NCBI RefSeq assembly: GCF_026239735.1
Contig: NZ_JAPIVT010000006.1
Location: forward strand, 186,001 to 250,000
Length of the DNA: 64,000 bases
Reading direction: 5' to 3'
From: Pedobacter sp. MC2016-05
GTDB lineage: Bacteria > Bacteroidota > Bacteroidia > Sphingobacteriales > Sphingobacteriaceae
Under the pieces are notes generated by a model. The model was not told the DNA's origin. It made no database searches and worked only from the letters and a program-made list of their open reading frames with translations. Positions within the stretch are counted from its first letter, which is position 1. Every line of letters starts with the position of its first letter. A program made the position numbers and the translations under genes. Positions 1 through 64,000 of the stretch are shown one piece after another.

Positions 1-2
1 TT

Positions 3-521
3 GGATGGATTAACATTTTTGCCAGACCATTAGGTGGCATTTTCGCTGATAAAATTGGTAAAATATGGGGTTTTGACGGGAAAACACTTCTGTTATCGGT
101 GCTTTTACTTATTGAAGGAATCGGTTTAATCTGGTTTGCTAAATCTGGCGACATCGGAATGGCTATCATTATGATGTTTGTTTTCGGTTTGAGCTTGAAA
201 ATGGCCAATGGCGCCACCTACAGCTTGGTTCCCTTCATCAATCCAGTGGCAGTTGGCAGTGTTGCTGGCATTGTTGGTGCCGGCGGAAACATTGGCGCCA
301 TGCTGATCGCTTTCCTGTTTAAATCGGAAGCCAGCCACTTAACCAAAAATGTTATCGAAAACGGGCAAACCATTCAAAAAGATTTAATCGATTATACTTC
401 AGCATTTACGCTTCTTGGCTATATCATTCTCGTAATTGGTATCGCTGTGTTCATTTTCCGAACAGTGATGGCAAAAAAGAAATCTACAGTAGAAACCATG
501 ATACTCGCTGCAGGAAATTAA
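3..521 (+). CDS. narK: Nitrate/nitrite porter (NNP, MFS), 3' part
   Basis: This is the C-terminal 172 residues of a membrane transporter whose 5' end lies before the window; the frame is open from base 3. NNP-family members move nitrate in or nitrite out across the inner membrane. The fragment shows hydrophobic helices, an MFS-type loop (ARPLGGIFADKIG) and a glycine-rich segment (GIVGAGGNIGA, about 267-300) that fits the second nitrate-signature motif of the family. It ends 30 bases before the nitrate reductase gene on the same strand, so the two are probably co-transcribed and it supplies substrate for assimilation. The family call is firm; uptake rather than export is inferred from context. 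Confidence 0.85.
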   Translation, partial: GWINIFARPLGGIFADKIGKIWGFDGKTLLLSVLLLIEGIGLIWFAKSGDIGMAIIMMFVFGLSLKMANGATYSLVPFINPVAVGSVAGIVGAGGNIGAMLIAFLFKSEASHLTKNVIENGQTIQKDLIDYTSAFTLLGYIILVIGIAVFIFRTVMAKKKSTVETMILAAGN

Positions 522-551
522 ATTTATAATCCATTATTTGAGGCTTAGCAA

Positions 552-3500
552 TTGAAAGAGAAATCGAACATTCCGGATAACAACACCACTACCTGCTGCT
601 ATTGCGGGGTTGGCTGCGGTATTGTGCTTGGCAAGGATAACCAACAACGGATTACAGTTGAGGGAGATAAAGATCATCCGGTAAATAAAGGAATGTTATG
701 TAGCAAAGGGATGAATTTGCATTACACTGCGAATGATAAGAGCGATAGATTGCTTTATCCCGCTATGCGATACCATAAAAGTATGCCCTTACAACGCGTA
801 AGCTGGGATACTGCTTTGGAGCGGACAGCGATGGTTTTTAAGGCGTTAATTGCTAAACATGGGCCTGATAGTGTTGCGTTTTATGCCAGCGGCCAATGTT
901 TAACGGAAGAATATTATGTTGTTAATAAATTAATTAAAGGTTTTATCGGCAGTAATAACATCGATACCAATAGCCGTTTATGTATGAGCAGTGCAGTTGT
1001 GGGTTACAAGATGAGTTTGGGCGAAGATACCGTACCCATTAGTTATGATGATATTGAAATTGCCGATTGTATTTTCGTGGCTGGTGCAAACCCTGCCTGG
1101 TGCCATCCTATTTTATGGCGCCGGGTAGAGGCCGCAAAAGAAAAAAATCCAAACCTGAAAATTATCGTGAGTGACCCCAGGAAAACGCAAACCTGTGCGC
1201 TTGCCGATGTTCATTTACAGGTAAATCCAGGTACGGATATTACCTTGCATCACGCCTTGGGGAGATGTTTAATAGAAAACGGAAAAATAGATCAAGAATT
1301 TATCTCTTCACATACCAATGGATTTGAAGCCTATCGAACCACTGTCTTCGAGACTTCCCTGGCACAGGCGGCATTAATTTGTGGACTTGAAGAAAGCGAT
1401 ATTCGTTTGGCAGCCTCCTACATCGGCAATGCGAAAGGTTTTATTGCCATGTGGACCATGGGCCTTAACCAAAGTGTGGTGGGTACAAACAAAAACTTAT
1501 CGCTCATTAATCTCAACCTGATTACCGGCCACATCGGTAAACCTGGAAGTGGTCCTTTTTCCCTAACCGGGCAACCCAATGCCATGGGCGGTAGAGAAGT
1601 TGGCGGCTTGAGTAACCTTTTGCCTGCTCATCGAAATCTGGCTAATAAAAACCATCGCAATGAAGTAGAAAAATTCTGGCAAATCCCTTTAGGAAGTATC
1701 CAGGCAAAACCTGGGTTAACTGCAACAGAAATGTTTGATGAACTGAATACCGGAAAGCTGAAAGCAATATGGATTTTGTGCACGAACCCATTAATTAGCC
1801 TTCCAGATGTACGTAAAGCGGAAGAAGGACTTAAAAGAGCGAAATTCGTAGTCGTACAAGACATCAGCAACAAAATAGAAACCTTGGAATATGCAGATGT
1901 AGTTTTGCCCGCCGCAGCATGGGCCGAAAAAGAAGGCACAATGACCAATGCTGGTCGATACATCTCTCACTTGAGCAAAGTTTTAGAAGCTCCTGGTGAA
2001 GCACTGCCTGACGCAGAAATCATCTGTCGCTTTGCAGAAAAAATGGGTTTCAAAGGCTTCTCTTTTAAAGATTCTGCTGCAATTTACAATGAACATGCTG
2101 CACTTACAGCGGGCACTAACATCGATATCAGCGGGTTAAATTATGCTATCCTAAAAGCGAAAAGAGCTGTTCAGTGGCCATACCCAAAAGACGGCAAAAC
2201 CTTTGGAACTGCCAGGTTATTTACAGATCATCAGTTCTACACAGCCGATAAAAAGGCCAATATTGTTTCTTTTAATGATGAGAATCAATCGGAAGCGCTT
2301 ACGCCCGAACATCCTCTTATTTTAACCACAGGCAGAATAAGAGACCAATGGCATACCCGAAGCAAAACTGGAAAAGTAAACAAACTCAACCAACATATCA
2401 GCGAATCGTTTTTAGAAATTCATCCCGCAGATGCGGAAAAAAGAAAGATCAAAAACAATGATGTAGTAGAAATGAACAGTTTGAGGGGAAATGTAAGATT
2501 GAAAGCAAAACTCTCTGACGATATTAAAGAAGGCGTGGTTTTTATGCCTATGCACTGGGGCAAAATTTTAAAAAACGATTTAAACCGGGCAAATAATGTT
2601 ACCCATAATCTTATAGACCCATTAAGTAAGGAACCCGATTTCAAATATACTGCCGTCGAGGTAAGACGTTATCAAAAACAGCAGCAAAAAATTATTGTAG
2701 TAGGTGCGGGTGCAGGCGCTTGCGGTTTCGTAAAAAGCTACCGGGCACTAAATGCTGAAGACGATATTGCAATTTTTAGCAGGGAAAATTTGCCATTCTA
2801 CAATCGGGTTTTGTTGCCCGATTACATTACTGGCACATTGCCCTGGCACAACCTGGTTAAAATGACCGATAATGAAGAAATTGATCTTCGCATTAAACTA
2901 CACCGCGGAGTAGGCATAGAAAAAATTAATAAAGCTGAAAAAACTGTTGTAGATAGCAATGGCCAAATTCATTATTACGATGTGTTGCTTTTAGCTACCG
3001 GAAGCAGGGCCTTTATGTTGAAAGACCTTCCGCAGTTAAACGGAATTTTTACCATGAGAAGCCGCAATGATGCAGACCGTTTTACGCAACATGCCCATGT
3101 AGCAAGAGGAAAAGTGGTGATTGTTGGTGGAGGTTTGCTGGGTATTGAAATGGCCGCTTCACTGGCAGAGAAAGGCTCGCAGGTGGCTATTATTCAAAGA
3201 ATTTCAAGGTTAATGGGGCGCCAGTTAGATGCCACAGGCAGTGAGCTGCTTCATGAAGAACTGATCAGCAAGGGTATTGAAATCTTTTATAACGATGAAA
3301 TTGAAAGGGTAATCGGAGAAAGGAATGTTTCAGGGGTGCGTTTAAAAGGCGGATTGATGATCGATTGCGAATCGTTGATTATTGCCATAGGAACCGTTCC
3401 CAATGTTGAATTGGTTAAGAATGCGGGTATTGATTGCAAAAGAGGCGTTGTTGTAGACGAGTACTTGAGAACGAGTGAAGAGAACATTTACGCCGTTGGT

Positions 3501-4097
3501 GAGATAGCCGAATTTGATGGCCAAATGTATGGCATCACCGCAGCGGCAGAGCAGCAGGCCGAAATCGTAGCAAGATACCTTTGCGGTGATATTGCTAAAT
3601 TTTATCAGGGCAGTTTGTTAATGAATATTTTAAAGATGCATAGCCTGGAATTATGCTCTTTGGGCCTGGCCGAAATACCTGGCAATGACCCAACTTTTGA
3701 GGAAATTATTTTTATTGATAAGGCAAAACGTTACTATAAAAAGTGTATTGTACAGAATGATAAATTGGTTGGCGCAATCTTAATTGGAGATAAAAGCGAA
3801 TTTTTGGAGTTTAAAAATCTTATCGAAAATAAGATGGAGCTGAGCGAAAAAAGACTTCAGCTTTTAAGAAGTGGAAAAACAGCAGAATCCATTATTGGCA
3901 AAACAGTTTGCAGCTGTAATAATGTTGGTGAAGGCAATTTGATTAACAAGATAAAAGATGGATGCAAAGATCACCTGCAATTGTGCCAACTTACCGGTGC
4001 TGGTATGGGCTGTGGCAGTTGCAGGCCAGAAGTAAAGGCTATTTTAGATTCTTTTGTAAACATACCGAAAACCATACCTGAGGTTATTTTAGCATAA
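552..4097 (+). CDS. Assimilatory nitrate reductase fused to FAD reductase and BFD-type [2Fe-2S] domain
   Basis: A 1181-residue fusion predicted to reduce nitrate to nitrite in the cytoplasm. Residues 1 to about 690 are a molybdopterin oxidoreductase: an N-terminal 4Fe-4S motif (C15, C18, C22, C50), a probable Mo-ligand cysteine at 144 (SRLCMSS) and a C-terminal molydopterin-binding part. From about 712 follows a pyridine-nucleotide-disulfide oxidoreductase module with FAD (VVGAGAGACGF) and NAD(P) (VIVGGGLLGIE) sites, as in NirB/NasB. The end (from C1120, VCSCNN to GCGSC) is a BFD-like [2Fe-2S] domain. Electrons can thus pass from NAD(P)H to molybdenum within one chain. The TTG start is chosen because it lies just before the first cysteine cluster and has GAGG about 8 bases upstream. 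In most bacteria these modules are separate subunits. Confidence 0.9.
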   Translation: MKEKSNIPDNNTTTCCYCGVGCGIVLGKDNQQRITVEGDKDHPVNKGMLCSKGMNLHYTANDKSDRLLYPAMRYHKSMPLQRVSWDTALERTAMVFKALIAKHGPDSVAFYASGQCLTEEYYVVNKLIKGFIGSNNIDTNSRLCMSSAVVGYKMSLGEDTVPISYDDIEIADCIFVAGANPAWCHPILWRRVEAAKEKNPNLKIIVSDPRKTQTCALADVHLQVNPGTDITLHHALGRCLIENGKIDQEFISSHTNGFEAYRTTVFETSLAQAALICGLEESDIRLAASYIGNAKGFIAMWTMGLNQSVVGTNKNLSLINLNLITGHIGKPGSGPFSLTGQPNAMGGREVGGLSNLLPAHRNLANKNHRNEVEKFWQIPLGSIQAKPGLTATEMFDELNTGKLKAIWILCTNPLISLPDVRKAEEGLKRAKFVVVQDISNKIETLEYADVVLPAAAWAEKEGTMTNAGRYISHLSKVLEAPGEALPDAEIICRFAEKMGFKGFSFKDSAAIYNEHAALTAGTNIDISGLNYAILKAKRAVQWPYPKDGKTFGTARLFTDHQFYTADKKANIVSFNDENQSEALTPEHPLILTTGRIRDQWHTRSKTGKVNKLNQHISESFLEIHPADAEKRKIKNNDVVEMNSLRGNVRLKAKLSDDIKEGVVFMPMHWGKILKNDLNRANNVTHNLIDPLSKEPDFKYTAVEVRRYQKQQQKIIVVGAGAGACGFVKSYRALNAEDDIAIFSRENLPFYNRVLLPDYITGTLPWHNLVKMTDNEEIDLRIKLHRGVGIEKINKAEKTVVDSNGQIHYYDVLLLATGSRAFMLKDLPQLNGIFTMRSRNDADRFTQHAHVARGKVVIVGGGLLGIEMAASLAEKGSQVAIIQRISRLMGRQLDATGSELLHEELISKGIEIFYNDEIERVIGERNVSGVRLKGGLMIDCESLIIAIGTVPNVELVKNAGIDCKRGVVVDEYLRTSEENIYAVGEIAEFDGQMYGITAAAEQQAEIVARYLCGDIAKFYQGSLLMNILKMHSLELCSLGLAEIPGNDPTFEEIIFIDKAKRYYKKCIVQNDKLVGAILIGDKSEFLEFKNLIENKMELSEKRLQLLRSGKTAESIIGKTVCSCNNVGEGNLINKIKDGCKDHLQLCQLTGAGMGCGSCRPEVKAILDSFVNIPKTIPEVILA

Positions 4098-4103
4098 ATT
4101 TTA

Positions 4104-4613
4104 ATGATGATTAATGTAATAACAAGGCCCTCAGAATTTAAACACCTACAGGGCATCGAATATTTCGATTTTGAAGAAGATTTTATGGAAGAAAATATTC
4201 GTTGCATCCCGATGGTGGTTCGCTTTAAAATGGATTTGGCAGGCATTAAACTCAAACTCGGCGAATGGAGAAGATTCCATCCAGCTGAGCGGGTGGAACT
4301 GGCCTTGCTGCCAACTTCATCCTCTGAAGAAATTAAATATTATCGAAAAAATCTAATCCGGTTAATTACGAAGCATACCGGAAAAGAAGCTACCTCCATG
4401 CCAGTAGATAATCAGCCAGCCTGGCAAAACTTAACTGAAATTCCGAAAATACTCGAAGAAAAATTAAGTGAAGATAAGCTTGAAATTTCCATATCTCAAT
4501 GGCACGTTTTAACAGACATCCAACGGTTTGCACTTTTAAAACTCTGTAGACCGGGGCACGAGAATAAGAATTTCTCGAAGGCCATGGTAGAATTCGGACT
4601 TATAAACCAGTAG
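4104..4613 (+). CDS. Nitrate reductase associated protein
   Basis: A 169-residue soluble protein without signal peptide or membrane segment. It resembles the nitrate-reductase-associated family (Nitr_red_assoc), known mainly from cyanobacterial and other nitrate-assimilation operons; its biochemical role is unknown. Visible family-like features are the opening EYFDFEEDFM segment, a central LGEWRRFHPAERVELA block and a conserved-looking WHVLTDIQRFALLKL helix near the end. It starts 6 bases after the nitrate reductase stop and ends 2 bases before the next gene, so it belongs to the same transcript. A chaperone or maturation role is only inferred from neighbourhood. Confidence 0.75.
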   Translation: MMINVITRPSEFKHLQGIEYFDFEEDFMEENIRCIPMVVRFKMDLAGIKLKLGEWRRFHPAERVELALLPTSSSEEIKYYRKNLIRLITKHTGKEATSMPVDNQPAWQNLTEIPKILEEKLSEDKLEISISQWHVLTDIQRFALLKLCRPGHENKNFSKAMVEFGLINQ

Positions 4614-4615
4614 AG

Positions 4616-6097
4616 ATGGATCAAACAGTTATCATCAACTTTCCGGGCGGAATAATTTCTCCGGGCAACCTGTATAATATTCTGGTTGCTGCAACGAAAG
4701 TCAAGATCTCATTTGTACGTTTTGGCCTTCGGCAACAGCTGTTGGTTGATGCAGCGACGTATAATTTGGCAACATTTACCGGCGAACTGGATATGATTGG
4801 TATTGAGTACGAGGTTGGCAAAAACCAATTTCCGAACATTATTAGCTCCTATCCTGCTGAAGAAATATTCATTAGAAATACCTGGGTAACCGGTGGTGTT
4901 TATAAAGATATTTTAGATGATATTGATTTTAAGCCCCGTGTTAAAGTGAATATTTGCGATGGCAATCAGAGCTTTACCCCTATGCTTACGGGTAACATTA
5001 ACTGGGTAGCCTCTGTACAGGCAGAACATTATTGGCATTTGATTATCCGTTTCCCTAAAACCAACGTAATTTATGAATGGAAAAAACTGGGTTATACCAC
5101 ACAAATTGCTAAGCTTACCAAAGCAATAGAAAAAATTATCATGGCCCATCCATCACTCTTTATCGACAATGAAATGGCCAAAGGAGAAGATCTTTTTGAT
5201 TTGCTGGACGAGGATAACTTCGTTTTAAAAATAGCCGAACAGCCTGTGATTTTATCCAATTTTAACCTACCCTATTATGAAGGCTTAAATCGTTACAATA
5301 ACAAATACTGGTTGGGGATTTACCGTAGAGATGAGTTATTCAGCATTGCTTTTTTGAAAAAATTATGCAAACTATGCCTGGATACCAAACTTGGACAGTT
5401 GTGCTGTACCTCCTGGAAAACGATTATGATAAAGGGAATTGAAGAAAGTGATAAATTAAATTGGAACAATTTACTGGAGGAATTTGAGCTGAATATGCGG
5501 CATGCGGCTAATGAACTTAATTTCCAGGTAGAAGATAACTGCATTGAAGGCCTTGAGCTGAAAAACTATTTGGTAAGGCATTTAAGCATAAACGATACCC
5601 GCACATTTGGAATTTGTTTTGGCATAAAAACCCGCAAAAAAAGTGAAATTTTTAGCAGCATATTAATCCGGAAACGTTATTTATTAAACCTTCTTTTTTT
5701 TAGATTATTCCCGGTATATGATATCCTTTGCGCACAAGGTTTCAACCCCAACGAGCGTACCGGAGAAATATTTAGTCGCAGTAATCCGAAAGCAATATTG
5801 CCCGAGCAAATTAGGCGAGCCATTTATAAGTTTTATAAACACAGGCAAATTTCCCTGAATACTCCTGAAAAAATGATCCAGCCAAAGGCTGAAGAAAGCA
5901 AACAAGCAGCCGCTAGCTTCTTTTACCAGTGTAACAGTTGCTTAACCATTTATGATGAGGAAATTGGCGAAATCCAAAATAACATTCCGCCCGGAAGAAA
6001 ATTTATAAACCTACCCGAAGATTATTGTTGTGTACTTTGTGATGGAGAAAAAAGCAATTTTTCAAAAATTAATCAGGCTGCGTTACAAACATTATAA
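4616..6097 (+). CDS. NirA-fold-like protein with C-terminal rubredoxin domain
   Basis: A 493-residue protein. The last 55 residues are a rubredoxin-type iron domain with cysteine pairs C439/C442 and C472/C475 and the spaced IYDEEIGE, PPGRKFINLPEDYCC pattern. The first about 400 residues seem to contain two parallel halves of a nitrite/sulfite-reductase-like fold: VRFGLRQQLLV near residue 35 and LCCTSWKTIMIKGI near 265 sit where ferredoxin-like half domains of NirA have VRLTxRQN and LTPWQN. The cysteine spacing that binds siroheme and the 4Fe-4S cluster is not seen, so it is unlikely to be a nitrite reductase itself. Its place in the nitrate operon suggests an electron carrier or partner protein. 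The rubredoxin is certain; the NirA relation is inferred by eye. Confidence 0.7.
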   Translation: MDQTVIINFPGGIISPGNLYNILVAATKVKISFVRFGLRQQLLVDAATYNLATFTGELDMIGIEYEVGKNQFPNIISSYPAEEIFIRNTWVTGGVYKDILDDIDFKPRVKVNICDGNQSFTPMLTGNINWVASVQAEHYWHLIIRFPKTNVIYEWKKLGYTTQIAKLTKAIEKIIMAHPSLFIDNEMAKGEDLFDLLDEDNFVLKIAEQPVILSNFNLPYYEGLNRYNNKYWLGIYRRDELFSIAFLKKLCKLCLDTKLGQLCCTSWKTIMIKGIEESDKLNWNNLLEEFELNMRHAANELNFQVEDNCIEGLELKNYLVRHLSINDTRTFGICFGIKTRKKSEIFSSILIRKRYLLNLLFFRLFPVYDILCAQGFNPNERTGEIFSRSNPKAILPEQIRRAIYKFYKHRQISLNTPEKMIQPKAEESKQAAASFFYQCNSCLTIYDEEIGEIQNNIPPGRKFINLPEDYCCVLCDGEKSNFSKINQAALQTL

Positions 6098-6676
6098 CCC
6101 GTTTATTTCTGCATGCGAATTAAAATTATCGAAGCAGTGATAGTCATTATGCTCCACTTTAATTTCAAAAACTTTTAATTGAGAAAGTACAAATTTCATG
6201 CTGTGCCTGGTTAATGTGCCTGTTTGCAACATATGCAATACTTTCTGCAAACCGGCAGCACTGTAAATGCCACATAAAGGCTCTCTCTCACCGTCCTTTT
6301 GAAAAACATAGGCTTCAAAAGAATGAACAGCTGTATAAGCTTTCATCACCTTATCTAAAACACGGGGTTCCATTAACAATAAATCGCAGGCCAAAAGAAA
6401 TAAATCGGCTGTTGGATTTTCTAAATGTGTGGATAAAATGCCCAACAGTGGCCCTTGAATATCCAACATGGCATGATCAACAATAAGCTTCTCCCCATTA
6501 AAATAAGCTACATACTTTTTTTGTTGATCAGCATTGACCGAAAATTTTACATTTAAACCAATTGAAATAAGTTTCTCTTTGGTTAATTGTGCCCATAGTT
6601 TATCCTGATGGATCAACAAAGCTTTGTCGGTACCCATGCGTATACTTTTGCCTCCACATAAAACAAGTCCCAACAT
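6092..6676 (-). CDS. mobA: Molybdenum cofactor guanylyltransferase MobA-like
   Basis: A 194-residue nucleotidyltransferase expected to attach GMP to molybdopterin, making the bis-MGD cofactor used by the nitrate reductase. The N terminus has the diagnostic LVLCGGKSIRMGTDKALL (glycine-rich nucleotide loop and lysine), followed by FLLACDLLLMEP (metal-binding Asp) and a REPLCGIY segment typical of MobA. It converges on the rubredoxin gene with a 6-base overlap, TTATAA, in which each strand reads its own TAA stop. MobA and CTP-using MocA relatives look alike; context favours MobA. Confidence 0.88.
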   Translation of the reverse strand: MLGLVLCGGKSIRMGTDKALLIHQDKLWAQLTKEKLISIGLNVKFSVNADQQKKYVAYFNGEKLIVDHAMLDIQGPLLGILSTHLENPTADLFLLACDLLLMEPRVLDKVMKAYTAVHSFEAYVFQKDGEREPLCGIYSAAGLQKVLHMLQTGTLTRHSMKFVLSQLKVFEIKVEHNDYHCFDNFNSHAEINGL

Positions 6677-6685
6677 AAAATTATC

Positions 6686-7369
6686 TTATCTATTACTTAA
6701 ATCCAGTAGTTTAGCTTCATCTAAAATACCAATCATTTTATCTTGAACATGAATAAGTTTTTCGGCAAGCAATTCATTCATCGTTCTAAAAACGGTTTCA
6801 TAAGTAGCACCGGTAAATGCCGCCAAATCTTGGCGACTTATTGTTAAATTTAAAAAACCATTGTCATTTAATCCAAACTGATCGCGAAGGCTTAAGATAG
6901 CTACGGCTAATCTCCCCTTTACCGACATGAGTGCTAAATCTCTCATCTTCTTTTCTGACGCTTGAAGTTCATCAGCATAAAACATGAGTAACGCATAGGC
7001 AAAATCATGATTAACCCTTATCGTGCTTTTAAAAAAATCAATATCAACAAAACAAAGCGAGGTGGTTTCTAAAGCGGTAGCAGATATGGGGTATGCCGAA
7101 TGATTCGAACTAATGCCACGATGGCCAATAATGGCCCCGCTGTTAGCAAAGCGCAGAATAAGCTCTTTATCTCCCCATTGTTTATGCACCTTCACATTGC
7201 CAGATGTTACAAAGTAAACACCAGTAACTGCATCACCCTCTTTTATGATTTCCTCGCCTTTCTTGGCAATAAAATTTCGCTTGTGGCTATTTATTGCTGC
7301 ATGCCACTCGGGTAAAGTGTGCTTACACATAAAGCAAGTTTGAAGATCGCAGCTGCTATTTTTTTTCAT
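6686..7369 (-). CDS. Crp/Fnr family transcriptional regulator
   Basis: About 227 residues from the chosen start. A cyclic-nucleotide-binding-like beta roll (GEEIIKEGDAVTGVYFV through SLCFVDIDFF) is followed by a dimerisation helix and a winged helix (LTISRQDLAAFTGATYETVFRTMNEL). An N-terminal cysteine group, CDLQTCFMC, is common in Bacteroidota members; whether it binds a cluster is unknown. The open frame extends to 7468, but the extra 33 residues do not fit the family, so the ATG at 7369 is preferred. It lies 9 bases upstream of mobA on the same strand and probably controls the facing nitrate cluster; that target is inferred. Confidence 0.85.
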   Translation of the reverse strand: MKKNSSCDLQTCFMCKHTLPEWHAAINSHKRNFIAKKGEEIIKEGDAVTGVYFVTSGNVKVHKQWGDKELILRFANSGAIIGHRGISSNHSAYPISATALETTSLCFVDIDFFKSTIRVNHDFAYALLMFYADELQASEKKMRDLALMSVKGRLAVAILSLRDQFGLNDNGFLNLTISRQDLAAFTGATYETVFRTMNELLAEKLIHVQDKMIGILDEAKLLDLSNR

Positions 7370-7505
7370 GATATAATGACTGTTGTAAAAATAGTAAATC
7401 ATTATACTTTGAAAAGAACTAAATAACTGGTTTCCGTGTAAAAACAAAAGCGCTACAAATGTTTCCATAAGCAGCGCCTTGTCATTGATGAGAAACGTAA
7501 AAAAA

Positions 7506-8630
7506 TTACTTGATATTCAAGTCGGTTGCCCCCTTAACGTCGGTAGATATTTCCCCAAGAATGCCAGCGTTTACATTTTGCGCTGTGTAAACTTTAACAA
7601 AATCAATTGTACTTAAGCTAACCTTTTTACCTGCGGCATCAACCGCCCAAGCGATATCGAAACTATTGTACAATTTGGTTTTATAATCATCGCCAGTTGA
7701 ATAGCTATCGGTGTATCCCCAATCGAAGGCAGCATTGGTAACAATACCCGAAGTATTTAGTGTGGACGGCAGTAATGTTCCTTTGAAGGTAATCTTATCT
7801 TGATTGAAAGCAAACAAAGGATAAAAATTGATGCGTTTAGCACTGTTATTTACAACACCACTATTGCCTTGGTTATCTGTCCAAGCTACATTTGCAGCAG
7901 TTTTTGGGTTGGTGTAAGTAATTTCATAGTTTTTAATAGTAGTTGTCTTTTCGTACTCGCTTCCAGCCAGTTCAAACCATTCATCATCTGGCAAACCATT
8001 ACCATTTTTATCCTGACTTACCATTACAATACCAGGCTCTGCAAAAGCATACGGCGGACCGAAAGGGTTTCCGTAAATGGCCAAATCTGAGCCGTTTTGG
8101 TTAACAACAGAATGATCGAAACCGAAAATAATGTAACCGCCAAAACCACCCAAAGAAACCATGTTGTTTGTACTTCCAACCAATTTTTGCGCTTGTTCTG
8201 GCGAGCCTAAACTTGCATTGTTAATGTGCTGACCAGGTGCTGGTGCATACTCGAAAACTTTACTGATAAATTTGCTGCTGGTTGGCGTTGCCGCAACTAC
8301 AGGCACTGGAACACTAATCGTATAGGTATGCGAAAAACTGCCTGCCCCATTATAACCTTTGTATTCGACAACATATGTGCCAGAAGTAGTGGGCGTAAAA
8401 GCGAAATTATAAGCGGTACTTACTATTTTTCCATCCAGTTTCCATTCGTGCTGAAAGCCTCTGCCGTCATTCGAAACTGCATATAGTTCTGTTTTCGCAT
8501 TCACTTTTCCAGTGAGGGAATTTTCAGTGATCCCCATTTTTCCATCAGGAGCAGTTTCTGCATCTTTTTTGCAACCGAAAAATAGTGTTGCAACCATTAA
8601 TACTGCAACTAGGTAATTGTTAATTTTCAT
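7506..8630 (-). CDS. Surface lipoprotein with PKD-like domain, B12 operon
   Basis: A 374-residue secreted lipoprotein: signal peptide with lipobox (LFFGC, lipid on Cys20), then a PKD/Ig-like domain (about 30-105, EWKLDGKIVSTAYNF, SGTYVVEYKGYNGAG), then a larger beta-rich domain with FGGYIIFGFDHSV and an acidic DKNGNGLPDDEWFEL stretch that looks calcium-binding. It is the last gene of the riboswitch-controlled receptor operon, 21 bases after the propeller gene. The function is not established; a role in capturing cobalamin or cobinamide outside the cell is inferred from co-regulation. Confidence 0.7.
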   Translation of the reverse strand: MKINNYLVAVLMVATLFFGCKKDAETAPDGKMGITENSLTGKVNAKTELYAVSNDGRGFQHEWKLDGKIVSTAYNFAFTPTTSGTYVVEYKGYNGAGSFSHTYTISVPVPVVAATPTSSKFISKVFEYAPAPGQHINNASLGSPEQAQKLVGSTNNMVSLGGFGGYIIFGFDHSVVNQNGSDLAIYGNPFGPPYAFAEPGIVMVSQDKNGNGLPDDEWFELAGSEYEKTTTIKNYEITYTNPKTAANVAWTDNQGNSGVVNNSAKRINFYPLFAFNQDKITFKGTLLPSTLNTSGIVTNAAFDWGYTDSYSTGDDYKTKLYNSFDIAWAVDAAGKKVSLSTIDFVKVYTAQNVNAGILGEISTDVKGATDLNIK

Positions 8631-8651
8631 TATTAGATATTGATTATTAAA

Positions 8652-9761
8652 TTATTTAGTGTAGAAAACCAGGTGAGCTGGAATATCTCCTGTGGATACA
8701 GAAAACTTCTTTTTACCATTTTTATCAATGGAATATAATGTTCCTGGCGTAACATAGTCCTTTGCATCGGTGATGTAAACGCCAGATGAGATGGGATCAA
8801 CTGCAATTCCGTAAGGCATTACTATTTCTTTCTCAGTGCCATCACTAATGAAGCCGCCTGGAATAATGGTTTCATCTTTCACATTGACTTTTGAATAAGA
8901 AATTATGTTAGACATGGTTGCATTGCTCCAGGCGGTGCTAATGATGTAAGCAAAATCTTTATCAATTGCGAAATTGCTTGCTTCAATATCGAACTTCTTT
9001 TTTACCGCTTCCGTCTTCGTATCAACCACATACAAATTCGATTTTATATCACCATAATTTCCTCTGGAAGTAACATATAAATCACCATATTGATCTGCTT
9101 TTACACGGTGAAGGTTGATGGCAACATCAATGCGCTTGATTTCCTTATTGGTTGCCAGATCAACAACAGACAAAGTTCGCTCGTAATTGCTGCTGGTATA
9201 ACCTCCAGAATTGGCTACATAAAGTCTATCGCCGACAACTGCCATCTCTTCTGGCTCACGTCCTACTGTAATTTTAGCATCCAATTTATAAGTTGCCGTA
9301 TCAACAACAGCAACAAAACCCTCGTAAGCAGTTACATATGCTTTGTTTTTATAAAATGTAAGATACCTACAGTTCGGAATATCTACCTGAGCTAATTTTT
9401 TTGCAGTTTTAACATCAAGGATTTCCAATTTTCCAGATCCATTTACAATTACATAAAGCTTAGAACCATAAATTTTGATATCATTCCCTACATCGCCCAA
9501 ACCTAATGTTACAAATGGGTTTGCTTGCCCGTAAATATTTTTCCTATAAACGCCCGTAGCATAATCATAATAATCTATTGAGGCTTTATTCGAACCCCAA
9601 TTTCCTTCGTTTAAAACATATAGCCCATTTACAGCTGTAATGTCCTGCCCAGGAAGTTGGGTTTGTTCTTCAGGGGTAACGCCTTTATCTTTCCTGCAAG
9701 ACCACAAAATTGTAGTGAGGCAAACTGCAGTTAATACTTTAATTGATAGCAATTTTTTCAT
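8652..9761 (-). CDS. BtuG-like YncE/DUF5074 beta-propeller lipoprotein
   Basis: A 369-residue lipoprotein: signal peptide and lipobox (TILWSC, Cys22), then repeated beta-propeller blades, each with patterns such as LYVLNEGNWG, LYVIVNGSGKLEILD, AYVTAYEGFVAVVD and LYVANSGGY. Bacteroides BtuG proteins are seven-bladed surface propellers that bind vitamin B12 very tightly and sit on the BtuB receptor. This gene lies directly downstream of a BtuB-like receptor (spacing 6 bases) under a cobalamin riboswitch, which supports the same role. Binding residues were not compared, so BtuG is a family and context call. Confidence 0.78.
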   Translation of the reverse strand: MKKLLSIKVLTAVCLTTILWSCRKDKGVTPEEQTQLPGQDITAVNGLYVLNEGNWGSNKASIDYYDYATGVYRKNIYGQANPFVTLGLGDVGNDIKIYGSKLYVIVNGSGKLEILDVKTAKKLAQVDIPNCRYLTFYKNKAYVTAYEGFVAVVDTATYKLDAKITVGREPEEMAVVGDRLYVANSGGYTSSNYERTLSVVDLATNKEIKRIDVAINLHRVKADQYGDLYVTSRGNYGDIKSNLYVVDTKTEAVKKKFDIEASNFAIDKDFAYIISTAWSNATMSNIISYSKVNVKDETIIPGGFISDGTEKEIVMPYGIAVDPISSGVYITDAKDYVTPGTLYSIDKNGKKKFSVSTGDIPAHLVFYTK

Positions 9762-9767
9762 TTTATG

Positions 9768-11801
9768 TTAATTAAATTTGGTGATGAGTGTGATCCTGAA
9801 ATTTCTTCCAGGCATAGGGTAATTGAGTACCACATCGTAGTATTGATTAAATACATTATTCACTTCTGCAGCAATACTATAATTTACTTTTGCGTAATCG
9901 AAAGCAAACCTGACAGCCAAATCATGTGTGTACCATGGCTCTACATAGTTTACCGGGATGTTTGCCTTTTGGCTATAACGTTCGCCGGTGTAGATGTAAC
10001 TGTAATTGAAACTGATATTTTTATAGTCTAAGCCCAGCATTAACGCGCCGCTATTCAATGGGATGTAAGGAATCTGCTGACCGTAAACTGTACTGTTCTT
10101 AGTAATATCGATGGCCTTTTCATAGGTATAATTAAATTTCGTATTCAAAACGAAACCATTAAAATTCCAGTTGCTTTGGATGTTGGTTTCCAAACCTTTG
10201 ATTTCTACTTTACCAAGGTTAACCATACTCCACCTGAAGGGACTGAGCGTAGGAATGGCAATAATTTTATCGCGTACGGTGTTGTAATAAATATCTGTTT
10301 GGATAGAAACTTGAGTGAGTTTAACGGCCTCAAAAAACCTGGAATAAGTGAAACCTAAATCGTATTGCTTGGTATATTCAGGACTCAAATTACTGTTCCC
10401 AATCAGCGTGTAGTACAAATCATTAAAGGTTGGCATCCTAAAAATAGATTTGTAAAAAGCCCTTAGTCGGAAATCGTTGTTTTTAAAAGGCTGCCACGAA
10501 GCCATAATTGTGGGTGTATATTCTGTTTTATCGCCAGCTGAGAAATTGGTTTTCACCTGATCATTAACCAACGTTGCCAACACGTTACCTTGGATACTGA
10601 GGCGTTGCCAGTTTAATTTTGAAGCAAGAGCGATTAAAGCAGTCTGCCTTTTAGGATAGGCAAAGTTTTCCAGATTGGCATCTAACTGCTGATAACTGTA
10701 ATCGGTTGATAAGGAAATATCCCAAAATTTAAGAATCTGATATTGATTGGCTAACGAGAAGTATATTTCTTGCTGGGCATAACGATTATCTAAAGCGCCA
10801 AAGAGTGAAACCCGCTCCGGATCCAGATACCGGATAAAATCGTAAGCATATTTTGCATTTGCCAGGAATTGAAATCTTTGATCTGTTTTGCTTTGATAGG
10901 AGGATTGAACAAAGAAATTATCATCCCATTGACGCTGGCTAAAATCAAACTTATTGGCCACAATAGCGCCGGACAAACCCCTCTCGCTATTGTAATTATA
11001 AATCCTTAGTTGCCATTTGCTGCTATCGGCGGTATTACCAAACACGGATGCTTCAAATCTTTTGGCAACAATATCACCGTTATGCCTTACTACTGTAGTA
11101 TCATAAACACTATTGGTGTACCGATATTTGTATTTTCCATCCGCATGAATCAACTCTGCGTTTAGGCTTAACGATAAACGGTCGGTTAAACGTTGATGAA
11201 AAACAACCGATGGATCGAACAAGCCAAAGGAGCCGCCCTTTAAACTTAACTTTAAACCTCGGCGCTGGCCAATATCGAATACAGGACTTTGCGTTTTTAA
11301 ATAAAGCGAACTGGCAGATGCGAATGCTTTTGCTGGCATTAGCATGTCACTTTTCTGACCGCTGTAAAGCGAAACTTCTTCGAGGTTATCCAAAGAATAT
11401 TTACCCAAATCTACCTGCCCGTTTTGTGCATTTCCTAATTGTATCCCATCATAAAAAACCGCTGTATGGTTGCTACCCATGCTGCGAACGTTAATGGTTT
11501 TTAAGCCGCCAATGCCACCGTAATCTTTTAATTGTACTCCAGAAAAGTATCTGATGGCATCAGCAACAGAGAGCGCATTTAATTTTCTTAATGCCGTTCC
11601 GCTTAATATTTGCAAGGGTGTTGGGGAAATATTTGATAGTAATTTTCGCTGGTGCCGAATCTCGACCTCTTTTAAAATATTTGCCTTTAACGAGTCAGTT
11701 TGAGCAAGAGCAGATTGAGGCATAAGAATGCCTGTCCAGAAAATGAACGGTAGGAAAAGATAATACTTGATGCCGTTGAAGGCATGTAGAAACCTAAACA
11801 T
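9768..11801 (-). CDS. btuB: TonB-dependent outer-membrane receptor, cobalamin (BtuB-like)
   Basis: A 677-residue outer-membrane receptor predicted to import vitamin B12 or a related corrinoid using TonB energy. It has a signal peptide, a plug domain (ALSVADAIRYFSGVQLKDYGGIGG, INVRSMGSNHTAVFYDGIQLGNAQNG) and a long barrel of alternating beta strands ending in an aromatic strand (MPGRNFRITLITKFN). The length suits the compact BtuB subgroup rather than SusC receptors (about 1000 residues), and no SusD partner is present. It is the first gene after a cobalamin riboswitch, which strongly supports the substrate. No BtuCD/F genes are inside the window. Confidence 0.85.
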   Translation of the reverse strand: MFRFLHAFNGIKYYLFLPFIFWTGILMPQSALAQTDSLKANILKEVEIRHQRKLLSNISPTPLQILSGTALRKLNALSVADAIRYFSGVQLKDYGGIGGLKTINVRSMGSNHTAVFYDGIQLGNAQNGQVDLGKYSLDNLEEVSLYSGQKSDMLMPAKAFASASSLYLKTQSPVFDIGQRRGLKLSLKGGSFGLFDPSVVFHQRLTDRLSLSLNAELIHADGKYKYRYTNSVYDTTVVRHNGDIVAKRFEASVFGNTADSSKWQLRIYNYNSERGLSGAIVANKFDFSQRQWDDNFFVQSSYQSKTDQRFQFLANAKYAYDFIRYLDPERVSLFGALDNRYAQQEIYFSLANQYQILKFWDISLSTDYSYQQLDANLENFAYPKRQTALIALASKLNWQRLSIQGNVLATLVNDQVKTNFSAGDKTEYTPTIMASWQPFKNNDFRLRAFYKSIFRMPTFNDLYYTLIGNSNLSPEYTKQYDLGFTYSRFFEAVKLTQVSIQTDIYYNTVRDKIIAIPTLSPFRWSMVNLGKVEIKGLETNIQSNWNFNGFVLNTKFNYTYEKAIDITKNSTVYGQQIPYIPLNSGALMLGLDYKNISFNYSYIYTGERYSQKANIPVNYVEPWYTHDLAVRFAFDYAKVNYSIAAEVNNVFNQYYDVVLNYPMPGRNFRITLITKFN

Positions 11802-11899
11802 TTTGTTGTGAGTTTAATCCCCACAGCAAACAGAATTACAAGAAATGAAAATACGGAATACCGAAAGTACCTCATCTCTAGCTTCAATCCCCGAAAGCT

Positions 11900-12090
11900 A
11901 TGAAATATTGCAAGAGGCAGGTCTTCTGACTTACTCCCGGTTTTCTTGCCTTCCCACCTCGAAATCCGGGCAGTGGCTTAAAGAATAGAAAATCCGTTAA
12001 TGGAGCTTACAGCTGCGGGACAGTTTTGGATTTACACCAAATTCCCTTTTAATTCCGGGTGTTAACCGGAAACCAAAAGCATGGCAAAGG
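11900..12090 (-). promoter_or_regulatory. Cobalamin riboswitch
   Basis: Read on the minus strand, this leader shows the hallmarks of the adenosylcobalamin riboswitch: a 5' stem followed by GGGAATTTGGTGTAAATCC, the core ACTGTCCCGCAGCTGTAA, and near the 3' end the B12 box AGTCAGAAGACCTGCC (about 11915-11930). The pieces are in the right order over about 180 bases and end about 100 bases before the btuB start. The expected action is to switch off the three downstream genes when cobalamin is plentiful, by hiding the start region or by termination; which of these applies is not clear. Confidence 0.93.
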
Positions 12091-12288
12091 TAGCCAAATT
12101 TTGAAAAGATTTTAGAAAAGTTTAGTCGCTGTTTAAATTTCTCAGATAGTAAATATTTCTTGCGGTTGTTGGGAACCAACTATCTCGAGGCACTAGCGTT
12201 TGATGCCCGCATAAAATTTGAACTTTTAAGTTTGTTAATTAATCAATTTTAACAAGCTCAAAAATTCGGAAAGCTACTTTGCAGACGC

Positions 12289-13071
12289 TTATTTTTCTAC
12301 ATCACTAATTTCGATCCATACCGGGCAGTGATCGCTTGTTTTTTCCCAGCCCCGAACATGCTTATCTACTCCCGCACTTAAAAGTTTACTTTCTAATTGT
12401 GGACTCAGAAGAAAATGATCAATGCGTAAACCGGCGTTACGGCCGTAGGCATTTCTGAAATAATCGAAAAATGTATAGATCACATCTTTGGGATAGAGCT
12501 TTCTAATGGCGTCTGTCCAACCCTGTGCTACCAAGTTATGGAAAGCTTCACGCACTTCTGGCCTGAAAAGTGCATCATCAACCCATCGTTCGGGTTTATA
12601 AACGTCCAATTCAGTCGGCATCACATTGTAATCTCCTGCAAGCACTACGGGTAAATTAAATTCTAAGAGTTTCGCTGCATGGAGTTTTAACCGTTCAAAC
12701 CAAGCCAATTTATAGTCAAATTTTGGCCCTGGCGCAGGATTTCCATTTGGCAAATACAAGCAGCCTACCACAACCCCATTGATCATGGCTTCAATATATC
12801 TACTGTGCAAATCTTCAGGATCACCAGGCAAACCCCGTTTAAGTTCCTTTATTTCATGTCCACGAGATAAAATAGCCACCCCATTCCAGCTTTTTTGTCC
12901 ATGCCAGATAGCGTTATAGCCGGCTTCGAGGATAGCCTCTTCGGGAAATTTCTCATCAGGCGCTTTTAATTCTTGTAAGCAAACTACATCAGGCTTCGTT
13001 TCTTCGAGCCATTTTAATAAAACTGGTAAGCGCCCATTTACGCCGTTTACATTGTAGGTTGCTATTCTCAT
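12289..13071 (-). CDS. xth: Exodeoxyribonuclease III
   Basis: A 260-residue Mg-dependent AP endonuclease/3'-5' exonuclease of the EEP fold, acting in base excision repair. Conserved elements appear in order: TYNVNGVNGR at the N terminus, VCLQELK (metal-binding Glu34), SWNGVAILSR, VVLAGDYNV (catalytic Asp/Asn), RIDHFLLS and the terminal SDHCPV with catalytic Asp-His. Length is normal. It stands alone, facing away from the sigma-factor gene; the 198 bases between it and the riboswitch show nothing else. Confidence 0.93.
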   Translation of the reverse strand: MRIATYNVNGVNGRLPVLLKWLEETKPDVVCLQELKAPDEKFPEEAILEAGYNAIWHGQKSWNGVAILSRGHEIKELKRGLPGDPEDLHSRYIEAMINGVVVGCLYLPNGNPAPGPKFDYKLAWFERLKLHAAKLLEFNLPVVLAGDYNVMPTELDVYKPERWVDDALFRPEVREAFHNLVAQGWTDAIRKLYPKDVIYTFFDYFRNAYGRNAGLRIDHFLLSPQLESKLLSAGVDKHVRGWEKTSDHCPVWIEISDVEK

Positions 13072-13264
13072 CGCTATAAAAAATTGGTGAGGCTAAATTA
13101 ATGAACAAATTTTTTCCCACAATTTAAAACGGAATTAAAATTTAACTTATTCTGACTTTAAAACATCTAAAAATCACGAAAAACTGATTAATTTTTTATT
13201 AATTGAAAGCATTTCTAATTTTTGCGCTTATCTTGCAATTATATTTAATCACTCCCGTTAGTAA

Positions 13265-13708
13265 ATGTCTGAAGTTGCGATAAACATCCCAAAAGGTAAC
13301 CAGAAGGATATTCATCAGTTATATGATAAGTATGCTGGAATGCTTTTAGGTTTTATAAGAGGTACGGTTCAAGATCATCGAAGATCAGAAGAAATTTTAG
13401 TTAAAATTATCTCTGCATTTGTATTGGAAACAAATGGCCAGCCTACTTCCTGGTTGCAGTTAAGGCAATTTGCAAGATTTAAATTGCCCGAATTTTCTTC
13501 TCTAAATAATGAAAAACTAAACGGTAATCCCACGAATAATGAGTATTTAAATCTGCTGGATGAGGAGGAGCAATATATCTTCCAAATGGTTTATTATCAA
13601 GGAAAGTCTATCAATCAACTTGCAGATTTGTTAAATAAGAGTGAAAATATATTGCGTACCCAGTTGAAATCATCAATAGATAAAATCAGGAAAGCTCGTG
13701 GAAATTAA
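13265..13708 (+). CDS. Short ECF-type RNA polymerase sigma factor
   Basis: A 147-residue protein, shorter than the usual 170-190 for ECF sigma factors. Region 2 is recognisable but reduced (LYDKYAGMLLGFIRGTVQDHRRSEEILVKII), the linker is brief, and region 4 is a plain helix-turn-helix (LLDEEEQYIFQMVYYQGKSINQLADLLNKSENILRTQLKS). The stop overlaps the start of the next gene by 11 bases; that gene looks like its membrane anti-sigma factor. The stimulus and regulon cannot be read from the sequence. Confidence 0.75.
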   Translation: MSEVAINIPKGNQKDIHQLYDKYAGMLLGFIRGTVQDHRRSEEILVKIISAFVLETNGQPTSWLQLRQFARFKLPEFSSLNNEKLNGNPTNNEYLNLLDEEEQYIFQMVYYQGKSINQLADLLNKSENILRTQLKSSIDKIRKARGN

Positions 13709-14201
13709 ACAATTGATAGATAGCGGCCTAATGGAAACCTATGTTATGGGAGTGGCTACCGACGATGAAATTCAGCAGGTTTTGCGGGCAAAAAAACAGT
13801 TTCCAGAATTTGCCGAAGCGTTAACAAAGTTAGAAATGGATATGGAAATCCTTGCGCAAAGTATGGCTGTTCCGCCTCCAGCCAACGTATTATCCAAAAT
13901 TGAACAAGAAGTAAATGAGATTATACTTCGCGAGCAGAATTTAAAGCTATATACTGAAACTGAAAGCAAATTTAAGCATGCGGAACAAGAAAAAGTTAAG
14001 CAAGACCGCTATATAGAAGTTGAGTCCGAATCGAACCAGATGCGCATCAGCAAAGCCTGGCGTTGGGTTTTCGCGGCTGTTTTTGTTTTAGGCAAGATAT
14101 TTTTAGGCTTCGCGATTTACTTTTATCTCGAAAACAGACAGGCACAAGAACAGATTAAAGATTTGAAATTAGAGATCAACCAAATCAAAACAGTTAAGTA
14201 A
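13698..14201 (+). CDS. Putative membrane anti-sigma factor
   Basis: A 167-residue single-span membrane protein starting with GTG inside the 3' end of the sigma gene. The cytoplasmic N-terminal part (about 1-110) begins IKQLIDSGLMETYVMGVATDDE, a pattern seen at the start of RskA-like anti-sigma factors in Bacteroidota, followed by a charged helical stretch. A membrane helix (RWVFAAVFVLGKIFLGFAIYF, about 117-137) leads to a short coiled-coil tail. No zinc-binding HxxxCxxC is seen. Function is inferred from translational coupling with the sigma gene. Confidence 0.68.
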   Translation: MEIKQLIDSGLMETYVMGVATDDEIQQVLRAKKQFPEFAEALTKLEMDMEILAQSMAVPPPANVLSKIEQEVNEIILREQNLKLYTETESKFKHAEQEKVKQDRYIEVESESNQMRISKAWRWVFAAVFVLGKIFLGFAIYFYLENRQAQEQIKDLKLEINQIKTVK

Positions 14202-14274
14202 TCTATATTGATAAAATAGTATTTCCTAAAACGATAACAGGGTTTGCTGGTTATAGTCAATATAATTTAGCAAT

Positions 14275-14856
14275 ATGAACAATCAGTTATCAGAAAACGG
14301 AAATCCCAAGTTATATATGTTACTGTTGGGCTCAAAAGCGCCTAAAAGAAATGTGGAGCAACACGACTATTTCTTCGGCATTGCCACCTCATTAAAAGAA
14401 TTGGTGCCAGAAATAAAAGCATTTTGGCCTGAGGCTGGCAATAGTATTCATATAGACGGCTGGCGTGAGGTAAACCAGGTTGACGGTTTTCGAATTGAAG
14501 TTAAACCTCGAACGGCTAAAAATTCATCCACTCCGCATAAACTATTTTTTATCAACCTCGGTGGTTATCAATCCGGAAAGTTAGAAGAACAACATTATAT
14601 CGTTCTTGGCGTACAAGATGATCGGGCCTCGGCCATTCAAGACGCAAAAAAAACTGTTTTTTTCAAGACTAATTCGGTTAAAGGCGCTAACTCCCATATT
14701 GATGAAAAATATGGTATCGACATTGATGACATTTACCGGGTTGAGGATATTTTAAGTCCGCAGCATAAAGAAAAATACCATATTGAGATTATACCAGACG
14801 CTACCCTTCCTGATGATGAGATCCATTTAGGCTATTTTAAACTGGATAAGATCTAG
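14275..14856 (+). CDS. DUF1543 domain protein
   Basis: A 193-residue soluble protein of the DUF1543 family, whose function is unknown. Recognisable parts are LYMLLLGSKAPKRNVEQHDYFFGI near the start, FWPEAGNSIHIDGWREV in the middle and two similar half-repeats (FFINLGGYQSGKLEEQHYIVLGV echoes the N-terminal block). There is no signal peptide. It stands between the anti-sigma gene and a DUF4142 gene, with its own spacing on both sides. Confidence 0.8.
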   Translation: MNNQLSENGNPKLYMLLLGSKAPKRNVEQHDYFFGIATSLKELVPEIKAFWPEAGNSIHIDGWREVNQVDGFRIEVKPRTAKNSSTPHKLFFINLGGYQSGKLEEQHYIVLGVQDDRASAIQDAKKTVFFKTNSVKGANSHIDEKYGIDIDDIYRVEDILSPQHKEKYHIEIIPDATLPDDEIHLGYFKLDKI

Positions 14857-14934
14857 AAATACGTACTCCTTAAATATCTATGCTAAACCTTTCTAAGTAA
14901 AACATGTTATTAGTTTACAACAAAAACCAATAAT

Positions 14935-15522
14935 ATGAAAAAGTTAGTTTATTTGATGGCCGTATCCGTTTCGGCCTTAGCATTTCAAGCATGTGGCGGT
15001 GGAAATAAAGACGCCAAAGAAACAGCTGATAGCTTAAACATGAGTAAAGATACGACAAGCAACGCGGCTGCAACTGGTGGCATATCAGTTGACAATGAAG
15101 ATGCAAAATTTGCAACACAGGCAGCAGTAGGCGGAATGGCAGAAGTTGAATTGGGCAAACTTGCCCTACAAAAAAGCAGCAATGCACAAGTAAAAGAGTT
15201 TGCTACCATGATGGTAAATGATCATGGAAAAGCCAATACCGAATTAATGGAAATCGCGGCTGCTAAAAATATCACTTTACCATCTACTGTTGATGATGAC
15301 CACAAAAAGAAAATGGACGATTTGAGTAAAAAGTCAGGATCTGATTTTGATAAAGCTTATGTTGATGCCATGGTTGATGGACATAAATCGACTTTAAAAT
15401 TGATGGAAGATGAATCGAAAGATGGCGCTGATGCAGAACTTAAAGCTTTTGCTACCAAAACGGCTCCGGTAGTACAAACGCATTTAACCATGATCAATAA
15501 AATTAAAGATGGAATGAAATAA
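14935..15522 (+). CDS. DUF4142 lipoprotein
   Basis: A 195-residue exported lipoprotein: signal peptide with lipobox FQAC (Cys20), a low-complexity Asp/Ser/Thr linker, then a four-helix ferritin-like bundle of the DUF4142 type (FATQAAVGGMAEVELGKLALQKS, VKEFATMMVNDHGKAN, DFDKAYVDAMVDGHKSTLKLME, HLTMINKI). The His-Asp pattern in helices 2 and 3 is typical of the family. The family is common in Bacteroidota and proteobacteria, often linked to stress, but no activity is proven. A strong terminator follows. Confidence 0.88.
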   Translation: MKKLVYLMAVSVSALAFQACGGGNKDAKETADSLNMSKDTTSNAAATGGISVDNEDAKFATQAAVGGMAEVELGKLALQKSSNAQVKEFATMMVNDHGKANTELMEIAAAKNITLPSTVDDDHKKKMDDLSKKSGSDFDKAYVDAMVDGHKSTLKLMEDESKDGADAELKAFATKTAPVVQTHLTMINKIKDGMK

Positions 15523-15541
15523 ATTTCCATTCCAATAAAAA

Positions 15542-15569
15542 AATCGAGGCAAATGCCTCGATTTTTTTA
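15542..15569. terminator. Bidirectional rho-independent terminator
   Basis: The stem AAATCGAGGCA/TGCCTCGATTT has a tiny loop, with A-runs before and T-runs after it. It lies between the convergent DUF4142 and FAD/NAD(P)-binding genes and can serve both strands. Confidence 0.9.
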
Positions 15570-17285
15570 TGCGCTTAGTTTTTTCATTACCTGTTCTGAT
15601 GCTGCTTCGCAAAAGTCAATCCCCGAATAATCAGGATTATAGCCACCTATGTAAGGAACAGCCAAGATATAAACACGTTCACTGGCAGTACCATCTTTAT
15701 CCACTACCTGAAAATAATCGTTAATGGTTATCCCTGGGACACGGAGAGAGAAATGCCCACTCTCAGTTTTCTCCACTAATTTATTTCCTTTTTTGTAAGC
15801 TTCATTTCCTTTCTTTATATCCTTAAAGTTCAATTTTGCAGGGCTAACAATACCCGCATCAATTAAACCCTGAAAAGGAAAATCTTCAAACGATAAATGA
15901 GGCTGCCCTACACAATCGACAAACATTTTATAATTCTCGGCAATCCGTTTGCCATTTTCGTCTTCGTAATAGTAAGTAGCACCTCCTTTAGCATTTGGCT
16001 CTACCCTGCTATCTTCGCCTACAGATACAATATCGAGCACCCCGGCATCGTGAAGCGCCATTAAATCTCGACAAGAACTTTGAGGAACAAATGCAATTAC
16101 AATTGAAATGAGTGGCATTAATACTTTTTGAAGCCTTTGCATATCTTCAGCAGGAAGATATTTTGCAGGGTAATTCATGGCAAAGCTCAAAACTGCCAAA
16201 ACTTCTTTCCAATAAATTGATTCTCTTTTTTCGATCGATTTTTCTGCTTCCGCATATTCTTTCTTGAACAAATCGAATGGCGGCAATTTCTCCCGATAAT
16301 CCATCATGGCCTCTACGAATGTTTCAAGATCCAAATCTTTTATCCGTTCGTAAAACTTCGGCTCTTTCTTTTTAAATTGTCGTTTGAAGTTTTGGTCAAA
16401 AACAAAATCCAGAGAAATAAAACCTCCATTTTTCTTGATATGATCTCGTACCTGCTTTTTAGTGAGCGTATTATCTTTTCCCAAATGGCTATCCTCCAAA
16501 TGAAAGCGAATGGCTGGTAAAAGGCCATTTCTAGAGTGCATGATAATTTTAAATTTACTGCTATCAGCATCTAATTTGAAAAAATATGTTCCGTCATCAT
16601 TCTGTGTAAACGTGCCATTGCTACGAGCAAGTGTTCGTATCGCGTCAACCGCGGTAAGAGATGATCCTTTAAGTGCGATAGGGTGGTTATAACGTAAAGC
16701 CAACTTTTTTGGTGGGTATGGCGAATCGAAATAATCCGGAATTTTCCCTTCATGTTTTTTGGGCCAATTGTGGCCGGTACAAATTATAATTTCATCAAAA
16801 ATTCCATCCTCTTTTCCATCTACTTTTACCGTAACTTTTTTTGTGCCTTTATCATCCAGAACATCAGTTATTGTGGTGTTTAAATGAATTTTTGTAACAA
16901 TTGATTTCTTTACTGCTTGTTTGATCAGCAGATCGAATTGTGCAGAAAGGTATTCTCCAAAAAATAATCGAGGCAAAACCTTGTATTCATTAAATTTTTC
17001 AGAATCGATGTCGAACTTTTTTAAAATACTTTTTGGGGCAATTTTAACCCAATCTTCAATAGAATTAAAAATAATGGGTATTTCATTATCAGATACATTT
17101 GTAATATGTTCTACTTCTGCACCTTCACTACTGTAAGGCATACCGGAGCCAAGATGTGCTTTCCGTTCAAAAATTTCTATCTCCAGATTTTTTAGTTCAG
17201 ACTCAATAAGTCTCTTATACATAAAAAGGCCACTGGGGCCTCCACCAAGTATAGCAATTCTTTTTTTAGTAGTTTTTAGGCTCAT
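15567..17285 (-). CDS. FAD/NAD(P)-binding oxidoreductase-like protein
   Basis: A 572-residue cytosolic flavoprotein. The N terminus carries a dinucleotide fold (IAILGGGPSGLFMYKRLIES) and an acidic strand end (IEIFERKAHLGSGMPYS); a second signature (DEIIICTGHNW) and a GSSLTAVDAIRTL segment follow. This arrangement is that of the NAD_binding_9 / HpyO-like family, whose substrates are mostly unknown. The C-terminal YIGGYNPDYSGIDFCEAASE may complete the FAD site. It is monocistronic, with a decayed response regulator upstream. The reaction cannot be named. Confidence 0.72.
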   Translation of the reverse strand: MSLKTTKKRIAILGGGPSGLFMYKRLIESELKNLEIEIFERKAHLGSGMPYSSEGAEVEHITNVSDNEIPIIFNSIEDWVKIAPKSILKKFDIDSEKFNEYKVLPRLFFGEYLSAQFDLLIKQAVKKSIVTKIHLNTTITDVLDDKGTKKVTVKVDGKEDGIFDEIIICTGHNWPKKHEGKIPDYFDSPYPPKKLALRYNHPIALKGSSLTAVDAIRTLARSNGTFTQNDDGTYFFKLDADSSKFKIIMHSRNGLLPAIRFHLEDSHLGKDNTLTKKQVRDHIKKNGGFISLDFVFDQNFKRQFKKKEPKFYERIKDLDLETFVEAMMDYREKLPPFDLFKKEYAEAEKSIEKRESIYWKEVLAVLSFAMNYPAKYLPAEDMQRLQKVLMPLISIVIAFVPQSSCRDLMALHDAGVLDIVSVGEDSRVEPNAKGGATYYYEDENGKRIAENYKMFVDCVGQPHLSFEDFPFQGLIDAGIVSPAKLNFKDIKKGNEAYKKGNKLVEKTESGHFSLRVPGITINDYFQVVDKDGTASERVYILAVPYIGGYNPDYSGIDFCEAASEQVMKKLSA

Positions 17286-17407
17286 TTAATGATGTAAAAA
17301 GGCGATATAAATAAAACGTTTCTTCTAATTATAAAGAAACCTTTCTTACAATCAATAAAAGCGAAAATTGTTTTGATGCTATGTTAAAAACCAGCTCGCT
17401 TAGCGCA

Positions 17408-17796
17408 TCACCTTTGACGGTTTTCTCGATGTAAAACCTCATTAATTGCAGTCTGAAGTTTAGAAAACATCACCGGCTTCACTAGAAACTTGTCTCCATT
17501 AGCTCCAAAGGCCTCTAAGCGTATTGATCGTAGAAGGTTACAAAAAATATAAACCTCACTTTATCGCGAAGCACCTTGGCAACATCCAGCCCACTGATAT
17601 CCATTTTTATATCTAAAAATAAAAAGTCGATCTTATCTTCAACTTTAATGTTGATAATAGCTTGAATTGGTTCGGTATAAGTTTCGGCTACATGCAGTCC
17701 TGGTATTTGATCTAGGAAGTTGGCAAGAACATCTATGATGAGTTGATCATCATCAACGATTACACATTTATATAAAGTAGTTTTTGAGTAGTCCAT
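17408..17796 (-). pseudogene. Frameshifted CheY-like response regulator
   Basis: The first 93 codons encode a receiver domain (CVIVDDDQLIIDVL, phospho-acceptor in FLFLDIKMD) and hit TAG at 17515-17517 directly after FYDQYA. Restoring one missing base near 17518 continues the domain as LEAFGANGDKFLVKPV, which contains the conserved Lys-Pro of receivers, and runs on to a TGA at 17408-17410. The repaired product would be about 129 residues, a normal single-domain receiver. A sequencing error cannot be excluded, but as written the product lacks the last strand and helix and the conserved Lys. Confidence 0.75.
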
Positions 17797-17939
17797 TTAG
17801 ATTTTTTTACGATAGGAGGCAAACCATAAGCCAAATATTGCGTTACAACCTATAGTTTTTTGGCTACATCATTTTTTTCAATCCTTTATTATCAAAAACC
17901 TTCTTGATTAATTAGTGTTATAAAAAGAGATAATGAGCT

Positions 17940-18356
17940 ATGGAACGATTAGAAAGATTTCTGTCGGCGCAGGAAAACGACCATGAACTAGCGCTTTCAG
18001 AAATAAAAAAAGGAAAGAAAACCAGCCATTGGATGTGGTATATATTTCCTCAGATTATGGGACTAGGCCACAGTGAAACCTCTAAATTTTATGCGCTACG
18101 CGATCTAAAGGAAGCGCAAGATTTTTTTGAGCATCCATTATTAGGAAAAAGACTAATAGAAATTACAGCGGAAGTGATCAAACATAAAAACAAAACTGCC
18201 CATGAAATTTTTGGATCTCCTGACGATTTGAAATTTCACTCATCGATGACATTATTTTCTATGATACCTGGAAGCGATGCATTATTTAATACCGCATTGC
18301 AGACTTTTTTCAACGGCAGGCCAGATGTAAAAACAATTGAAATTTGCACACAATAA
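17940..18356 (+). CDS. DUF1810 family protein
   Basis: A 138-residue soluble protein of DUF1810 (calpastatin-like annotation in some databases, without real evidence). Family hallmarks are LERFLSAQE, the SHWMWYIFPQI block, LGHSETSKFYAL and the C-terminal KFHSSMTLF. Length is normal. It is alone on its transcript and is followed by a terminator about 85 bases downstream. Confidence 0.88.
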   Translation: MERLERFLSAQENDHELALSEIKKGKKTSHWMWYIFPQIMGLGHSETSKFYALRDLKEAQDFFEHPLLGKRLIEITAEVIKHKNKTAHEIFGSPDDLKFHSSMTLFSMIPGSDALFNTALQTFFNGRPDVKTIEICTQ

Positions 18357-18441
18357 TTTGGATAGATTAAAACCAATGTGCTAATTTGCTGTTTCAATTA
18401 TAATTCATTCATGTTTGAGCGCATGTTTGGGTTTAGATATG

Positions 18442-18468
18442 GGATAGGCTTAATGCCTATCCTTTTTT
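18442..18468 (+). terminator. Rho-independent terminator after the DUF1810 gene
   Basis: The stem GGATAGGC/GCCTATCC with loop TTAAT is followed by TTTTTT, a good intrinsic terminator for the plus strand. Confidence 0.85.
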
Positions 18469-18906
18469 GTTCAGTCTACGACAAATAAAATATTGGACCC
18501 TCTGCAGACTTCAATTTCTATACATTTTCACTATATAAAACTGATGCAAGATTAGCCATACTCGCTAGTAGATATTTGAGACTGGCCTTTAAGTTATCAA
18601 CATTTATTTCGTTTTGTGTAAAATTATTTTTTTCAACCAAACTAACATTTCACTAAATTGTTTTCCATAAACAAGAGACAAAAAAAGTCCTGTGAGCGGG
18701 TGATCCGCGGAGGGCAGGCACACCATAAAAAGGTAAATCCTTTAAAAAACAAGATAGCCACTTATTTCAAGATGAGTGGCTATTCGTATTTCTACTGATT
18801 TAAGTCGTTTAGCCTATATACTTCAATGTTTAATAGTTGATTATCAAAAGCGTAAAAATTATTTTGAAATCGTTTATTAAATTCATCCTTCAATTATATT
18901 ATATAG
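18469..18906. other. Non-coding gap with a GC-rich structured patch
   Basis: No gene is seen in this 438-base stretch. It is A+T-rich except for 18687-18720, where 24 of 34 bases are G or C and GCGG-GTGAT-CCGC can form a hairpin inside an outer CCTG/CAGG pairing. Read on the minus strand that fold is followed by ACTTTTTTT, like a terminator. A second stem (ATAGCCACT/AGTGGCTAT, about 18755-18784) is followed on the minus strand by CTTGTTTTTT. These could be terminators of, or parts of, a small minus-strand RNA; no source gene is evident. Confidence 0.4.
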
Positions 18907-19334
18907 ATGGCACCCAACAAAACGACCAAAAAAACAATTTAAGTGACTGGCTTTTTAAATACAATAGAAAACAACTTAACAAAGCAAGACAGTATTTCAC
19001 TCTGCACTATTATGAATGAAACAAGCGGTTACGAAGCAAAAATGTGGGGCACGGCAATTATTGGTTTTGGGAGCTACCATTATAAATACGATAGCGGAAG
19101 AGCAGGAGACGCACCTTTGGTTGGTTTCTCTCCCGGTAAAAATGAAATTTCCTTATACCTTTCTTCTGATTTTACTGATAAAGAAGATCTGCTTTCGAAA
19201 CTTGGAAAACATAAAGCGGCCAAATCCTGCGTTTATGTAAAAAACTGGAAGATATTAATATAGAAGTATTAAAACTAGTTATAAAAAACTCCATAACTGC
19301 TATCCAAAATCAGTATTCGTCGTTAACGAAATAA
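18907..19334 (+). pseudogene. Decayed DUF1801 family gene
   Basis: The reading frame from ATG 18907 (MAPNKTTKKTI) meets TAA at 18940, and translation could only resume at GTG 18943. The body (KMWGTAIIGFGSYHYKYDSGRAGDAPLVGFSPGKNEISLYL, LGKHKAAKSCVYVK) is clearly DUF1801. After VYVK a run of six A appears one base short: adding one gives KKLEDINIEVLKLVIKNSITAIQNQ in the next frame, the expected family ending, to TAA at 19332-19334. As written the protein ends early at 19263. The homopolymer position means sequencing error is possible for the second lesion. Confidence 0.72.
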
Positions 19335-19419
19335 ACATAGTTGTAAATAAGAAGTTACGCGTAGTAAAATTAAATTTTCCAATATTTGAACTTGTCATAT
19401 TTCAACTAAAACCAAGGAA

Positions 19420-21837
19420 ATGATTAAAAAACTACGATTTTATTTTTTACTAACAGGATTGTGCATTTCAGTCCATGCAAATTCGCAAGATGCTATTAGT
19501 TATCAAACACCCCCAAAAGAAATAGCCGATTTATTACTGGCAAAACCTACTCCGGGTGTAAGTATAGATGGTAAAGCCGAGTGGATATTATTTAGCGAAC
19601 GCAATTCTTATCCTTCTGTTGAAGAGTTGGCGATGCCAGAATATCGTATTGCGGGATTAAGGCTAAACCCCAACAACTATTCGCTAAGCAGACAGAATTA
19701 TATAAACAATTTCAGTGTGAAGAACATCAAGTCAAACCAAACTTTTCAGGTTACCGGCTTGCCAAGTCCGCTATATGCAGGCAACATAAGCTGGAATCCG
19801 GCGGAGAATAAAATCGCTTTTACAAACACTACACAGAAAGGTGTTGATTTATACATGATTGATATGGCGACAAAAAAAGCCATGAAAATTAACAAAGCAT
19901 TTTTAAACGTCGTTTTAGGAAGTGGATTAACTTGGTTAAATGATAATACCATTGTTTATCGCACGGTTACTAAACCAGCAAGCGCAGCACCAACAAAACC
20001 ATTGATGCCAAAAGGCCCAACCATCCAACAAAACTTAGGAAAGGCTGCTCCAAGTGCTACCTACCAGGATTTGATTAAATCTCCTTTTGATGAGCAACTG
20101 TTCGAATTCTTTGCGACTTCGCAGCTGGTTAAAAATACTGCTGGGGTAGAAACACCTATTGGTAAACCAGCCATTTATCAACGCGTAAATATTTCTCCAG
20201 ATAAAAACTACATGATGGTAGAAACCATTCGCAAACCTTTCTCTTACCTGGTTTCGGCTTTTGGCTTTCCATCAACAGTAACCATTACCGATTTGACAGG
20301 AAAACCGGTAAAAGTTATTGCCGAATTACCATCATCAGAAGGAACGCCATCAGGTTACGACAACACACAAAATGTAGCTCGCGGCTTTGATTGGAGAGAT
20401 GATGAGCCTGCAACAATCGTTTGGGCAAAACCGCTTGACAGCGGCTTAATTAAAAAAAATGTACCGTTTCATGATGCAGTTTATGCTTTAAGTGCACCAT
20501 TTACCGGAACAGAAAAAGAATTGTTTAAAACGCAAACTCGTTTCCGTGGTGTACAGTGGGGTGATGCAAACCTGGCCTTAATTATGGAAGGCTTGAGAAG
20601 CAAACAAACTTCGAAAGTGAGTAGATACAACCCAGCAACAGGGGTTGTTGAAGAATTATATAGCCGCAACCAAACCGATGCTTACGGAAATCCAGGTTCG
20701 CCTGTTATGGTAAAAAATAAGTATGGTCGCCAGGTGATTAAAACTGTTGATAACGGCACAAAATTATTGATGAACAATCCTGTAGGCTCATCAGAAAAAG
20801 GTGATTTACCTTTCTTAGCTAAATTTGATTTATCGACCAAAAAGAATGAAATCATTTGGCGCAGCGCAGAAGGAACTTTCGAATATGTGAGTGACGTAAT
20901 TAATCCTGATAAATTGGTTTTACTTACCCGTAAGGAAAGTCAGAAATTGGTCCCTAATTATTTTATAAAAAATTTAATGCTTCGGATAGCAGATCAGCCG
21001 ATCACTGATTTTGCAAACCCATATCCTTCGTTAGATGGCATCATCAAAGAAAAAATATCTTACAAACGTGCCGATGGTGTAGATTTAACTGGCGATTTAT
21101 ATTTACCAAAAGGTTATAACAAAGATAAAGACGGACCTTTACCAACATTGATTTGGGCTTACCCACGTGAGTTTAATTCTGCAGCAGATGCAGCTCAAAT
21201 CCGAGGTTCCAAAGATAAATTTACCGCCATTAGTTGGGGTTCACCAATTTATTGGGTAACTCGTGGATATGCCATTTTAGATAATGCAGAAATGCCAATC
21301 GTAGCAAAAGATGGTAAAAAGCCTAACGATACTTTTATAGAACAGTTAAAGTTAAATGCAGACGCTGCAATAAAAAAGCTATCTGATTTAGGTGTTGGAG
21401 ATAAAAAACGGATGGCTGTAGGCGGCCATAGTTATGGCGCGTTTATGACCGCTAATTTATTAGCCCACACCGATCTTTTTGCAGCAGGAATTGCCCGCAG
21501 TGGTGCTTACAACCGAACTTTGACGCCATTTGGCTTCCAAAATGAGGAACGCACATACTGGCAGGCACCACAATTGTATTATGAGATGAGTCCTTTTAGT
21601 TATGCAAACAAGATAAAAACACCGCTTCTATTAATTCACGGTGATTCTGATGATAACCCAGGAACATTCCCAATTAACAGTGAGCGTTTGTTCAATGCAA
21701 TAAAAGGTGCAGGCGGAACTACACGTTTTGTATTCTTGCCTTATGAAGCGCATGGATACCGTGGTAAAGAAAATATCCTACACACCCTTTGGGAAGAAGA
21801 TCAGTGGTTAGAAAAATATGTTAAAGGCAAAAAATAA
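19420..21837 (+). CDS. S9 family serine peptidase (prolyl oligopeptidase type), exported
   Basis: An 805-residue secreted alpha/beta-hydrolase peptidase. A signal peptide (LTGLCISVHANSQ) is followed by a long beta-propeller-like region and a C-terminal catalytic domain from about residue 540. The catalytic triad is visible: Ser671 in GGHSYGAFM, Asp744 in HGDSDDN and His778 in EAHGYRG. The overall pattern resembles the glutamyl-endopeptidase subgroup (S9D). It probably degrades oligopeptides in the periplasm. It is a single gene followed by a strong terminator. Confidence 0.9.
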   Translation: MIKKLRFYFLLTGLCISVHANSQDAISYQTPPKEIADLLLAKPTPGVSIDGKAEWILFSERNSYPSVEELAMPEYRIAGLRLNPNNYSLSRQNYINNFSVKNIKSNQTFQVTGLPSPLYAGNISWNPAENKIAFTNTTQKGVDLYMIDMATKKAMKINKAFLNVVLGSGLTWLNDNTIVYRTVTKPASAAPTKPLMPKGPTIQQNLGKAAPSATYQDLIKSPFDEQLFEFFATSQLVKNTAGVETPIGKPAIYQRVNISPDKNYMMVETIRKPFSYLVSAFGFPSTVTITDLTGKPVKVIAELPSSEGTPSGYDNTQNVARGFDWRDDEPATIVWAKPLDSGLIKKNVPFHDAVYALSAPFTGTEKELFKTQTRFRGVQWGDANLALIMEGLRSKQTSKVSRYNPATGVVEELYSRNQTDAYGNPGSPVMVKNKYGRQVIKTVDNGTKLLMNNPVGSSEKGDLPFLAKFDLSTKKNEIIWRSAEGTFEYVSDVINPDKLVLLTRKESQKLVPNYFIKNLMLRIADQPITDFANPYPSLDGIIKEKISYKRADGVDLTGDLYLPKGYNKDKDGPLPTLIWAYPREFNSAADAAQIRGSKDKFTAISWGSPIYWVTRGYAILDNAEMPIVAKDGKKPNDTFIEQLKLNADAAIKKLSDLGVGDKKRMAVGGHSYGAFMTANLLAHTDLFAAGIARSGAYNRTLTPFGFQNEERTYWQAPQLYYEMSPFSYANKIKTPLLLIHGDSDDNPGTFPINSERLFNAIKGAGGTTRFVFLPYEAHGYRGKENILHTLWEEDQWLEKYVKGKK

Positions 21838-21858
21838 TTTCGCTTTATCGTTATCACC

Positions 21859-21889
21859 AAAAGCTCCGAAATTTCTCGGAGCTTTTTTT
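21859..21889 (+). terminator. Rho-independent terminator after the S9 peptidase
   Basis: The stem AAAGCTCCGA/TCGGAGCTTT with loop AATTTC is followed by a T run. Confidence 0.9.
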
Positions 21890-21995
21890 ATGTCTAGCGA
21901 ATAATGAATCATTTTTATTTCAAAAATTCTGTCATTTAGGCTTACATTTATCTCATCAAAATTGAACATTACAACTACTTATTTGTTTAAATGCC

Positions 21996-22895
21996 ATGGA
22001 CTATATCGATTACTATAAAATCCTTGATTTAAAAAAAAATGCCTCAACTGATGATATCAAAAAAGCATATCGAAAGTTAGCCAGAAAACATCATCCTGAT
22101 TTAAATCCAAATAATGAAGAAGCCAACAAAAAATTTCAGCAGATAAATGAGGCCAATGAAGTTTTAAGTGATCCTGATAAGCGAAAAAAATACGATAAGT
22201 ATGGAAAAGATTGGCAGCACGCTGATCAGCTAGATGCAAAGGAACAACAGCGCCGGCAATATCAGTCTCCAAGTGGTGGCTACGATGGTGGTAGCAGTTA
22301 CTCTGGCGGTTTTGGCGGAGAAGACTTCTCTGATTTTTTCTCGTCGATGTTTGGCGGCGGTGGCGGTCGCAGCAGTCGAAATTCTCCATTTAAAGGGCAA
22401 GATTATAATGCCGATTTACAGCTTAATTTGGTAGATGCTTACACTACTCACAAGCAAACCTTAGCGGTTAACGGCAAACAAGTCCGTATCAATATTCCAG
22501 CTGGAGTAGAAAATGGACAAAAAATTAAATTGGCAGGATATGGAGCGCCAGGCGTAAATAATGGTCCTCCCGGAGATTTATACATCAAATTTAATATCAG
22601 CGATCATCCCCGATTTAAAAGAAAGGGCAATGATGTTTACATACAGGAAGAGGTAGATTTATACACTGCAATTTTAGGAGGAGAAAAAATTGTTGAAACC
22701 CTTAATGGAAAGGTGAAATTAAAAATACCCGAAGGTACCCAACCAGATACCACCTTACGTTTAAAAGGAAAAGGTTTCCCTATCTACAAAAAAGAAGATC
22801 AATTCGGTGATTTATATGTAAAGTGGCAGGTTAAGTTACCGACCAATCTTAATGCTGAACAAAAAGAATTATTCGAAAAACTTTCCAAAAGCTAA
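21996..22895 (+). CDS. cbpA: Class II J-domain co-chaperone (CbpA-like)
   Basis: A 299-residue DnaJ-family protein that would stimulate DnaK ATPase. The J domain (1-70) has the HPD tripeptide at 33-35. It is followed by a Gly-rich linker (about 85-130, FGGGGGRSS) and two C-terminal substrate-binding barrels ([42 protein letters not shown]). The cysteine-rich zinc domain of true DnaJ is absent, as in CbpA. The following gene is the usual CbpM partner, 5 bases downstream. dnaK lies 4.4 kb away on the other strand. Confidence 0.92.
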
Positions 22896-22900
22896 CCAAT

Positions 22901-23197
22901 ATGGAAAACAATCTGATATCAATTGAGGATGTTTGTGTACATCATCAGATACAAATAAATTTTATTCAGTCTTTAGAAGACTTTGGTTTGATTCACACTA
23001 CAGTAATCAAAAAAAGCATTTGGCTGGATAGTGATGAACTTTCAAAGCTAGAAAAATACCTGCGCTTGAGCCACGATTTAGACATCAACCTGGAAGGATT
23101 GCATGCTGTTGCTCATTTATTAACTCAGTTAAACGATATGCAGGAAGAGATTCTATCTCTCAGAAACGAACTAAATTATTTTAAGCAAATCAATTAA
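22901..23197 (+). CDS. cbpM: Chaperone modulator CbpM-like
   Basis: A 98-residue MerR-type helix-turn-helix-like protein (ISIEDVCVHHQIQINFIQSLEDFGLI) with a C-terminal helical tail (LLTQLNDMQEEILSLRNELNYF). In E. coli CbpM binds the J domain of CbpA and blocks its action on DnaK. Size and position directly behind cbpA agree with this. Sequence identity in this family is low, so the call rests partly on gene order. Confidence 0.8.
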   Translation: MENNLISIEDVCVHHQIQINFIQSLEDFGLIHTTVIKKSIWLDSDELSKLEKYLRLSHDLDINLEGLHAVAHLLTQLNDMQEEILSLRNELNYFKQIN

Positions 23198-23301
23198 ATA
23201 GCAAAGACAATCGTTTGTGCAAAAATTTGCCGTAAAAGCAGTGGCCAAAACGCATTCTTTTTAAGATTAGTTTCTTAAATTGGCAATCTAATTTTTGAAA
23301 A

Positions 23302-24873
23302 ATGAGTGATTTGTCTTCCAAGTTCATCGAAAAAATAAAATTATCTTACGCACCAACTGGCTCTTACATTTATTTAGGGGCAGGAATGTTAGATGGGCAA
23401 GTTTACGGAGATGCAGAAGTAAACCTGTCTTTAAAGATGATGAATAGACATGGGCTCATTGCTGGTGCAACCGGTACCGGAAAAACAAGGACACTGCAAT
23501 TACTTGCCGAGCAACTGTCAGATGCGGGTGTCCCAGTTTTCATGTTGGATGTAAAGGGTGACTTATCGGGATTGAACCAGGCGGGAACCATCAATCCAAA
23601 AATTGAAGAACGATCTCAACAGCTGAATAAAGTTTTTTCTCCTTCGGGATTTCCGTTAGAAATATATTCTTTGTCTGGCAAAATGGGTGCTCAAATGAGG
23701 GCTACCGTTTTGGAGTTTGGGCCTACCCTTTTATCAAAGGTGTTGGATTTAAATGATACGCAGTCGGGCGTAATGGCAGTAATTTTTAAATATGCTGACG
23801 ACAATAAAATGCCGATTATCGATTTAAATGATTTGAAAAAGCTGGTTTCTTATCTATCGGAAGGTGCTGGTGCAGCAGAAATTAAGGAAAGTTACGGCAG
23901 CATTTCTACCTCAACATCTGGCACCATTCTTCGGAAAATTGTGGCCATTGAGCAGCAGGGTTTAGGCGGAATGTTTGGAGAAAAATCATTTGATATCCAG
24001 GATTTATTTGAACGTGTAGATGGAAAAGGAATAATTAGTCTGTTAAATATTTCAGATGTTCAAAACCAACCCGTTTTATACTCCACATTTTTATTGAGTT
24101 TATTAGCAGAGTTATTTAATACAATGCCTGAGGTTGGCGATTTAGATAAACCAAAACTCGTGTTCTTTTTCGATGAAGCCCATTTATTATTTAAGAATTC
24201 ATCGAAGGCTTTTTTAGAGCAAATCGAAACCATAATCAGATTAATCAGATCAAAAGGAATTGGTGTTTTCTTTTGTACACAAGCGCCAACAGATGTACCT
24301 GAAAGTGTTTTAGGACAGTTAGGCAACCGAGTGCAACATGCTTTGAGAGCATTTACACCAAACGATGTTGATGCACTTAAGAAAACGGTAAACACTTATC
24401 CAAAATCTGAATTTTATGAAATTGATAAGGTATTAACTTCTCTTGGTACTGGCCAGGCATTGATTACGGTACTGAATGAAAAAGGAATCCCTACAGAAGT
24501 TTCGGCAACCATGCTTACCCCACCCCGGGCATTGATGGGTCCGTTGACTACGGCAGATTTCGATAAAGTGATTCAATCAAGTCAGATGTATGCGAAGTAC
24601 AAAGACGCGATTGACCCGGAAAGTGCTTATGATATTTTAACCAAACGAATTAACGAACAAACTGCCGCGGCAGAACAAGAGAAACAAGAGGTTGAGACAA
24701 AAAAACAAGAGGAAGCCGAAAATAAACCAAAGCCTGGCGAAAAAAGTATTGTTGAACAGGTAATGGGCGCTACAATTACACGCCAAATTGGTAAAGAAAT
24801 TGTAAGAGGAATTTTCGGTATGCTAACAGGAAAAAAAACAAGGAGTAAAAGCGGTGGCTTCTTTGGTTTTTAA
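23302..24873 (+). CDS. HerA/DUF853-family ATPase
   Basis: A 523-residue P-loop ATPase of the FtsK-HerA superfamily (DUF853 type). Walker A is GATGTGKT (55-62), Walker B LVFFFDEAHLLF (about 286-297), with an arginine-rich ETIIRLIRSKGIGVFFCTQ sensor segment after it. The C-terminal tail is first Glu/Gln/Lys-rich (about 450-480) and then basic and Gly-rich (GKKTRSKSGGFFGF). Members are hexameric DNA pumps or unknown; no NurA-like nuclease neighbour is present, so its job is open. Confidence 0.85.
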   Translation: MSDLSSKFIEKIKLSYAPTGSYIYLGAGMLDGQVYGDAEVNLSLKMMNRHGLIAGATGTGKTRTLQLLAEQLSDAGVPVFMLDVKGDLSGLNQAGTINPKIEERSQQLNKVFSPSGFPLEIYSLSGKMGAQMRATVLEFGPTLLSKVLDLNDTQSGVMAVIFKYADDNKMPIIDLNDLKKLVSYLSEGAGAAEIKESYGSISTSTSGTILRKIVAIEQQGLGGMFGEKSFDIQDLFERVDGKGIISLLNISDVQNQPVLYSTFLLSLLAELFNTMPEVGDLDKPKLVFFFDEAHLLFKNSSKAFLEQIETIIRLIRSKGIGVFFCTQAPTDVPESVLGQLGNRVQHALRAFTPNDVDALKKTVNTYPKSEFYEIDKVLTSLGTGQALITVLNEKGIPTEVSATMLTPPRALMGPLTTADFDKVIQSSQMYAKYKDAIDPESAYDILTKRINEQTAAAEQEKQEVETKKQEEAENKPKPGEKSIVEQVMGATITRQIGKEIVRGIFGMLTGKKTRSKSGGFFGF

Positions 24874-25011
24874 GATAAATTTAATGCAATAGCACAAAAC
24901 ACCTATATAATAATTAACGCTCAAAAGAGTATTTTCGCGATGTAATGTTCTCTAGCTACTGATATCAATTGTAGCGAAATAGATTGATTAGATCATAAAA
25001 AAAGATAAAGA

Positions 25012-25911
25012 ATGAAACCTACCTTATTAATACTGGCAGCTGGAATGGCAAGCCGTTATGGAAGTATGAAACAAATTGATGGCTTTGGTCCGAATGGCGA
25101 AACCATTATCGATTATTCAATCTACGATGCTATTAACGCTGGCTTTGGTAAAGTTGTATTTATCATTAAAGAAGAATTTGTAGAAAATTTCAAAGCTATT
25201 TTTGAACCTAAACTCCAAGGAAAAATTGAAACAGACTATGTTTTTCAAAACTTCGATTTAAAGCAATTTGGTATCGAGGAAGAAATTTACAGAGAAAAGC
25301 CTTGGGGAACAGCACATGCTATTTTATCTGGCAGAGAAGCGGTTAAAGAGCCGTTTTGCGTAATTAACGCTGATGATTATTATGGTTTTGATGCTTTCAA
25401 AAAAATGGCTGACTTTTTAAATACCGAAGCTACAGATAGCAATTTCTCAATCATTGGCTATGAAATAGGAAAAACACTTTCTGAGTTTGGAGCCGTATCA
25501 AGAGGGGTTTGTAAAGTAGATGAATCGGGCAACTTAACCGAAATTGTGGAACGTACAAAAGTTTATCCTAAAGATGGAAAAATTTTCTATGAGGAAGATG
25601 GAGAAGAATTTCCATTAGATTTTAGCACACCAGTTTCGATGAACTTCTGGGGCTTTACTCCTGCTGTTTTCAAAATTACTGAAGAATTATTTGTTGAGTT
25701 TGCAAAGGCAAATAAAGATAAACCTAAAGCAGAATTTTTTATTCCTTTGATTGGCGAAAACCTGGTTAAAAGTAATACCGCAACTTTTAAAGTAGTACCA
25801 ACTTCTAACAAATGGTTTGGTGTAACCTATAAGGAAGATAAACCCTTTGTTCAGGATTCGATTGATCAATTGGTTAAAAACGGAACATATCCGACTAAAT
25901 TATGGAGCTAG
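25012..25911 (+). CDS. Sugar-phosphate nucleotidyltransferase
   Basis: A 299-residue enzyme of the NTP_transferase family, expected to join a nucleoside triphosphate and a sugar 1-phosphate. The start LLILAAGMASRYGSMKQIDGFG is the nucleotide-binding signature; FCVINADDYYG holds the metal-binding aspartates, and EFFIPLIGENLV is typical of the Bacteroidota subgroup. It overlaps the next gene, a kinase of the aminoglycoside-phosphotransferase fold, by 10 bases, which suggests the pair turns a free sugar into an NDP-sugar. Sugar identity is not readable. Confidence 0.82.
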   Translation: MKPTLLILAAGMASRYGSMKQIDGFGPNGETIIDYSIYDAINAGFGKVVFIIKEEFVENFKAIFEPKLQGKIETDYVFQNFDLKQFGIEEEIYREKPWGTAHAILSGREAVKEPFCVINADDYYGFDAFKKMADFLNTEATDSNFSIIGYEIGKTLSEFGAVSRGVCKVDESGNLTEIVERTKVYPKDGKIFYEEDGEEFPLDFSTPVSMNFWGFTPAVFKITEELFVEFAKANKDKPKAEFFIPLIGENLVKSNTATFKVVPTSNKWFGVTYKEDKPFVQDSIDQLVKNGTYPTKLWS

Positions 25912-26978
25912 ATTTAGACTCCGAAGTTTTAAGCGCATACGGATATACCAAAGAAAATATTCAAATAACACAAATAGGTACGGGTTTAATTAACCGTACT
26001 TATTTGCTTTCGCCCCTATTGGAAGACAAAAAGTATATTCTTCAGAACATTAACACTTCTGTTTTTAAAAATCCACAAGCAATTGCCAATAATCTCAAAG
26101 CAATAGCTGATTATTTATCAAAAAATTACAAAAATTATCTATTTATTAAACCTATTTCTACCTTAAACGGCGAAGAAATGGCTTTGATTCAGAACGAATA
26201 TTGGAGGATGCTGCCATTCGTTTCTGATACAGTTTCGCTGGACGTGTTAAGTGATCCAAAACAAGCTTATGAAGCAGCAAAACAATTTGGAAAATTAAGC
26301 AGGTTATTAAATAATTTCAATACCACTTCACTAAAGCATACCATACCAGGCTTTCATGATTTGGGCTTGCGTTATGAGCAATTTATGCTGGCTTTAAAGC
26401 AAACTAGCAAACAACTTAAAGGCTTGGCGAAGCTAGAAATTGACAATGCACTTGATCACCGCTATATTCTTAAGTATTACAATTCATATACTCATCGTGC
26501 CGATTTTCCTGATCGTGTAATGCACCACGATACTAAAATCACGAACGTACTTCTAAACGCCGAAACTTATATCGGCGTCTGCGTAATCGACCTCGATACC
26601 ATTATGCCTGGGAAATTCATTTCCGACTTAGGCGATATGATGCGTACTTATCTTTGTGCTTATTCGGAAAATGAAACTGATCTAAGCAGAATCAAAATTA
26701 GGCTCCCTTATTTTGAAGCTATGGTTAAGGGTTATTTATCAGAAATGAAAACCATCCTTACTGAGACTGAGAAAGAACTCATTTTATTTTCAGGAAAGTA
26801 CATTATATACATGCAAGCCCTCAGATTTTTGACCGACTACCTCAATGGAAACGTATATTATCCTATCTCATACCCTACACAAAACTTAGATAGAACAAAA
26901 AATCAATTTAAGCTATTAAGCGAATTATCGCTAAACGAGAAAGAGTTACAAGATATTATTGAAGAAAATTTAGTTTAG
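25902..26978 (+). CDS. APH-fold sugar kinase (N-acetylhexosamine 1-kinase-like)
   Basis: A 358-residue phosphotransferase. The catalytic loop is VMHHDTKITNVLL (HxDxxxxN type) and the metal site is VIDLDTIMPG; a nucleotide-binding N lobe (IGTGLINRTYLL) precedes them. Related Bacteroidota and Bifidobacterium proteins include NahK, which phosphorylates GlcNAc/GalNAc at C1; the family was often mislabelled mucin desulfatase. Coupling to the upstream nucleotidyltransferase supports a salvage role: kinase makes sugar 1-phosphate, partner makes NDP-sugar. The exact substrate is an inference. Confidence 0.72.
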   Translation: MELDLDSEVLSAYGYTKENIQITQIGTGLINRTYLLSPLLEDKKYILQNINTSVFKNPQAIANNLKAIADYLSKNYKNYLFIKPISTLNGEEMALIQNEYWRMLPFVSDTVSLDVLSDPKQAYEAAKQFGKLSRLLNNFNTTSLKHTIPGFHDLGLRYEQFMLALKQTSKQLKGLAKLEIDNALDHRYILKYYNSYTHRADFPDRVMHHDTKITNVLLNAETYIGVCVIDLDTIMPGKFISDLGDMMRTYLCAYSENETDLSRIKIRLPYFEAMVKGYLSEMKTILTETEKELILFSGKYIIYMQALRFLTDYLNGNVYYPISYPTQNLDRTKNQFKLLSELSLNEKELQDIIEENLV

Positions 26979-27325
26979 GCTGCAAGCAAACCATCCATTG
27001 TACACCCGAAAACAGCGAAAATACTTTTTAATTCAGCAACGCTGAATAAACTGTCAATGCTGAGGCACAAAGCATGACAGAAGTTTAAAAAGATTGCAGC
27101 GAATGGCGGGATTACAACTTCCGAAAAGCACCCAGCCGTTCATTTTCAAATTCACTTAAACCATATAATACATTCCAGCAACATATAAGCTCAAAGTCTT
27201 ATATTTCCTTGCATTCTCCTTATATGGTGAATCCTTAAAATGAAAAAAGCGCTTCTGAACTTAATCAGAAACGCTTTAATTTTATACTCCCAAGACTTTC
27301 GACTCAGGACTGAAGACTCAAAGAC
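26979..27325. repeat. Intergenic region with small palindromes (REP-like)
   Basis: There is no gene in this 347-base gap between convergent genes. It contains ATTCAGC-AAC-GCTGAAT (27031-27047), then CTGTCAATGCT...AGCATGACAG (27051-27080), an imperfect hairpin around GAGGCACAA of the kind seen in REP-like elements. The terminator at 27244-27280 and a tract of repeated words around GACTCAGGACTGAAGACTC (27297-27322) close the region. Confidence 0.6.
27244..27281. terminator. Terminator between the kinase gene and dnaK
   Basis: The stem AAAGCG(C)TTCTGA/TCAGAA(A)CGCTTT with short loop ACTTAA is flanked by A and T runs. It can terminate the minus-strand dnaK transcript and the plus-strand transcript. 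Confidence 0.8.
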
Positions 27326-29230
27326 TTATTTCTCTTCTTTTACTTCTTCGAAATCAACATCAGTAACGTTATCACCGCCACCTTGAGGCTGACCATCAGC
27401 TTGTGGTTGCTCACCACCTTGAGGCTGACCGCCATCTTTGTACATTTCTTCAGAAGCTACGTTCCATGCTGCTTGCAATTCAGCAGAAGCTGCATCGATA
27501 TCTGCGAAGTTACGAGATAAGTGTGCTGCTTTTAATTTCTCTAAACCAGCTTCGATTGGCGCTTTTTTATCAGCAGATAATTTATCACCAAACTCTTTCA
27601 ATTGTTTCTCAGTAGAGAAGATTAAAGCATCAGCACCGTTGATTTTATCAGCTTCTTCTTTTTGCTTAGCATCATCTGCTGCATTAGCTTCAGCTTCTTC
27701 TTTCATTTTTTTGATCTCAGCATCAGTTAAACCTGAAGATGCTTCGATACGGATTTTTTGCTCTTTACCAGTAGCTTTATCTTTTGCACTTACGTGTAAA
27801 ATACCGTTCGCATCAATATCAAAGGATACTTCTACTTGAGGCACACCACGAGGTGCTGGTGGAATTCCATCTAAAATGAAACGACCAATTGTACGGTTTT
27901 GACCAGCCATTGGGCGCTCACCTTGTAAAATGTGGATTTCTACTGAAGGCTGGTTATCAGCTGCCGTTGAGAAAGTCTCCGATTTTTTAGTTGGGATGGT
28001 TGTGTTCGACTCGATTAATTTAGTCATTACACCACCCATAGTTTCGATACCTAATGATAAAGGTGTAACGTCTAATAACAATACATCTTTTACATCACCA
28101 GTTAATACACCACCTTGAATAGCGGCACCGATTGCTACAACCTCATCAGGGTTAACACCTTTACTTGGCTCTTTACCGAAGAAAGCTTTAACAGCATCCT
28201 GAATTGCAGGAATACGAGTTGAACCACCTACTAAGATAATTTCATCAATATCGCTTGTGCTTAAACCAGCATTTTTCAAAGCAGATTTACAAGGCTCGAT
28301 AGTACGTTTGATTAAGCTATCAGCTAATTGCTCAAATTTAGCACGAGATAATGTACGTACTAAGTGTTTAGGGCCGCTAGCATCAGCAGTAATATATGGC
28401 AAGTTAATTTCAGTAGAAGTAGTGCTTGATAATTCAATTTTAGCTTTCTCAGCAGCTTCTTTTAAACGTTGTAATGCCATTGGATCTTTCGCAAGGTCCA
28501 TGCTGTTTTCTGATTTAAACTCTTCAGTTAACCAATCTATAATGATGTGGTCAAAGTCATCACCACCTAAGTGTGTATCACCATCAGTAGATTTTACTTC
28601 GAAAACGCCATCACCTAATTCTAAAACAGAAACGTCATGTGTACCACCACCGCAATCGAACACAACAATTTTCATGTCTTTGTGTGCTTTATCTAAACCA
28701 TAAGCTAAAGCAGCTGCAGTTGGCTCGTTAATAATACGTTTTACAGTTAAACCTGCAATTTCGCCTGCTTCTTTCGTAGCCTGACGTTGTGCATCATTAA
28801 AGTAAGCTGGTACAGTAATAACTGCTTCAGTAACTTCCTGACCCAAGAAATCTTCAGCAGTTTTTTTCATTTTTTGTAGAATCATCGCAGAAATCTCCTG
28901 TGGAGTATATTTTCTGTCGTCGATTTCTACACGAGGTGTGTTGTTATCACCTTTAACAACTTTATAAGGTACACGTCCAGCTTCTTTCGCACTTTCGTCG
29001 TAGCTGTTACCCATAAAGCGTTTAATCGAATATATCGTTTTTGTTGGGTTGGTTATAGCCTGACGTTTAGCAGGCTCGCCAACTTTACGCTCACCGTTTT
29101 CTGCAAAAGCAACAATAGACGGTGTAGTACGTTTACCCTCACTGTTCGCGATAACTACAGGCTCATTGCCCTCCATTACGCTCACGCAAGAGTTTGTTGT
29201 TCCTAAGTCTATTCCAATAATTTTTCCCAT
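27326..29230 (-). CDS. dnaK: Chaperone DnaK (Hsp70)
   Basis: 634 residues from the chosen ATG ([16 protein letters not shown]), the standard Hsp70 start; an upstream in-frame ATG at 29296 would add 22 residues foreign to the family. The ATPase domain has the phosphate loops [25 protein letters not shown] and [13 protein letters not shown]. The substrate-binding domain follows ([31 protein letters not shown]), and the tail ends in a Gly/Gln-rich linker and [13 protein letters not shown]. It folds nascent and stressed proteins with DnaJ/GrpE. No dnaJ or grpE is adjacent, and no CIRCE operator is seen upstream. Confidence 0.98.
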
Positions 29231-30023
29231 TGTATTTTTGTTTTCTCTTTTTAAAGTATTATAATTTCTACAGCTATTAAACAATGCTTGTGCCAATTGG
29301 GTTTTGGCAGAAATTATTGCTAAAAGACTGATAAAATGTAAAAAATGATGTCTTTTATTACTGACAGCATGACAGAAAGAAGACTAAAGGTTAAAGTTGA
29401 AAGACTCAAGTGAAAGGCAATTAAATAATTTGAAAATGAACAGTAGTAGTCCTTCGGAAGCACCTCCCCCCGTGCCAAAGGCACTCCTTTGGAGCTGGAC
29501 GTTTCAATCTTTTATTTGTAGAGTTAACAACTTTATTTCTAATCCGCTATTAAAGTTCTCAACTATCAAAACAAATAAAAGTATTTTCACTCCTATCGGG
29601 TTTATGTACAAAGATTCTTGCTTGTAGCACACTTCCCCGTACCACAAACTTTCAAAGTAGCGAGGACTGGCATCAGAAGATTTGAAAGTCAACACCAATA
29701 AATCTTTGTTGCAGTTTCATTTCATAAACCAATGAAACAAGAAATCCTACGAGTGTTGCATAAATTTTCAATTACAACAAACATTCACACGGCTTAGGAT
29801 TACGCCTAAAGATTTGTTGAGGATTTACGACAAAGCTTCGCAAGCTTTGATTATTCATTAGTGTCTATTTTTTTAACGGTATTCATGAGCTCGCAGAAAC
29901 CTCCCGATGAAAATCAGCATAAGCTATACTAATTATCAAATCAAAATCCGTTGGTTGAAACCAACGCCAATGAAGATAAATAACCCAAATTTATTGTACC
30001 TTCAATTACCAAATCAAATTATC
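29231..30023. other. 793-base non-coding region upstream of dnaK and the DUF1304 gene
   Basis: Divergent genes flank this long gap. Visible structures are CTGACAGCATGACAG (29371-29385), a perfect hairpin CCAAAGG-CACT-CCTTTGG (29475-29492), an inverted pair ACAAAGATT...AATCTTTGT (about 29609/29702) and CAAAGCTT-CGC-AAGCTTTG (29831-29849). The stretch around 29500-29640 has the look of a dispersed Bacteroidota intergenic element, by recollection only. The open frames here (29397-29627 plus, 29504-29698 minus) have no start context or family resemblance and are not called. Confidence 0.5.
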
Positions 30024-30386
30024 ATGCAATTAGCAGCACAAATCATCATTGGCCTGGTGGCCGCCATTCACATTTATATTCTATGGTTGGAAATGTTCGC
30101 CTGGACAACCAAAGCCCCAAAAGTTTTCAAAAGCATCCCTGAAGAATTATTCCCAAAAACAAAAACCTTGGCAGCAAACCAAGGCTTATACAACGGCTTT
30201 TTGGCGGCTGGTTTAATTTGGTCGCTCTGCATTACCGATCATCACTGGAGACTATATGTTGCTATATTCTTCTTAACCTGTGTAATCATTGCAGGCATTT
30301 ATGGCGCCACAACAGCGAGTAAGAAAATTCTTTATGTACAATCTATCCCAGCATTGGTAGCTATGATTCTATTGCATTTGAGATAA
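30024..30386 (+). CDS. DUF1304 membrane protein
   Basis: About 120 residues from the chosen ATG (MQLAAQIIIGLVAAIHIYIL), with four membrane helices and the family motifs WLEMFAW, LAANQGLYNGFLAAGLIW and IAGIYGATTASKKI. The frame is open from 29907, but the 39 extra residues are hydrophilic and not part of the family. DUF1304 proteins are inner-membrane proteins of unknown function. It is monocistronic. Confidence 0.82.
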   Translation: MQLAAQIIIGLVAAIHIYILWLEMFAWTTKAPKVFKSIPEELFPKTKTLAANQGLYNGFLAAGLIWSLCITDHHWRLYVAIFFLTCVIIAGIYGATTASKKILYVQSIPALVAMILLHLR

Positions 30387-30522
30387 TTTAATAACAACAA
30401 CAATATCTAACCATATAAGATATTTAAGTTCCATTTAAGTGCTCGCCTTATATTTTCTCACATTTCTTATATATGGTCTTTTTTTTGAACAAACTCTTGA
30501 ATAAAAAGTTCGTTGAAACGGC

Positions 30523-30607
30523 CGTCAATTGGGAGGCACTAAGCAATCTTGCTACTACGGGTTTCAATAGCGAATGCATTACTATTGCTTCGTGCCTTGC
30601 AATGACG
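30523..30607. repeat. REP/BIME-like imperfect inverted repeat
   Basis: The left arm CGTCAATTGGGAGGCACT with AAGCAATCTT and the right arm (reverse complement CGTCATTGCAAGGCACGAAG, then CAATAGT) form a long imperfect hairpin. The core GTCATTGCGAGGCACGAAGCAAT is a common palindromic element in Bacteroidota and other genomes. It lies in the gap before the methyltransferase 3' end. Confidence 0.7.
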
Positions 30608-30620
30608 AAGTCGGTAAATC

Positions 30621-31826
30621 CTATAGATTTAAAAGTCGTTCCAAATGATGATAACCAATTCCGAAATACTCTTTACTCGCCTTTATTTTTTGTAAAATCA
30701 CTTCTTGCTCTTCACTGATCTGACTTCCGACTGAAGACTTCGGACTTTTTTTTATCCCAACAACCAGTACATTCTTAGGCGTGTGTGCATCAGAAATAAA
30801 TTCGAAAACTTTAGTTTTATAACCGAAGTATTCCAAAATTAAAGCACGAATACCATCGGTCACCATTTCAGCCTGACGTTCTAAGAAGATGCCGTATTTA
30901 GTTAAAAATGAAACATCGTTTTTCACTTTATTTTGTTCAATTTCTCTTCTGATTTGTTTATGGCAACATGGTGCAACAACAATTAATTCTGCATTGGCTT
31001 TGATGCCTTTATATATCGCATCATCCGTGGCGGTATCACAAGCATGGAGTGCAATGAGTAAATTCACAGTTTCAGCGTTGTAATCTTCAATGGTTCCCTG
31101 AGCAAATTTAAGCCGATCGAAAGCAGATTTCTTGGCAACTGAATTACACAAATCAACCATATCCTGGCGATACTCCACCCCTACAACTTCAGAATTTAAC
31201 TTTAAAACTGAATGCAAATAATCATACAAGGCAAAAGTTAAATAACCTTTACCCGAGCCCATATCAGCAACTTTTTTAATGGTTCCCTCAGGTAGTTCCT
31301 TAATTAACGAACTTAAAATTTCAACGTAATGGTTAATCTGACGGAACTTGTCCTGTGCATTTTTAAAAACCTTTCCATCAGTATCAGTAATCTTTAGTTC
31401 TGTAAAATAAGGTTTTGACTCCGATTTTATCAATCTCGATTTCTCTTTATCATGATTCTCTGTCGGAACTTCTTTAGTTGAAGGTTTTGTTTCTCTCAAA
31501 ACAATTTTACCATTATTCAACTCTTCAAGAATTAAGTCTCTCTCGGTGGTAAAAAGCGTTCCGATTTTAAAACCAGTTATCAGGTATTCAGAAATTAAAT
31601 TAATACCTTCATTCAAATTGAGATTCTTCACCACATCACGGGTTTTGTACCGAAATGTGAAAGCCAATTTACTTTCTCGTTTAATCAAAACCTGGCGAAC
31701 CAGAATTTGCTTTAGCGCCTCTTCATTTCCTTTGTAATTACCCAGGGAAACTTTCACAAAGTTTTTAGAAGATAAGCTTAAATCTAAAGCGGAAGTAAAT
31801 TGTTCAATCTGTTCTGAAAATATCAT
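30621..31826 (-). CDS. Class I SAM-dependent methyltransferase
   Basis: A 401-residue protein with a Methyltransf_32-like core: VADMGSGKGYLTFALYDYL (SAM-binding loop), VVGVEYRQDMVDLC, LLIALHACDTATDDAIY and VVAPCCHKQIRREI. An N-terminal domain of about 150 residues and a charged linker precede it. The same family includes eukaryotic RNA/DNA-modifying proteins, so a nucleic-acid substrate is possible but not shown. Near the C terminus the segment KKSPKSSVGSQISEEQ is encoded by DNA made of a repeated word that also occurs in intergenic gaps of this window. Confidence 0.75.
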   Translation of the reverse strand: MIFSEQIEQFTSALDLSLSSKNFVKVSLGNYKGNEEALKQILVRQVLIKRESKLAFTFRYKTRDVVKNLNLNEGINLISEYLITGFKIGTLFTTERDLILEELNNGKIVLRETKPSTKEVPTENHDKEKSRLIKSESKPYFTELKITDTDGKVFKNAQDKFRQINHYVEILSSLIKELPEGTIKKVADMGSGKGYLTFALYDYLHSVLKLNSEVVGVEYRQDMVDLCNSVAKKSAFDRLKFAQGTIEDYNAETVNLLIALHACDTATDDAIYKGIKANAELIVVAPCCHKQIRREIEQNKVKNDVSFLTKYGIFLERQAEMVTDGIRALILEYFGYKTKVFEFISDAHTPKNVLVVGIKKSPKSSVGSQISEEQEVILQKIKASKEYFGIGYHHLERLLNL

Positions 31827-32106
31827 CTATAATTAATAAACCCCAAAGATAATTCATTTTATTTGGAGATTAACGAGATCCAAATAATGTAACAATGAAG
31901 CGACTATTTTAGCTTACTACTTCGTTAAATGATTAAGTATGATATCAAATATCCGTCTCTAATCAAATGAAGCAAAACATTTTCCTAATACGATTTAGTT
32001 TATACTAAAATGAAGTTTAATGACAAATCATCTAAATTCAATAATTGCTTTTTTTTCCTAAAAATTAGCTTTAGATTAGGATATCATTTAATTCTAACCA
32101 AAACAA

Positions 32107-33843
32107 ATGAGTGAATTTCAAATAAAAAAATCGCCAACAGTGTATGATGCTATTATTGTAGGATCTGGAGCTGGTGGTGGGATGGCGGCATACGTTTTAG
32201 CCAATGCTGGACAAAAAGTTTTAATGCTTGAGGCGGGGCAATATTTCGATCCTAGGATAGATGCCCATCAACTTAAGTGGCCTTGGGAATCTCCACGAAG
32301 AGGAGCAAGTACGGTCCGTCCATTTGGCGATTTTGATGCCTCATATGGCGGCTGGGAATTAGAAGGGGAACCCTACACTACCAAAGATAAAACGGAATTT
32401 GAATGGTTCAGATCTCGAATGCTTGGCGGCAGAACCAATCACTGGGGAAGAATATCGCTCAGAATGGGTCCTCTGGATTTTCAGGCAAAAGATGGTTTAA
32501 CAGATGATTGGCCAATTACCTACGATGATGTGAAACCGTTTTACGATAAAGTTGATCGTTTGATTGGCATTTATGGTACTAAAGAAGGATTGCCAAATGA
32601 GCCCGATGGAATCTTCTTGAAACCACCAAAGCCAAGGTTAACAGAACTTTTTATCAAAAAAGGAGCTGATAAAGCAGGCGTTAAAGTGATTGCTGGTCGT
32701 GGATCGGTATTAACAGAACCATTACCCAATAACAGCGACAGGGCACCTTGTTTTTATTGTGGCCAATGTGGAAGAAGCTGTAAGGTTTACGGTGATTTCT
32801 CTTCTTCTTCTTGTTTGGTTATCCCGGCTGTAAAAACTGGAAATTTAACGGTCATTACTGATGCAATGGTTCGTGAGGTGATTACTGATAAAGATGGATC
32901 GGCGAAAGGTGTTTCTTATGTAAACAGAAAAGATTTACAAGAATATCAGGTAAATGGAAAAATGGTCATTCTCGGTGCCAGTGCCTGCGAATCTGCCCGT
33001 ATTTTATTGAATTCGAAATCTCCGTCACATCCTAATGGCTTGGCAAACAGCAGTGGCATTGTGGGTAAGTATTTACATGATTCTACCGGAGTAAGTGTTT
33101 CAGGTTTCCTCCCACAGTTAATGGATAGAAAACGTTACAATGAGGATGGTTTGGGAAGTGTACACATCTATTCGCCATGGTGGCTGGATAATAAAAAACT
33201 CAATTTTCCTCGGGGATATCACATCGAGTATTGGGGCGGCATGGGTATGCCAGCTTACGGTTTTGGTGGTGGCGTAACGCAAATGAATGGCATGGTTCCA
33301 GGTAGGGATGGAAAAATGAAAGATGCAGGTGGCTACGGAAAATCATTAAAAGATGATTACCGTCGTTTTTATGGCACCACCGTCGGTATGGCAGGCCGCG
33401 GAACTGCCATTGCCCGGGAAGATAACTATTGCGAAATTGATCCAAATGCGGTTGACAAATTCGGAATTCCTGTTCTCAGGTTTCACTATAAATGGGCTAA
33501 AGAAGAAATTCTACAGGCTAAACACATGCAGGATACTTTCCTCCACATGATGAAAGAAATGGGTGGCGTGGTTACGTCAGAAATCCAGGGACCAGAAACC
33601 AACTATGGTTTATTACCTCCTGGAAAAATCATTCACGAAGTGGGTACTATCCGCATGGGCGATGACCCGAAAAAATCAGCACTGAACAAGTATTGCCAGG
33701 CACACGACTGCAAAAATCTTTTTGTTGTTGATGCAGGTCCATTTGTACAACAAGGTGATAAAAACGCAACCTGGACTATCCTTGCGCTCTCCATGCGCAC
33801 GGCAGAATACATTTTAGCACAAAAGAAAAAACAAAACATTTAA
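32107..33843 (+). CDS. GMC-type FAD oxidoreductase with Cys cluster
   Basis: A 578-residue flavoenzyme of the glucose-methanol-choline family, probably oxidising a sugar or sugar acid in the periplasm with its partner. The FAD-binding start is YDAIIVGSGAGGGMAAYVLA; RMLGGRTNHWGR and the C-terminal NLFVVDAGPFVQQGDKNATW complete the site. Cysteines 215, 218, 221 and 225 (CFYCGQCGRSC) could hold an iron-sulfur cluster, as near the flavin of some FAD glucose dehydrogenases. No signal peptide is visible; export may rely on the Tat signal of the next gene product. That gene starts 11 bases downstream. Confidence 0.85.
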   Translation: MSEFQIKKSPTVYDAIIVGSGAGGGMAAYVLANAGQKVLMLEAGQYFDPRIDAHQLKWPWESPRRGASTVRPFGDFDASYGGWELEGEPYTTKDKTEFEWFRSRMLGGRTNHWGRISLRMGPLDFQAKDGLTDDWPITYDDVKPFYDKVDRLIGIYGTKEGLPNEPDGIFLKPPKPRLTELFIKKGADKAGVKVIAGRGSVLTEPLPNNSDRAPCFYCGQCGRSCKVYGDFSSSSCLVIPAVKTGNLTVITDAMVREVITDKDGSAKGVSYVNRKDLQEYQVNGKMVILGASACESARILLNSKSPSHPNGLANSSGIVGKYLHDSTGVSVSGFLPQLMDRKRYNEDGLGSVHIYSPWWLDNKKLNFPRGYHIEYWGGMGMPAYGFGGGVTQMNGMVPGRDGKMKDAGGYGKSLKDDYRRFYGTTVGMAGRGTAIAREDNYCEIDPNAVDKFGIPVLRFHYKWAKEEILQAKHMQDTFLHMMKEMGGVVTSEIQGPETNYGLLPPGKIIHEVGTIRMGDDPKKSALNKYCQAHDCKNLFVVDAGPFVQQGDKNATWTILALSMRTAEYILAQKKKQNI

Positions 33844-33854
33844 AGAATTACAAC

Positions 33855-34487
33855 ATGAACAGACGTGATTCCCTAAAAGCAATTGGCTTAACAGCAGTAA
33901 GTAGTGCAGTGTTATTAGAAGCCTGCAAGCAACCCGAAAACACCAACGACAAACCTATTCCAGAAGAAACCAAAGCAGAGGCTGGACGTGAACAGTGGGA
34001 AATAGACCGGGATAAAGAACTAAAAGCGGAAACTTATTTCAGTAAACATGAAATGGCAACCATAACCGTTCTAGCAGATATTATTATTCCTAAAGATGAT
34101 GTCTCTGGAAGTGCCTCTGATGCCAAAGTACCAGAGTTTATTGAATTTATTGTAAAAGATATCCCCGAACATAAAGTGCCTATGCGTGGTGGCTTAAAAT
34201 GGTTGGACGTTTATTGCTTCAATAAATTTAGCAGATCTTTTGTAGATGCTTCTCCAGACCAGCAAATTTCAATTATTGATGAAATTGCTTATCCAAAAAA
34301 GGCGAAACCTGAAGTTCGGGCAGGCGTTACTTTTTTTAGCCGAATGAGAAGCTTAACCGCTTCTGGTTTCTATACTACAGAAATCGGCATAAAAGATATT
34401 GGTTATGCAGGAAACGCACCAAACCAGTGGACTGGTGTACCAGCTGATGTATTGAAGCAATATGGAATGGAAAATGTAAAAGTTTAA
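33855..34487 (+). CDS. Gluconate 2-dehydrogenase subunit 3-like, Tat lipoprotein
   Basis: A 210-residue small subunit of a GMC dehydrogenase. The N terminus has a twin-arginine signal (NRRDSLKAIGLTAVSS) running into a lipobox (LLEAC), so the folded complex may be exported by Tat and lipid-anchored. The body (EMATITVLADIIIPKDDVSGSASDAKVPEFIEF) is the gluconate_2-dh3 family. In such complexes this subunit helps export and maturation of the flavin subunit; a cytochrome subunit is not found here. A terminator follows. Confidence 0.88.
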   Translation: MNRRDSLKAIGLTAVSSAVLLEACKQPENTNDKPIPEETKAEAGREQWEIDRDKELKAETYFSKHEMATITVLADIIIPKDDVSGSASDAKVPEFIEFIVKDIPEHKVPMRGGLKWLDVYCFNKFSRSFVDASPDQQISIIDEIAYPKKAKPEVRAGVTFFSRMRSLTASGFYTTEIGIKDIGYAGNAPNQWTGVPADVLKQYGMENVKV

Positions 34488-34503
34488 TTCTTCTCTTAAG
34501 TGG

Positions 34504-34530
34504 AGCCAGAAAACCAATTCTGGCTTCTTT
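34504..34530 (+). terminator. Rho-independent terminator after the GMC operon
   Basis: A perfect stem AGCCAGAA/TTCTGGCT with loop AACCAA is followed by TCTTTAATTT. Confidence 0.8.
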
Positions 34531-34561
34531 AATTTAATACGCTAATAACCTCAATCAAAAA

Positions 34562-35980
34562 ATGAAAAAATTAACCCTGTTATCTTTCCTTGTGTGCATA
34601 ACTTACAGTGTATTTGCACAGAATAATCCTAGCCAACACGCCAACTATTTTAATGATTTCCAACGCACAAAAGATACAAATCCTGATTCAGCGATTTACT
34701 TTCTCACCAATTTGGCTATGCTTGAATCAAATGCAACTGATGATTTGTTGCACAACAGTTTTGCTCAAAGTTTTATGCTCGGATCAAGGGAAGAGTTATT
34801 GAAAGATCCCGAATTCCTTGCTCACCTCAAAAAATCCAACATTACTTTAGATTCTGCCCGACGTAAGTTTGCTGAACAGCAATCTAATGCTTACATCATT
34901 CTCGACAAAACAAAAAACAGTGTAAATAAGCAGATCAAGGAAAATATCTATCCTATTTGGAAATGGGTTGAAGCCATGAAAAATAAAGACAATGCCATCG
35001 AACTACAAAAAATAGGTAACGAATATCTATCCTACCTAAATGAAGATTCTGATTTTTACAGTCAAAGGAAAGCTAGATACGGTTTGATGATTTCGGGTAT
35101 AATGAATAAGAGTGATCAGCTGAAGCCTCTGGCGGTTAAATTACAAGATTTGATTTACGATAATCTAAACCAATATATCAGTGCTCACTCTACACAAAAC
35201 GAGCTGTCGCGAGAAGAGAAAATGGACCGAGCATGGTATAGATACATGTTTGCCGCCATAAATTTTATTTCTGCAGGCAACTCGATAGAGAACGCCGATC
35301 AAAATAAGTTCTTAAAATTGGCATCTGAATTCAGCCCTGATGCGATAGACAACACCGTTAAATATGCCTATTTTTACGATATGTTTTTTCTTTTTAACAA
35401 AGAGAAATATTCTTTCGAAGAAGACTATTTAGCTACGATAGCAAGCGATGACGACAAGCTTAAAATGGTTATGGCCATGTCTATGAAAGATCCAAAATAT
35501 AAAGCAAGTGCCAAGGCCTTATACAAAGAACCTGGCAAGTTTGGTGAATATTGGTTAACTGAATTTAATAAATACGGCAAAATCGCTCCCTTAATATCCT
35601 TGGCGAAATTGGATGGAAGTATATATCAGATGGTAAACAACAGTAATCGATGGACATTGGTAGACTTTTGGGGTACTTGGTGTTCGCCATGTAGGAAAGA
35701 GCATCCCGATTTGCAAAGCACTTACCAAAAAACTCAAGATGGCAAATTGCCGAACCTAAATATTATCACTATTGCAAGTAATGACAACGAACAGGCTGTT
35801 AGGGCTTACATGAAAGAGTTTAGTTATACCTTTCCGGTTGCTATGTCATATAATCAAATAGAAAGTGCGTACAAAGTCGCTTCATGGCCATCGAAATTTT
35901 TGGTTAGTCCGCAAGGAAAATATGTGGTAATCCCCTTTGGTGTAGATTGGCAAAAATATATAGCTGATTATATTAATTGA
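34562..35980 (+). CDS. TlpA-like thioredoxin-fold protein, exported
   Basis: A 472-residue protein: signal peptide (LTLLSFLVCITYSVFAQ), a long helical N-terminal region of unknown role, and a C-terminal thioredoxin domain with WTLVDFWGTWCSPCRKEHPDL (CSPC active site, about residues 375-380). TlpA/ResA-type proteins reduce disulfides outside the cytoplasm, e.g. in cytochrome c maturation; large Bacteroidota versions are mostly uncharacterised. Its TGA stop abuts the TGA of the opposite gene in the palindrome TGATCA (35978-35983), with no bases between them. Confidence 0.82.
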   Translation: MKKLTLLSFLVCITYSVFAQNNPSQHANYFNDFQRTKDTNPDSAIYFLTNLAMLESNATDDLLHNSFAQSFMLGSREELLKDPEFLAHLKKSNITLDSARRKFAEQQSNAYIILDKTKNSVNKQIKENIYPIWKWVEAMKNKDNAIELQKIGNEYLSYLNEDSDFYSQRKARYGLMISGIMNKSDQLKPLAVKLQDLIYDNLNQYISAHSTQNELSREEKMDRAWYRYMFAAINFISAGNSIENADQNKFLKLASEFSPDAIDNTVKYAYFYDMFFLFNKEKYSFEEDYLATIASDDDKLKMVMAMSMKDPKYKASAKALYKEPGKFGEYWLTEFNKYGKIAPLISLAKLDGSIYQMVNNSNRWTLVDFWGTWCSPCRKEHPDLQSTYQKTQDGKLPNLNIITIASNDNEQAVRAYMKEFSYTFPVAMSYNQIESAYKVASWPSKFLVSPQGKYVVIPFGVDWQKYIADYIN

Positions 35981-36850
35981 TCATGGTCTACCTTTTTTAG
36001 AGAAAAGTTGAGAGTCTATTACCTCCCTTTTATAGGCTTTAAATCTTTTCTCTAATTTTTTCTTCCCGTCTTTAATATCCATTGGTGATACTAATATGGT
36101 AAAATCAAAAACCAATATTTCGCCTTTCTTACACTTCACTAATCCTGTAGAGAAATCAGTAAGCATTGAACTTCCCTTAATATTAATTTGCAATACATCT
36201 TTATCTTCATTTCTCCAGCCAATTCTAACATGTAGACTATCTGCATTTTTATACTGATCAAAACTTAGAAATAGCGCCGCATTATCATTTCCGATTAAAA
36301 CTTCTGGCTTAACTTTATCGACCATTTTCCAGCTCCATTTTACAGTATCTGGTCTTATATTTCCGCCGTTTCCAAATCCCACTAAGTACTTTGAGGCATT
36401 TTTTTCAAATGGAATATGGAAGTTAATATTTGAAAAGCTAATATCATTTAAAGCTTTCAGTTCTACATGAAACTTAGCAATGCTATTTGCATTCATTAGC
36501 CCCTGTACATGCTGCAACATATTGGTAGAAGAGCTTGTAGCATCCCAGGAGATGGAATTTGCACTTTCGGATAATATGTTAAATGAGCCCGCAACTAGCT
36601 TCTCCTGTATTTTAGAAGATGTAAACAGATGAAAATGTATGGGCTCATAAAGCAGATTGGTAGATTTATCACCGAAAGCTTTTAAATCAGAATCATAGTA
36701 GGATTGGATTTGCTTTGGAAAACCATCAGCATTAATTTCTAATTTTCTACCGGAAATAGATATTACTTTATCAGCAACAGAAAACACTTTCTGCTGAGCG
36801 ATACTTGAAAAGCTCAAAAAAAGTAGAATAACGAAGAATGACCTGCTCAT
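35981..36850 (-). CDS. Secreted hypothetical, resembles GH123 N-terminal domain
   Basis: About 289 residues from ATG 36850, which begins a clean signal peptide (MSRSFFVILLFLSFSSIAQQ); the frame is open to 36883 but the added 11 residues break that pattern. The body is beta-rich. The block NINFHIPFEKNASKYLVGFGNGGNIRPDTVKWSWK resembles, from memory, the N-terminal domain of GH123/DUF6067 secreted glycosidases. The catalytic domain expected after it is absent, so it may be a truncated gene or a stand-alone domain. Function unknown. Confidence 0.5.
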   Translation of the reverse strand: MSRSFFVILLFLSFSSIAQQKVFSVADKVISISGRKLEINADGFPKQIQSYYDSDLKAFGDKSTNLLYEPIHFHLFTSSKIQEKLVAGSFNILSESANSISWDATSSSTNMLQHVQGLMNANSIAKFHVELKALNDISFSNINFHIPFEKNASKYLVGFGNGGNIRPDTVKWSWKMVDKVKPEVLIGNDNAALFLSFDQYKNADSLHVRIGWRNEDKDVLQINIKGSSMLTDFSTGLVKCKKGEILVFDFTILVSPMDIKDGKKKLEKRFKAYKREVIDSQLFSKKGRP

Positions 36851-36881
36851 TTTAGGGATTAAATTAAAATCCAATATAAAC

Positions 36882-36913
36882 AAAAAAGTCCTGCTCTTTC
36901 GAACAGGACCTTT
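36882..36913 (-). terminator. Terminator of the alpha ribosomal operon
   Basis: On the minus strand GTCCTGTTC-GAAA-GAGCAGGAC is followed by TTTTTT: a stable stem with a tetraloop just after rplQ. Confidence 0.93.
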
Positions 36914-36935
36914 TAAAATTTAAAAGCAGAATGAA

Positions 36936-37469
36936 CTATTCTCCTTTTGGTTCTTCAGTAGCAGGAGCTTCTTCAGTAGTAGCTTCTGGAGCAACTTCTT
37001 CAGCAGTTTCAGCTTTCGCTTCAGCAGCTTTAGGAGCAGCAGCAGTTTTACTTCTACCACGACGAGTAGTTTTCTTCTCTTCTTTAGCCTCTACATCTTT
37101 ACCGTAAACTTCGTTATAATCTACCAATTCAATTAAAGCCATCTCAGCGTTATCACCTAAACGGTTGTTTAATTTAATGATACGAGTGTAACCACCTGGA
37201 CGGTTTGCAACTTTCTCAGCAATTTCGCGGAATAAAATAGTTACTACCTCTTTATCTTGTAAGTAAGCGAATACAGTACGACGTGAGTGAGTAGTATCAT
37301 TTTTTGATTTAGTGATAATTGGCTCAACATAAGTACGTAAAGCTTTTGCTTTAGCTAAAGTTGTTGTAATTCTTTTGTGCAAAATAAGTGATGATGCCAT
37401 ATTGGCTAACATCGCTTTTCTGTGACTTGCAGTTCTACCTAAGTGGTTTACTTTTTTACCGTGTCTCAT
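36936..37469 (-). CDS. rplQ: 50S ribosomal protein L17
   Basis: 177 residues. The first 115 or so are standard L17 ([24 protein letters not shown]), which sits near the exit tunnel. A tail of about 60 residues rich in Lys, then Ala, Glu and Thr ([18 protein letters not shown]) is an extension typical of Bacteroidota L17. It is the last gene of the alpha operon, 119 bases after rpoA, with a terminator behind it. Confidence 0.97.
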
Positions 37470-37588
37470 TGTTTTTTTATAAAGTGTATACCGTCTCTGT
37501 CTCAGAGGGAATTATACACAGTGAATATTATTATATTTATAGAAGAGTTTGGATTCAAGACTAATGACTCCGAACTCTAAACTATTTT

Positions 37589-38581
37589 TTATTCTTCGTC
37601 TAATTTAAATTTAGACAGGTTCATACCGAAAGACAAACCTTTTGATTTTACCAGTTCTTGAATCTCTGTTAAAGATTTTTTACCGAAGTTTCTGAATTTT
37701 AACATATCAGCAACATCGTAAGAAACCAAATCAGCTAAAGTACGGATATCAGCAGCTTTTAAGCAGTTTAATGCTCTAACTGAAAGATCCATATCTACTA
37801 ATTCAGTTTTAAGTATTTTACGCATGTGTAAAATTTCCTCATCAACTTCTTTAGTTTCTTCTTTTGCCTGAGATTCTAATACCAAGTTCTCATCAGAGAA
37901 TAACATAAAGTGTTGGATAAGAATCTTAGCCGCTTCTTTTAATGCTTCTTCTGGATGAATTGAACCATCGGTTGAAATATCTAATACCAATTTCTCATAA
38001 TCCGTTTTTTGTTCAACACGGAAGTTTTCAATTGTGTATTTAACGTTTTTCATTGGTGTGTAGATCGAATCGATAGCGATAACACCTACAACAGCATCAG
38101 CAACTTTATTTTCTTCAGCAGGTACATAACCACGTCCTTTATTGATGGTTAATTCCACTTCTAAAGTTACAGATTTGTCCATGTTGCAAATAACATGCTC
38201 AGGATTTAAAACTGTAAAGTTATTTGAGAATTTAGTGATATCACCAGCTTTGAATTGATCTTGGCCGTTAACAATGATGAATACTTTTTCAGCATCACCA
38301 GAATCACCAGTTTTCTTAAAACGAACTTGTTTTAAGTTTAAGATGATATCAGTTAAATCTTCTACAACACCTTTCATGGTAGAAAACTCATGCGAAACGC
38401 CTGAAAAACGAATAGTAGTAATAGCATAACCTTCTAACGAAGAAAGTAATATTCTTCTTAAGGCATTACCAATTGTTACACCGAAACCGGGCTCTAAAGG
38501 ACGAAATTCAAATGTGCCATCGAAATCTGTTGATTTCTGCATGATCACTTTATCAGGTTTCTGAAATGCTAAAATTGCCAT
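37589..38581 (-). CDS. rpoA: RNA polymerase alpha subunit
   Basis: 330 residues, the normal length. The N-terminal dimerisation domain has [24 protein letters not shown]; the C-terminal domain has [25 protein letters not shown] and FGKKSLTEI, which contact DNA and regulators. It lies in the usual place between rpsD and rplQ. Confidence 0.99.
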
Positions 38582-38666
38582 TTATAATTTTTTAAATTCG
38601 TTATTGAATATATAGTAACAAGAAAAAAGTTAATTACCCTTTCCAGGTAATTAACTATCTTATTTA

Positions 38667-39275
38667 TTACTTTGAGTATAACTCGATGATTAAGTTTTCC
38701 TTAATGTTTTCGGGAATTTCATCACGTTGTGGGTAGGTTAAGAATTTACCAGTTAATTCACCAGCATTCCACTCTAACCAAGAGAACTTATTAATTGTTC
38801 TACCTGCAACTGAGTTACTAATTGATTCTAATGATTTTGATTTCTCACGAACCGCAACAACATCACCAGCTTTTAACTGATATGAAGGGATATTTACAAC
38901 TTCACCATTCACGGTTACGTGTTTATGGCTAACTAACTGGCGTGCACCAGAACGGGTTGTTGCAATACCTAAACGGTAAACTGTGTTATCTAAACGTGCT
39001 TCTAATAATTGAAGTAAGTTATCACCTGTAATACCAGCACGCGAAGATGCTTTTTTAAACAAGTTACTGAACTGCTTTTCTAATACACCATAAGTATATT
39101 TTACTTTTTGTTTCTCCATTAACTGGATTGCATACTCAGATTGTTTTCCTCTTCTTTTTGAAACGCCATGTTGGCCAGGAGGATAATTTTTTCTGTCTAA
39201 CACCTTATCAGGACCGAAGATTGGTTCTCTGAATTTACGGGCGATTTTTGATTTTGGGCCTGTATATCTTGCCAT
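38667..39275 (-). CDS. rpsD: 30S ribosomal protein S4
   Basis: 202 residues, complete. [21 protein letters not shown] begins the protein; the S4 RNA-binding domain is at [34 protein letters not shown]. The zinc-binding cysteines of some S4 forms are absent (C- form). It is a primary 16S rRNA binder and, in E. coli, the regulator of this operon. Confidence 0.99.
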
Positions 39276-39336
39276 TTTTTTCTGTTTTTAAAGTACCATT
39301 CAGCCTGTAACTGAAGATTCTTAGCTTTAAAATTAA

Positions 39337-39726
39337 TTAAACTCTTCTCTTTTTAGGAGGACGACATCCATTGTGAGGAAGTGGAGTAATATCTTTGATA
39401 GATGTTACTTCGATACCTGCTACTTGCAAAGTTCTGATTGCAGATTCACGACCTGAACCAGGACCTTTTACAAAAACTTCAACTTTACGTAAACCTAAAT
39501 CAAATGCAACTTTACCGCAATCTGAAGCTGCTTGACCAGCTGCATAAGGTGTGTTCTTTTTAGAACCTTTAAAGCCCATTTTACCAGCAGAAGACCATGA
39601 AATAGTCTGTCCGTTGTTGTTGGTTAACGTAACGATGATGTTGTTGAAAGTAGCATTGATATGCGCCTGACCAACAGGCTCAATTACAACGATACGTTTT
39701 TTTGTTACTTTTTTACTCTTAGCCAT
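39337..39726 (-). CDS. rpsK: 30S ribosomal protein S11
   Basis: 129 residues. The conserved core [40 protein letters not shown] and the end [18 protein letters not shown] are typical. It forms part of the platform of the small subunit, near the mRNA exit. Confidence 0.99.
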
Positions 39727-39878
39727 GTTATCTTTTAGATTTTAGATATGAGACTTGAGATATGAGACTTTCTCTACCCCGATACTCAGTATCCTACTTT
39801 TTATCTTTTGTTCCAGATTTGAGCAGATTAAATAGACATGATGCTCACATCTAAAACCTCACATCCCCTATCTATCTA
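39727..39878. repeat. Repeat-word spacer between rpsM and rpsK
   Basis: This 152-base gap holds the tandem words TTTAGATATGAGACTTGAGA and TATGAGAC (39741-39768), with an inverted copy GCTCACATCTAAA (39843-39855). The same words recur upstream of fusA's end at 60893-60960. No coding potential is seen. Confidence 0.65.
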
Positions 39879-40256
39879 TTACTTAGTAGCTTTTTTCTTG
39901 TTAGCAACTGTTTTTCTCTTACCCTTACGAGTACGTGAGTTGTTTTTAGTACGCTGACCACGAGAAGGTAAACCTTTTCTGTGACGTAAACCACGGTAAC
40001 AACCAATATCCATTAAACGCTTAATGTTTAATTGAACCTCTGATCTTAAAGCACCTTCTACTTTAATTTCATCGTTAATCATTGTACGGATTGCTGATAA
40101 CTCATCATCAGACCAATCTTGCACTTTCTTGTTTAGATCGATACCTGCAGTAGTTAAGATACGTTGTGCAGTAGTTCTTCCAATACCATAGATATAAGTT
40201 AAACCAATCTCTCCTCTTTTGTTTCTTGGTAAATCAATACCTGAAATCCTTGCCAT
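39879..40256 (-). CDS. rpsM: 30S ribosomal protein S13
   Basis: 125 residues. [31 protein letters not shown] is the standard start; the C-terminal basic tail ([18 protein letters not shown]) reaches toward the tRNAs in the P site. First gene of the classic alpha operon order rpsM-rpsK-rpsD-rpoA-rplQ, all present here. Confidence 0.99.
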
Positions 40257-40326
40257 ATTTAGTTATCTTTTGAAGTAATTCCGAACGGCGGGCCACCGTT
40301 GTGCGGTACATTACAATGTTTTTTAA

Positions 40327-40443
40327 TTACCCTTGACGTTGCTTGTATTTAGGATTTTTCTTGTTAATAACGTAAAGTTTACCTTTACGGCGAATAATCT
40401 TGCAATCAGCGCTACGTTTTTTAATTGATGATCTAACTTTCAT
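40327..40443 (-). CDS. rpmJ: 50S ribosomal protein L36
   Basis: 38 residues: [20 protein letters not shown] then [18 protein letters not shown]. Only one cysteine remains of the Cys3-His zinc site of the C+ form, so this is the zinc-free type usual in Bacteroidota. It sits 1 base after infA and before rpsM, the common order. Confidence 0.97.
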
Positions 40444-40444
40444 T

Positions 40445-40663
40445 TTATTTGTATCTATAGGTTATGCGCCCTTTTGTTAAATCATAAGGCGACATTTCCA
40501 GTTTTACTTTGTCACCAGGAAGAATTTTGATGTAGTGCATCCGCATCTTTCCTGAAATATGAGCAATAATCTCGTGTCCGTTCTCAAGTTCTACTCGGAA
40601 CATCGCATTAGATAATGCTTCTCTTATTACTCCGTCTTGTTCAATTGAGGCTTGTTTAGCCAT
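40445..40663 (-). CDS. infA: Translation initiation factor IF-1
   Basis: 72 residues, an OB-fold protein that fills the A site during initiation. [41 protein letters not shown] is diagnostic. Placed between map and rpmJ as in many bacteria. Confidence 0.99.
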
Positions 40664-40734
40664 ATTTTGTTGATTGTTACTTAATTAGCTGCTTCTAAAC
40701 AGGGTTGCAAAATTAAATAAAAAATTTTAATTAT

Positions 40735-41520
40735 TTATTTTTTTTGTTGTAAAACTTCTTCAATTAATGAAAACGTTGATAAAACGTCTGCTTGGCCCTT
40801 TTTTATCGCAACCGTGTGTTCGAAATGTGCTGAAGGTTTATTGTCTTTACTAGTCACCGTCCATCCATCATTGTGAAACATTACTCCAGCAACACCGGCA
40901 TTGATCATTGGTTCAATAGCAATCACTAACCCTTCTTCCAGTTTCGGACCAACACCGCGTTTCCCATAATTTGGAACCTCTGGTTTTTCGTGAAGTTTCA
41001 CCCCAACACCATGTCCTACTAACTCCCGTACCACACCAAAACCGTTAGCTTCTGCATGTTGCTGAACGGCAAAGCCGATATCGCCAACACGCATTCCACT
41101 TACCGCCTTATCAATTGCTAAATCAAGGCAATGTTTGGTTACCTCAACTAACTTTTGTTTTTCGGCATCAACTTCTCCAATAGAAAATGTATAAGCCGAA
41201 TCGCCAAAGTATCCGTTTTTGATCACACCACAATCAACCGAAATTAAATCACCCTCTCGCATGATGTATTCGCTCGGGAAACCATGAACAACTTGTTCAT
41301 TTGGAGATATGCATAAAGAGTAAGGAAAGCCATTATAATTTAAAAATGCAGGTATCGCACCATGATCATTAATAAACTCAAATGCCAGCTTATCTAAGGT
41401 TAAAGTAGTGATGCCTGCTTTGATTACCTTTGCCACTTCAGCCAAGGTTTTTGAAACAAGCATTGAACTTTCTCTTATTAACTCAATCTCTTCAAGAGAC
41501 TTGTAATAGATTTTAGACAT
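40735..41520 (-). CDS. map: Methionine aminopeptidase, type I
   Basis: 261 residues. It removes the initiator Met from new proteins. Metal ligands are visible in VDCGVIKNGYFGDSAYTF (two Asp), GHGVGVKLHE (His), and the Glu residues in IEPMINAG and FEHTVAI. It follows secY by 101 bases; that spacer holds a hairpin at 41551-41584. Confidence 0.97.
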   Translation of the reverse strand: MSKIYYKSLEEIELIRESSMLVSKTLAEVAKVIKAGITTLTLDKLAFEFINDHGAIPAFLNYNGFPYSLCISPNEQVVHGFPSEYIMREGDLISVDCGVIKNGYFGDSAYTFSIGEVDAEKQKLVEVTKHCLDLAIDKAVSGMRVGDIGFAVQQHAEANGFGVVRELVGHGVGVKLHEKPEVPNYGKRGVGPKLEEGLVIAIEPMINAGVAGVMFHNDGWTVTSKDNKPSAHFEHTVAIKKGQADVLSTFSLIEEVLQQKK

Positions 41521-41550
41521 TCATTTTAAGTTTCGAATGCGTAAATTGTA

Positions 41551-41584
41551 AATGAGTGAAGAGCTGATGGGCCATTCACTCATT
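41551..41584. repeat. Hairpin in the secY-map spacer
   Basis: Perfect 10-base arms AATGAGTGAA and TTCACTCATT enclose 14 bases. The neighbouring text repeats related words (GAATG, ATTCA). There is no T-run, so it is not a classical terminator. Confidence 0.7.
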
Positions 41585-41621
41585 CTATCATTCAAAATTT
41601 TTATAATCAATTTTGCCCAGC

Positions 41622-42962
41622 CTACAAAGCTGCGTTGCTACTTGCAGCAGGAACGCCTGTTCTGCCGGTAACTCTACCAGTTTTCATTAATCCATCGTAA
41701 TGACGCATCAATAAATAACTTTCAATTTGTTGTAGTGTATCTAAAACAACACCCACTAAAATCAATAGTGATGTACCCCCAAAGAAATGAGCAAATTCTT
41801 GTTTAATACCAAACTTTACTGCAATTGAAGGTAGTATAGCAATAATTGCTAAAAATACCGCCCCTGGAAAAGTGATTTTAGAAATTACATCGTCAATGAA
41901 AGTTGACGTTGCAAAACCTGGCTTAACACCCGGAATAAAACCACCATTTTTCTTCATATCGTCACTCATTTGAGTTGGATTTACTGTAATAGCAGTATAG
42001 AAGAAAGTAAACGCGATAATTAAAAATGCGAAAGTTAAGCTATAAGCTAATGAAGTAGTATTGCTAAACTGAATTAACCATGAACCTTGCAATGAAGGGA
42101 CGAATTGTGTTAGAGCACCTGGAATAAACATCAAAGCCTGAGCAAAAATGATTGGCATAACACCAGCAGCATTTACTTTTAATGGAATATATTGACGAAC
42201 ACCACCAAACTGGCGGTTACCAACAATTTTCTTTGCGTATTGCACTGGTACCTTACGTACACCTTGCACAATTAGAATGGTAAACATTACCACTGCAAAC
42301 AAGGCAACAATCTCTAATACTAAAGCCACCGGGCCTCCACCTTCACTGGCAGAACCTACACGTGCACTAAACTCTTGAGAAATTGCAATAGGTAAACGAG
42401 CAATAATACCAACCATAATGATTAGTGAAGTACCGTTACCAATACCTTTATCAGTTATTTTTTCACCTAACCACATTACAAATAATGTACCTGCTGTTAA
42501 AACAAACGTAGATAACACTAAAAACAAAGTATTTGGTAATAAAATAGCTTCTGCCGGAACCTGCGTTTTAACGTAACCTACAGATTGAACGATTGTAATC
42601 GCTACCGTAAGGTAACGAGTGATCTGGTTCATTTTCTTTCTACCACTTTCGCCTTCTTTCTGCATTTTTTGGAAAGAAGGAACAGCAATACCCAATAGTT
42701 GCACCACAATGGATGCAGAGATATAAGGCATTACCCCCAATGCTAAAATAGACACACGAGAGAACGAACCTCCGGCAAACATATCCAGAATGCCTAAAAG
42801 TCCTGATTTTTCGTTGGCGCCTAAAGCAGTTGGATCTACACCTGGTAAAACCACGTGAGATACAAAACGGTATACCAAAAGAATTAAGAGCGTAAACAAT
42901 ATACGCTCTTTTAATTCTTCAATTTTCCAGATATTACTTAAAGTAGTAAATAGCTTCTTCAT
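41622..42962 (-). CDS. secY: Preprotein translocase subunit SecY
   Basis: 446 residues, about ten membrane helices; the pore of the general secretion channel. Hallmarks are the N-terminal cytoplasmic helix (MKKLFTTLSNIWKIEELKER), the plug region with GVDPTAL and GLLGILDMFAGGSF, and the GIGNGTSLIIMVGI segment. It starts 7 bases after rplO, so it belongs to the spc operon. Confidence 0.98.
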   Translation of the reverse strand: MKKLFTTLSNIWKIEELKERILFTLLILLVYRFVSHVVLPGVDPTALGANEKSGLLGILDMFAGGSFSRVSILALGVMPYISASIVVQLLGIAVPSFQKMQKEGESGRKKMNQITRYLTVAITIVQSVGYVKTQVPAEAILLPNTLFLVLSTFVLTAGTLFVMWLGEKITDKGIGNGTSLIIMVGIIARLPIAISQEFSARVGSASEGGGPVALVLEIVALFAVVMFTILIVQGVRKVPVQYAKKIVGNRQFGGVRQYIPLKVNAAGVMPIIFAQALMFIPGALTQFVPSLQGSWLIQFSNTTSLAYSLTFAFLIIAFTFFYTAITVNPTQMSDDMKKNGGFIPGVKPGFATSTFIDDVISKITFPGAVFLAIIAILPSIAVKFGIKQEFAHFFGGTSLLILVGVVLDTLQQIESYLLMRHYDGLMKTGRVTGRTGVPAASSNAAL

Positions 42963-42969
42963 TTAATAA

Positions 42970-43416
42970 TTACAATTTTACAATTGAACCACCTGCAGCT
43001 TCAATAGCTTTTTGTGCGGTTGCAGAAAACGCATGTGCAGTTATTTCTAATTTTGCTTTTACTTCACCACGACCTAAAATTTTAACTAAGTCGTTTTTTG
43101 AAGCTAAACCATGCGCTTGTAAAGCAGCGAAATCAATAGTTGTCAAGTTATGTTTTTCGGCTAATGCTTGTAAAACATCTAAGTTAACACCAACGTATTC
43201 GGTACGGTTAATTGGTTTGAAACCAACCTTAGGCACACGACGTTGTAAAGGCATTTGACCACCTTCAAAACCGATTTTGGTTTTGTGACCAGAACGAGAA
43301 CCCGCACCTTTGTGACCACGGGTTGAAGTACCACCACGACCAGAACCTGTACCACGACCAATTCTTTTGTTGTTTTTTGTAGAACCTACTGCAGGTTTTA
43401 AATTACTTAAATTCAT
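42970..43416 (-). CDS. rplO: 50S ribosomal protein L15
   Basis: 148 residues from ATG 43416 ([22 protein letters not shown]), the standard start; a longer frame to 43461 adds 15 unrelated residues. The Gly/Arg-rich N-terminal extension ([20 protein letters not shown]) penetrates 23S rRNA. Confidence 0.98.
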
Positions 43417-43482
43417 TTTTTTGAATTTGTGTTGCCCTTCGCTTTCACTAAACAGGTACAACGATAAATAAATAACGATTGA

Positions 43483-43530
43483 ATTTTGAATGATTGAATG
43501 TTAGCAATTTGCCTATTCATTCGCTCAAAA
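43483..43530. repeat. Imperfect inverted repeat between rpmD and rplO
   Basis: TTTTGAATGATTGAATG faces ATTCATTCGCTCAAAA across about 15 bases; most positions pair. The words TGAATG and ATTCATTC recur around it. The spacer is otherwise empty. Confidence 0.5.
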
Positions 43531-43551
43531 CTCATTCGTTTGATAATTGTC

Positions 43552-43731
43552 TTAAATTGCTTCGATAGCTACTAAGTGGTTCACTTTGCGAACCATACCA
43601 ATAATTTGTGGTGTAGCTTCTACCTCAACACTTTGATTCATTTTAGATAAACCTAAAGCTTGAACGGTTCTTTTTTGGCGCTCGCTTCTGTCGATAACGC
43701 TTTTTACTTGTGTTATTTTGATCTTAGCCAT
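43552..43731 (-). CDS. rpmD: 50S ribosomal protein L30
   Basis: 59 residues, read directly from the bases: MAKIKITQVKSVIDRSERQK, then RTVQALGLSKMNQSVEVEAT and PQIIGMVRKVNHLVAIEAI. Typical L30 fold and size. It starts 4 bases after rpsE, in the usual rpsE-rpmD-rplO-secY order. Confidence 0.97.
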   Translation of the reverse strand: MAKIKITQVKSVIDRSERQKRTVQALGLSKMNQSVEVEATPQIIGMVRKVNHLVAIEAI

Positions 43732-43735
43732 GATA

Positions 43736-44254
43736 TTATCCGTTAAATACTTTGTTTAAATCTATACCACGAGTTTGAGCTACTGTATAAGCATCACGCA
43801 TCTTTGTTAATGCATCAACAGTCGCTTTTACCACGTTGTGTGGGTTTGATGAACCTTTAGATTTTGCTAATACGTTATGAACGCCAGCACTCTCTAATAC
43901 AGCACGCATCGCACCACCAGCAATTACTCCGGTACCTACTGCAGCTGGTTTGATTAAAACAAAACCACCTGAGAATTTACCGATCTGCTCGTGAGGAACT
44001 GTACCGTGTAAAATTGGAACTTTAACTAAGTTCTTTTTAGCATCATCCACACCCTTAGCGATTGCTTCAGTTACTTCTTTCGCTTTACCTAAACCGAAAC
44101 CAACAACACCGTTCTCATCTCCAACAACAACAATTGCTGAGAAGCTGAAAGTACGACCACCTTTGGTTACTTTGGCAACACGTTGTATACTAACCAGACG
44201 ATCCTTTAATTCGATATCGGTGGTTTTAACTCTTTTTATATTGATAGTTGACAT
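43736..44254 (-). CDS. rpsE: 30S ribosomal protein S5
   Basis: 172 residues. The double-stranded RNA-binding-like N domain ([32 protein letters not shown]) and the C domain ([29 protein letters not shown]) are complete. It works at the mRNA entry site and in decoding accuracy. Confidence 0.99.
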
Positions 44255-44271
44255 CTTACTTTTTCTTCAGA

Positions 44272-44625
44272 TTAAAATACTAAACCAGCTTCGCGGGCAC
44301 CCTCTGCCAACGATTTTACACGACCGTGGTATAAATAGCCATTTCTATCGAAAACAACTTCTTTAACACCAGCAGCGATTGCTTTTTCAGCAACTAATTT
44401 TCCTACTGCAACTGATTGGTCGCTTTTGTTACCTGTTCCAGAAAAATCTTTTGATAAAGATGATGCTGAAGCTATTGTAGTACCGGTTACATCGTTAATT
44501 ACCTGCGCATAAATCCCTTTATTGCTTCTATATACAGATAACCTTGGACGCTCTTCCGAACCGGTAAGTCTTTTTCTGATCCCTTTTTTAATACGATCTC
44601 TTCTTGATAATTTTTTACCTGCCAT
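44272..44625 (-). CDS. rplR: 50S ribosomal protein L18
   Basis: 117 residues. It binds 5S rRNA in the central protuberance. [36 protein letters not shown] and the end [23 protein letters not shown] are characteristic. Confidence 0.99.
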
Positions 44626-44630
44626 GATTA

Positions 44631-45188
44631 CTATTTTTTAGACGCTGATTTACCTGCTTTTCTTCTTAACACTTCACCTACAAACTTGATACCTTTACCT
44701 TTGTATGGCTCTGGTGCACGTAACGAACGGATTTTAGCTGCTACCTGACCTATCAATTGTTTGTCAATACTTTCTAAAATGATTTTAGGAGTTTGACCTT
44801 TTTCTGAAGATGTAGTTACTTTAATCTCTTCTGGTAATTGAAATACATAATGGTGAGAATAACCTAAAACTAGATCTAGTGTATTACCTTGGTTTGTAGC
44901 ACGGTAACCAACACCTACTAATTCTTGAGTTAATTTATAACCATCTGTAACACCAACAACCATGTTGTTAAGCAGTGAGCGATATAAACCGTGTAATGCT
45001 TTATGTTTCTTTTGTTCTGATGGACGTTGAACTGTTAAAATTCCATCTTCTTGACTTACAGTGATATCTGAATCTACTGCTTGTGTTAATTCACCTTTAG
45101 GGCCTTTTACACTTACTACGTTATCTTTCGATACAGTAATGGTAACACCTGCAGGGATTGTAATTGGGGCTTTTCCTATTCTTGACAT
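44631..45188 (-). CDS. rplF: 50S ribosomal protein L6
   Basis: 185 residues with two repeated L6 domains. [19 protein letters not shown] starts it and the signature [23 protein letters not shown] ends it. It lies near the factor-binding site at the base of the L7/L12 stalk. Confidence 0.99.
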
Positions 45189-45206
45189 TGTGCTGTTCTC
45201 CTAATA

Positions 45207-45605
45207 TTAATAAACGTGACACAATACCTCACCACCAATGTTTAATTTGGCTGCTTCTTTATCAGTCATTACACCTTTAGAAGTAGATAAGATTGCGATA
45301 CCTAAACCGTTTAATACTCTTGGCATATTTTCAACACCAGCATAGTTTCTCAAACCTGGTTTACTTACTCGCACTAATGTACGAATAGCAGGAACTTTAG
45401 TAATTGGATTGTATTTCAAAGCAATTTTAATAATGCCTTGAACTGTTGTATCTTCAAACTTGTAGTTCGCGATGTAACCTTTATCGAAAAGAACTTTAGT
45501 AATTTCTTTTTTAAGGTTTGATGCAGGAATTTCTACAACACGGTGGTTGGCCTTAATGGCATTCCTTACTCTTGTTAAATAATCTGCTATTGGATCTGTA
45601 TTCAT
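45207..45605 (-). CDS. rpsH: 30S ribosomal protein S8
   Basis: 132 residues. MNTDPIADYLTRVRNA and the C-terminal GIAILSTSKGVMTDKEA are typical. S8 is a primary binder of the 16S central domain and, in E. coli, represses the spc operon by binding its mRNA. Confidence 0.99.
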   Translation of the reverse strand: MNTDPIADYLTRVRNAIKANHRVVEIPASNLKKEITKVLFDKGYIANYKFEDTTVQGIIKIALKYNPITKVPAIRTLVRVSKPGLRNYAGVENMPRVLNGLGIAILSTSKGVMTDKEAAKLNIGGEVLCHVY

Positions 45606-45694
45606 TATTTATTGTTTTTGATAGTGGTTTCCTTCTGCTACTCAGCTGTGGGACCTGCTATCGGTTAAAATTCTTTTTTTAGTATATAGACAAT

Positions 45695-45736
45695 AGTATA
45701 AAGTATAAAGATCAAATGATCTAAATACTTTATACT
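45695..45736. repeat. Near-perfect 42-base hairpin between rpsN and rpsH
   Basis: The arm AGTATAAAGTATAAAGATCA faces TGATCTAAATACTTTATACT across only two bases; 18 of 20 positions pair. A further ACTTTATACTTTT follows. There is no coding potential in the 149-base spacer. Confidence 0.85.
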
Positions 45737-45754
45737 AATTACTTTATACTTTTA

Positions 45755-46024
45755 TTACCAAGATGCCTTCTTAACACCTGGTATTTTACCGTCTAGTGCC
45801 ATTTGGCGAAACGTTACCCTTGAAATTCCAAAGGTACGCATATAACCACGTGGACGACCAGTTAATTTACAACGGTTGTGTAAACGTACTGGAGATGAGT
45901 TTTTAGGTAATTTATCTAAACCCTCGAAATCTCCCGCAGCTTTTAATACCGCACGTTTTTCAGCGTATCTAGCTACCAATTTTTGGCGCTTAACTTCGCG
46001 TGCTTTTACACCTTCTTTTGCCAT
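45755..46024 (-). CDS. rpsN: 30S ribosomal protein S14, zinc-free form
   Basis: 89 residues. The length and the single cysteine ([23 protein letters not shown]) mark the C- paralog that needs no zinc. Its start overlaps the rplE stop by one base. It belongs to the head of the small subunit. Confidence 0.99.
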
Positions 46025-46587
46025 TATTCTGCTGTTTTTTGATTTTTAAATGGTAATCCGAATTGTTTCAATAACTCAAGAGCCTCAACGTCAGATTTTG
46101 CCGAAGTTACGAAAGTTATATCCATCCCTAAAATTTTATTGATTTTATCTATATTAATCTCTGGGAAGATGATTTGCTCAGTTACACCTAATGTGTAATT
46201 TCCTTTACCATCGAAACCTTTATCGTTAATACCTTTAAAATCACGGATACGTGGTAAAGCTACAGAAATCAAACGATCTAAGAACTCATACATATTATTA
46301 TCACGTAATGTTACGCGTACACCTACTGGCATACCTTTACGTAATTTAAAGTTAGAGATATCTTTCTTAGAGTTAGCCGGAACCGCTTGCTGACCAGTAA
46401 TAGTAGTCAACTCAACGATTGTGGTATCCATAATCTTTTTATCAGTAACAGAAAAACGACCAACACCCTGATTGATACAGATTTTTTCCAATTTAGGAAC
46501 CTGCATTACAGTTTTGTACTGAAATTTCTCTTTTAATGCATTTACAACTTCTTCTTTGTATTTGCTTTTTAATCTAGGTGTAGCCAT
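46024..46587 (-). CDS. rplE: 50S ribosomal protein L5
   Basis: 187 residues. It contacts 5S rRNA and the P-site tRNA. The signature [16 protein letters not shown] and the segments [22 protein letters not shown] and [25 protein letters not shown] are all present. It overlaps both neighbours by one base (start/stop fusion), so it is translationally coupled. Confidence 0.99.
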
Positions 46588-46928
46588 TATTTAATTTCCT
46601 CCCCTGAAACTTTAGCAACTCTAACGATTTTACCATCAGCGTTAAGTTTACGACCAACGCGAGTGGCTTTACCAGATTTTGGATCAACCAACATCAAGTT
46701 AGAAATGTGAAGAGCAGCTTCTTTTTTAATAATACCACCGTTCGGATTTGCAGCATTTGGTTTAGTGTGTTTAGACACTAAGTTAACGCCTTCCACAATG
46801 GCTCTGTTTTTATCTATTTGTACTGAAAGTACTTTTCCTTGTTGACCTTTTGAATCGCCAGCAATTACTTTAACTAAATCTCCAGTGCGGATTTTAAGTT
46901 TTGATGGTGTATTTACTTTGTTTCCCAT
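46587..46928 (-). CDS. rplX: 50S ribosomal protein L24
   Basis: 113 residues with a KOW motif ([26 protein letters not shown]). It is an assembly initiator near the tunnel exit. It is one base after rplN and overlaps rplE by one base. Confidence 0.99.
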
Positions 46929-46929
46929 T

Positions 46930-47298
46930 TTATAATACCTCCGGTGCTAATGATACAATTTTCATGAATTGTTTTTCACGTAGTTCTCTCGCAACCGGGC
47001 CAAAGATACGTGTACCTCTTGGCTCATCCTGTGCGTTCAATAATACAGCAGCATTATCGTCAAAACGGATATAAGAACCATCCTTACGACGGATTTCTTT
47101 TTTAGTTCTTACAACAACTGCTTTTGAAACTGTACCTTTTTTAATATTACCTGACGGTAATGCGCTTTTTACGGTAACAACTACTTTATCACCAATTGAA
47201 GCATAACGTTTGCCGGTTCCACCTAGCACGCGAATTACCAATACTTCTTTTGCGCCGCTGTTATCAGCAACGTTTAATCTCGATTCCTGTTGTACCAT
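46930..47298 (-). CDS. rplN: 50S ribosomal protein L14
   Basis: 122 residues. [27 protein letters not shown] opens it; [26 protein letters not shown] and [28 protein letters not shown] are the family signatures. It forms an intersubunit bridge. Confidence 0.99.
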
Positions 47299-47299
47299 C

Positions 47300-47554
47300 T
47301 TATTTAGCTCTTTCTAAAATTTGTACCAATCTCCAGTTCTTGTTTTTACTCAAGGGACGAGTTTCCATAATCAATACTGTATCACCGATACCGCATTCGT
47401 TTTTCTCGTCGTGAGCCATAAATTTGGTAGTTTTCTTAACGAACTTACCATAAATCGGGTGCTTTACTTTACGTTCCACGCTCACTACAACAGATTTATC
47501 CATCTTGTTGCTTACCACTAATCCCGTTCTTGTTTTTCTTAATTGTCTTTCCAT
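47300..47554 (-). CDS. rpsQ: 30S ribosomal protein S17
   Basis: 84 residues from ATG 47554 ([21 protein letters not shown]); an in-frame ATG four codons upstream exists but the shorter start matches the family. OB fold, primary 16S 5'-domain binder. Confidence 0.98.
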
Positions 47555-47567
47555 GTCGACTCTCAAA

Positions 47568-47780
47568 TTATTTAGTTTCAGTAGCTGACTCAGTGTTTTT
47601 CACTTTAGTCAACTCAGTGTTTAAACGGGCTATGTCTTTCCTTACTTTCGCAATACGCGAAGGATTTTCGATAGCTGAAATAGTGTGTGCGAACTTCAAT
47701 TTTGATAAGTTCTCTTTTTCTTCCGCAATCTTAGCTACTAATTCTTCTTTTGAAAGCCCTGTGATTTCTGAATTTTTCAT
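47568..47780 (-). CDS. rpmC: 50S ribosomal protein L29
   Basis: 70 residues from ATG 47780 ([32 protein letters not shown]); the longer frame to 47822 adds 14 residues not found in L29. Two-helix protein at the tunnel exit, part of the SRP and trigger-factor docking site. Confidence 0.98.
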
Positions 47781-47851
47781 TTTTCTTTTTTTTAAGTTGA
47801 GTGTAGCGGTTATAATAAACAAGTATTTACAACATTCACCTCAACATTTTA

Positions 47852-48274
47852 CTATGCTTCTACGTAATCTCTACGTACTACGAATTTGGTTTGGATTGGT
47901 AATTTCTGAGCTGCTAAACGCAATGCTTCTTTAGCTACTTCTAAAGGCACACCTTCAGCTTCGAAAATTACGCGTCCAGGTCTTACAACTGCTACCCAAT
48001 ACTCAGGAGCACCTTTACCCTTACCCATACGTACTTCAGCAGGTTTTTTAGTTACTGGTTTGTCCGGGAAAATTCTGATCCATACCTGGCCTTCACGTTT
48101 CATGAAACGGGTTACCGCGATACGAGCAGCCTCTATCTGGCGACTTGTAATCCAAGTTGCTTCTAAAGATTTGATACCGAAAGATCCGAATGCTAATTCA
48201 GCTCCACGAGAAGCTAAACCCTTCATTCTGCCTTTTTGCATCTTCCTGAACTTCGTTCTTTTTGGCTGTAACAT
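47852..48274 (-). CDS. rplP: 50S ribosomal protein L16
   Basis: 140 residues. [59 protein letters not shown] and the C-terminal helix are complete. It helps position the A-site tRNA. The gap to rpmC is 71 bases. Confidence 0.99.
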
Positions 48275-48314
48275 TTTATTTTGTTCTAATCGTTAAACGA
48301 TGTTAATAAATCAA

Positions 48315-49160
48315 TTATTTACGAGGACCTCTGTTAGCGCCTGCGCCACCACCTCTGTTTGCACCACCCTGGCCTGGACCACGACCGCCGCCTTGGTTTC
48401 CACCACGTCTGTCGTTACCACCGCCACGGTTATCTCTTCCACCACCACGGTTATCTCTTCCACCGAAAGCTGGTTTATCTGATGCGCCTTTTGGACCGTT
48501 GTTTGTCGAACCGATGTTTGGAGACAAATCACGTTTTCCATAAACCTCACCTTTACAGATCCACACTTTAACGCCGATTTTACCATAAGTGGTTAAAGCT
48601 TCAGCTAAAGCATAGTCAATATCAGCACGGAATGTATGCAAAGGCACTCTTCCTTCTTTGTACTGCTCAGTACGTGCCATCTCAGCACCACCTAAACGAC
48701 CAGAAGTCATGATTTTGATACCTTCAGCACCCATACGCATGGTTGATGCGATAGAAGATTTCATTGCTCTACGGAATGAGATCCTTGCTTCTAATTGTTT
48801 TGCAACACCTTCTGCAACTAATTGTGCATCAAGCTCTGGGCGTTTAATCTCGAAAATGTTAATTTGAATTTCCTTTTTAGTCAATTTCTTTAACTCTTCT
48901 TTGATTTTATCAACCTCAGCACCTGCTTTACCGATTACGATACCTGGGCGAGCTGTGTGGATTGTTACCGTGATACGTTTTAACGTACGCTCGATAACCA
49001 CTTTAGCAACACCACCTTTAGCGATACGAGCAGAAAGGTATTTTCTTATTTTCTCATCTTCAACTAATTTATCGGAGTAGTTGTTGCCACCGAACCAGTT
49101 AGAATCCCATCCTTTGATGATACCTAACCTGTTACCTATTGGATTTGCTTTTTGTCCCAT
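48315..49160 (-). CDS. rpsC: 30S ribosomal protein S3 with RGG-like tail
   Basis: 281 residues; ordinary S3 is about 210-235. The KH domain ([36 protein letters not shown]) and C-terminal domain ([35 protein letters not shown]) are normal. The last about 50 residues are Gly/Arg/Asn repeats ([20 protein letters not shown]), partly from a 21-base tandem duplication at 48425-48466. The tail resembles eukaryotic RGG RNA-binding tails and would lie near the mRNA entry channel. Confidence 0.97.
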
Positions 49161-49169
49161 TTCCTAAAA

Positions 49170-49529
49170 TTAGTTTTGAGTTGTTTCTGTACTTTTACTA
49201 TCTACAATCAGCGTAACGTGGTTTGAACGCTTACGAATTCTATATCCACGGCCTTGAGGTGCTGGACGTAAACGTTTAAGTTGACGACCACCATCTACCA
49301 TAATGGTTTTAACAAATAACTCACTTCCATCAGAAGTTTTGCCATTTTTAGCTTCCCAGTTGTTGATAGCAGATAATAATAATTTCTCAACTCTTATTGC
49401 TGCTTCTTTATTGGTAAACTTTAAAACACTTAATGCTTTTTCTACACGTTCACCTCTGATAAGATCTACAACCAAACGCATCTTACGCGGCGAGGTTGGA
49501 CAATTGTTTAATTTTGCTATTGCTTCCAT
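49170..49529 (-). CDS. rplV: 50S ribosomal protein L22
   Basis: 119 residues. Its long beta hairpin ([39 protein letters not shown]) lines the exit tunnel and is the macrolide-resistance loop; nothing in it is obviously altered. Confidence 0.99.
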
Positions 49530-49536
49530 TGTCTAA

Positions 49537-49803
49537 TTATTTTTTCTTTTCAGCGTGTCCTCTGAATGTTCTGGTTGGAGCAAATTCTCCCAACTTGTGA
49601 CCAACCATGTTTTCTGTAACATACACAGGGATAAATTTATTACCATTGTGTACTGCAAATGTATGATTAACGAAATCTGGTGAAATCATTGATCTACGAG
49701 ACCAAGTTTTGATTACAGACTTTTTGCCTGAATCATTCATAGAGTTTACTTTTTTCTCTACGTTATGGTCAATATAAGGTCCTTTTTTTATCGAACGAGC
49801 CAT
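49537..49803 (-). CDS. rpsS: 30S ribosomal protein S19
   Basis: 88 residues. [19 protein letters not shown] and [20 protein letters not shown] are diagnostic. It overlaps the rplB stop by one base, so it is translationally coupled. Confidence 0.99.
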
Positions 49804-50627
49804 TATTTCTTCCTTCTCTCTATGATGTAACGATTAGAATATTTTTTAAGTTCTCTGGTTTTGTAGCCTTTAGCTAAAACGCCATTTCTTGAACGTGGGT
49901 GACCACCTGATGATCTACCTTCACCACCACCCATTGGGTGATCGACAGGGTTCATCGCTACCGGTCTAGTTCTCGGACGACGGCCCAACCAACGTTTACG
50001 ACCAGCTTTACCTAATACTTCATTTGCGTGATCTGAATTAGATACCGCACCTATAGTAGCAAGACAAGTAGTCAAGATTAAACGGGTTTCGCCTGAAGGC
50101 ATTTTCAAAGTAGCATATTTACCATCGCGGGCAGCTAATTGTGCATAAGCACCTGCACTACGAGCTAATTGTGCTCCTTTTCCAGGGTGAATCTCCACGT
50201 TGTGGATGATAGAACCTAATGGAATGTTCGATAATTTTAAAGTGTTACCTACTTCTGGAGCTGCTGTTTCGCCCGATAATAATACCGAACCAACTTGCAA
50301 ACCTTCTGGAGCAATAATGTAACGCTTCTCGCCATCTGCATAATGTAATAATGCGATGCGGGCAGTACGGTTTGGATCGTATTCAACAGTAGCTACTGTT
50401 GCAGGAATATCGAATTTATCGCGTTTGAAGTCGATTAAACGATATGATTTTTTATGACCACCACCCATGTAGCGCATAGTCATTTTACCTGTGTTGTTAC
50501 GTCCACCAGACTTTTTTGATGATACAACCAATGATTTTTCGGGCTTGGTTGCTGTAATCTCCGTAAAACTAGCACCAACTCTGAAGCGGGTACCTGGAGT
50601 AACTGGTTTAAATTTTCTTAAGCCCAT
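49803..50627 (-). CDS. rplB: 50S ribosomal protein L2
   Basis: 274 residues. L2 is needed for subunit joining and the peptidyl transferase centre; the conserved His of the [13 protein letters not shown] loop is present. Its start is 21 bases after the rplW stop. Confidence 0.99.
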
Positions 50628-50647
50628 AGTTATAATTAATTATTAAA

Positions 50648-50938
50648 TTAAAGAGTTGCGTAATAATCTATTGTTTCGCCGTCTTTTAACGTTACGATTG
50701 CTTTTTTGTATTTCGGGCTACGGCCAGAAACAAAACCTGCTTTAGTGTAACGAGATTTCGCTTTTCCATCAACAACCATGGTGTTCACTGCAACGATGGT
50801 AACACCGTACAATTTCTCAATAGCCGCTTTTATTTGGATTTTGTTAGCCTTGTGGTTAACAGCGAATGTGAAACGGTTAGATTTTTCAGTTAAAGCTGAA
50901 GCTTTTTCGGTTAATATTGGTTTTTTTAAAATTTCCAT
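50648..50938 (-). CDS. rplW: 50S ribosomal protein L23
   Basis: 96 residues from ATG 50938 (MEILKKPILTEKASALTEKSN); an ATG four codons upstream lies inside rplD and is less likely. It forms the main docking site for trigger factor at the tunnel exit. Confidence 0.98.
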   Translation of the reverse strand: MEILKKPILTEKASALTEKSNRFTFAVNHKANKIQIKAAIEKLYGVTIVAVNTMVVDGKAKSRYTKAGFVSGRSPKYKKAIVTLKDGETIDYYATL

Positions 50939-50939
50939 A

Positions 50940-51569
50940 TTACTTGGCAAATGCCTCCTCCAAAGTTTTAACAGAATCTGCAGTTAACACAAGTACACCA
51001 GCGTTTAATACATCATAAGTATTTAAATCTGCTGCCGAGATTACTTTAGTTTTCTGAACGTTTCTGCTTGATAAATAGATATTATTATTTTGTGCAGGTA
51101 AAACCAATAAAGTTTTTTGAGTACCTACGTTTAACGCAGCCAATAAACTTGTGTAGTTTTTTGTTTTCGCTGTATCGAAGTTGAAATCTTCTAAAACTAC
51201 CACGCTGTTATCTTTTGCTTTATAAGCTAAAGCAGATTTACGTGCTAATGATTTTAATTTCTTGTTCAATTTAAAGCTATAATCACGTGGTTGAGGACCG
51301 AAAACACGACCACCACCGTTAAATAACGGAGATTTAATGCTACCTGCTCTGGCACCACCTGTACCTTTTTGCTTGTATAGTTTACGAGTTGAACCAGCAA
51401 TCTCATTACGTTGTTTAGATTTGTGAGTACCTTGACGTTGGTTAGCCAAATACTGTTTTACATCTAAATAAATCGCGTGGTCGTTAGGCTCGATACCAAA
51501 TACCGATTCAGGAAGTTGCACCTTGGCACCTGTTTCTTTACCTGAAATGTTTAATACTTTAACTTCCAT
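50940..51569 (-). CDS. rplD: 50S ribosomal protein L4
   Basis: 209 residues. Features are the tunnel loop ([39 protein letters not shown]) and the C-terminal domain. In E. coli L4 represses the S10 operon through its leader; here the S10 gene itself is elsewhere, so any such control would act on the rplC leader. Confidence 0.99.
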
Positions 51570-51573
51570 CTGA

Positions 51574-52191
51574 TTACTTGTCTAAGATTACGTAAGAACC
51601 TTTAGCTCCTGGAATGGAACCACTAACTACTAATAGGTTTTGCTCAGCATAAACTTTCAAAACTTGTAAGTTTTGAACTTTTACTCTGTCTCCACCTGTT
51701 CTTCCTGCCATGCGCATTCCTTTGAATACACGTGAAGGAAATGATGATGCTCCCAATGAACCTGGGGCACGTAAACGGTTATGCTGACCGTGAGTCTGCA
51801 TACCAACACCGGCAAATCCGTGGCGTTTTACAACACCTTGAAAACCTTTACCTTTTGAGGTACCGACAACATCAACAAAATCGCCTTCTGCGAATGCATC
51901 AACAGTTACGACATCACCTAAGTTAAGTGAAGTTGTAAACGAATCGAATTCAACAAGTTTGCGTTTCGGAGTTGTGTTTGCTTTCGCGAAATGGCCTTTT
52001 AACGGTTGAGTTGTGTTTTTCTCTTTTTTCTCATCGTAACCCAATTGGATTGATGAATACCCGTCTTTTTCTTCGGTTTTCACTTGTGTAACTACACAAG
52101 GCCCAGCCTCGATTACCGTACAAGGAATGTTTCTTCCTTCGGCATCAAAGATACTGGTCATTCCTACTTTTTTTCCAATAATTCCTGACAT
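51574..52191 (-). CDS. rplC: 50S ribosomal protein L3
   Basis: 205 residues from ATG 52191 ([23 protein letters not shown]); the longer frame to 52281 runs through the leader and promoter and is rejected. The signature [22 protein letters not shown] and the [30 protein letters not shown] loop near the peptidyl transferase centre are intact. It is the first gene of this minus-strand block; rpsJ, normally just upstream, lies 8.3 kb away. Confidence 0.98.
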
Positions 52192-52264
52192 TTTATCTTT
52201 TCTTTTTAACACCCATCGAAGCAGTAGGGCTTCGTTCAAGGTGGTTGTACATCCCCCGAAAGGG
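52192..52264 (-). ncRNA. Candidate structured leader of the rplC operon
   Basis: The predicted 5' UTR of about 70 bases folds well on the minus strand: CGAAGC-CCTACT-GCTTCG (52217-52234) inside an outer CACC/GGTG pairing (52210-52213 with 52240-52243), and a small CCC-TTTC-GGG stem at the 5' end (52255-52264). Ribosomal-protein leaders with such structure usually bind one of the operon's proteins; which one, if any, is unknown. Confidence 0.5.
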
Positions 52265-52268
52265 ACGG

Positions 52269-52299
52269 CAAAGATAGACAAGAATTATTAATTTTCAAA
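52269..52299 (-). promoter_or_regulatory. Promoter of the rplC operon (Bacteroidota consensus)
   Basis: On the minus strand TTTG (52296-52299) is followed by exactly 19 bases and TATCTTTG (52269-52276), matching the Bacteroidota -33/-7 consensus TTTG-N19-TAnnTTTG. The transcription start would be near 52263. Confidence 0.8.
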
Positions 52300-52363
52300 T
52301 AGTTAGCCAAATATTTTTCCAAATAAATTGTTGATATGTTGGCTTTTAACTTTTAACCAGATG

Positions 52364-52759
52364 TTAATGTGCCAAACCACCATTTAAACTGATAGTTATG
52401 ATGGCAAGGATGATAAATCCGATAAGAACATAGAGATAATCTTTCTCTATCAAAAAGCTAAATATGGCAAAAATGATGCGGGCGATTGGGGTAAAAATGA
52501 GCATTAGGATTCCGAACTGAACTATGGCATCACCATGAAAGCTCGATAAGCCTTTAAAAATCTCACCAATCGACGAAAATTTTGAAAGTTCTGGCTTAAA
52601 AACTTTATAATCGGTTATTACCCCTTTGTTATGAATAAGAAAAATGACACCACCAATCAGTACGATACTCATCGATATGATTACACCAGCACGCAAAAGC
52701 GTTCCTAATACAACCTGGATATCCTTATCATTAATATTTTCGTTTTTCTCTTCGTTCAT
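52364..52759 (-). CDS. DUF1634 membrane protein
   Basis: 131 residues with about three membrane helices (IISMSIVLIGGVIFLI, FGILMLIFTPIARIIFAIFSFLI, LYVLIGFIILAIITISL). DUF1634 proteins usually sit beside TauE/SafE transporters, as here, and may be a second subunit. It starts 1 base after the transporter gene, so the two are translationally linked. Function not established. Confidence 0.8.
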   Translation of the reverse strand: MNEEKNENINDKDIQVVLGTLLRAGVIISMSIVLIGGVIFLIHNKGVITDYKVFKPELSKFSSIGEIFKGLSSFHGDAIVQFGILMLIFTPIARIIFAIFSFLIEKDYLYVLIGFIILAIITISLNGGLAH

Positions 52760-52760
52760 T

Positions 52761-53594
52761 TTACAAGCCGCTGATTCCTTTGTAAATCATTTGTAGTGCT
52801 AAAAAAGTAACTACAACTGCAAAAACAATTTTTAGTTTGTCGGTGTTAGTTCGCAACAAAACTTTCGATCCAATCGAAGCGCCGGTTAAAACTCCAATAC
52901 AAACGGGCATTGCAATTCCGGGATCTATCTGACCGCGGTGCAAATAAACAATCGCACTTGCAGCTGCCGTTACCCCCATCATAAAGTTACTCGTGGTTGT
53001 AGATACCTTAAAAGGCAAACGCATGATGTTATCCATCGCGATTACTTTTAGCGCACCACTGCCAATACCTAAAAGACCAGAAAGCGTCCCAGCAAAAAGC
53101 ATCATCGCAAAGCCAGCAGGTACATTTTTAACTGCATAAGCATGATCTACGCCCTTATCAGGATAGCTACTGTTCAGTTTGAAAAATTTTGCCCATTTAT
53201 CAGTCTTGTCTAAAGTGGTATGATCGATCTTTTTCTTCAACGTCATGATGGCGGAGAAAATTAAGATGCACCCAAAAATGATGGCAATATAATTTGCATT
53301 GAGATAAACGGCTACTACAGCGCCAGAAATGGCTCCTATCGTAGTGGCAATTTCAAGAAACATACCGATTCGAATATTTGTAATTCCTTCTTTTACATAA
53401 GCTGCCGCAGAACCTGATGAAGTTGCTATTACCGAAACAATTGATGCACCGATGGCATAATGTATATCAACCCCGAGCGCCAGTGTTAATAGCGGAATAA
53501 TAATTACACCCCCACCCAAGCCTGTTAATGAACCTAATAAACCTGCCAAAAAAGCGCCTAACAAAACGATGATGGTAAATAACAAAACCGACAT
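52761..53594 (-). CDS. TauE/SafE-family anion transporter
   Basis: 277 residues, about eight membrane helices in two homologous halves (LLGAFLAGLLGSLTGLGGGVIIIPLLTL and AGTLSGLLGIGSGALKVIAMDN are the paired motifs). The family exports sulfite, sulfoacetate or similar anions; the substrate here is unknown. Upstream, TATCTTTG lies only five bases before the ATG, which may mean a leaderless mRNA. Confidence 0.85.
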   Translation of the reverse strand: MSVLLFTIIVLLGAFLAGLLGSLTGLGGGVIIIPLLTLALGVDIHYAIGASIVSVIATSSGSAAAYVKEGITNIRIGMFLEIATTIGAISGAVVAVYLNANYIAIIFGCILIFSAIMTLKKKIDHTTLDKTDKWAKFFKLNSSYPDKGVDHAYAVKNVPAGFAMMLFAGTLSGLLGIGSGALKVIAMDNIMRLPFKVSTTTSNFMMGVTAAASAIVYLHRGQIDPGIAMPVCIGVLTGASIGSKVLLRTNTDKLKIVFAVVVTFLALQMIYKGISGL

Positions 53595-53841
53595 GCGGGC
53601 AAAGATAAGGGACAGTTTTTGGCTAAACGAAGGATTATGGAATAAAATAAAGTCTATATAATATATGGATGATATAAATTGGAACGTGGTAATTAAAATT
53701 TAATGGCATATTATAGGTTGTTAGCTACGCTCTACTTTCAAGCTCTCTTTTTTAACGAGCGTGTTAGCAGTACTTGTTTCAACAGTGCAATCTTATAATG
53801 ACACGGCACTTCTCAGAACCAGGTGCGAGCTGAATATTAAC

Positions 53842-54423
53842 TCAGGATTTATGATGAAGCTTACTCTCCCTATTAATATCCATATTTTTAAAAGTCTCGA
53901 TGACTTCGTAAGCAATCTGTCTAACCGTCCCTGGTATTAGATTAATTGTATTTTTGTTTCCATTAGCATCAGTAAGCTTCCAACCTGATGTATCTATCAT
54001 TATTTGATCATTCCCGGCTAGCGCTTTTATGATTTTAGCTCTCGTAAATGCAATTGAACTGGAATCAACCAGTATCTTTTTATTACTCCACCAGTTTTCT
54101 AACGATACTTTAATCAGACTAGATTGTTCAAGCTTCGGCAGATAATCCCAGCCTGCTCCTTTTCTATGCTCCAGCTTTAGCAAGCCAATAAAGTTGTTTA
54201 CACTTTTTGATTGATAAGTTTCTGAACTACAGTTAAGCTGAATGTGATTAAGCTTCAATTGAGTAAGTAATGATTTGGATTGTTCGGCATTGTGAAATAG
54301 GATCAACACTCGTTTAGCAATTTGAGAAACCACCAGTTTATTTCCCAAATCATATTCCTGGCATAAACTTTCAACATCAGCCAAATGAGTTTGCAATTCG
54401 ACAACTGATTCTGATTTTGCCAC
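53842..54423 (-). CDS. Hypothetical protein coupled to prephenate dehydrogenase
   Basis: 193 residues, no recognised family. It is soluble, without signal peptide or membrane helix. The GTG start shares its first G with the TAG stop of the upstream prephenate dehydrogenase gene (TAGTG), a sign of translational coupling. Local features are an N-terminal amphipathic region (VVELQTHLADVESLCQEY) and a C-terminal helix (TVRQIAYEVIETFKNMDI). A link to tyrosine synthesis is suggested by position only. Confidence 0.55.
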   Translation of the reverse strand: MAKSESVVELQTHLADVESLCQEYDLGNKLVVSQIAKRVLILFHNAEQSKSLLTQLKLNHIQLNCSSETYQSKSVNNFIGLLKLEHRKGAGWDYLPKLEQSSLIKVSLENWWSNKKILVDSSSIAFTRAKIIKALAGNDQIMIDTSGWKLTDANGNKNTINLIPGTVRQIAYEVIETFKNMDINRESKLHHKS

Positions 54424-55679
54424 TACTTCCCTAACCTCCTAATCATTTCTGCACTGAGGTCTCTCCCATCATTCAATCGATTCGCAAAAAATGATTTTGC
54501 GGCCTCAAAATGTTCCTTATATCCTTTCAAATCACCATATCCTATTATCGATGCCCATTCATGAACAGCAGTATGAAATTCCAAATCGTCGCCGCGGATA
54601 GATTTGTCGTACAACGCGGTGTGGATAGATTCTTCCAACATCTCCTCGTTTTTGAAAAGATATTCTGCTATGCCAAGCCTCAATTTAAAAGGTGGGGTTT
54701 GACAAATTAGGTTATCATATGGATTTACGCCCATTTTATACCAGGCGTAAACCATACTTAGCAAACTTAAGTGCGAATTTGGCTTTTGCTTATGATCTGC
54801 GTCAGAAAGGCTAAATTCTTTCATGATGTTATCATCAAGGAGCAGAAGCGTTCTGCTTTCATGAAATACAAAATCGCGGGCAGCATAAATTTTCTCCCTA
54901 AATTCAACTTCATTTTCACAAATCATCAGCTTATATAATTCCGATTCTGCCTGAGCGTAATATTTTACCTGCTTCTGAGCGTAAGGATTCAATATTGCTA
55001 AGCCAGCATAAATATGTGATTTGTAGCTAAAAATTCTGAGCGTGGTCAAGATTTTCACATTATCGATTCCGCCAGCATAAGCTGGGTTATCCCATGGAAA
55101 GAAACCTGCATTTTTCCATGCTGAACCCATGCTCTCGAAGCCCATGTGGGTAACGGCTTGTGTATCCGCCACAATACGGTCATGCTCACGATAATCGTCC
55201 ATTTCGATAATATTCGATTTAAGCGAACGGTAAACGGCTAAAGCTTTAGCATAAACTTCATCGGTAGCCCGATGGCGAACGACCACCAAAGTTTGCCCTT
55301 CGGGACTAAAAGCCGGCCCGTGTAAAGAGTGGCAGGTTACAATCTGTGTATCATTTGGAAGGTGTTTCTCAAAAGCTGCAATTTCCGGATGTTTAACAGA
55401 GGTTTGTCCGGATACAATTGCGCCAAACTTTGTAGAACGAGCAAACGTAGAAACTACTTCATCAATCTTTTCTGCTTCCACACAGTAAATAATAAAGTCT
55501 GATTTGCGGGCCACTTCATGACCATCAATTAATACCTCGATTCCTTTCGGCTCTAATTCATTTTTTAAATCCGAAAACCTTAAAGGCATATCTGCCCCGC
55601 ATACTTTATAACCTTCGCTTGCAAACGACAGCGCATATAATTTGCCCATATCGCCCAAACCGATAATTCCTATTTGCAT
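54423..55679 (-). CDS. Prephenate dehydrogenase, fungal Tyr1-like
   Basis: A 418-residue NAD(P)-dependent enzyme that turns prephenate into 4-hydroxyphenylpyruvate on the way to tyrosine. The Rossmann start is MQIGIIGLGDMGKLYALSF. Further blocks, GQTSVKHPEIAAFEKHLP, TCHSLHGPAFSPEGQ, VADTQAVTHMGFESMGSAW, YAGLAILNPYA, NSHLSLLSMVYAW and GDDLEFHTAVHEW, follow closely the order I remember for yeast TYR1; bacterial TyrA proteins are shorter (about 280-370) and differ. No chorismate mutase domain is attached. Confidence 0.85.
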   Translation of the reverse strand: MQIGIIGLGDMGKLYALSFASEGYKVCGADMPLRFSDLKNELEPKGIEVLIDGHEVARKSDFIIYCVEAEKIDEVVSTFARSTKFGAIVSGQTSVKHPEIAAFEKHLPNDTQIVTCHSLHGPAFSPEGQTLVVVRHRATDEVYAKALAVYRSLKSNIIEMDDYREHDRIVADTQAVTHMGFESMGSAWKNAGFFPWDNPAYAGGIDNVKILTTLRIFSYKSHIYAGLAILNPYAQKQVKYYAQAESELYKLMICENEVEFREKIYAARDFVFHESRTLLLLDDNIMKEFSLSDADHKQKPNSHLSLLSMVYAWYKMGVNPYDNLICQTPPFKLRLGIAEYLFKNEEMLEESIHTALYDKSIRGDDLEFHTAVHEWASIIGYGDLKGYKEHFEAAKSFFANRLNDGRDLSAEMIRRLGK

Positions 55680-55852
55680 GAGGCAAATGTAATCTATCGA
55701 TAAGTAAATTATAATAAAACGTAGATTAAATTGTTATTTAACAGATAACGAAAACACACAACAATTAAAACCTATAAAGCCATTAGTTAAAAATTATTAA
55801 CTGGGAAATAGATAAAAATGTAGTTTTACACTCAAACACCTATATTTAAACT

Positions 55853-56464
55853 ATGCAGAAAATTAAACACACCCTATTGTTTTTAGGCGCTATGCTATTT
55901 TTAAACATTGCTTTTGGTCAAACTTTGCCAGATACAACAAAAAACACCGATCCATCGCTAAATGGTCAATATCAGTTTATGTTAAAGAAATCTAAGAGTT
56001 TATATGGCGCAAGGCTGATTAACCCTTCAAGATTATCTGGAGTGTGGAAAAGTGTAAATGACACTTTGAGGAAAGAACGCAAACAACTGCAAGAGGCAAA
56101 ACAAGAAATTACAACCCAGGCAAAAACCATTTCTACGTTGAAAGGTGAAGTTTCTGGAAAAGAAAACTCATTGGCAGATGCCACAGCTTCCGTTAATGAA
56201 ATTAAATTTCTGGGGATATCTTTTAACAAAGGAACCTATAACACCATCGTTTGGGCAATTATTATTATTCTGGGCGCTGGCTTGGCAATAGTAATTTTTC
56301 AATCTGGTAAATATAGAAAGGAAGCGACTTACAGAACACAGCTTTACCAGGAAGTTGCAGATGAATTCCAGGCACACAAGGTTAAAGCGAAAGATAAAGA
56401 AATGAAGTTGGCACGTGAACTTCAGGACGAAAGAAATAGATGGGATGATTCCCGAGGAAGGTAA
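55853..56464 (+). CDS. Coiled-coil membrane protein of unknown function
   Basis: 203 residues: signal peptide (LLFLGAMLFLNIAFGQ), a periplasmic coiled coil (about 70-115, LRKERKQLQEAKQEITTQAKTISTLKGEV), a membrane helix (TIVWAIIIILGAGLAIVIF) and a charged helical cytoplasmic tail (QLYQEVADEFQAHKVKAKDKEMKLAREL). Similar Bacteroidota proteins are often labelled tRNA (guanine-N1)-methyltransferase, for which there is no basis here. An envelope structural or signalling role is possible. Confidence 0.65.
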   Translation: MQKIKHTLLFLGAMLFLNIAFGQTLPDTTKNTDPSLNGQYQFMLKKSKSLYGARLINPSRLSGVWKSVNDTLRKERKQLQEAKQEITTQAKTISTLKGEVSGKENSLADATASVNEIKFLGISFNKGTYNTIVWAIIIILGAGLAIVIFQSGKYRKEATYRTQLYQEVADEFQAHKVKAKDKEMKLARELQDERNRWDDSRGR

Positions 56465-56473
56465 TTGAGGTAG

Positions 56474-56509
56474 AGATCAAGGCTGAGCCAACAATCTCAA
56501 CCTTGATCT
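56474..56509. terminator. Hairpin between convergent genes
   Basis: The arms AGATCAAGGCTGAG and CTCAACCTTGATCT pair at 13 of 14 positions around an 8-base loop. There is no clear T-run, but its place between two 3' ends suggests termination. Confidence 0.6.
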
Positions 56510-56522
56510 TGGTCTTACCAAA

Positions 56523-57866
56523 TTAGGTTTCAGATGGAAATGATATTCCCTTAATATTTCTATATAAATCTACAGCATAAAGATCAGTCATCCCCGAAAC
56601 AAAGTCTAAAACACTTTGGGTGCGGGAGTAAATATCAGGCAAATCAGTATGGTATTGCTTTGGTATCAGTTTTACCAATTTTTTATAATAGTGCGTGTTA
56701 TTATTTATCAAAGCTGGCACAAACTCCTCCAGTAAACCCGCCATAATTTTGTAACCTGCAACTTCTTTTTGAATCACTGAAGAGAAATTGTAAATGCGTT
56801 CAATAGAAACTTTCTCAATTTCTTTCCAAGCAGAGCGATATGGTTCTGGTATCAGATCTGTCAGGCTATTATTCAAAGTTCCCTGAAGCAAACTTTCTTG
56901 TTCGCGATAAAAAATGTCTGCGCAAATGTTGGTTAATGTATTTATCGCCTTCGCCCTGAGAAGACCAATTTTGGCATCATCATCCTCATAATCATTTTTA
57001 AGTCTATCTTCGATAGTTTTTGAATTAGCGAAAGGAAGCAAATAATTTTTCACCTCCTCATATGAAAGAATTTTTAAACGATGTGCGTCTTCCAAATCAA
57101 TAATGCTATAACAAATATCGTCAGCAGCTTCTACCAGATAAACCAAAGGATGGCGCTTGTAAATTAAATATTCGCCTTCTTCTTTTTCAAGATGAAGTTC
57201 GTTGGCAATTTTTTTAAACGTTTCTTCTTCCGACTGGAAAAAACCATACTTTTTCCGATGCAACAAACCTTTTTGTTTGCCTGCAATAGAAGCACAAGGA
57301 TATTTTGCAATTGAGGCCAGTGTAGAATAAGTGAGTGCATAGGCATCGTTACCTTTGCCCTTAAGTGGATGGGTAAGAATGCGGATCGCATTCGCATTAC
57401 CTTCAAAATTAATCAAATCATGCCATTGCGATTCATTCATTTCATTTTGATAAACCTTGCCATCTCCATCAGTAAAATAACGTGAAATCGCAGCTTCTCC
57501 AGAATGCCCGAAGGCAGGATTTCCTAAATCGTGAGCGAGGGATGCAGCTGCAACAATATTTCCGACCTCATTTATAAGTGGAACATCTTTAATTAACTGA
57601 GGATTTTTTTCCTCCAAAGTATTCAGAAAAATATTCGCCATGGAACGAGCAACGCTTGCTACTTCCAAACTATGCGTTAAACGGTTATGAACAAAAACAC
57701 TCCCTGGTAATGGAAACACCTGAGTTTTATTTTGCAAACGCCTAAAAGGCGATGAAAATATTAATCTATCGTAATCTCTTTGAAAATCCGATCTTGCTTT
57801 ATCTCTATCACCCGTCCAGCTTTCCTGGCCAAATCGTTTATTTGAAAGTAAATTTTTCCACTCCAT
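56523..57866 (-). CDS. dgt: Deoxyguanosinetriphosphate triphosphohydrolase (dGTPase)
   Basis: 447 residues from ATG 57866 (MEWKNLLSNKRFGQE), the usual start pattern; the frame is open 9 codons more. It is an HD-domain enzyme releasing triphosphate from dGTP. The N-terminal SPFRRLQNKTQVFPLPGSVFVHNRLTHSLEVA, the metal-binding HDLGNPAFGHSGE and VYLVEAADDICYSIIDLEDA are diagnostic. It may tune dNTP pools or limit phage. Confidence 0.92.
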   Translation of the reverse strand: MEWKNLLSNKRFGQESWTGDRDKARSDFQRDYDRLIFSSPFRRLQNKTQVFPLPGSVFVHNRLTHSLEVASVARSMANIFLNTLEEKNPQLIKDVPLINEVGNIVAAASLAHDLGNPAFGHSGEAAISRYFTDGDGKVYQNEMNESQWHDLINFEGNANAIRILTHPLKGKGNDAYALTYSTLASIAKYPCASIAGKQKGLLHRKKYGFFQSEEETFKKIANELHLEKEEGEYLIYKRHPLVYLVEAADDICYSIIDLEDAHRLKILSYEEVKNYLLPFANSKTIEDRLKNDYEDDDAKIGLLRAKAINTLTNICADIFYREQESLLQGTLNNSLTDLIPEPYRSAWKEIEKVSIERIYNFSSVIQKEVAGYKIMAGLLEEFVPALINNNTHYYKKLVKLIPKQYHTDLPDIYSRTQSVLDFVSGMTDLYAVDLYRNIKGISFPSET

Positions 57867-57981
57867 TTTTAAAATTTGGCGCAAGTTACTCAAAAGCAGA
57901 AAATCCCATCAATAATAATTTTGAGAAACTTGACTTTAAAACCATTTTTGCTTAAAGCTGTTCTTAATAAAAATTGCAATT

Positions 57982-58344
57982 ATGAAAACGAGTATTTATA
58001 ATAAGGAAGAGCATATTGAAGGTTATGTTGGCAATGGTGATGATAGCACAAAATCAAACCTTCAAAAGGAATACGAAAAAGGAAATGAGGGCAACGAAGT
58101 AACCAGTTATGGACAAGAAAGCGATGCAATAGGCGGCAATACGGCTGCTAAGGATGGCTATGATAACAGCGGAACACAGGGAAAGGATTCTTTAAGTGAC
58201 GACGCTTATAACAGTAAAGATGAGCACCCGACAGTTAAAAGTGCTGCAAGTAAAACTGGAAGTTCTTCGGATGATTTTGATTCACCAAGCAAAAAAGAAA
58301 TTAACCAAAGAGATGAAGACGATGTTTTAAATACTGGAATTTAA
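57982..58344 (+). CDS. Small hydrophilic, probably disordered protein
   Basis: 120 residues, no known family and no signal. It is extremely polar (Asp, Glu, Ser, Gly, Asn, Lys) with almost no hydrophobic core, e.g. GQESDAIGGNTAAKDGYDN and SAASKTGSSSDDFDSPSKK. This composition is that of hydrophilins or stress proteins. A small membrane protein gene follows after 10 bases, on the same strand. Confidence 0.6.
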   Translation: MKTSIYNKEEHIEGYVGNGDDSTKSNLQKEYEKGNEGNEVTSYGQESDAIGGNTAAKDGYDNSGTQGKDSLSDDAYNSKDEHPTVKSAASKTGSSSDDFDSPSKKEINQRDEDDVLNTGI

Positions 58345-58354
58345 GAGGCTTATT

Positions 58355-58549
58355 ATGGGATTACTAAAATATGTTGTAATTGGGGCGGTGGCCGTTTACG
58401 GTTTTAAATATGCCAGCAAAAAAAGAGAAATTGACGGAAAATCACTATTGGATGATTTAAAAGATGGTTTGAATGATGCTTTTTGTCAAGCCAAGGAATA
58501 CAAAAACAGATTGGAGATGGACTATAATCAAACTACAAAACTTTACTGA
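58355..58549 (+). CDS. Small membrane protein
   Basis: 64 residues: one membrane helix at the start (LLKYVVIGAVAVYGFKYA) and then an amphipathic charged helix (KSLLDDLKDGLNDAFCQAKEYKNRLEMDY), the general layout of YtxH-type stress proteins although no family match is certain. It is probably co-transcribed with the hydrophilic protein before it. Confidence 0.5.
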   Translation: MGLLKYVVIGAVAVYGFKYASKKREIDGKSLLDDLKDGLNDAFCQAKEYKNRLEMDYNQTTKLY

Positions 58550-58812
58550 CACCAATAACTACTTTATACTACAAAATTTGATTTATATCAATTACTTTTA
58601 GGACTGAAAATTTGCTATAAGTTGGTTTAATTAGCAAATTTGCAAACATATTAGCACTCGCAGCCACATCTTAATCATCCTAAGGCTAAAACAAATTTAT
58701 TGGGCTATAAAAATAGCTACTCTAAAAAATATCTAGCTGTTGAGTACTATCAGAACTATTCCTCTACCGGAAAAATCATTAACTATAAAGAGGGATTTTA
58801 ACGAATCCTTCT

Positions 58813-59085
58813 TTATAAATCTTTCCCACCCAAACCTTTCTCATCAATACTATTTCTACTTCCAATATCTTCAGCTTGACTTAGATTCTCGTTCTTTAGA
58901 TTGTCTATTGTATTGGATTCATTTTCTGTATTAGAAATATGATCTTTACTAGGCGTGTTTTTACGCTTAAACTCAGAGTCGCTAATGGTATGGCCATAAG
59001 TTGCCTCTCCATTATCCCATTCTATATTACGATCAGTATTTTCATTTTGATCATTTCTGTTATTATCAAGCTCCTTATTCATCAC
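58813..59085 (-). CDS. Small hydrophilic protein
   Basis: 90 residues of very polar sequence rich in Asn, Asp, Glu and Ser (NRNDQNENTDRNIEWDNGEA, NESNTIDNLKNENLSQAED). The start is either of two adjacent ATG codons. Composition and neighbourhood resemble the genes at 57982 and 60053; no family is recognised. A short A+T-rich frame of this composition could arise by chance, so confidence is moderate. Confidence 0.45.
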   Translation of the reverse strand: MMNKELDNNRNDQNENTDRNIEWDNGEATYGHTISDSEFKRKNTPSKDHISNTENESNTIDNLKNENLSQAEDIGSRNSIDEKGLGGKDL

Positions 59086-59389
59086 ACCTAAATATTTAAT
59101 CCGTTAATATGAATAACACCTAGATGGTTAATAAGGTTTAAACAATTTGCAAATACGTTAGATTACCTAATCTCACTAGCTAAAGTTTAGCGGAAAATTT
59201 TTCAGGTTTAATTGACTACACTATTTCAAGAAAAAATTTGCATCACCGCTCTGTTGTGATAAAGGTAGTTAACAATCGTCAGCGCCTCCACAAAAAAGGC
59301 GTATAAATACAGCGCTTTTACGTATTTAAACAGAGATCATTGACACTTGAATATATCGATATTTAATTGACTACCCAACAACCTCAAAT
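59086..59389. other. Non-coding gap upstream of the NarL-type regulator
   Basis: 304 bases between divergent genes. It holds a hairpin CGCCT...AGGCG (about 59282-59300) and A+T-rich stretches suited to promoters. No firm promoter pair or gene is seen. Confidence 0.4.
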
Positions 59390-60049
59390 TTGAAATTCCC
59401 AATAAAGGTAATAATAGCCGATAACCACCCCATTAGTAGAAACGGTATCAAATCGTTAGTTGAAACTCAAGATAATATCGAAGTCATTCTTGAAGCTTCA
59501 AAGGGCTTCGAGGTAATCGATTTTTTGGAGAAAGGTAATCTTCCAGATATACTTATAACAGATATTGAAATTCCAGACCTGGATGGAATTGAATTGACCA
59601 AATTTATCAAAAGTAACTATCCACAAATTAAAGGTTTAATATTAACATCTGTTGACCAAGAACAATTAATTACTAAATGCTTTGATGCTGGTGCCGATGG
59701 TTATTTATTAAAAAATGTAACCACATCAGAAATCGTATTCGCAGTTGAACAACTTAACGCAGGTTACAAATACCTTAGCACTTCAATTGGGATGAAATTT
59801 CTGGATCCAATTCAGAAAAAATATTCGGTGGAAGCAGGGAGCATGAAACGGAGTGTTCAGTTTTCGAAACGAGAATTGACAATACTAAATCTCATTGCCG
59901 AAGGCTTTACCAATACTGAAATTGCCGATAAACTATTTACCAGTAAAAGAACAATAGAAGGCAATCGACAAAATTTGCTACATAAAACAGGCAAAAAAAA
60001 TACTGCTGAGTTAATCGGATTTGCAATTAGAAATGCAATTATTGATTAG
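59390..60049 (+). CDS. NarL/FixJ-type response regulator
   Basis: 219 residues with a TTG start, chosen because the receiver domain begins at once (KVIIADNHPISRNG). The phospho-acceptor is Asp58 (ILITDIEIPD), Lys and Thr/Ser switch positions follow (LTSVDQEQ, LLKNVTTSE). The C-terminal LuxR-type helix-turn-helix is LTILNLIAEGFTNTEIADKLFTSKRTIEGNRQNLLHKT. No sensor kinase is adjacent. It sits among small hydrophilic-protein genes and may control them. Confidence 0.9.
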   Translation: MKFPIKVIIADNHPISRNGIKSLVETQDNIEVILEASKGFEVIDFLEKGNLPDILITDIEIPDLDGIELTKFIKSNYPQIKGLILTSVDQEQLITKCFDAGADGYLLKNVTTSEIVFAVEQLNAGYKYLSTSIGMKFLDPIQKKYSVEAGSMKRSVQFSKRELTILNLIAEGFTNTEIADKLFTSKRTIEGNRQNLLHKTGKKNTAELIGFAIRNAIID

Positions 60050-60052
60050 CTT

Positions 60053-60298
60053 TCAATCCACTCCTTTACTTTGGTCTGATTTAGCAGGAACATCTGTATC
60101 CTTTATACTTGATCCATTCTCATCTCTATGTTTAGGTGGATTGTCCATTCTGCTCTCTTCCAATTCTGAAAAATCGCTTCCTTTCTGATTTCCAACTTCC
60201 CCATGCGAAGATGGTTTTTCCTTTAATTCTTCTTCAGGATTGGCAAAATCCTGACCTTCGATAGGAAGATTTTCTTCCTTTTCAGTGGGTTTATTCAT
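60053..60298 (-). CDS. Small hydrophilic protein
   Basis: 81 residues rich in Glu, Lys, Ser, Pro and Asp (KPTEKEENLPIEGQDFANPE, MDNPPKHRDENGSSIKDTD), with no hydrophobic core, signal or known family. It converges on the regulator gene with 3 bases between the stops. It is the third of a set of hydrophilin-like genes here. Confidence 0.5.
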   Translation of the reverse strand: MNKPTEKEENLPIEGQDFANPEEELKEKPSSHGEVGNQKGSDFSELEESRMDNPPKHRDENGSSIKDTDVPAKSDQSKGVD

Positions 60299-60482
60299 AT
60301 CATTTAAACGAATAAAAACCTAATTTGTTTAACGGCTAGTTTAAACATATTTGCCGCCAGAGAATCCGTGATTTATTACGGTAAGCTTCTCTTAAATGCT
60401 TATTGAACATCCCATAATGGCAACCAAAAACATCCAGGTCAGAAACTGCTATTCCATACGCCTCACAAAAAATAGGGCAAAA

Positions 60483-60510
60483 AAAAATCCTGACTTTCAT
60501 CAGGATTTTT
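60483..60510 (-). terminator. Terminator after rpsJ (end of str operon)
   Basis: A perfect stem AAAAATCCTGA/TCAGGATTTTT with loop CTTTCA is followed on the minus strand by a T run. Confidence 0.92.
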
Positions 60511-60527
60511 AATCTTTTTAAAATCAA

Positions 60528-60833
60528 TTAAACTTTGATTTCAACTTCAACACCGCTAGGTAATTCAAGTTTCATTAAAGCATCAACTGTTTTAGAGTTA
60601 GAGCTATAAATATCTAATAAGCGTTTGTAAGCGCATAATTGAAATTGCTCCCTAGCTTTTTTGTTAACGTGTGGAGAACGTAAAACAGTAAAGATTTTTT
60701 TCTCTGTAGGAAGTGGAATTGGACCACTTACAACTGCACCCGTAGGTTTAACAGTTTTTACGATTTTCTCAGCAGATTTATCTACCAAGTTGTAATCGTA
60801 AGATTTTAATTTAATTCTGATTCTTTGGCTCAT
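60528..60833 (-). CDS. rpsJ: 30S ribosomal protein S10
   Basis: 101 residues. [28 protein letters not shown] and the loop [28 protein letters not shown] are typical; also the NusE antitermination factor. It follows fusA by 131 bases and is followed by a terminator, not by rplC. Confidence 0.99.
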
Positions 60834-60892
60834 CTTATTTTTAATTATGATTTCCTGTTAGAGCTATTAACAACAGAAATCGGATTTATTTT

Positions 60893-60960
60893 TGAGATTT
60901 GAGAAATGAGATATAAGACGTGAGACAAATCTCAATACTCATATCTCAATGCTCACATCT
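60893..60960. repeat. Repeat-word inverted element in the fusA-rpsJ spacer
   Basis: The left half (TGAGATTTGAGAAATGAGAT, then ATAAGACGTGAGAC) and the reverse complement of the right half (AGATGTGAGCATTGAGATAT, then GAGTATTGAGATTT) are built from the same words. It is related to the spacer element at 39741-39855. Confidence 0.65.
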
Positions 60961-60964
60961 AATA

Positions 60965-63079
60965 TTAGTCTTCAGATTTTACTCTTCCTTTTGATTTAGC
61001 AATTACTTCATCTTGTACGTTTTTAGGCGCTGCTTCATAATGATCAAATTCCATTGTAGAAGTTGCACGACCTGAAGTGATAGTACGTAACTGCGTTACA
61101 TAACCAAACATTTCAGAAAGAGGCACAGTTGCTTTAATTACTTGGGCACCGTTACGTGTATCCATACCTAATAACTGACCACGACGACGGTTCATATCAC
61201 CGATTACATCACCCATGTTTTCTTCAGGGGTTAAGATTTCGATTTTCATGATTGGCTCCATCAAAGTTGGTTTACATTTAGGTAAAGCTTCACGATATGC
61301 CATTTTAGCTGCAAGCTCAAATGATAAAGCATCTGAATCGACTGCGTGGAATGAACCATCAATCAAACGTACTTTCATATCAGGAAGTGGATAACCTGCT
61401 AACACACCGTTAACCATCGCTGCGGCGAAACCTTTTTCTACTGAAGGAATAAACTCACGTGGAATTGAACCACCTGTAATTTCGTTTACGAATTGTAAAC
61501 CACCTTTTTCAAAATCAGCATCGATTGGCGAGATAACAACTTGGATATCGGCAAATTTACCGCGACCACCAGATTGTTTCTTATAAGTTTCACGGTGTTG
61601 AGTAGTACCGAAAATAGCTTCTTTGTAAGCTACCTGTGGTGCACCTTGGTTAACTTCAACTTTAAATTCGCGTTTTAAACGGTCAATTAAAATATCTAAG
61701 TGTAACTCACCCATACCAGAGATAACCGTTTGACCAGTTTCTTGATCAGTTTGAACTCTAAAAGTAGGATCTTCTTCAGCCAATTTAGCTAAGCCCATAC
61801 CCAATTTATCAACGTCAGCTTGAGTTTTAGGCTCAATAGCTAAGCCGATAACTGGCTCAGGGAAATCCATAGATTCTAAAACGATTGGGTGTTTCTCATC
61901 ACATAGTGTATCACCAGTTTTGATATCTTTAAATCCAACTACAGCAGCAATATCACCAGCAGCCACGTTTGGCACTGGGTTTTGCTTGTTAGCATGCATT
62001 TGGAAGATACGAGAAATACGCTCTTTACTTTCAGAACGAGCATTGTATATGTAAGAACCAGCTTCTAAGTTACCCGAGTAAACACGGATAAAACATAAAC
62101 GGCCTACAAATGGGTCAGTTGCAATTTTAAATGCTAAAGCTGCAAATGGCTCAGTAATGCTTGGTTTTAATAAAACTTCTTCGTTAGTATCTGGGTTAGT
62201 ACCAATTACACCTTCGCTATCCATAGGTGAAGGCAATAATTCCATCACATAATCAAGCATAGTTTGTACACCTTTGTTTTTAAAAGATGAACCACAAACC
62301 ATAGGAACAATTTTAGCATCTAAAACAGCCGCACGTAAAGCATCTAAAATTTCACGCTCAGTAATCGAGTTAGGATCTTCGAAGAATTTCTCCATCAAAG
62401 TCTCATCATAATCAGCTACTGATTCTAGTAATTTTTCTCTCCATTCAGCAACCTCATCTAACATATCATCAGGAATTGGTACTTCAGTAAAGGTCATACC
62501 TTTATCATGCTCATTCCAAACAATACCACGGTTGTTAATTAAATCAACCACACCTTTAAATGCATCTTCAGAACCGATAGGTAATTGCAATGGAACTGCA
62601 TTACTACCTAACATATCTTTAACCTGCTTAACAACTTTTAAGAAGTCAGCTCCAGAACGGTCCATTTTGTTAACGAAACCAATACGAGGAACCGCATAGT
62701 TGTTGGCTAAACGCCAGTTGGTTTCTGATTGAGGCTCAACACCATCAACTGCAGAAAACAAGAATACCAAACCATCTAATACACGTAACGAACGGTTTAC
62801 CTCTACGGTAAAATCCACGTGACCTGGTGTATCAATAACGTTTACATGATATTTTTGACCTCTGTAATTCCAATCAACAGTAGTTGCAGCAGAAGTAATG
62901 GTAATACCACGCTCTTGCTCTTGTGCCATCCAGTCCATTGTTGCAGCACCTTCGTGCACCTCACCAATTTTATGACTCACACCAGCATAATAAAGGATAC
63001 GCTCTGTTGTTGTAGTTTTACCTGCATCAATGTGAGCTGCAATTCCAATATTTCTTGTAAATTTTAAATCTCTTGCCAT
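60965..63079 (-). CDS. fusA: Elongation factor G
   Basis: 704 residues, the full five domains. G motifs are [27 protein letters not shown] and [10 protein letters not shown]; domain IV contains the conserved loop for tRNA translocation, and the end ([23 protein letters not shown]) is domain V. It translocates tRNA and mRNA on the ribosome. Confidence 0.99.
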
Positions 63080-63110
63080 CTTATGTTTTTGATTTATCTG
63101 ATTTTAAATG

Positions 63111-63145
63111 ATTACACCGATTATGTAAAAACAAATCGGTGTAAT
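63111..63145. repeat. Hairpin between rpsG and fusA
   Basis: Perfect 12-base arms ATTACACCGATT and AATCGGTGTAAT with an 11-base loop. The following text (63146-63200) repeats related words such as AATCTGTGTAATCTT. Confidence 0.75.
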
Positions 63146-63210
63146 TTATCTAATCAGTATAATCTTCTAATTAAATCTGTGTAATCTTACTAATCTGTTA
63201 ATCCTAATTA

Positions 63211-63678
63211 CTAGAATCTGAAGTGAGAGAACGCTTTGTTAGCCTCAGCCATTTTGTGCGTATCTTCTTTCTTCTTAACAGCAGCACCTTCACCTTTAGC
63301 AGCAGCTACCATTTCACCAGCTAATTTCTCTTTCATGGTTTTTTCGCCACGTTTACGAGCGTATGAAATTAACCATTTCATACCTAAAGCCGTTTTACGT
63401 TCTGGTCTAACCTCAGTTGGAACCTGGAAGTTAGCACCACCAACACGACGAGATTTAACCTCTACAGCTGGCATAATGTTAGTTAAAGCACGTTTGAAGA
63501 TCTCTAAACCGTTTTCGCCTGCTTTTTTCTCAGCAATTTCAACAGCATCGTAAAAAATAGAGTAGGCGATAGATTTTTTTCCATCGTACATCATATTGTT
63601 TACAAAACGAGTTACTTGAACATCGTTAAATTTTGGATCAGGAAGAATAATTCTCTTTTTTGGTTTTGACTTTCTCAT
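63211..63678 (-). CDS. rpsG: 30S ribosomal protein S7
   Basis: 155 residues. It is the primary binder of the 16S 3' domain and organises the head. [39 protein letters not shown] and [32 protein letters not shown] are characteristic. It starts 17 bases after rpsL. Confidence 0.99.
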
Positions 63679-63695
63679 TTCTTATTTCCTCCCGA

Positions 63696-64000
63696 TTATT
63701 TTTTCTTTCCTTTAGCAGGAGCTGCAGCAGCTTGACCTGGTTTAGGACGTTTAGTACCATATTTCGAACGACGTTGGTTACGACCAGCAACGCCTGATGT
63801 ATCTAATGCACCACGGATGATGTGGTAACGTACACCTGGTAAATCTTTCACACGACCACCACGAATCAAAACGATTGAGTGTTCTTGTAAGTTGTGACCT
63901 TCCCCAGGAATGTATGCATTCACCTCTTTACCGTTCGTTAAACGAACACGGGCTACTTTACGCATTGCTGAGTTTGGTTTTTTAGGGGTAGTGGTGTACA
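63696..64000 (-). CDS. rpsL: 30S ribosomal protein S12, partial
   Basis: The C-terminal about 100 residues; the start lies beyond the window and the frame is open at base 64000 ([23 protein letters not shown]). The lysine of TPKKPNSA, where streptomycin-resistance changes arise, looks wild type. The loop with the modified aspartate ([13 protein letters not shown]) is intact. A lysine/alanine tail ([14 protein letters not shown]) ends it. S12 monitors codon-anticodon pairing. Confidence 0.98.

Follow-up and report, generated by a model that had tools for sequence, protein, structure and literature searches.

The window, a stretch of 64,000 nucleotides from Pedobacter sp. MC2016-05 (contig NZ_JAPIVT010000006.1, positions 186,001 to 250,000 of the forward strand), begins within a nitrate operon. 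The focal gene lies in this operon; its ORF starts with ATG and encodes a protein of 493 aa. The operon genes in the window and the parts of the focal protein are listed below.

1–521, + strand: C-terminal part of a NarK-like nitrate/nitrite transporter, which starts before the window (a homologue is annotated as NarK family)
552–4097, + strand: NasC, a nitrate reductase of 1181 aa that includes the FAD/Rubredoxin_C/BFD half of NirB as a fusion (Pfam, NCBIfam)
4104–4613, + strand: NarM, nitrate reductase maturation protein (PF09655, 6.5e-51; TIGR02664 above cut-off)
4616–6097, + strand: focal gene, predicted pseudo-NirA core and rubredoxin (ORF, Pfam, AlphaFold models)
4616–4825, + strand: ferredoxin-like half domain 1, residues 1–70 (weak PF03460 match at 4–43; NirA structural match over 1–299)
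4826–5230, + strand: NIR_SIR-like domain 1, residues 71–205 (hhalign to NirA; conservation)
5231–5491, + strand: ferredoxin-like half domain 2, residues 206–292 (PF03460 at 245–289)
5492–5851, + strand: NIR_SIR-like domain 2, residues 293–412, without [4Fe-4S] cysteines (cysteine scan, hhalign to NirA)
5498–5521, + strand: R-H-x3-E-L-N motif, residues 295–302, at about the position of the first cysteine pair of NirA
5852–5914, + strand: variable linker, residues 413–433 (column entropy 3.14 bits)
5915–6073, + strand: rubredoxin domain, residues 434–486 (PF00301, 3.4e-13; fold Z 9.1–9.6)

Upstream of the window, the operon contains a full NirB (NCBIfam NirB model, 1035.9 bits against a cut-off of 578.35), a NirD-like Rieske protein, an ORF of 131 aa that matches no family, and the NarK-like transporter, after which the fused nitrate reductase, NarM, and the focal gene follow. 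NirB is preceded by a divergently oriented tetrapyrrole methylase (SUMT) gene, and on the opposite flank a MobA-like gene points towards the operon. Because the intergenic gaps measure only 6 nt between nitrate reductase and NarM and 2 nt between NarM and the focal gene, these three genes are very likely co-transcribed. Near the operon end, positions 6686–7468 of the opposite strand encode a Crp/Fnr-family regulator (cNMP_binding, HTH_Crp_2), possibly one that responds to nitrate or NO.

The fused NasC carries FAD, [2Fe-2S], and [4Fe-4S] domains (Pfam). Its C-terminal module matches the N-terminal half of NirB (1.6e-92) and the NADH:flavorubredoxin reductase NorW (1.3e-47), in both cases below the cut-offs, and, judged by its sequence, this NADH/FAD module is a relative of NADH:rubredoxin reductases and of the NirB N-terminal half.

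The original prediction described the focal protein as a C-terminal rubredoxin joined to two nitrite/sulfite reductase half domains. The rubredoxin was confirmed down to the exact cysteine positions, which form two C-x2-C pairs (C439/C442 and C472/C475). Pfam places the domain at residues 437–482 (PF00301, E 3.4e-13, 49.8 bits, cut-off 23), structural alignment of the AlphaFold model to solved rubredoxins gave Z-scores of 9.1–9.6, and all four cysteines are kept in 59 of 64 homologues. The half domains hold as well, and the motifs named for them do lie there. Residues 245–289 match PF03460 (NIR_SIR_ferr) with an E-value of 2.5e-4 and 21.1 bits, which misses the 24-bit cut-off by 2–3 bits, and a profile search of the organism's own genome gave a weak match at residues 4–43 (E 0.675). 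Relatives of the protein exceed the cut-off (51, 39.4, 39, 35, 27.1, and 43.7 bits), the divergent ones with two matching stretches, and PF03460 was matched at E ≤ 0.01 (best 5.3e-18) by every one of 24 diverse cores selected for the test. For one relative, the sulfite reductase hemoprotein model gave a match as well (1.7e-7), far under its cut-off. The profile searches proposed earlier, against NIR_SIR_ferr and NIR_SIR, were thus borne out for the first family, with the focal protein under and its relatives over the threshold, but not for the second, PF01077, which was not found.

The core, residues 1–412, is predicted to adopt the NirA/sulfite reductase fold with the rubredoxin attached. AlphaFold gave two models, a whole-protein one (35 sequences, mean pLDDT 79.1, pTM 0.58) and a core-only one (30 sequences, pLDDT 80.8, pTM 0.70). 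The best Foldseek match of the whole-protein model is Mycobacterium tuberculosis NirA (2.1e-16), and the core-only model matches NirA at 2.8e-16. In VIA-align comparisons with NirA (1zj8), the whole-protein model aligns over 286 residues (Z 23.5, rmsd 2.9, model residues 1–299) and the core-only model, for which rows under Z 8 were disregarded, over 284 (Z 23.7, rmsd 3.0, residues 1–297); a fold unrelated to NirA, which would have spoken against the original prediction, was therefore not what the models gave. Extended to the full length, the superposition is poor, with a Foldseek rmsd of 16.3 and a TM by query of 0.47 for the whole-protein model and of 12.9 and 0.56 for the core-only model, because the models place the last domain differently. 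This domain, residues 300–406, resembles the IspG C-terminal domain at a borderline level (Z 8.5, 83 residues), and that IspG domain is related to the nitrite/sulfite reductase fold. In a profile–profile alignment (hhalign) against six true reductases, five of them NirA and the sixth a sulfite reductase, the core family aligned over 393 columns in order with a score of 46.6 (E 5.2e-5), while 100 column-shuffled controls reached a maximum of 25.9 and a mean of 16.8. The NirA-like fold is therefore supported by structure prediction for residues 1–299 and by profile alignment for the rest. When the core alignment was used to search the sequences of solved structures, NirA was not among the matches (best E 0.12, unrelated proteins), so that only fold and profile–profile comparisons reach NirA. 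Both models are of low certainty at residues 80–86, 120–123, and 296–301, and the core-only model also at 216–220 and 325–328.

The cysteine ligands of siroheme and the [4Fe-4S] cluster, which the original prediction had reported missing, are absent throughout the family. Within residues 290–412, neither a C-x5-C nor a C-x3-C spacing occurs in any of 64 homologues (62 distinct cores), and a complete four-cysteine siroheme-cluster motif occurs in none of their cores. Pfam scans, which were positive for the PF01077 4Fe-4S domain in 11 of 14 control genomes, found no match in the focal protein. With the cysteine spacings absent in 64/64, the focal protein is therefore not a siroheme reductase; its overall fold and its place in a nitrate operon might still suggest a siroheme nitrite reductase with unusual ligands, but NirB scores above its cut-off upstream, and each of the 22 sampled genomes that carry the rubredoxin-bearing form has at least two PF01077 matches elsewhere, which leaves this reading extremely improbable. 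As the operon's own nitrite reductase, the protein was ruled out by the missing spacings together with the normal NirB upstream.

The anion-binding positions of the pocket are kept unevenly. We mapped four Arg/Lys positions, whose labels we take over from NirA-type reductases, by hand onto 66 cores, with a possible one-residue shift in the register of the last two. The first is Lys or Arg in 36/66, Arg never occurs at the second (P, N, Q, E, or A instead), the third is variable, and the fourth, the K110 equivalent, is Lys in 64/66. This one persisting position is what could be expected if the inactive reductase pocket sensed redox state or nitrate/nitrite and gated the nitrate reductase. The other positions, however, vary or are never basic, and such a sensor appears very improbable.

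Conservation differs widely along the core. The top ranks fall in the region 217–235, with PYYEGLNR (219–226), in the second half domain, as the best conserved eight residues; further conserved windows are 124–133, 74–81, and 36–43. In the first NIR_SIR-like domain, N74, N112, D115, and Q118 are invariant in 66/66 cores. The loop N-x-R-H-x3-E-L-N (293–302), which in the alignment with NirA sits approximately where the first cysteine pair is found, ranks third of 403 ten-residue windows, with a mean entropy of 0.51 bits against 1.49 for the core. Loop 80–86 is about average (the eight-residue window from 80 ranks 220 of 405), and this ranking of all windows ruled out the idea that conservation of the core peaks in the loops at the old siroheme site. 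That the conserved loops border the old site is our assumption, made from the alignment with NirA rather than from a solved structure. Their being conserved and yet poorly predicted suggests a missing ligand or partner, a point against a scaffold that is simply degenerate. We weighed a metal site at Cys251-x2-Cys254 and did not retain it. C251 is kept in 63/64 and C254 in 61/64 homologues, but the pair, aligned by hand, falls without gaps on small residues of a NirA helix and is replaced by Ala/Ser in 4/64, so that a structural role appears as likely as a metal site.

The rank of loop 293–302 and the NorW-like module in NasC would both suit an enzyme that detoxifies a by-product. Here, a non-siroheme metal in the rebuilt pocket, with H296 and E300 as possible ligands, would reduce NO, hydroxylamine, or stray nitrite, using NADH electrons passed through the NorW-like module of NasC and the rubredoxin, as in NorVW. 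Precedents are the Bradyrhizobium operon, in which NasC produces NO and an NO-detoxifying haemoglobin is encoded (PMC4724949), and a hybrid cluster protein with a fused rubredoxin (PMC10502027). No metal ligand set is apparent in the sequence, however; H296 is replaced by Tyr in L024, the most divergent member, loop 80–86 near the old site is of unexceptional conservation, and AlphaFold is unsure at these loops. We consider an enzyme of this kind unlikely. Its narrower form, in which the siroheme-reductase fold would have been remodelled to hold a new, cysteine-free cofactor or metal site (RH-x3-ELN) and would act on an N-oxide with power from NADH via the NasC flavin module and the tethered rubredoxin, is more doubtful again; if true, it would represent a new class of N-oxide-handling redox protein.

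We surveyed a sample of 296 genomes spread evenly over the phylum Bacteroidota. At a threshold of 1e-5, 71 genomes gave matches, of which 48 had only short rubredoxin matches (E 1e-10 to 1e-5) and were excluded from the counts. The full-length core is present in 23/296 genomes, and 22 of these 23 retain the four rubredoxin cysteines; in G190, the four cysteines are present and Pfam finds no rubredoxin even at E 10. The rubredoxin-bearing gene lies downstream of a fused NasC on the same strand in 22/22 genomes, with no ORF of at least 80 aa between the two in 19, NarM in 2, and another ORF in 1. Beyond the sample, contigs of named genomes were searched by exact-peptide patterns and plasmids by tblastn. 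The former yielded 41 loci of the core, 37 of them with rubredoxin, and NasC is upstream in all 37, cut by the contig end in one; L055 and L003 (G091) are identical in sequence and were counted in both sets. Plasmid records gave four matches, and the three examined, all from Bacteroidota (Spirosoma, L124; Hymenobacter, L125; Persicobacter, L126), show NarK, fused NasC, and the focal homologue in the same order, with 27.6–45.7% identity. Nitrate assimilation genes including the focal homologue are thus carried on plasmid records of these three genera. On the Hymenobacter volaticus plasmid, NirB is read in two overlapping frames (2003–3256 and 3148–4515), reflecting a frameshift or a sequencing error.

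The neighbouring NarM is familiar from cyanobacteria, and Synechococcus was the sole control genome with a NarM match. In Bacteroidota its distribution is patchy, with matches in 2/296 sampled genomes but in 30 of the 37 rubredoxin-bearing loci of named genomes. As the rubredoxin-bearing form occurs in 22 sampled genomes, NarM was ruled out as its true partner. This rarity means that the focal protein could stand in for NarM, as a maturation factor or chaperone whose core binds a cofactor or apo-enzyme and helps to load nitrate reductase (Mo cofactor, Fe-S) or NirB (siroheme). The NarM, tetrapyrrole methylase, and MobA-like genes of the region would fit such a role, but a chaperone would hardly be expected to need a rubredoxin, and NarM is also there in most of the rubredoxin-bearing loci of named genomes. 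We rank maturation slightly below the detoxifying enzyme, as an improbable reading.

A full fused NasC was found in 27/296 genomes, five of which (G219, G050, G008, G155, and G179; loci L104–L108) lack a focal homologue at 1e-5. The NasC clusters of these five contain a true NirA in 5/5, a flavodoxin in 3/5, and a FAD/NAD reductase in 4/5 (Pfam); the flavodoxin and reductase of G179 were identified by eye, and a flavodoxin-sized ORF in G008 has no Pfam match. NirA, mostly with a flavodoxin and a FAD/NAD reductase, is an alternative redox set in NasC genomes without the focal gene.

Five copies of the core lack the rubredoxin, four of them from Ferruginibacter and one from G126. The corresponding loci are L061, L062 (10001–11269), L065 (5622–6911), L068 (4480–5769), and L083 (63–1556); the ORFs around the last four were read by eye, and L083 begins at a contig end. 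On a tree of 66 cores, the lack of rubredoxin corresponds to two separate changes, most simply two losses. None of the operon genes was found in the four Ferruginibacter loci. Two of these genomes (G296 and G297) have a second, rubredoxin-bearing copy 0.8–1.1 kb after NasC, and in G298 the second copy is partial, at a contig edge; in G299, neither a second copy nor a fused NasC was found. In G126, whose copy is situated at the end of a contig, the search of the assembly gave no NasC, so that here the core is independent of nitrate reductase. The expectation that the gene always follows the fused nitrate reductase accordingly holds for the rubredoxin-bearing form, every copy of which with a readable upstream side follows NasC, but fails for the rubredoxin-less copies outside nitrate operons; the rubredoxin is absent only in copies without a NasC found beside them. 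These five copies keep 64–66 of 68 strongly conserved core columns, including the replacement loop, and residue G260 is altered in 5/5. The core thus appears able to function apart from the rubredoxin. Together with the high conservation of the loop, this disagrees with the degenerate scaffold of the original prediction: to judge from conservation, selection seems to maintain a function in the core itself.

Tentatively, and at somewhat less than an even chance, we favour the view that the protein serves the fused NasC as an accessory redox subunit and that its pocket has been rebuilt without cysteines. The core would descend from siroheme reductases, having lost the cysteines and gained new conserved residues in the pocket region. 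It would dock on NasC and may bind a small ligand in the rebuilt pocket, while a loose linker would tether the rubredoxin, which would exchange electrons with the NADH/FAD module of NasC. Rubredoxin potentials are high for a siroheme-cluster reductase. Typical values of −50 to +50 mV, as given in PMC10502027, are suitable for a nitrate reductase. It is these potentials, together with the NorW/NirB-like module of NasC, that lead us to place the accessory subunit above the N-oxide-detoxifying enzyme and the maturation factor. The accessory subunit is also favoured by the predicted fold, by the constant position of the rubredoxin-bearing form behind fused NasC, by the lack of a NasC found beside the rubredoxin-less copies, and by the alternative redox set of the five NasC genomes without the gene. 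Several points count against it: the fused NasC looks self-sufficient, 5 of 27 fused NasC lack a focal homologue, no NasC was found for the rubredoxin-less G126 core, and the G190 rubredoxin is unrecognised by Pfam.

No publication on the focal protein was found in searches of open-access journal literature, and the RefSeq name of two of the plasmid homologues is simply “rubredoxin”. The parts are known; to our knowledge, their combination and the cysteine-less NirA pocket are undescribed. Siroheme reductases are thought of as one cofactor with one job, and in this family an old enzyme shape seems to have taken on a new role in the use of nitrate. A branch that dropped the cysteines, acquired a new loop, added a rubredoxin, and became tied to nitrate reductase would show reuse of the siroheme-reductase fold, and would give the nitrate assimilation system of Bacteroidota a further subunit, for example in Pedobacter, Ferruginibacter, Spirosoma, and Hymenobacter.

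Among known systems, NirA and CysI resemble the focal core in the order of two ferredoxin-like halves and two NIR_SIR-like domains; the focal protein differs in lacking the cysteine spacings and PF01077 and in having the RH-x3-ELN loop and a C-terminal rubredoxin. The operon's own NirB has the cysteine motifs and one match each to PF03460 and PF01077, whereas the focal protein lacks PF01077 and contains a pair of PF03460-type halves; the N-terminal half of NirB is shared with the neighbouring NasC. CobG, precorrin-3B synthase, is a relative of the NirA fold with another job. The relative that matches the sulfite reductase hemoprotein model also matches CobG, at 8.3e-6 over residues 209–298 (25 bits against a cut-off of 234.8), and the focal protein itself has no NCBIfam match to CobG. 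In the NorV/NorW system, a C-terminal rubredoxin likewise occurs near a NorW-like NADH module, which for the focal protein is located in the adjacent NasC, but NorV contains metallo-beta-lactamase (diiron) and flavodoxin domains, neither of which Pfam finds in the whole focal protein. Finally, class III hybrid cluster proteins, as described in PMC10502027, also carry a rubredoxin on a redox core, in only some members; their core is a hybrid cluster protein, whereas that of the focal protein is predicted to be a NirA fold.
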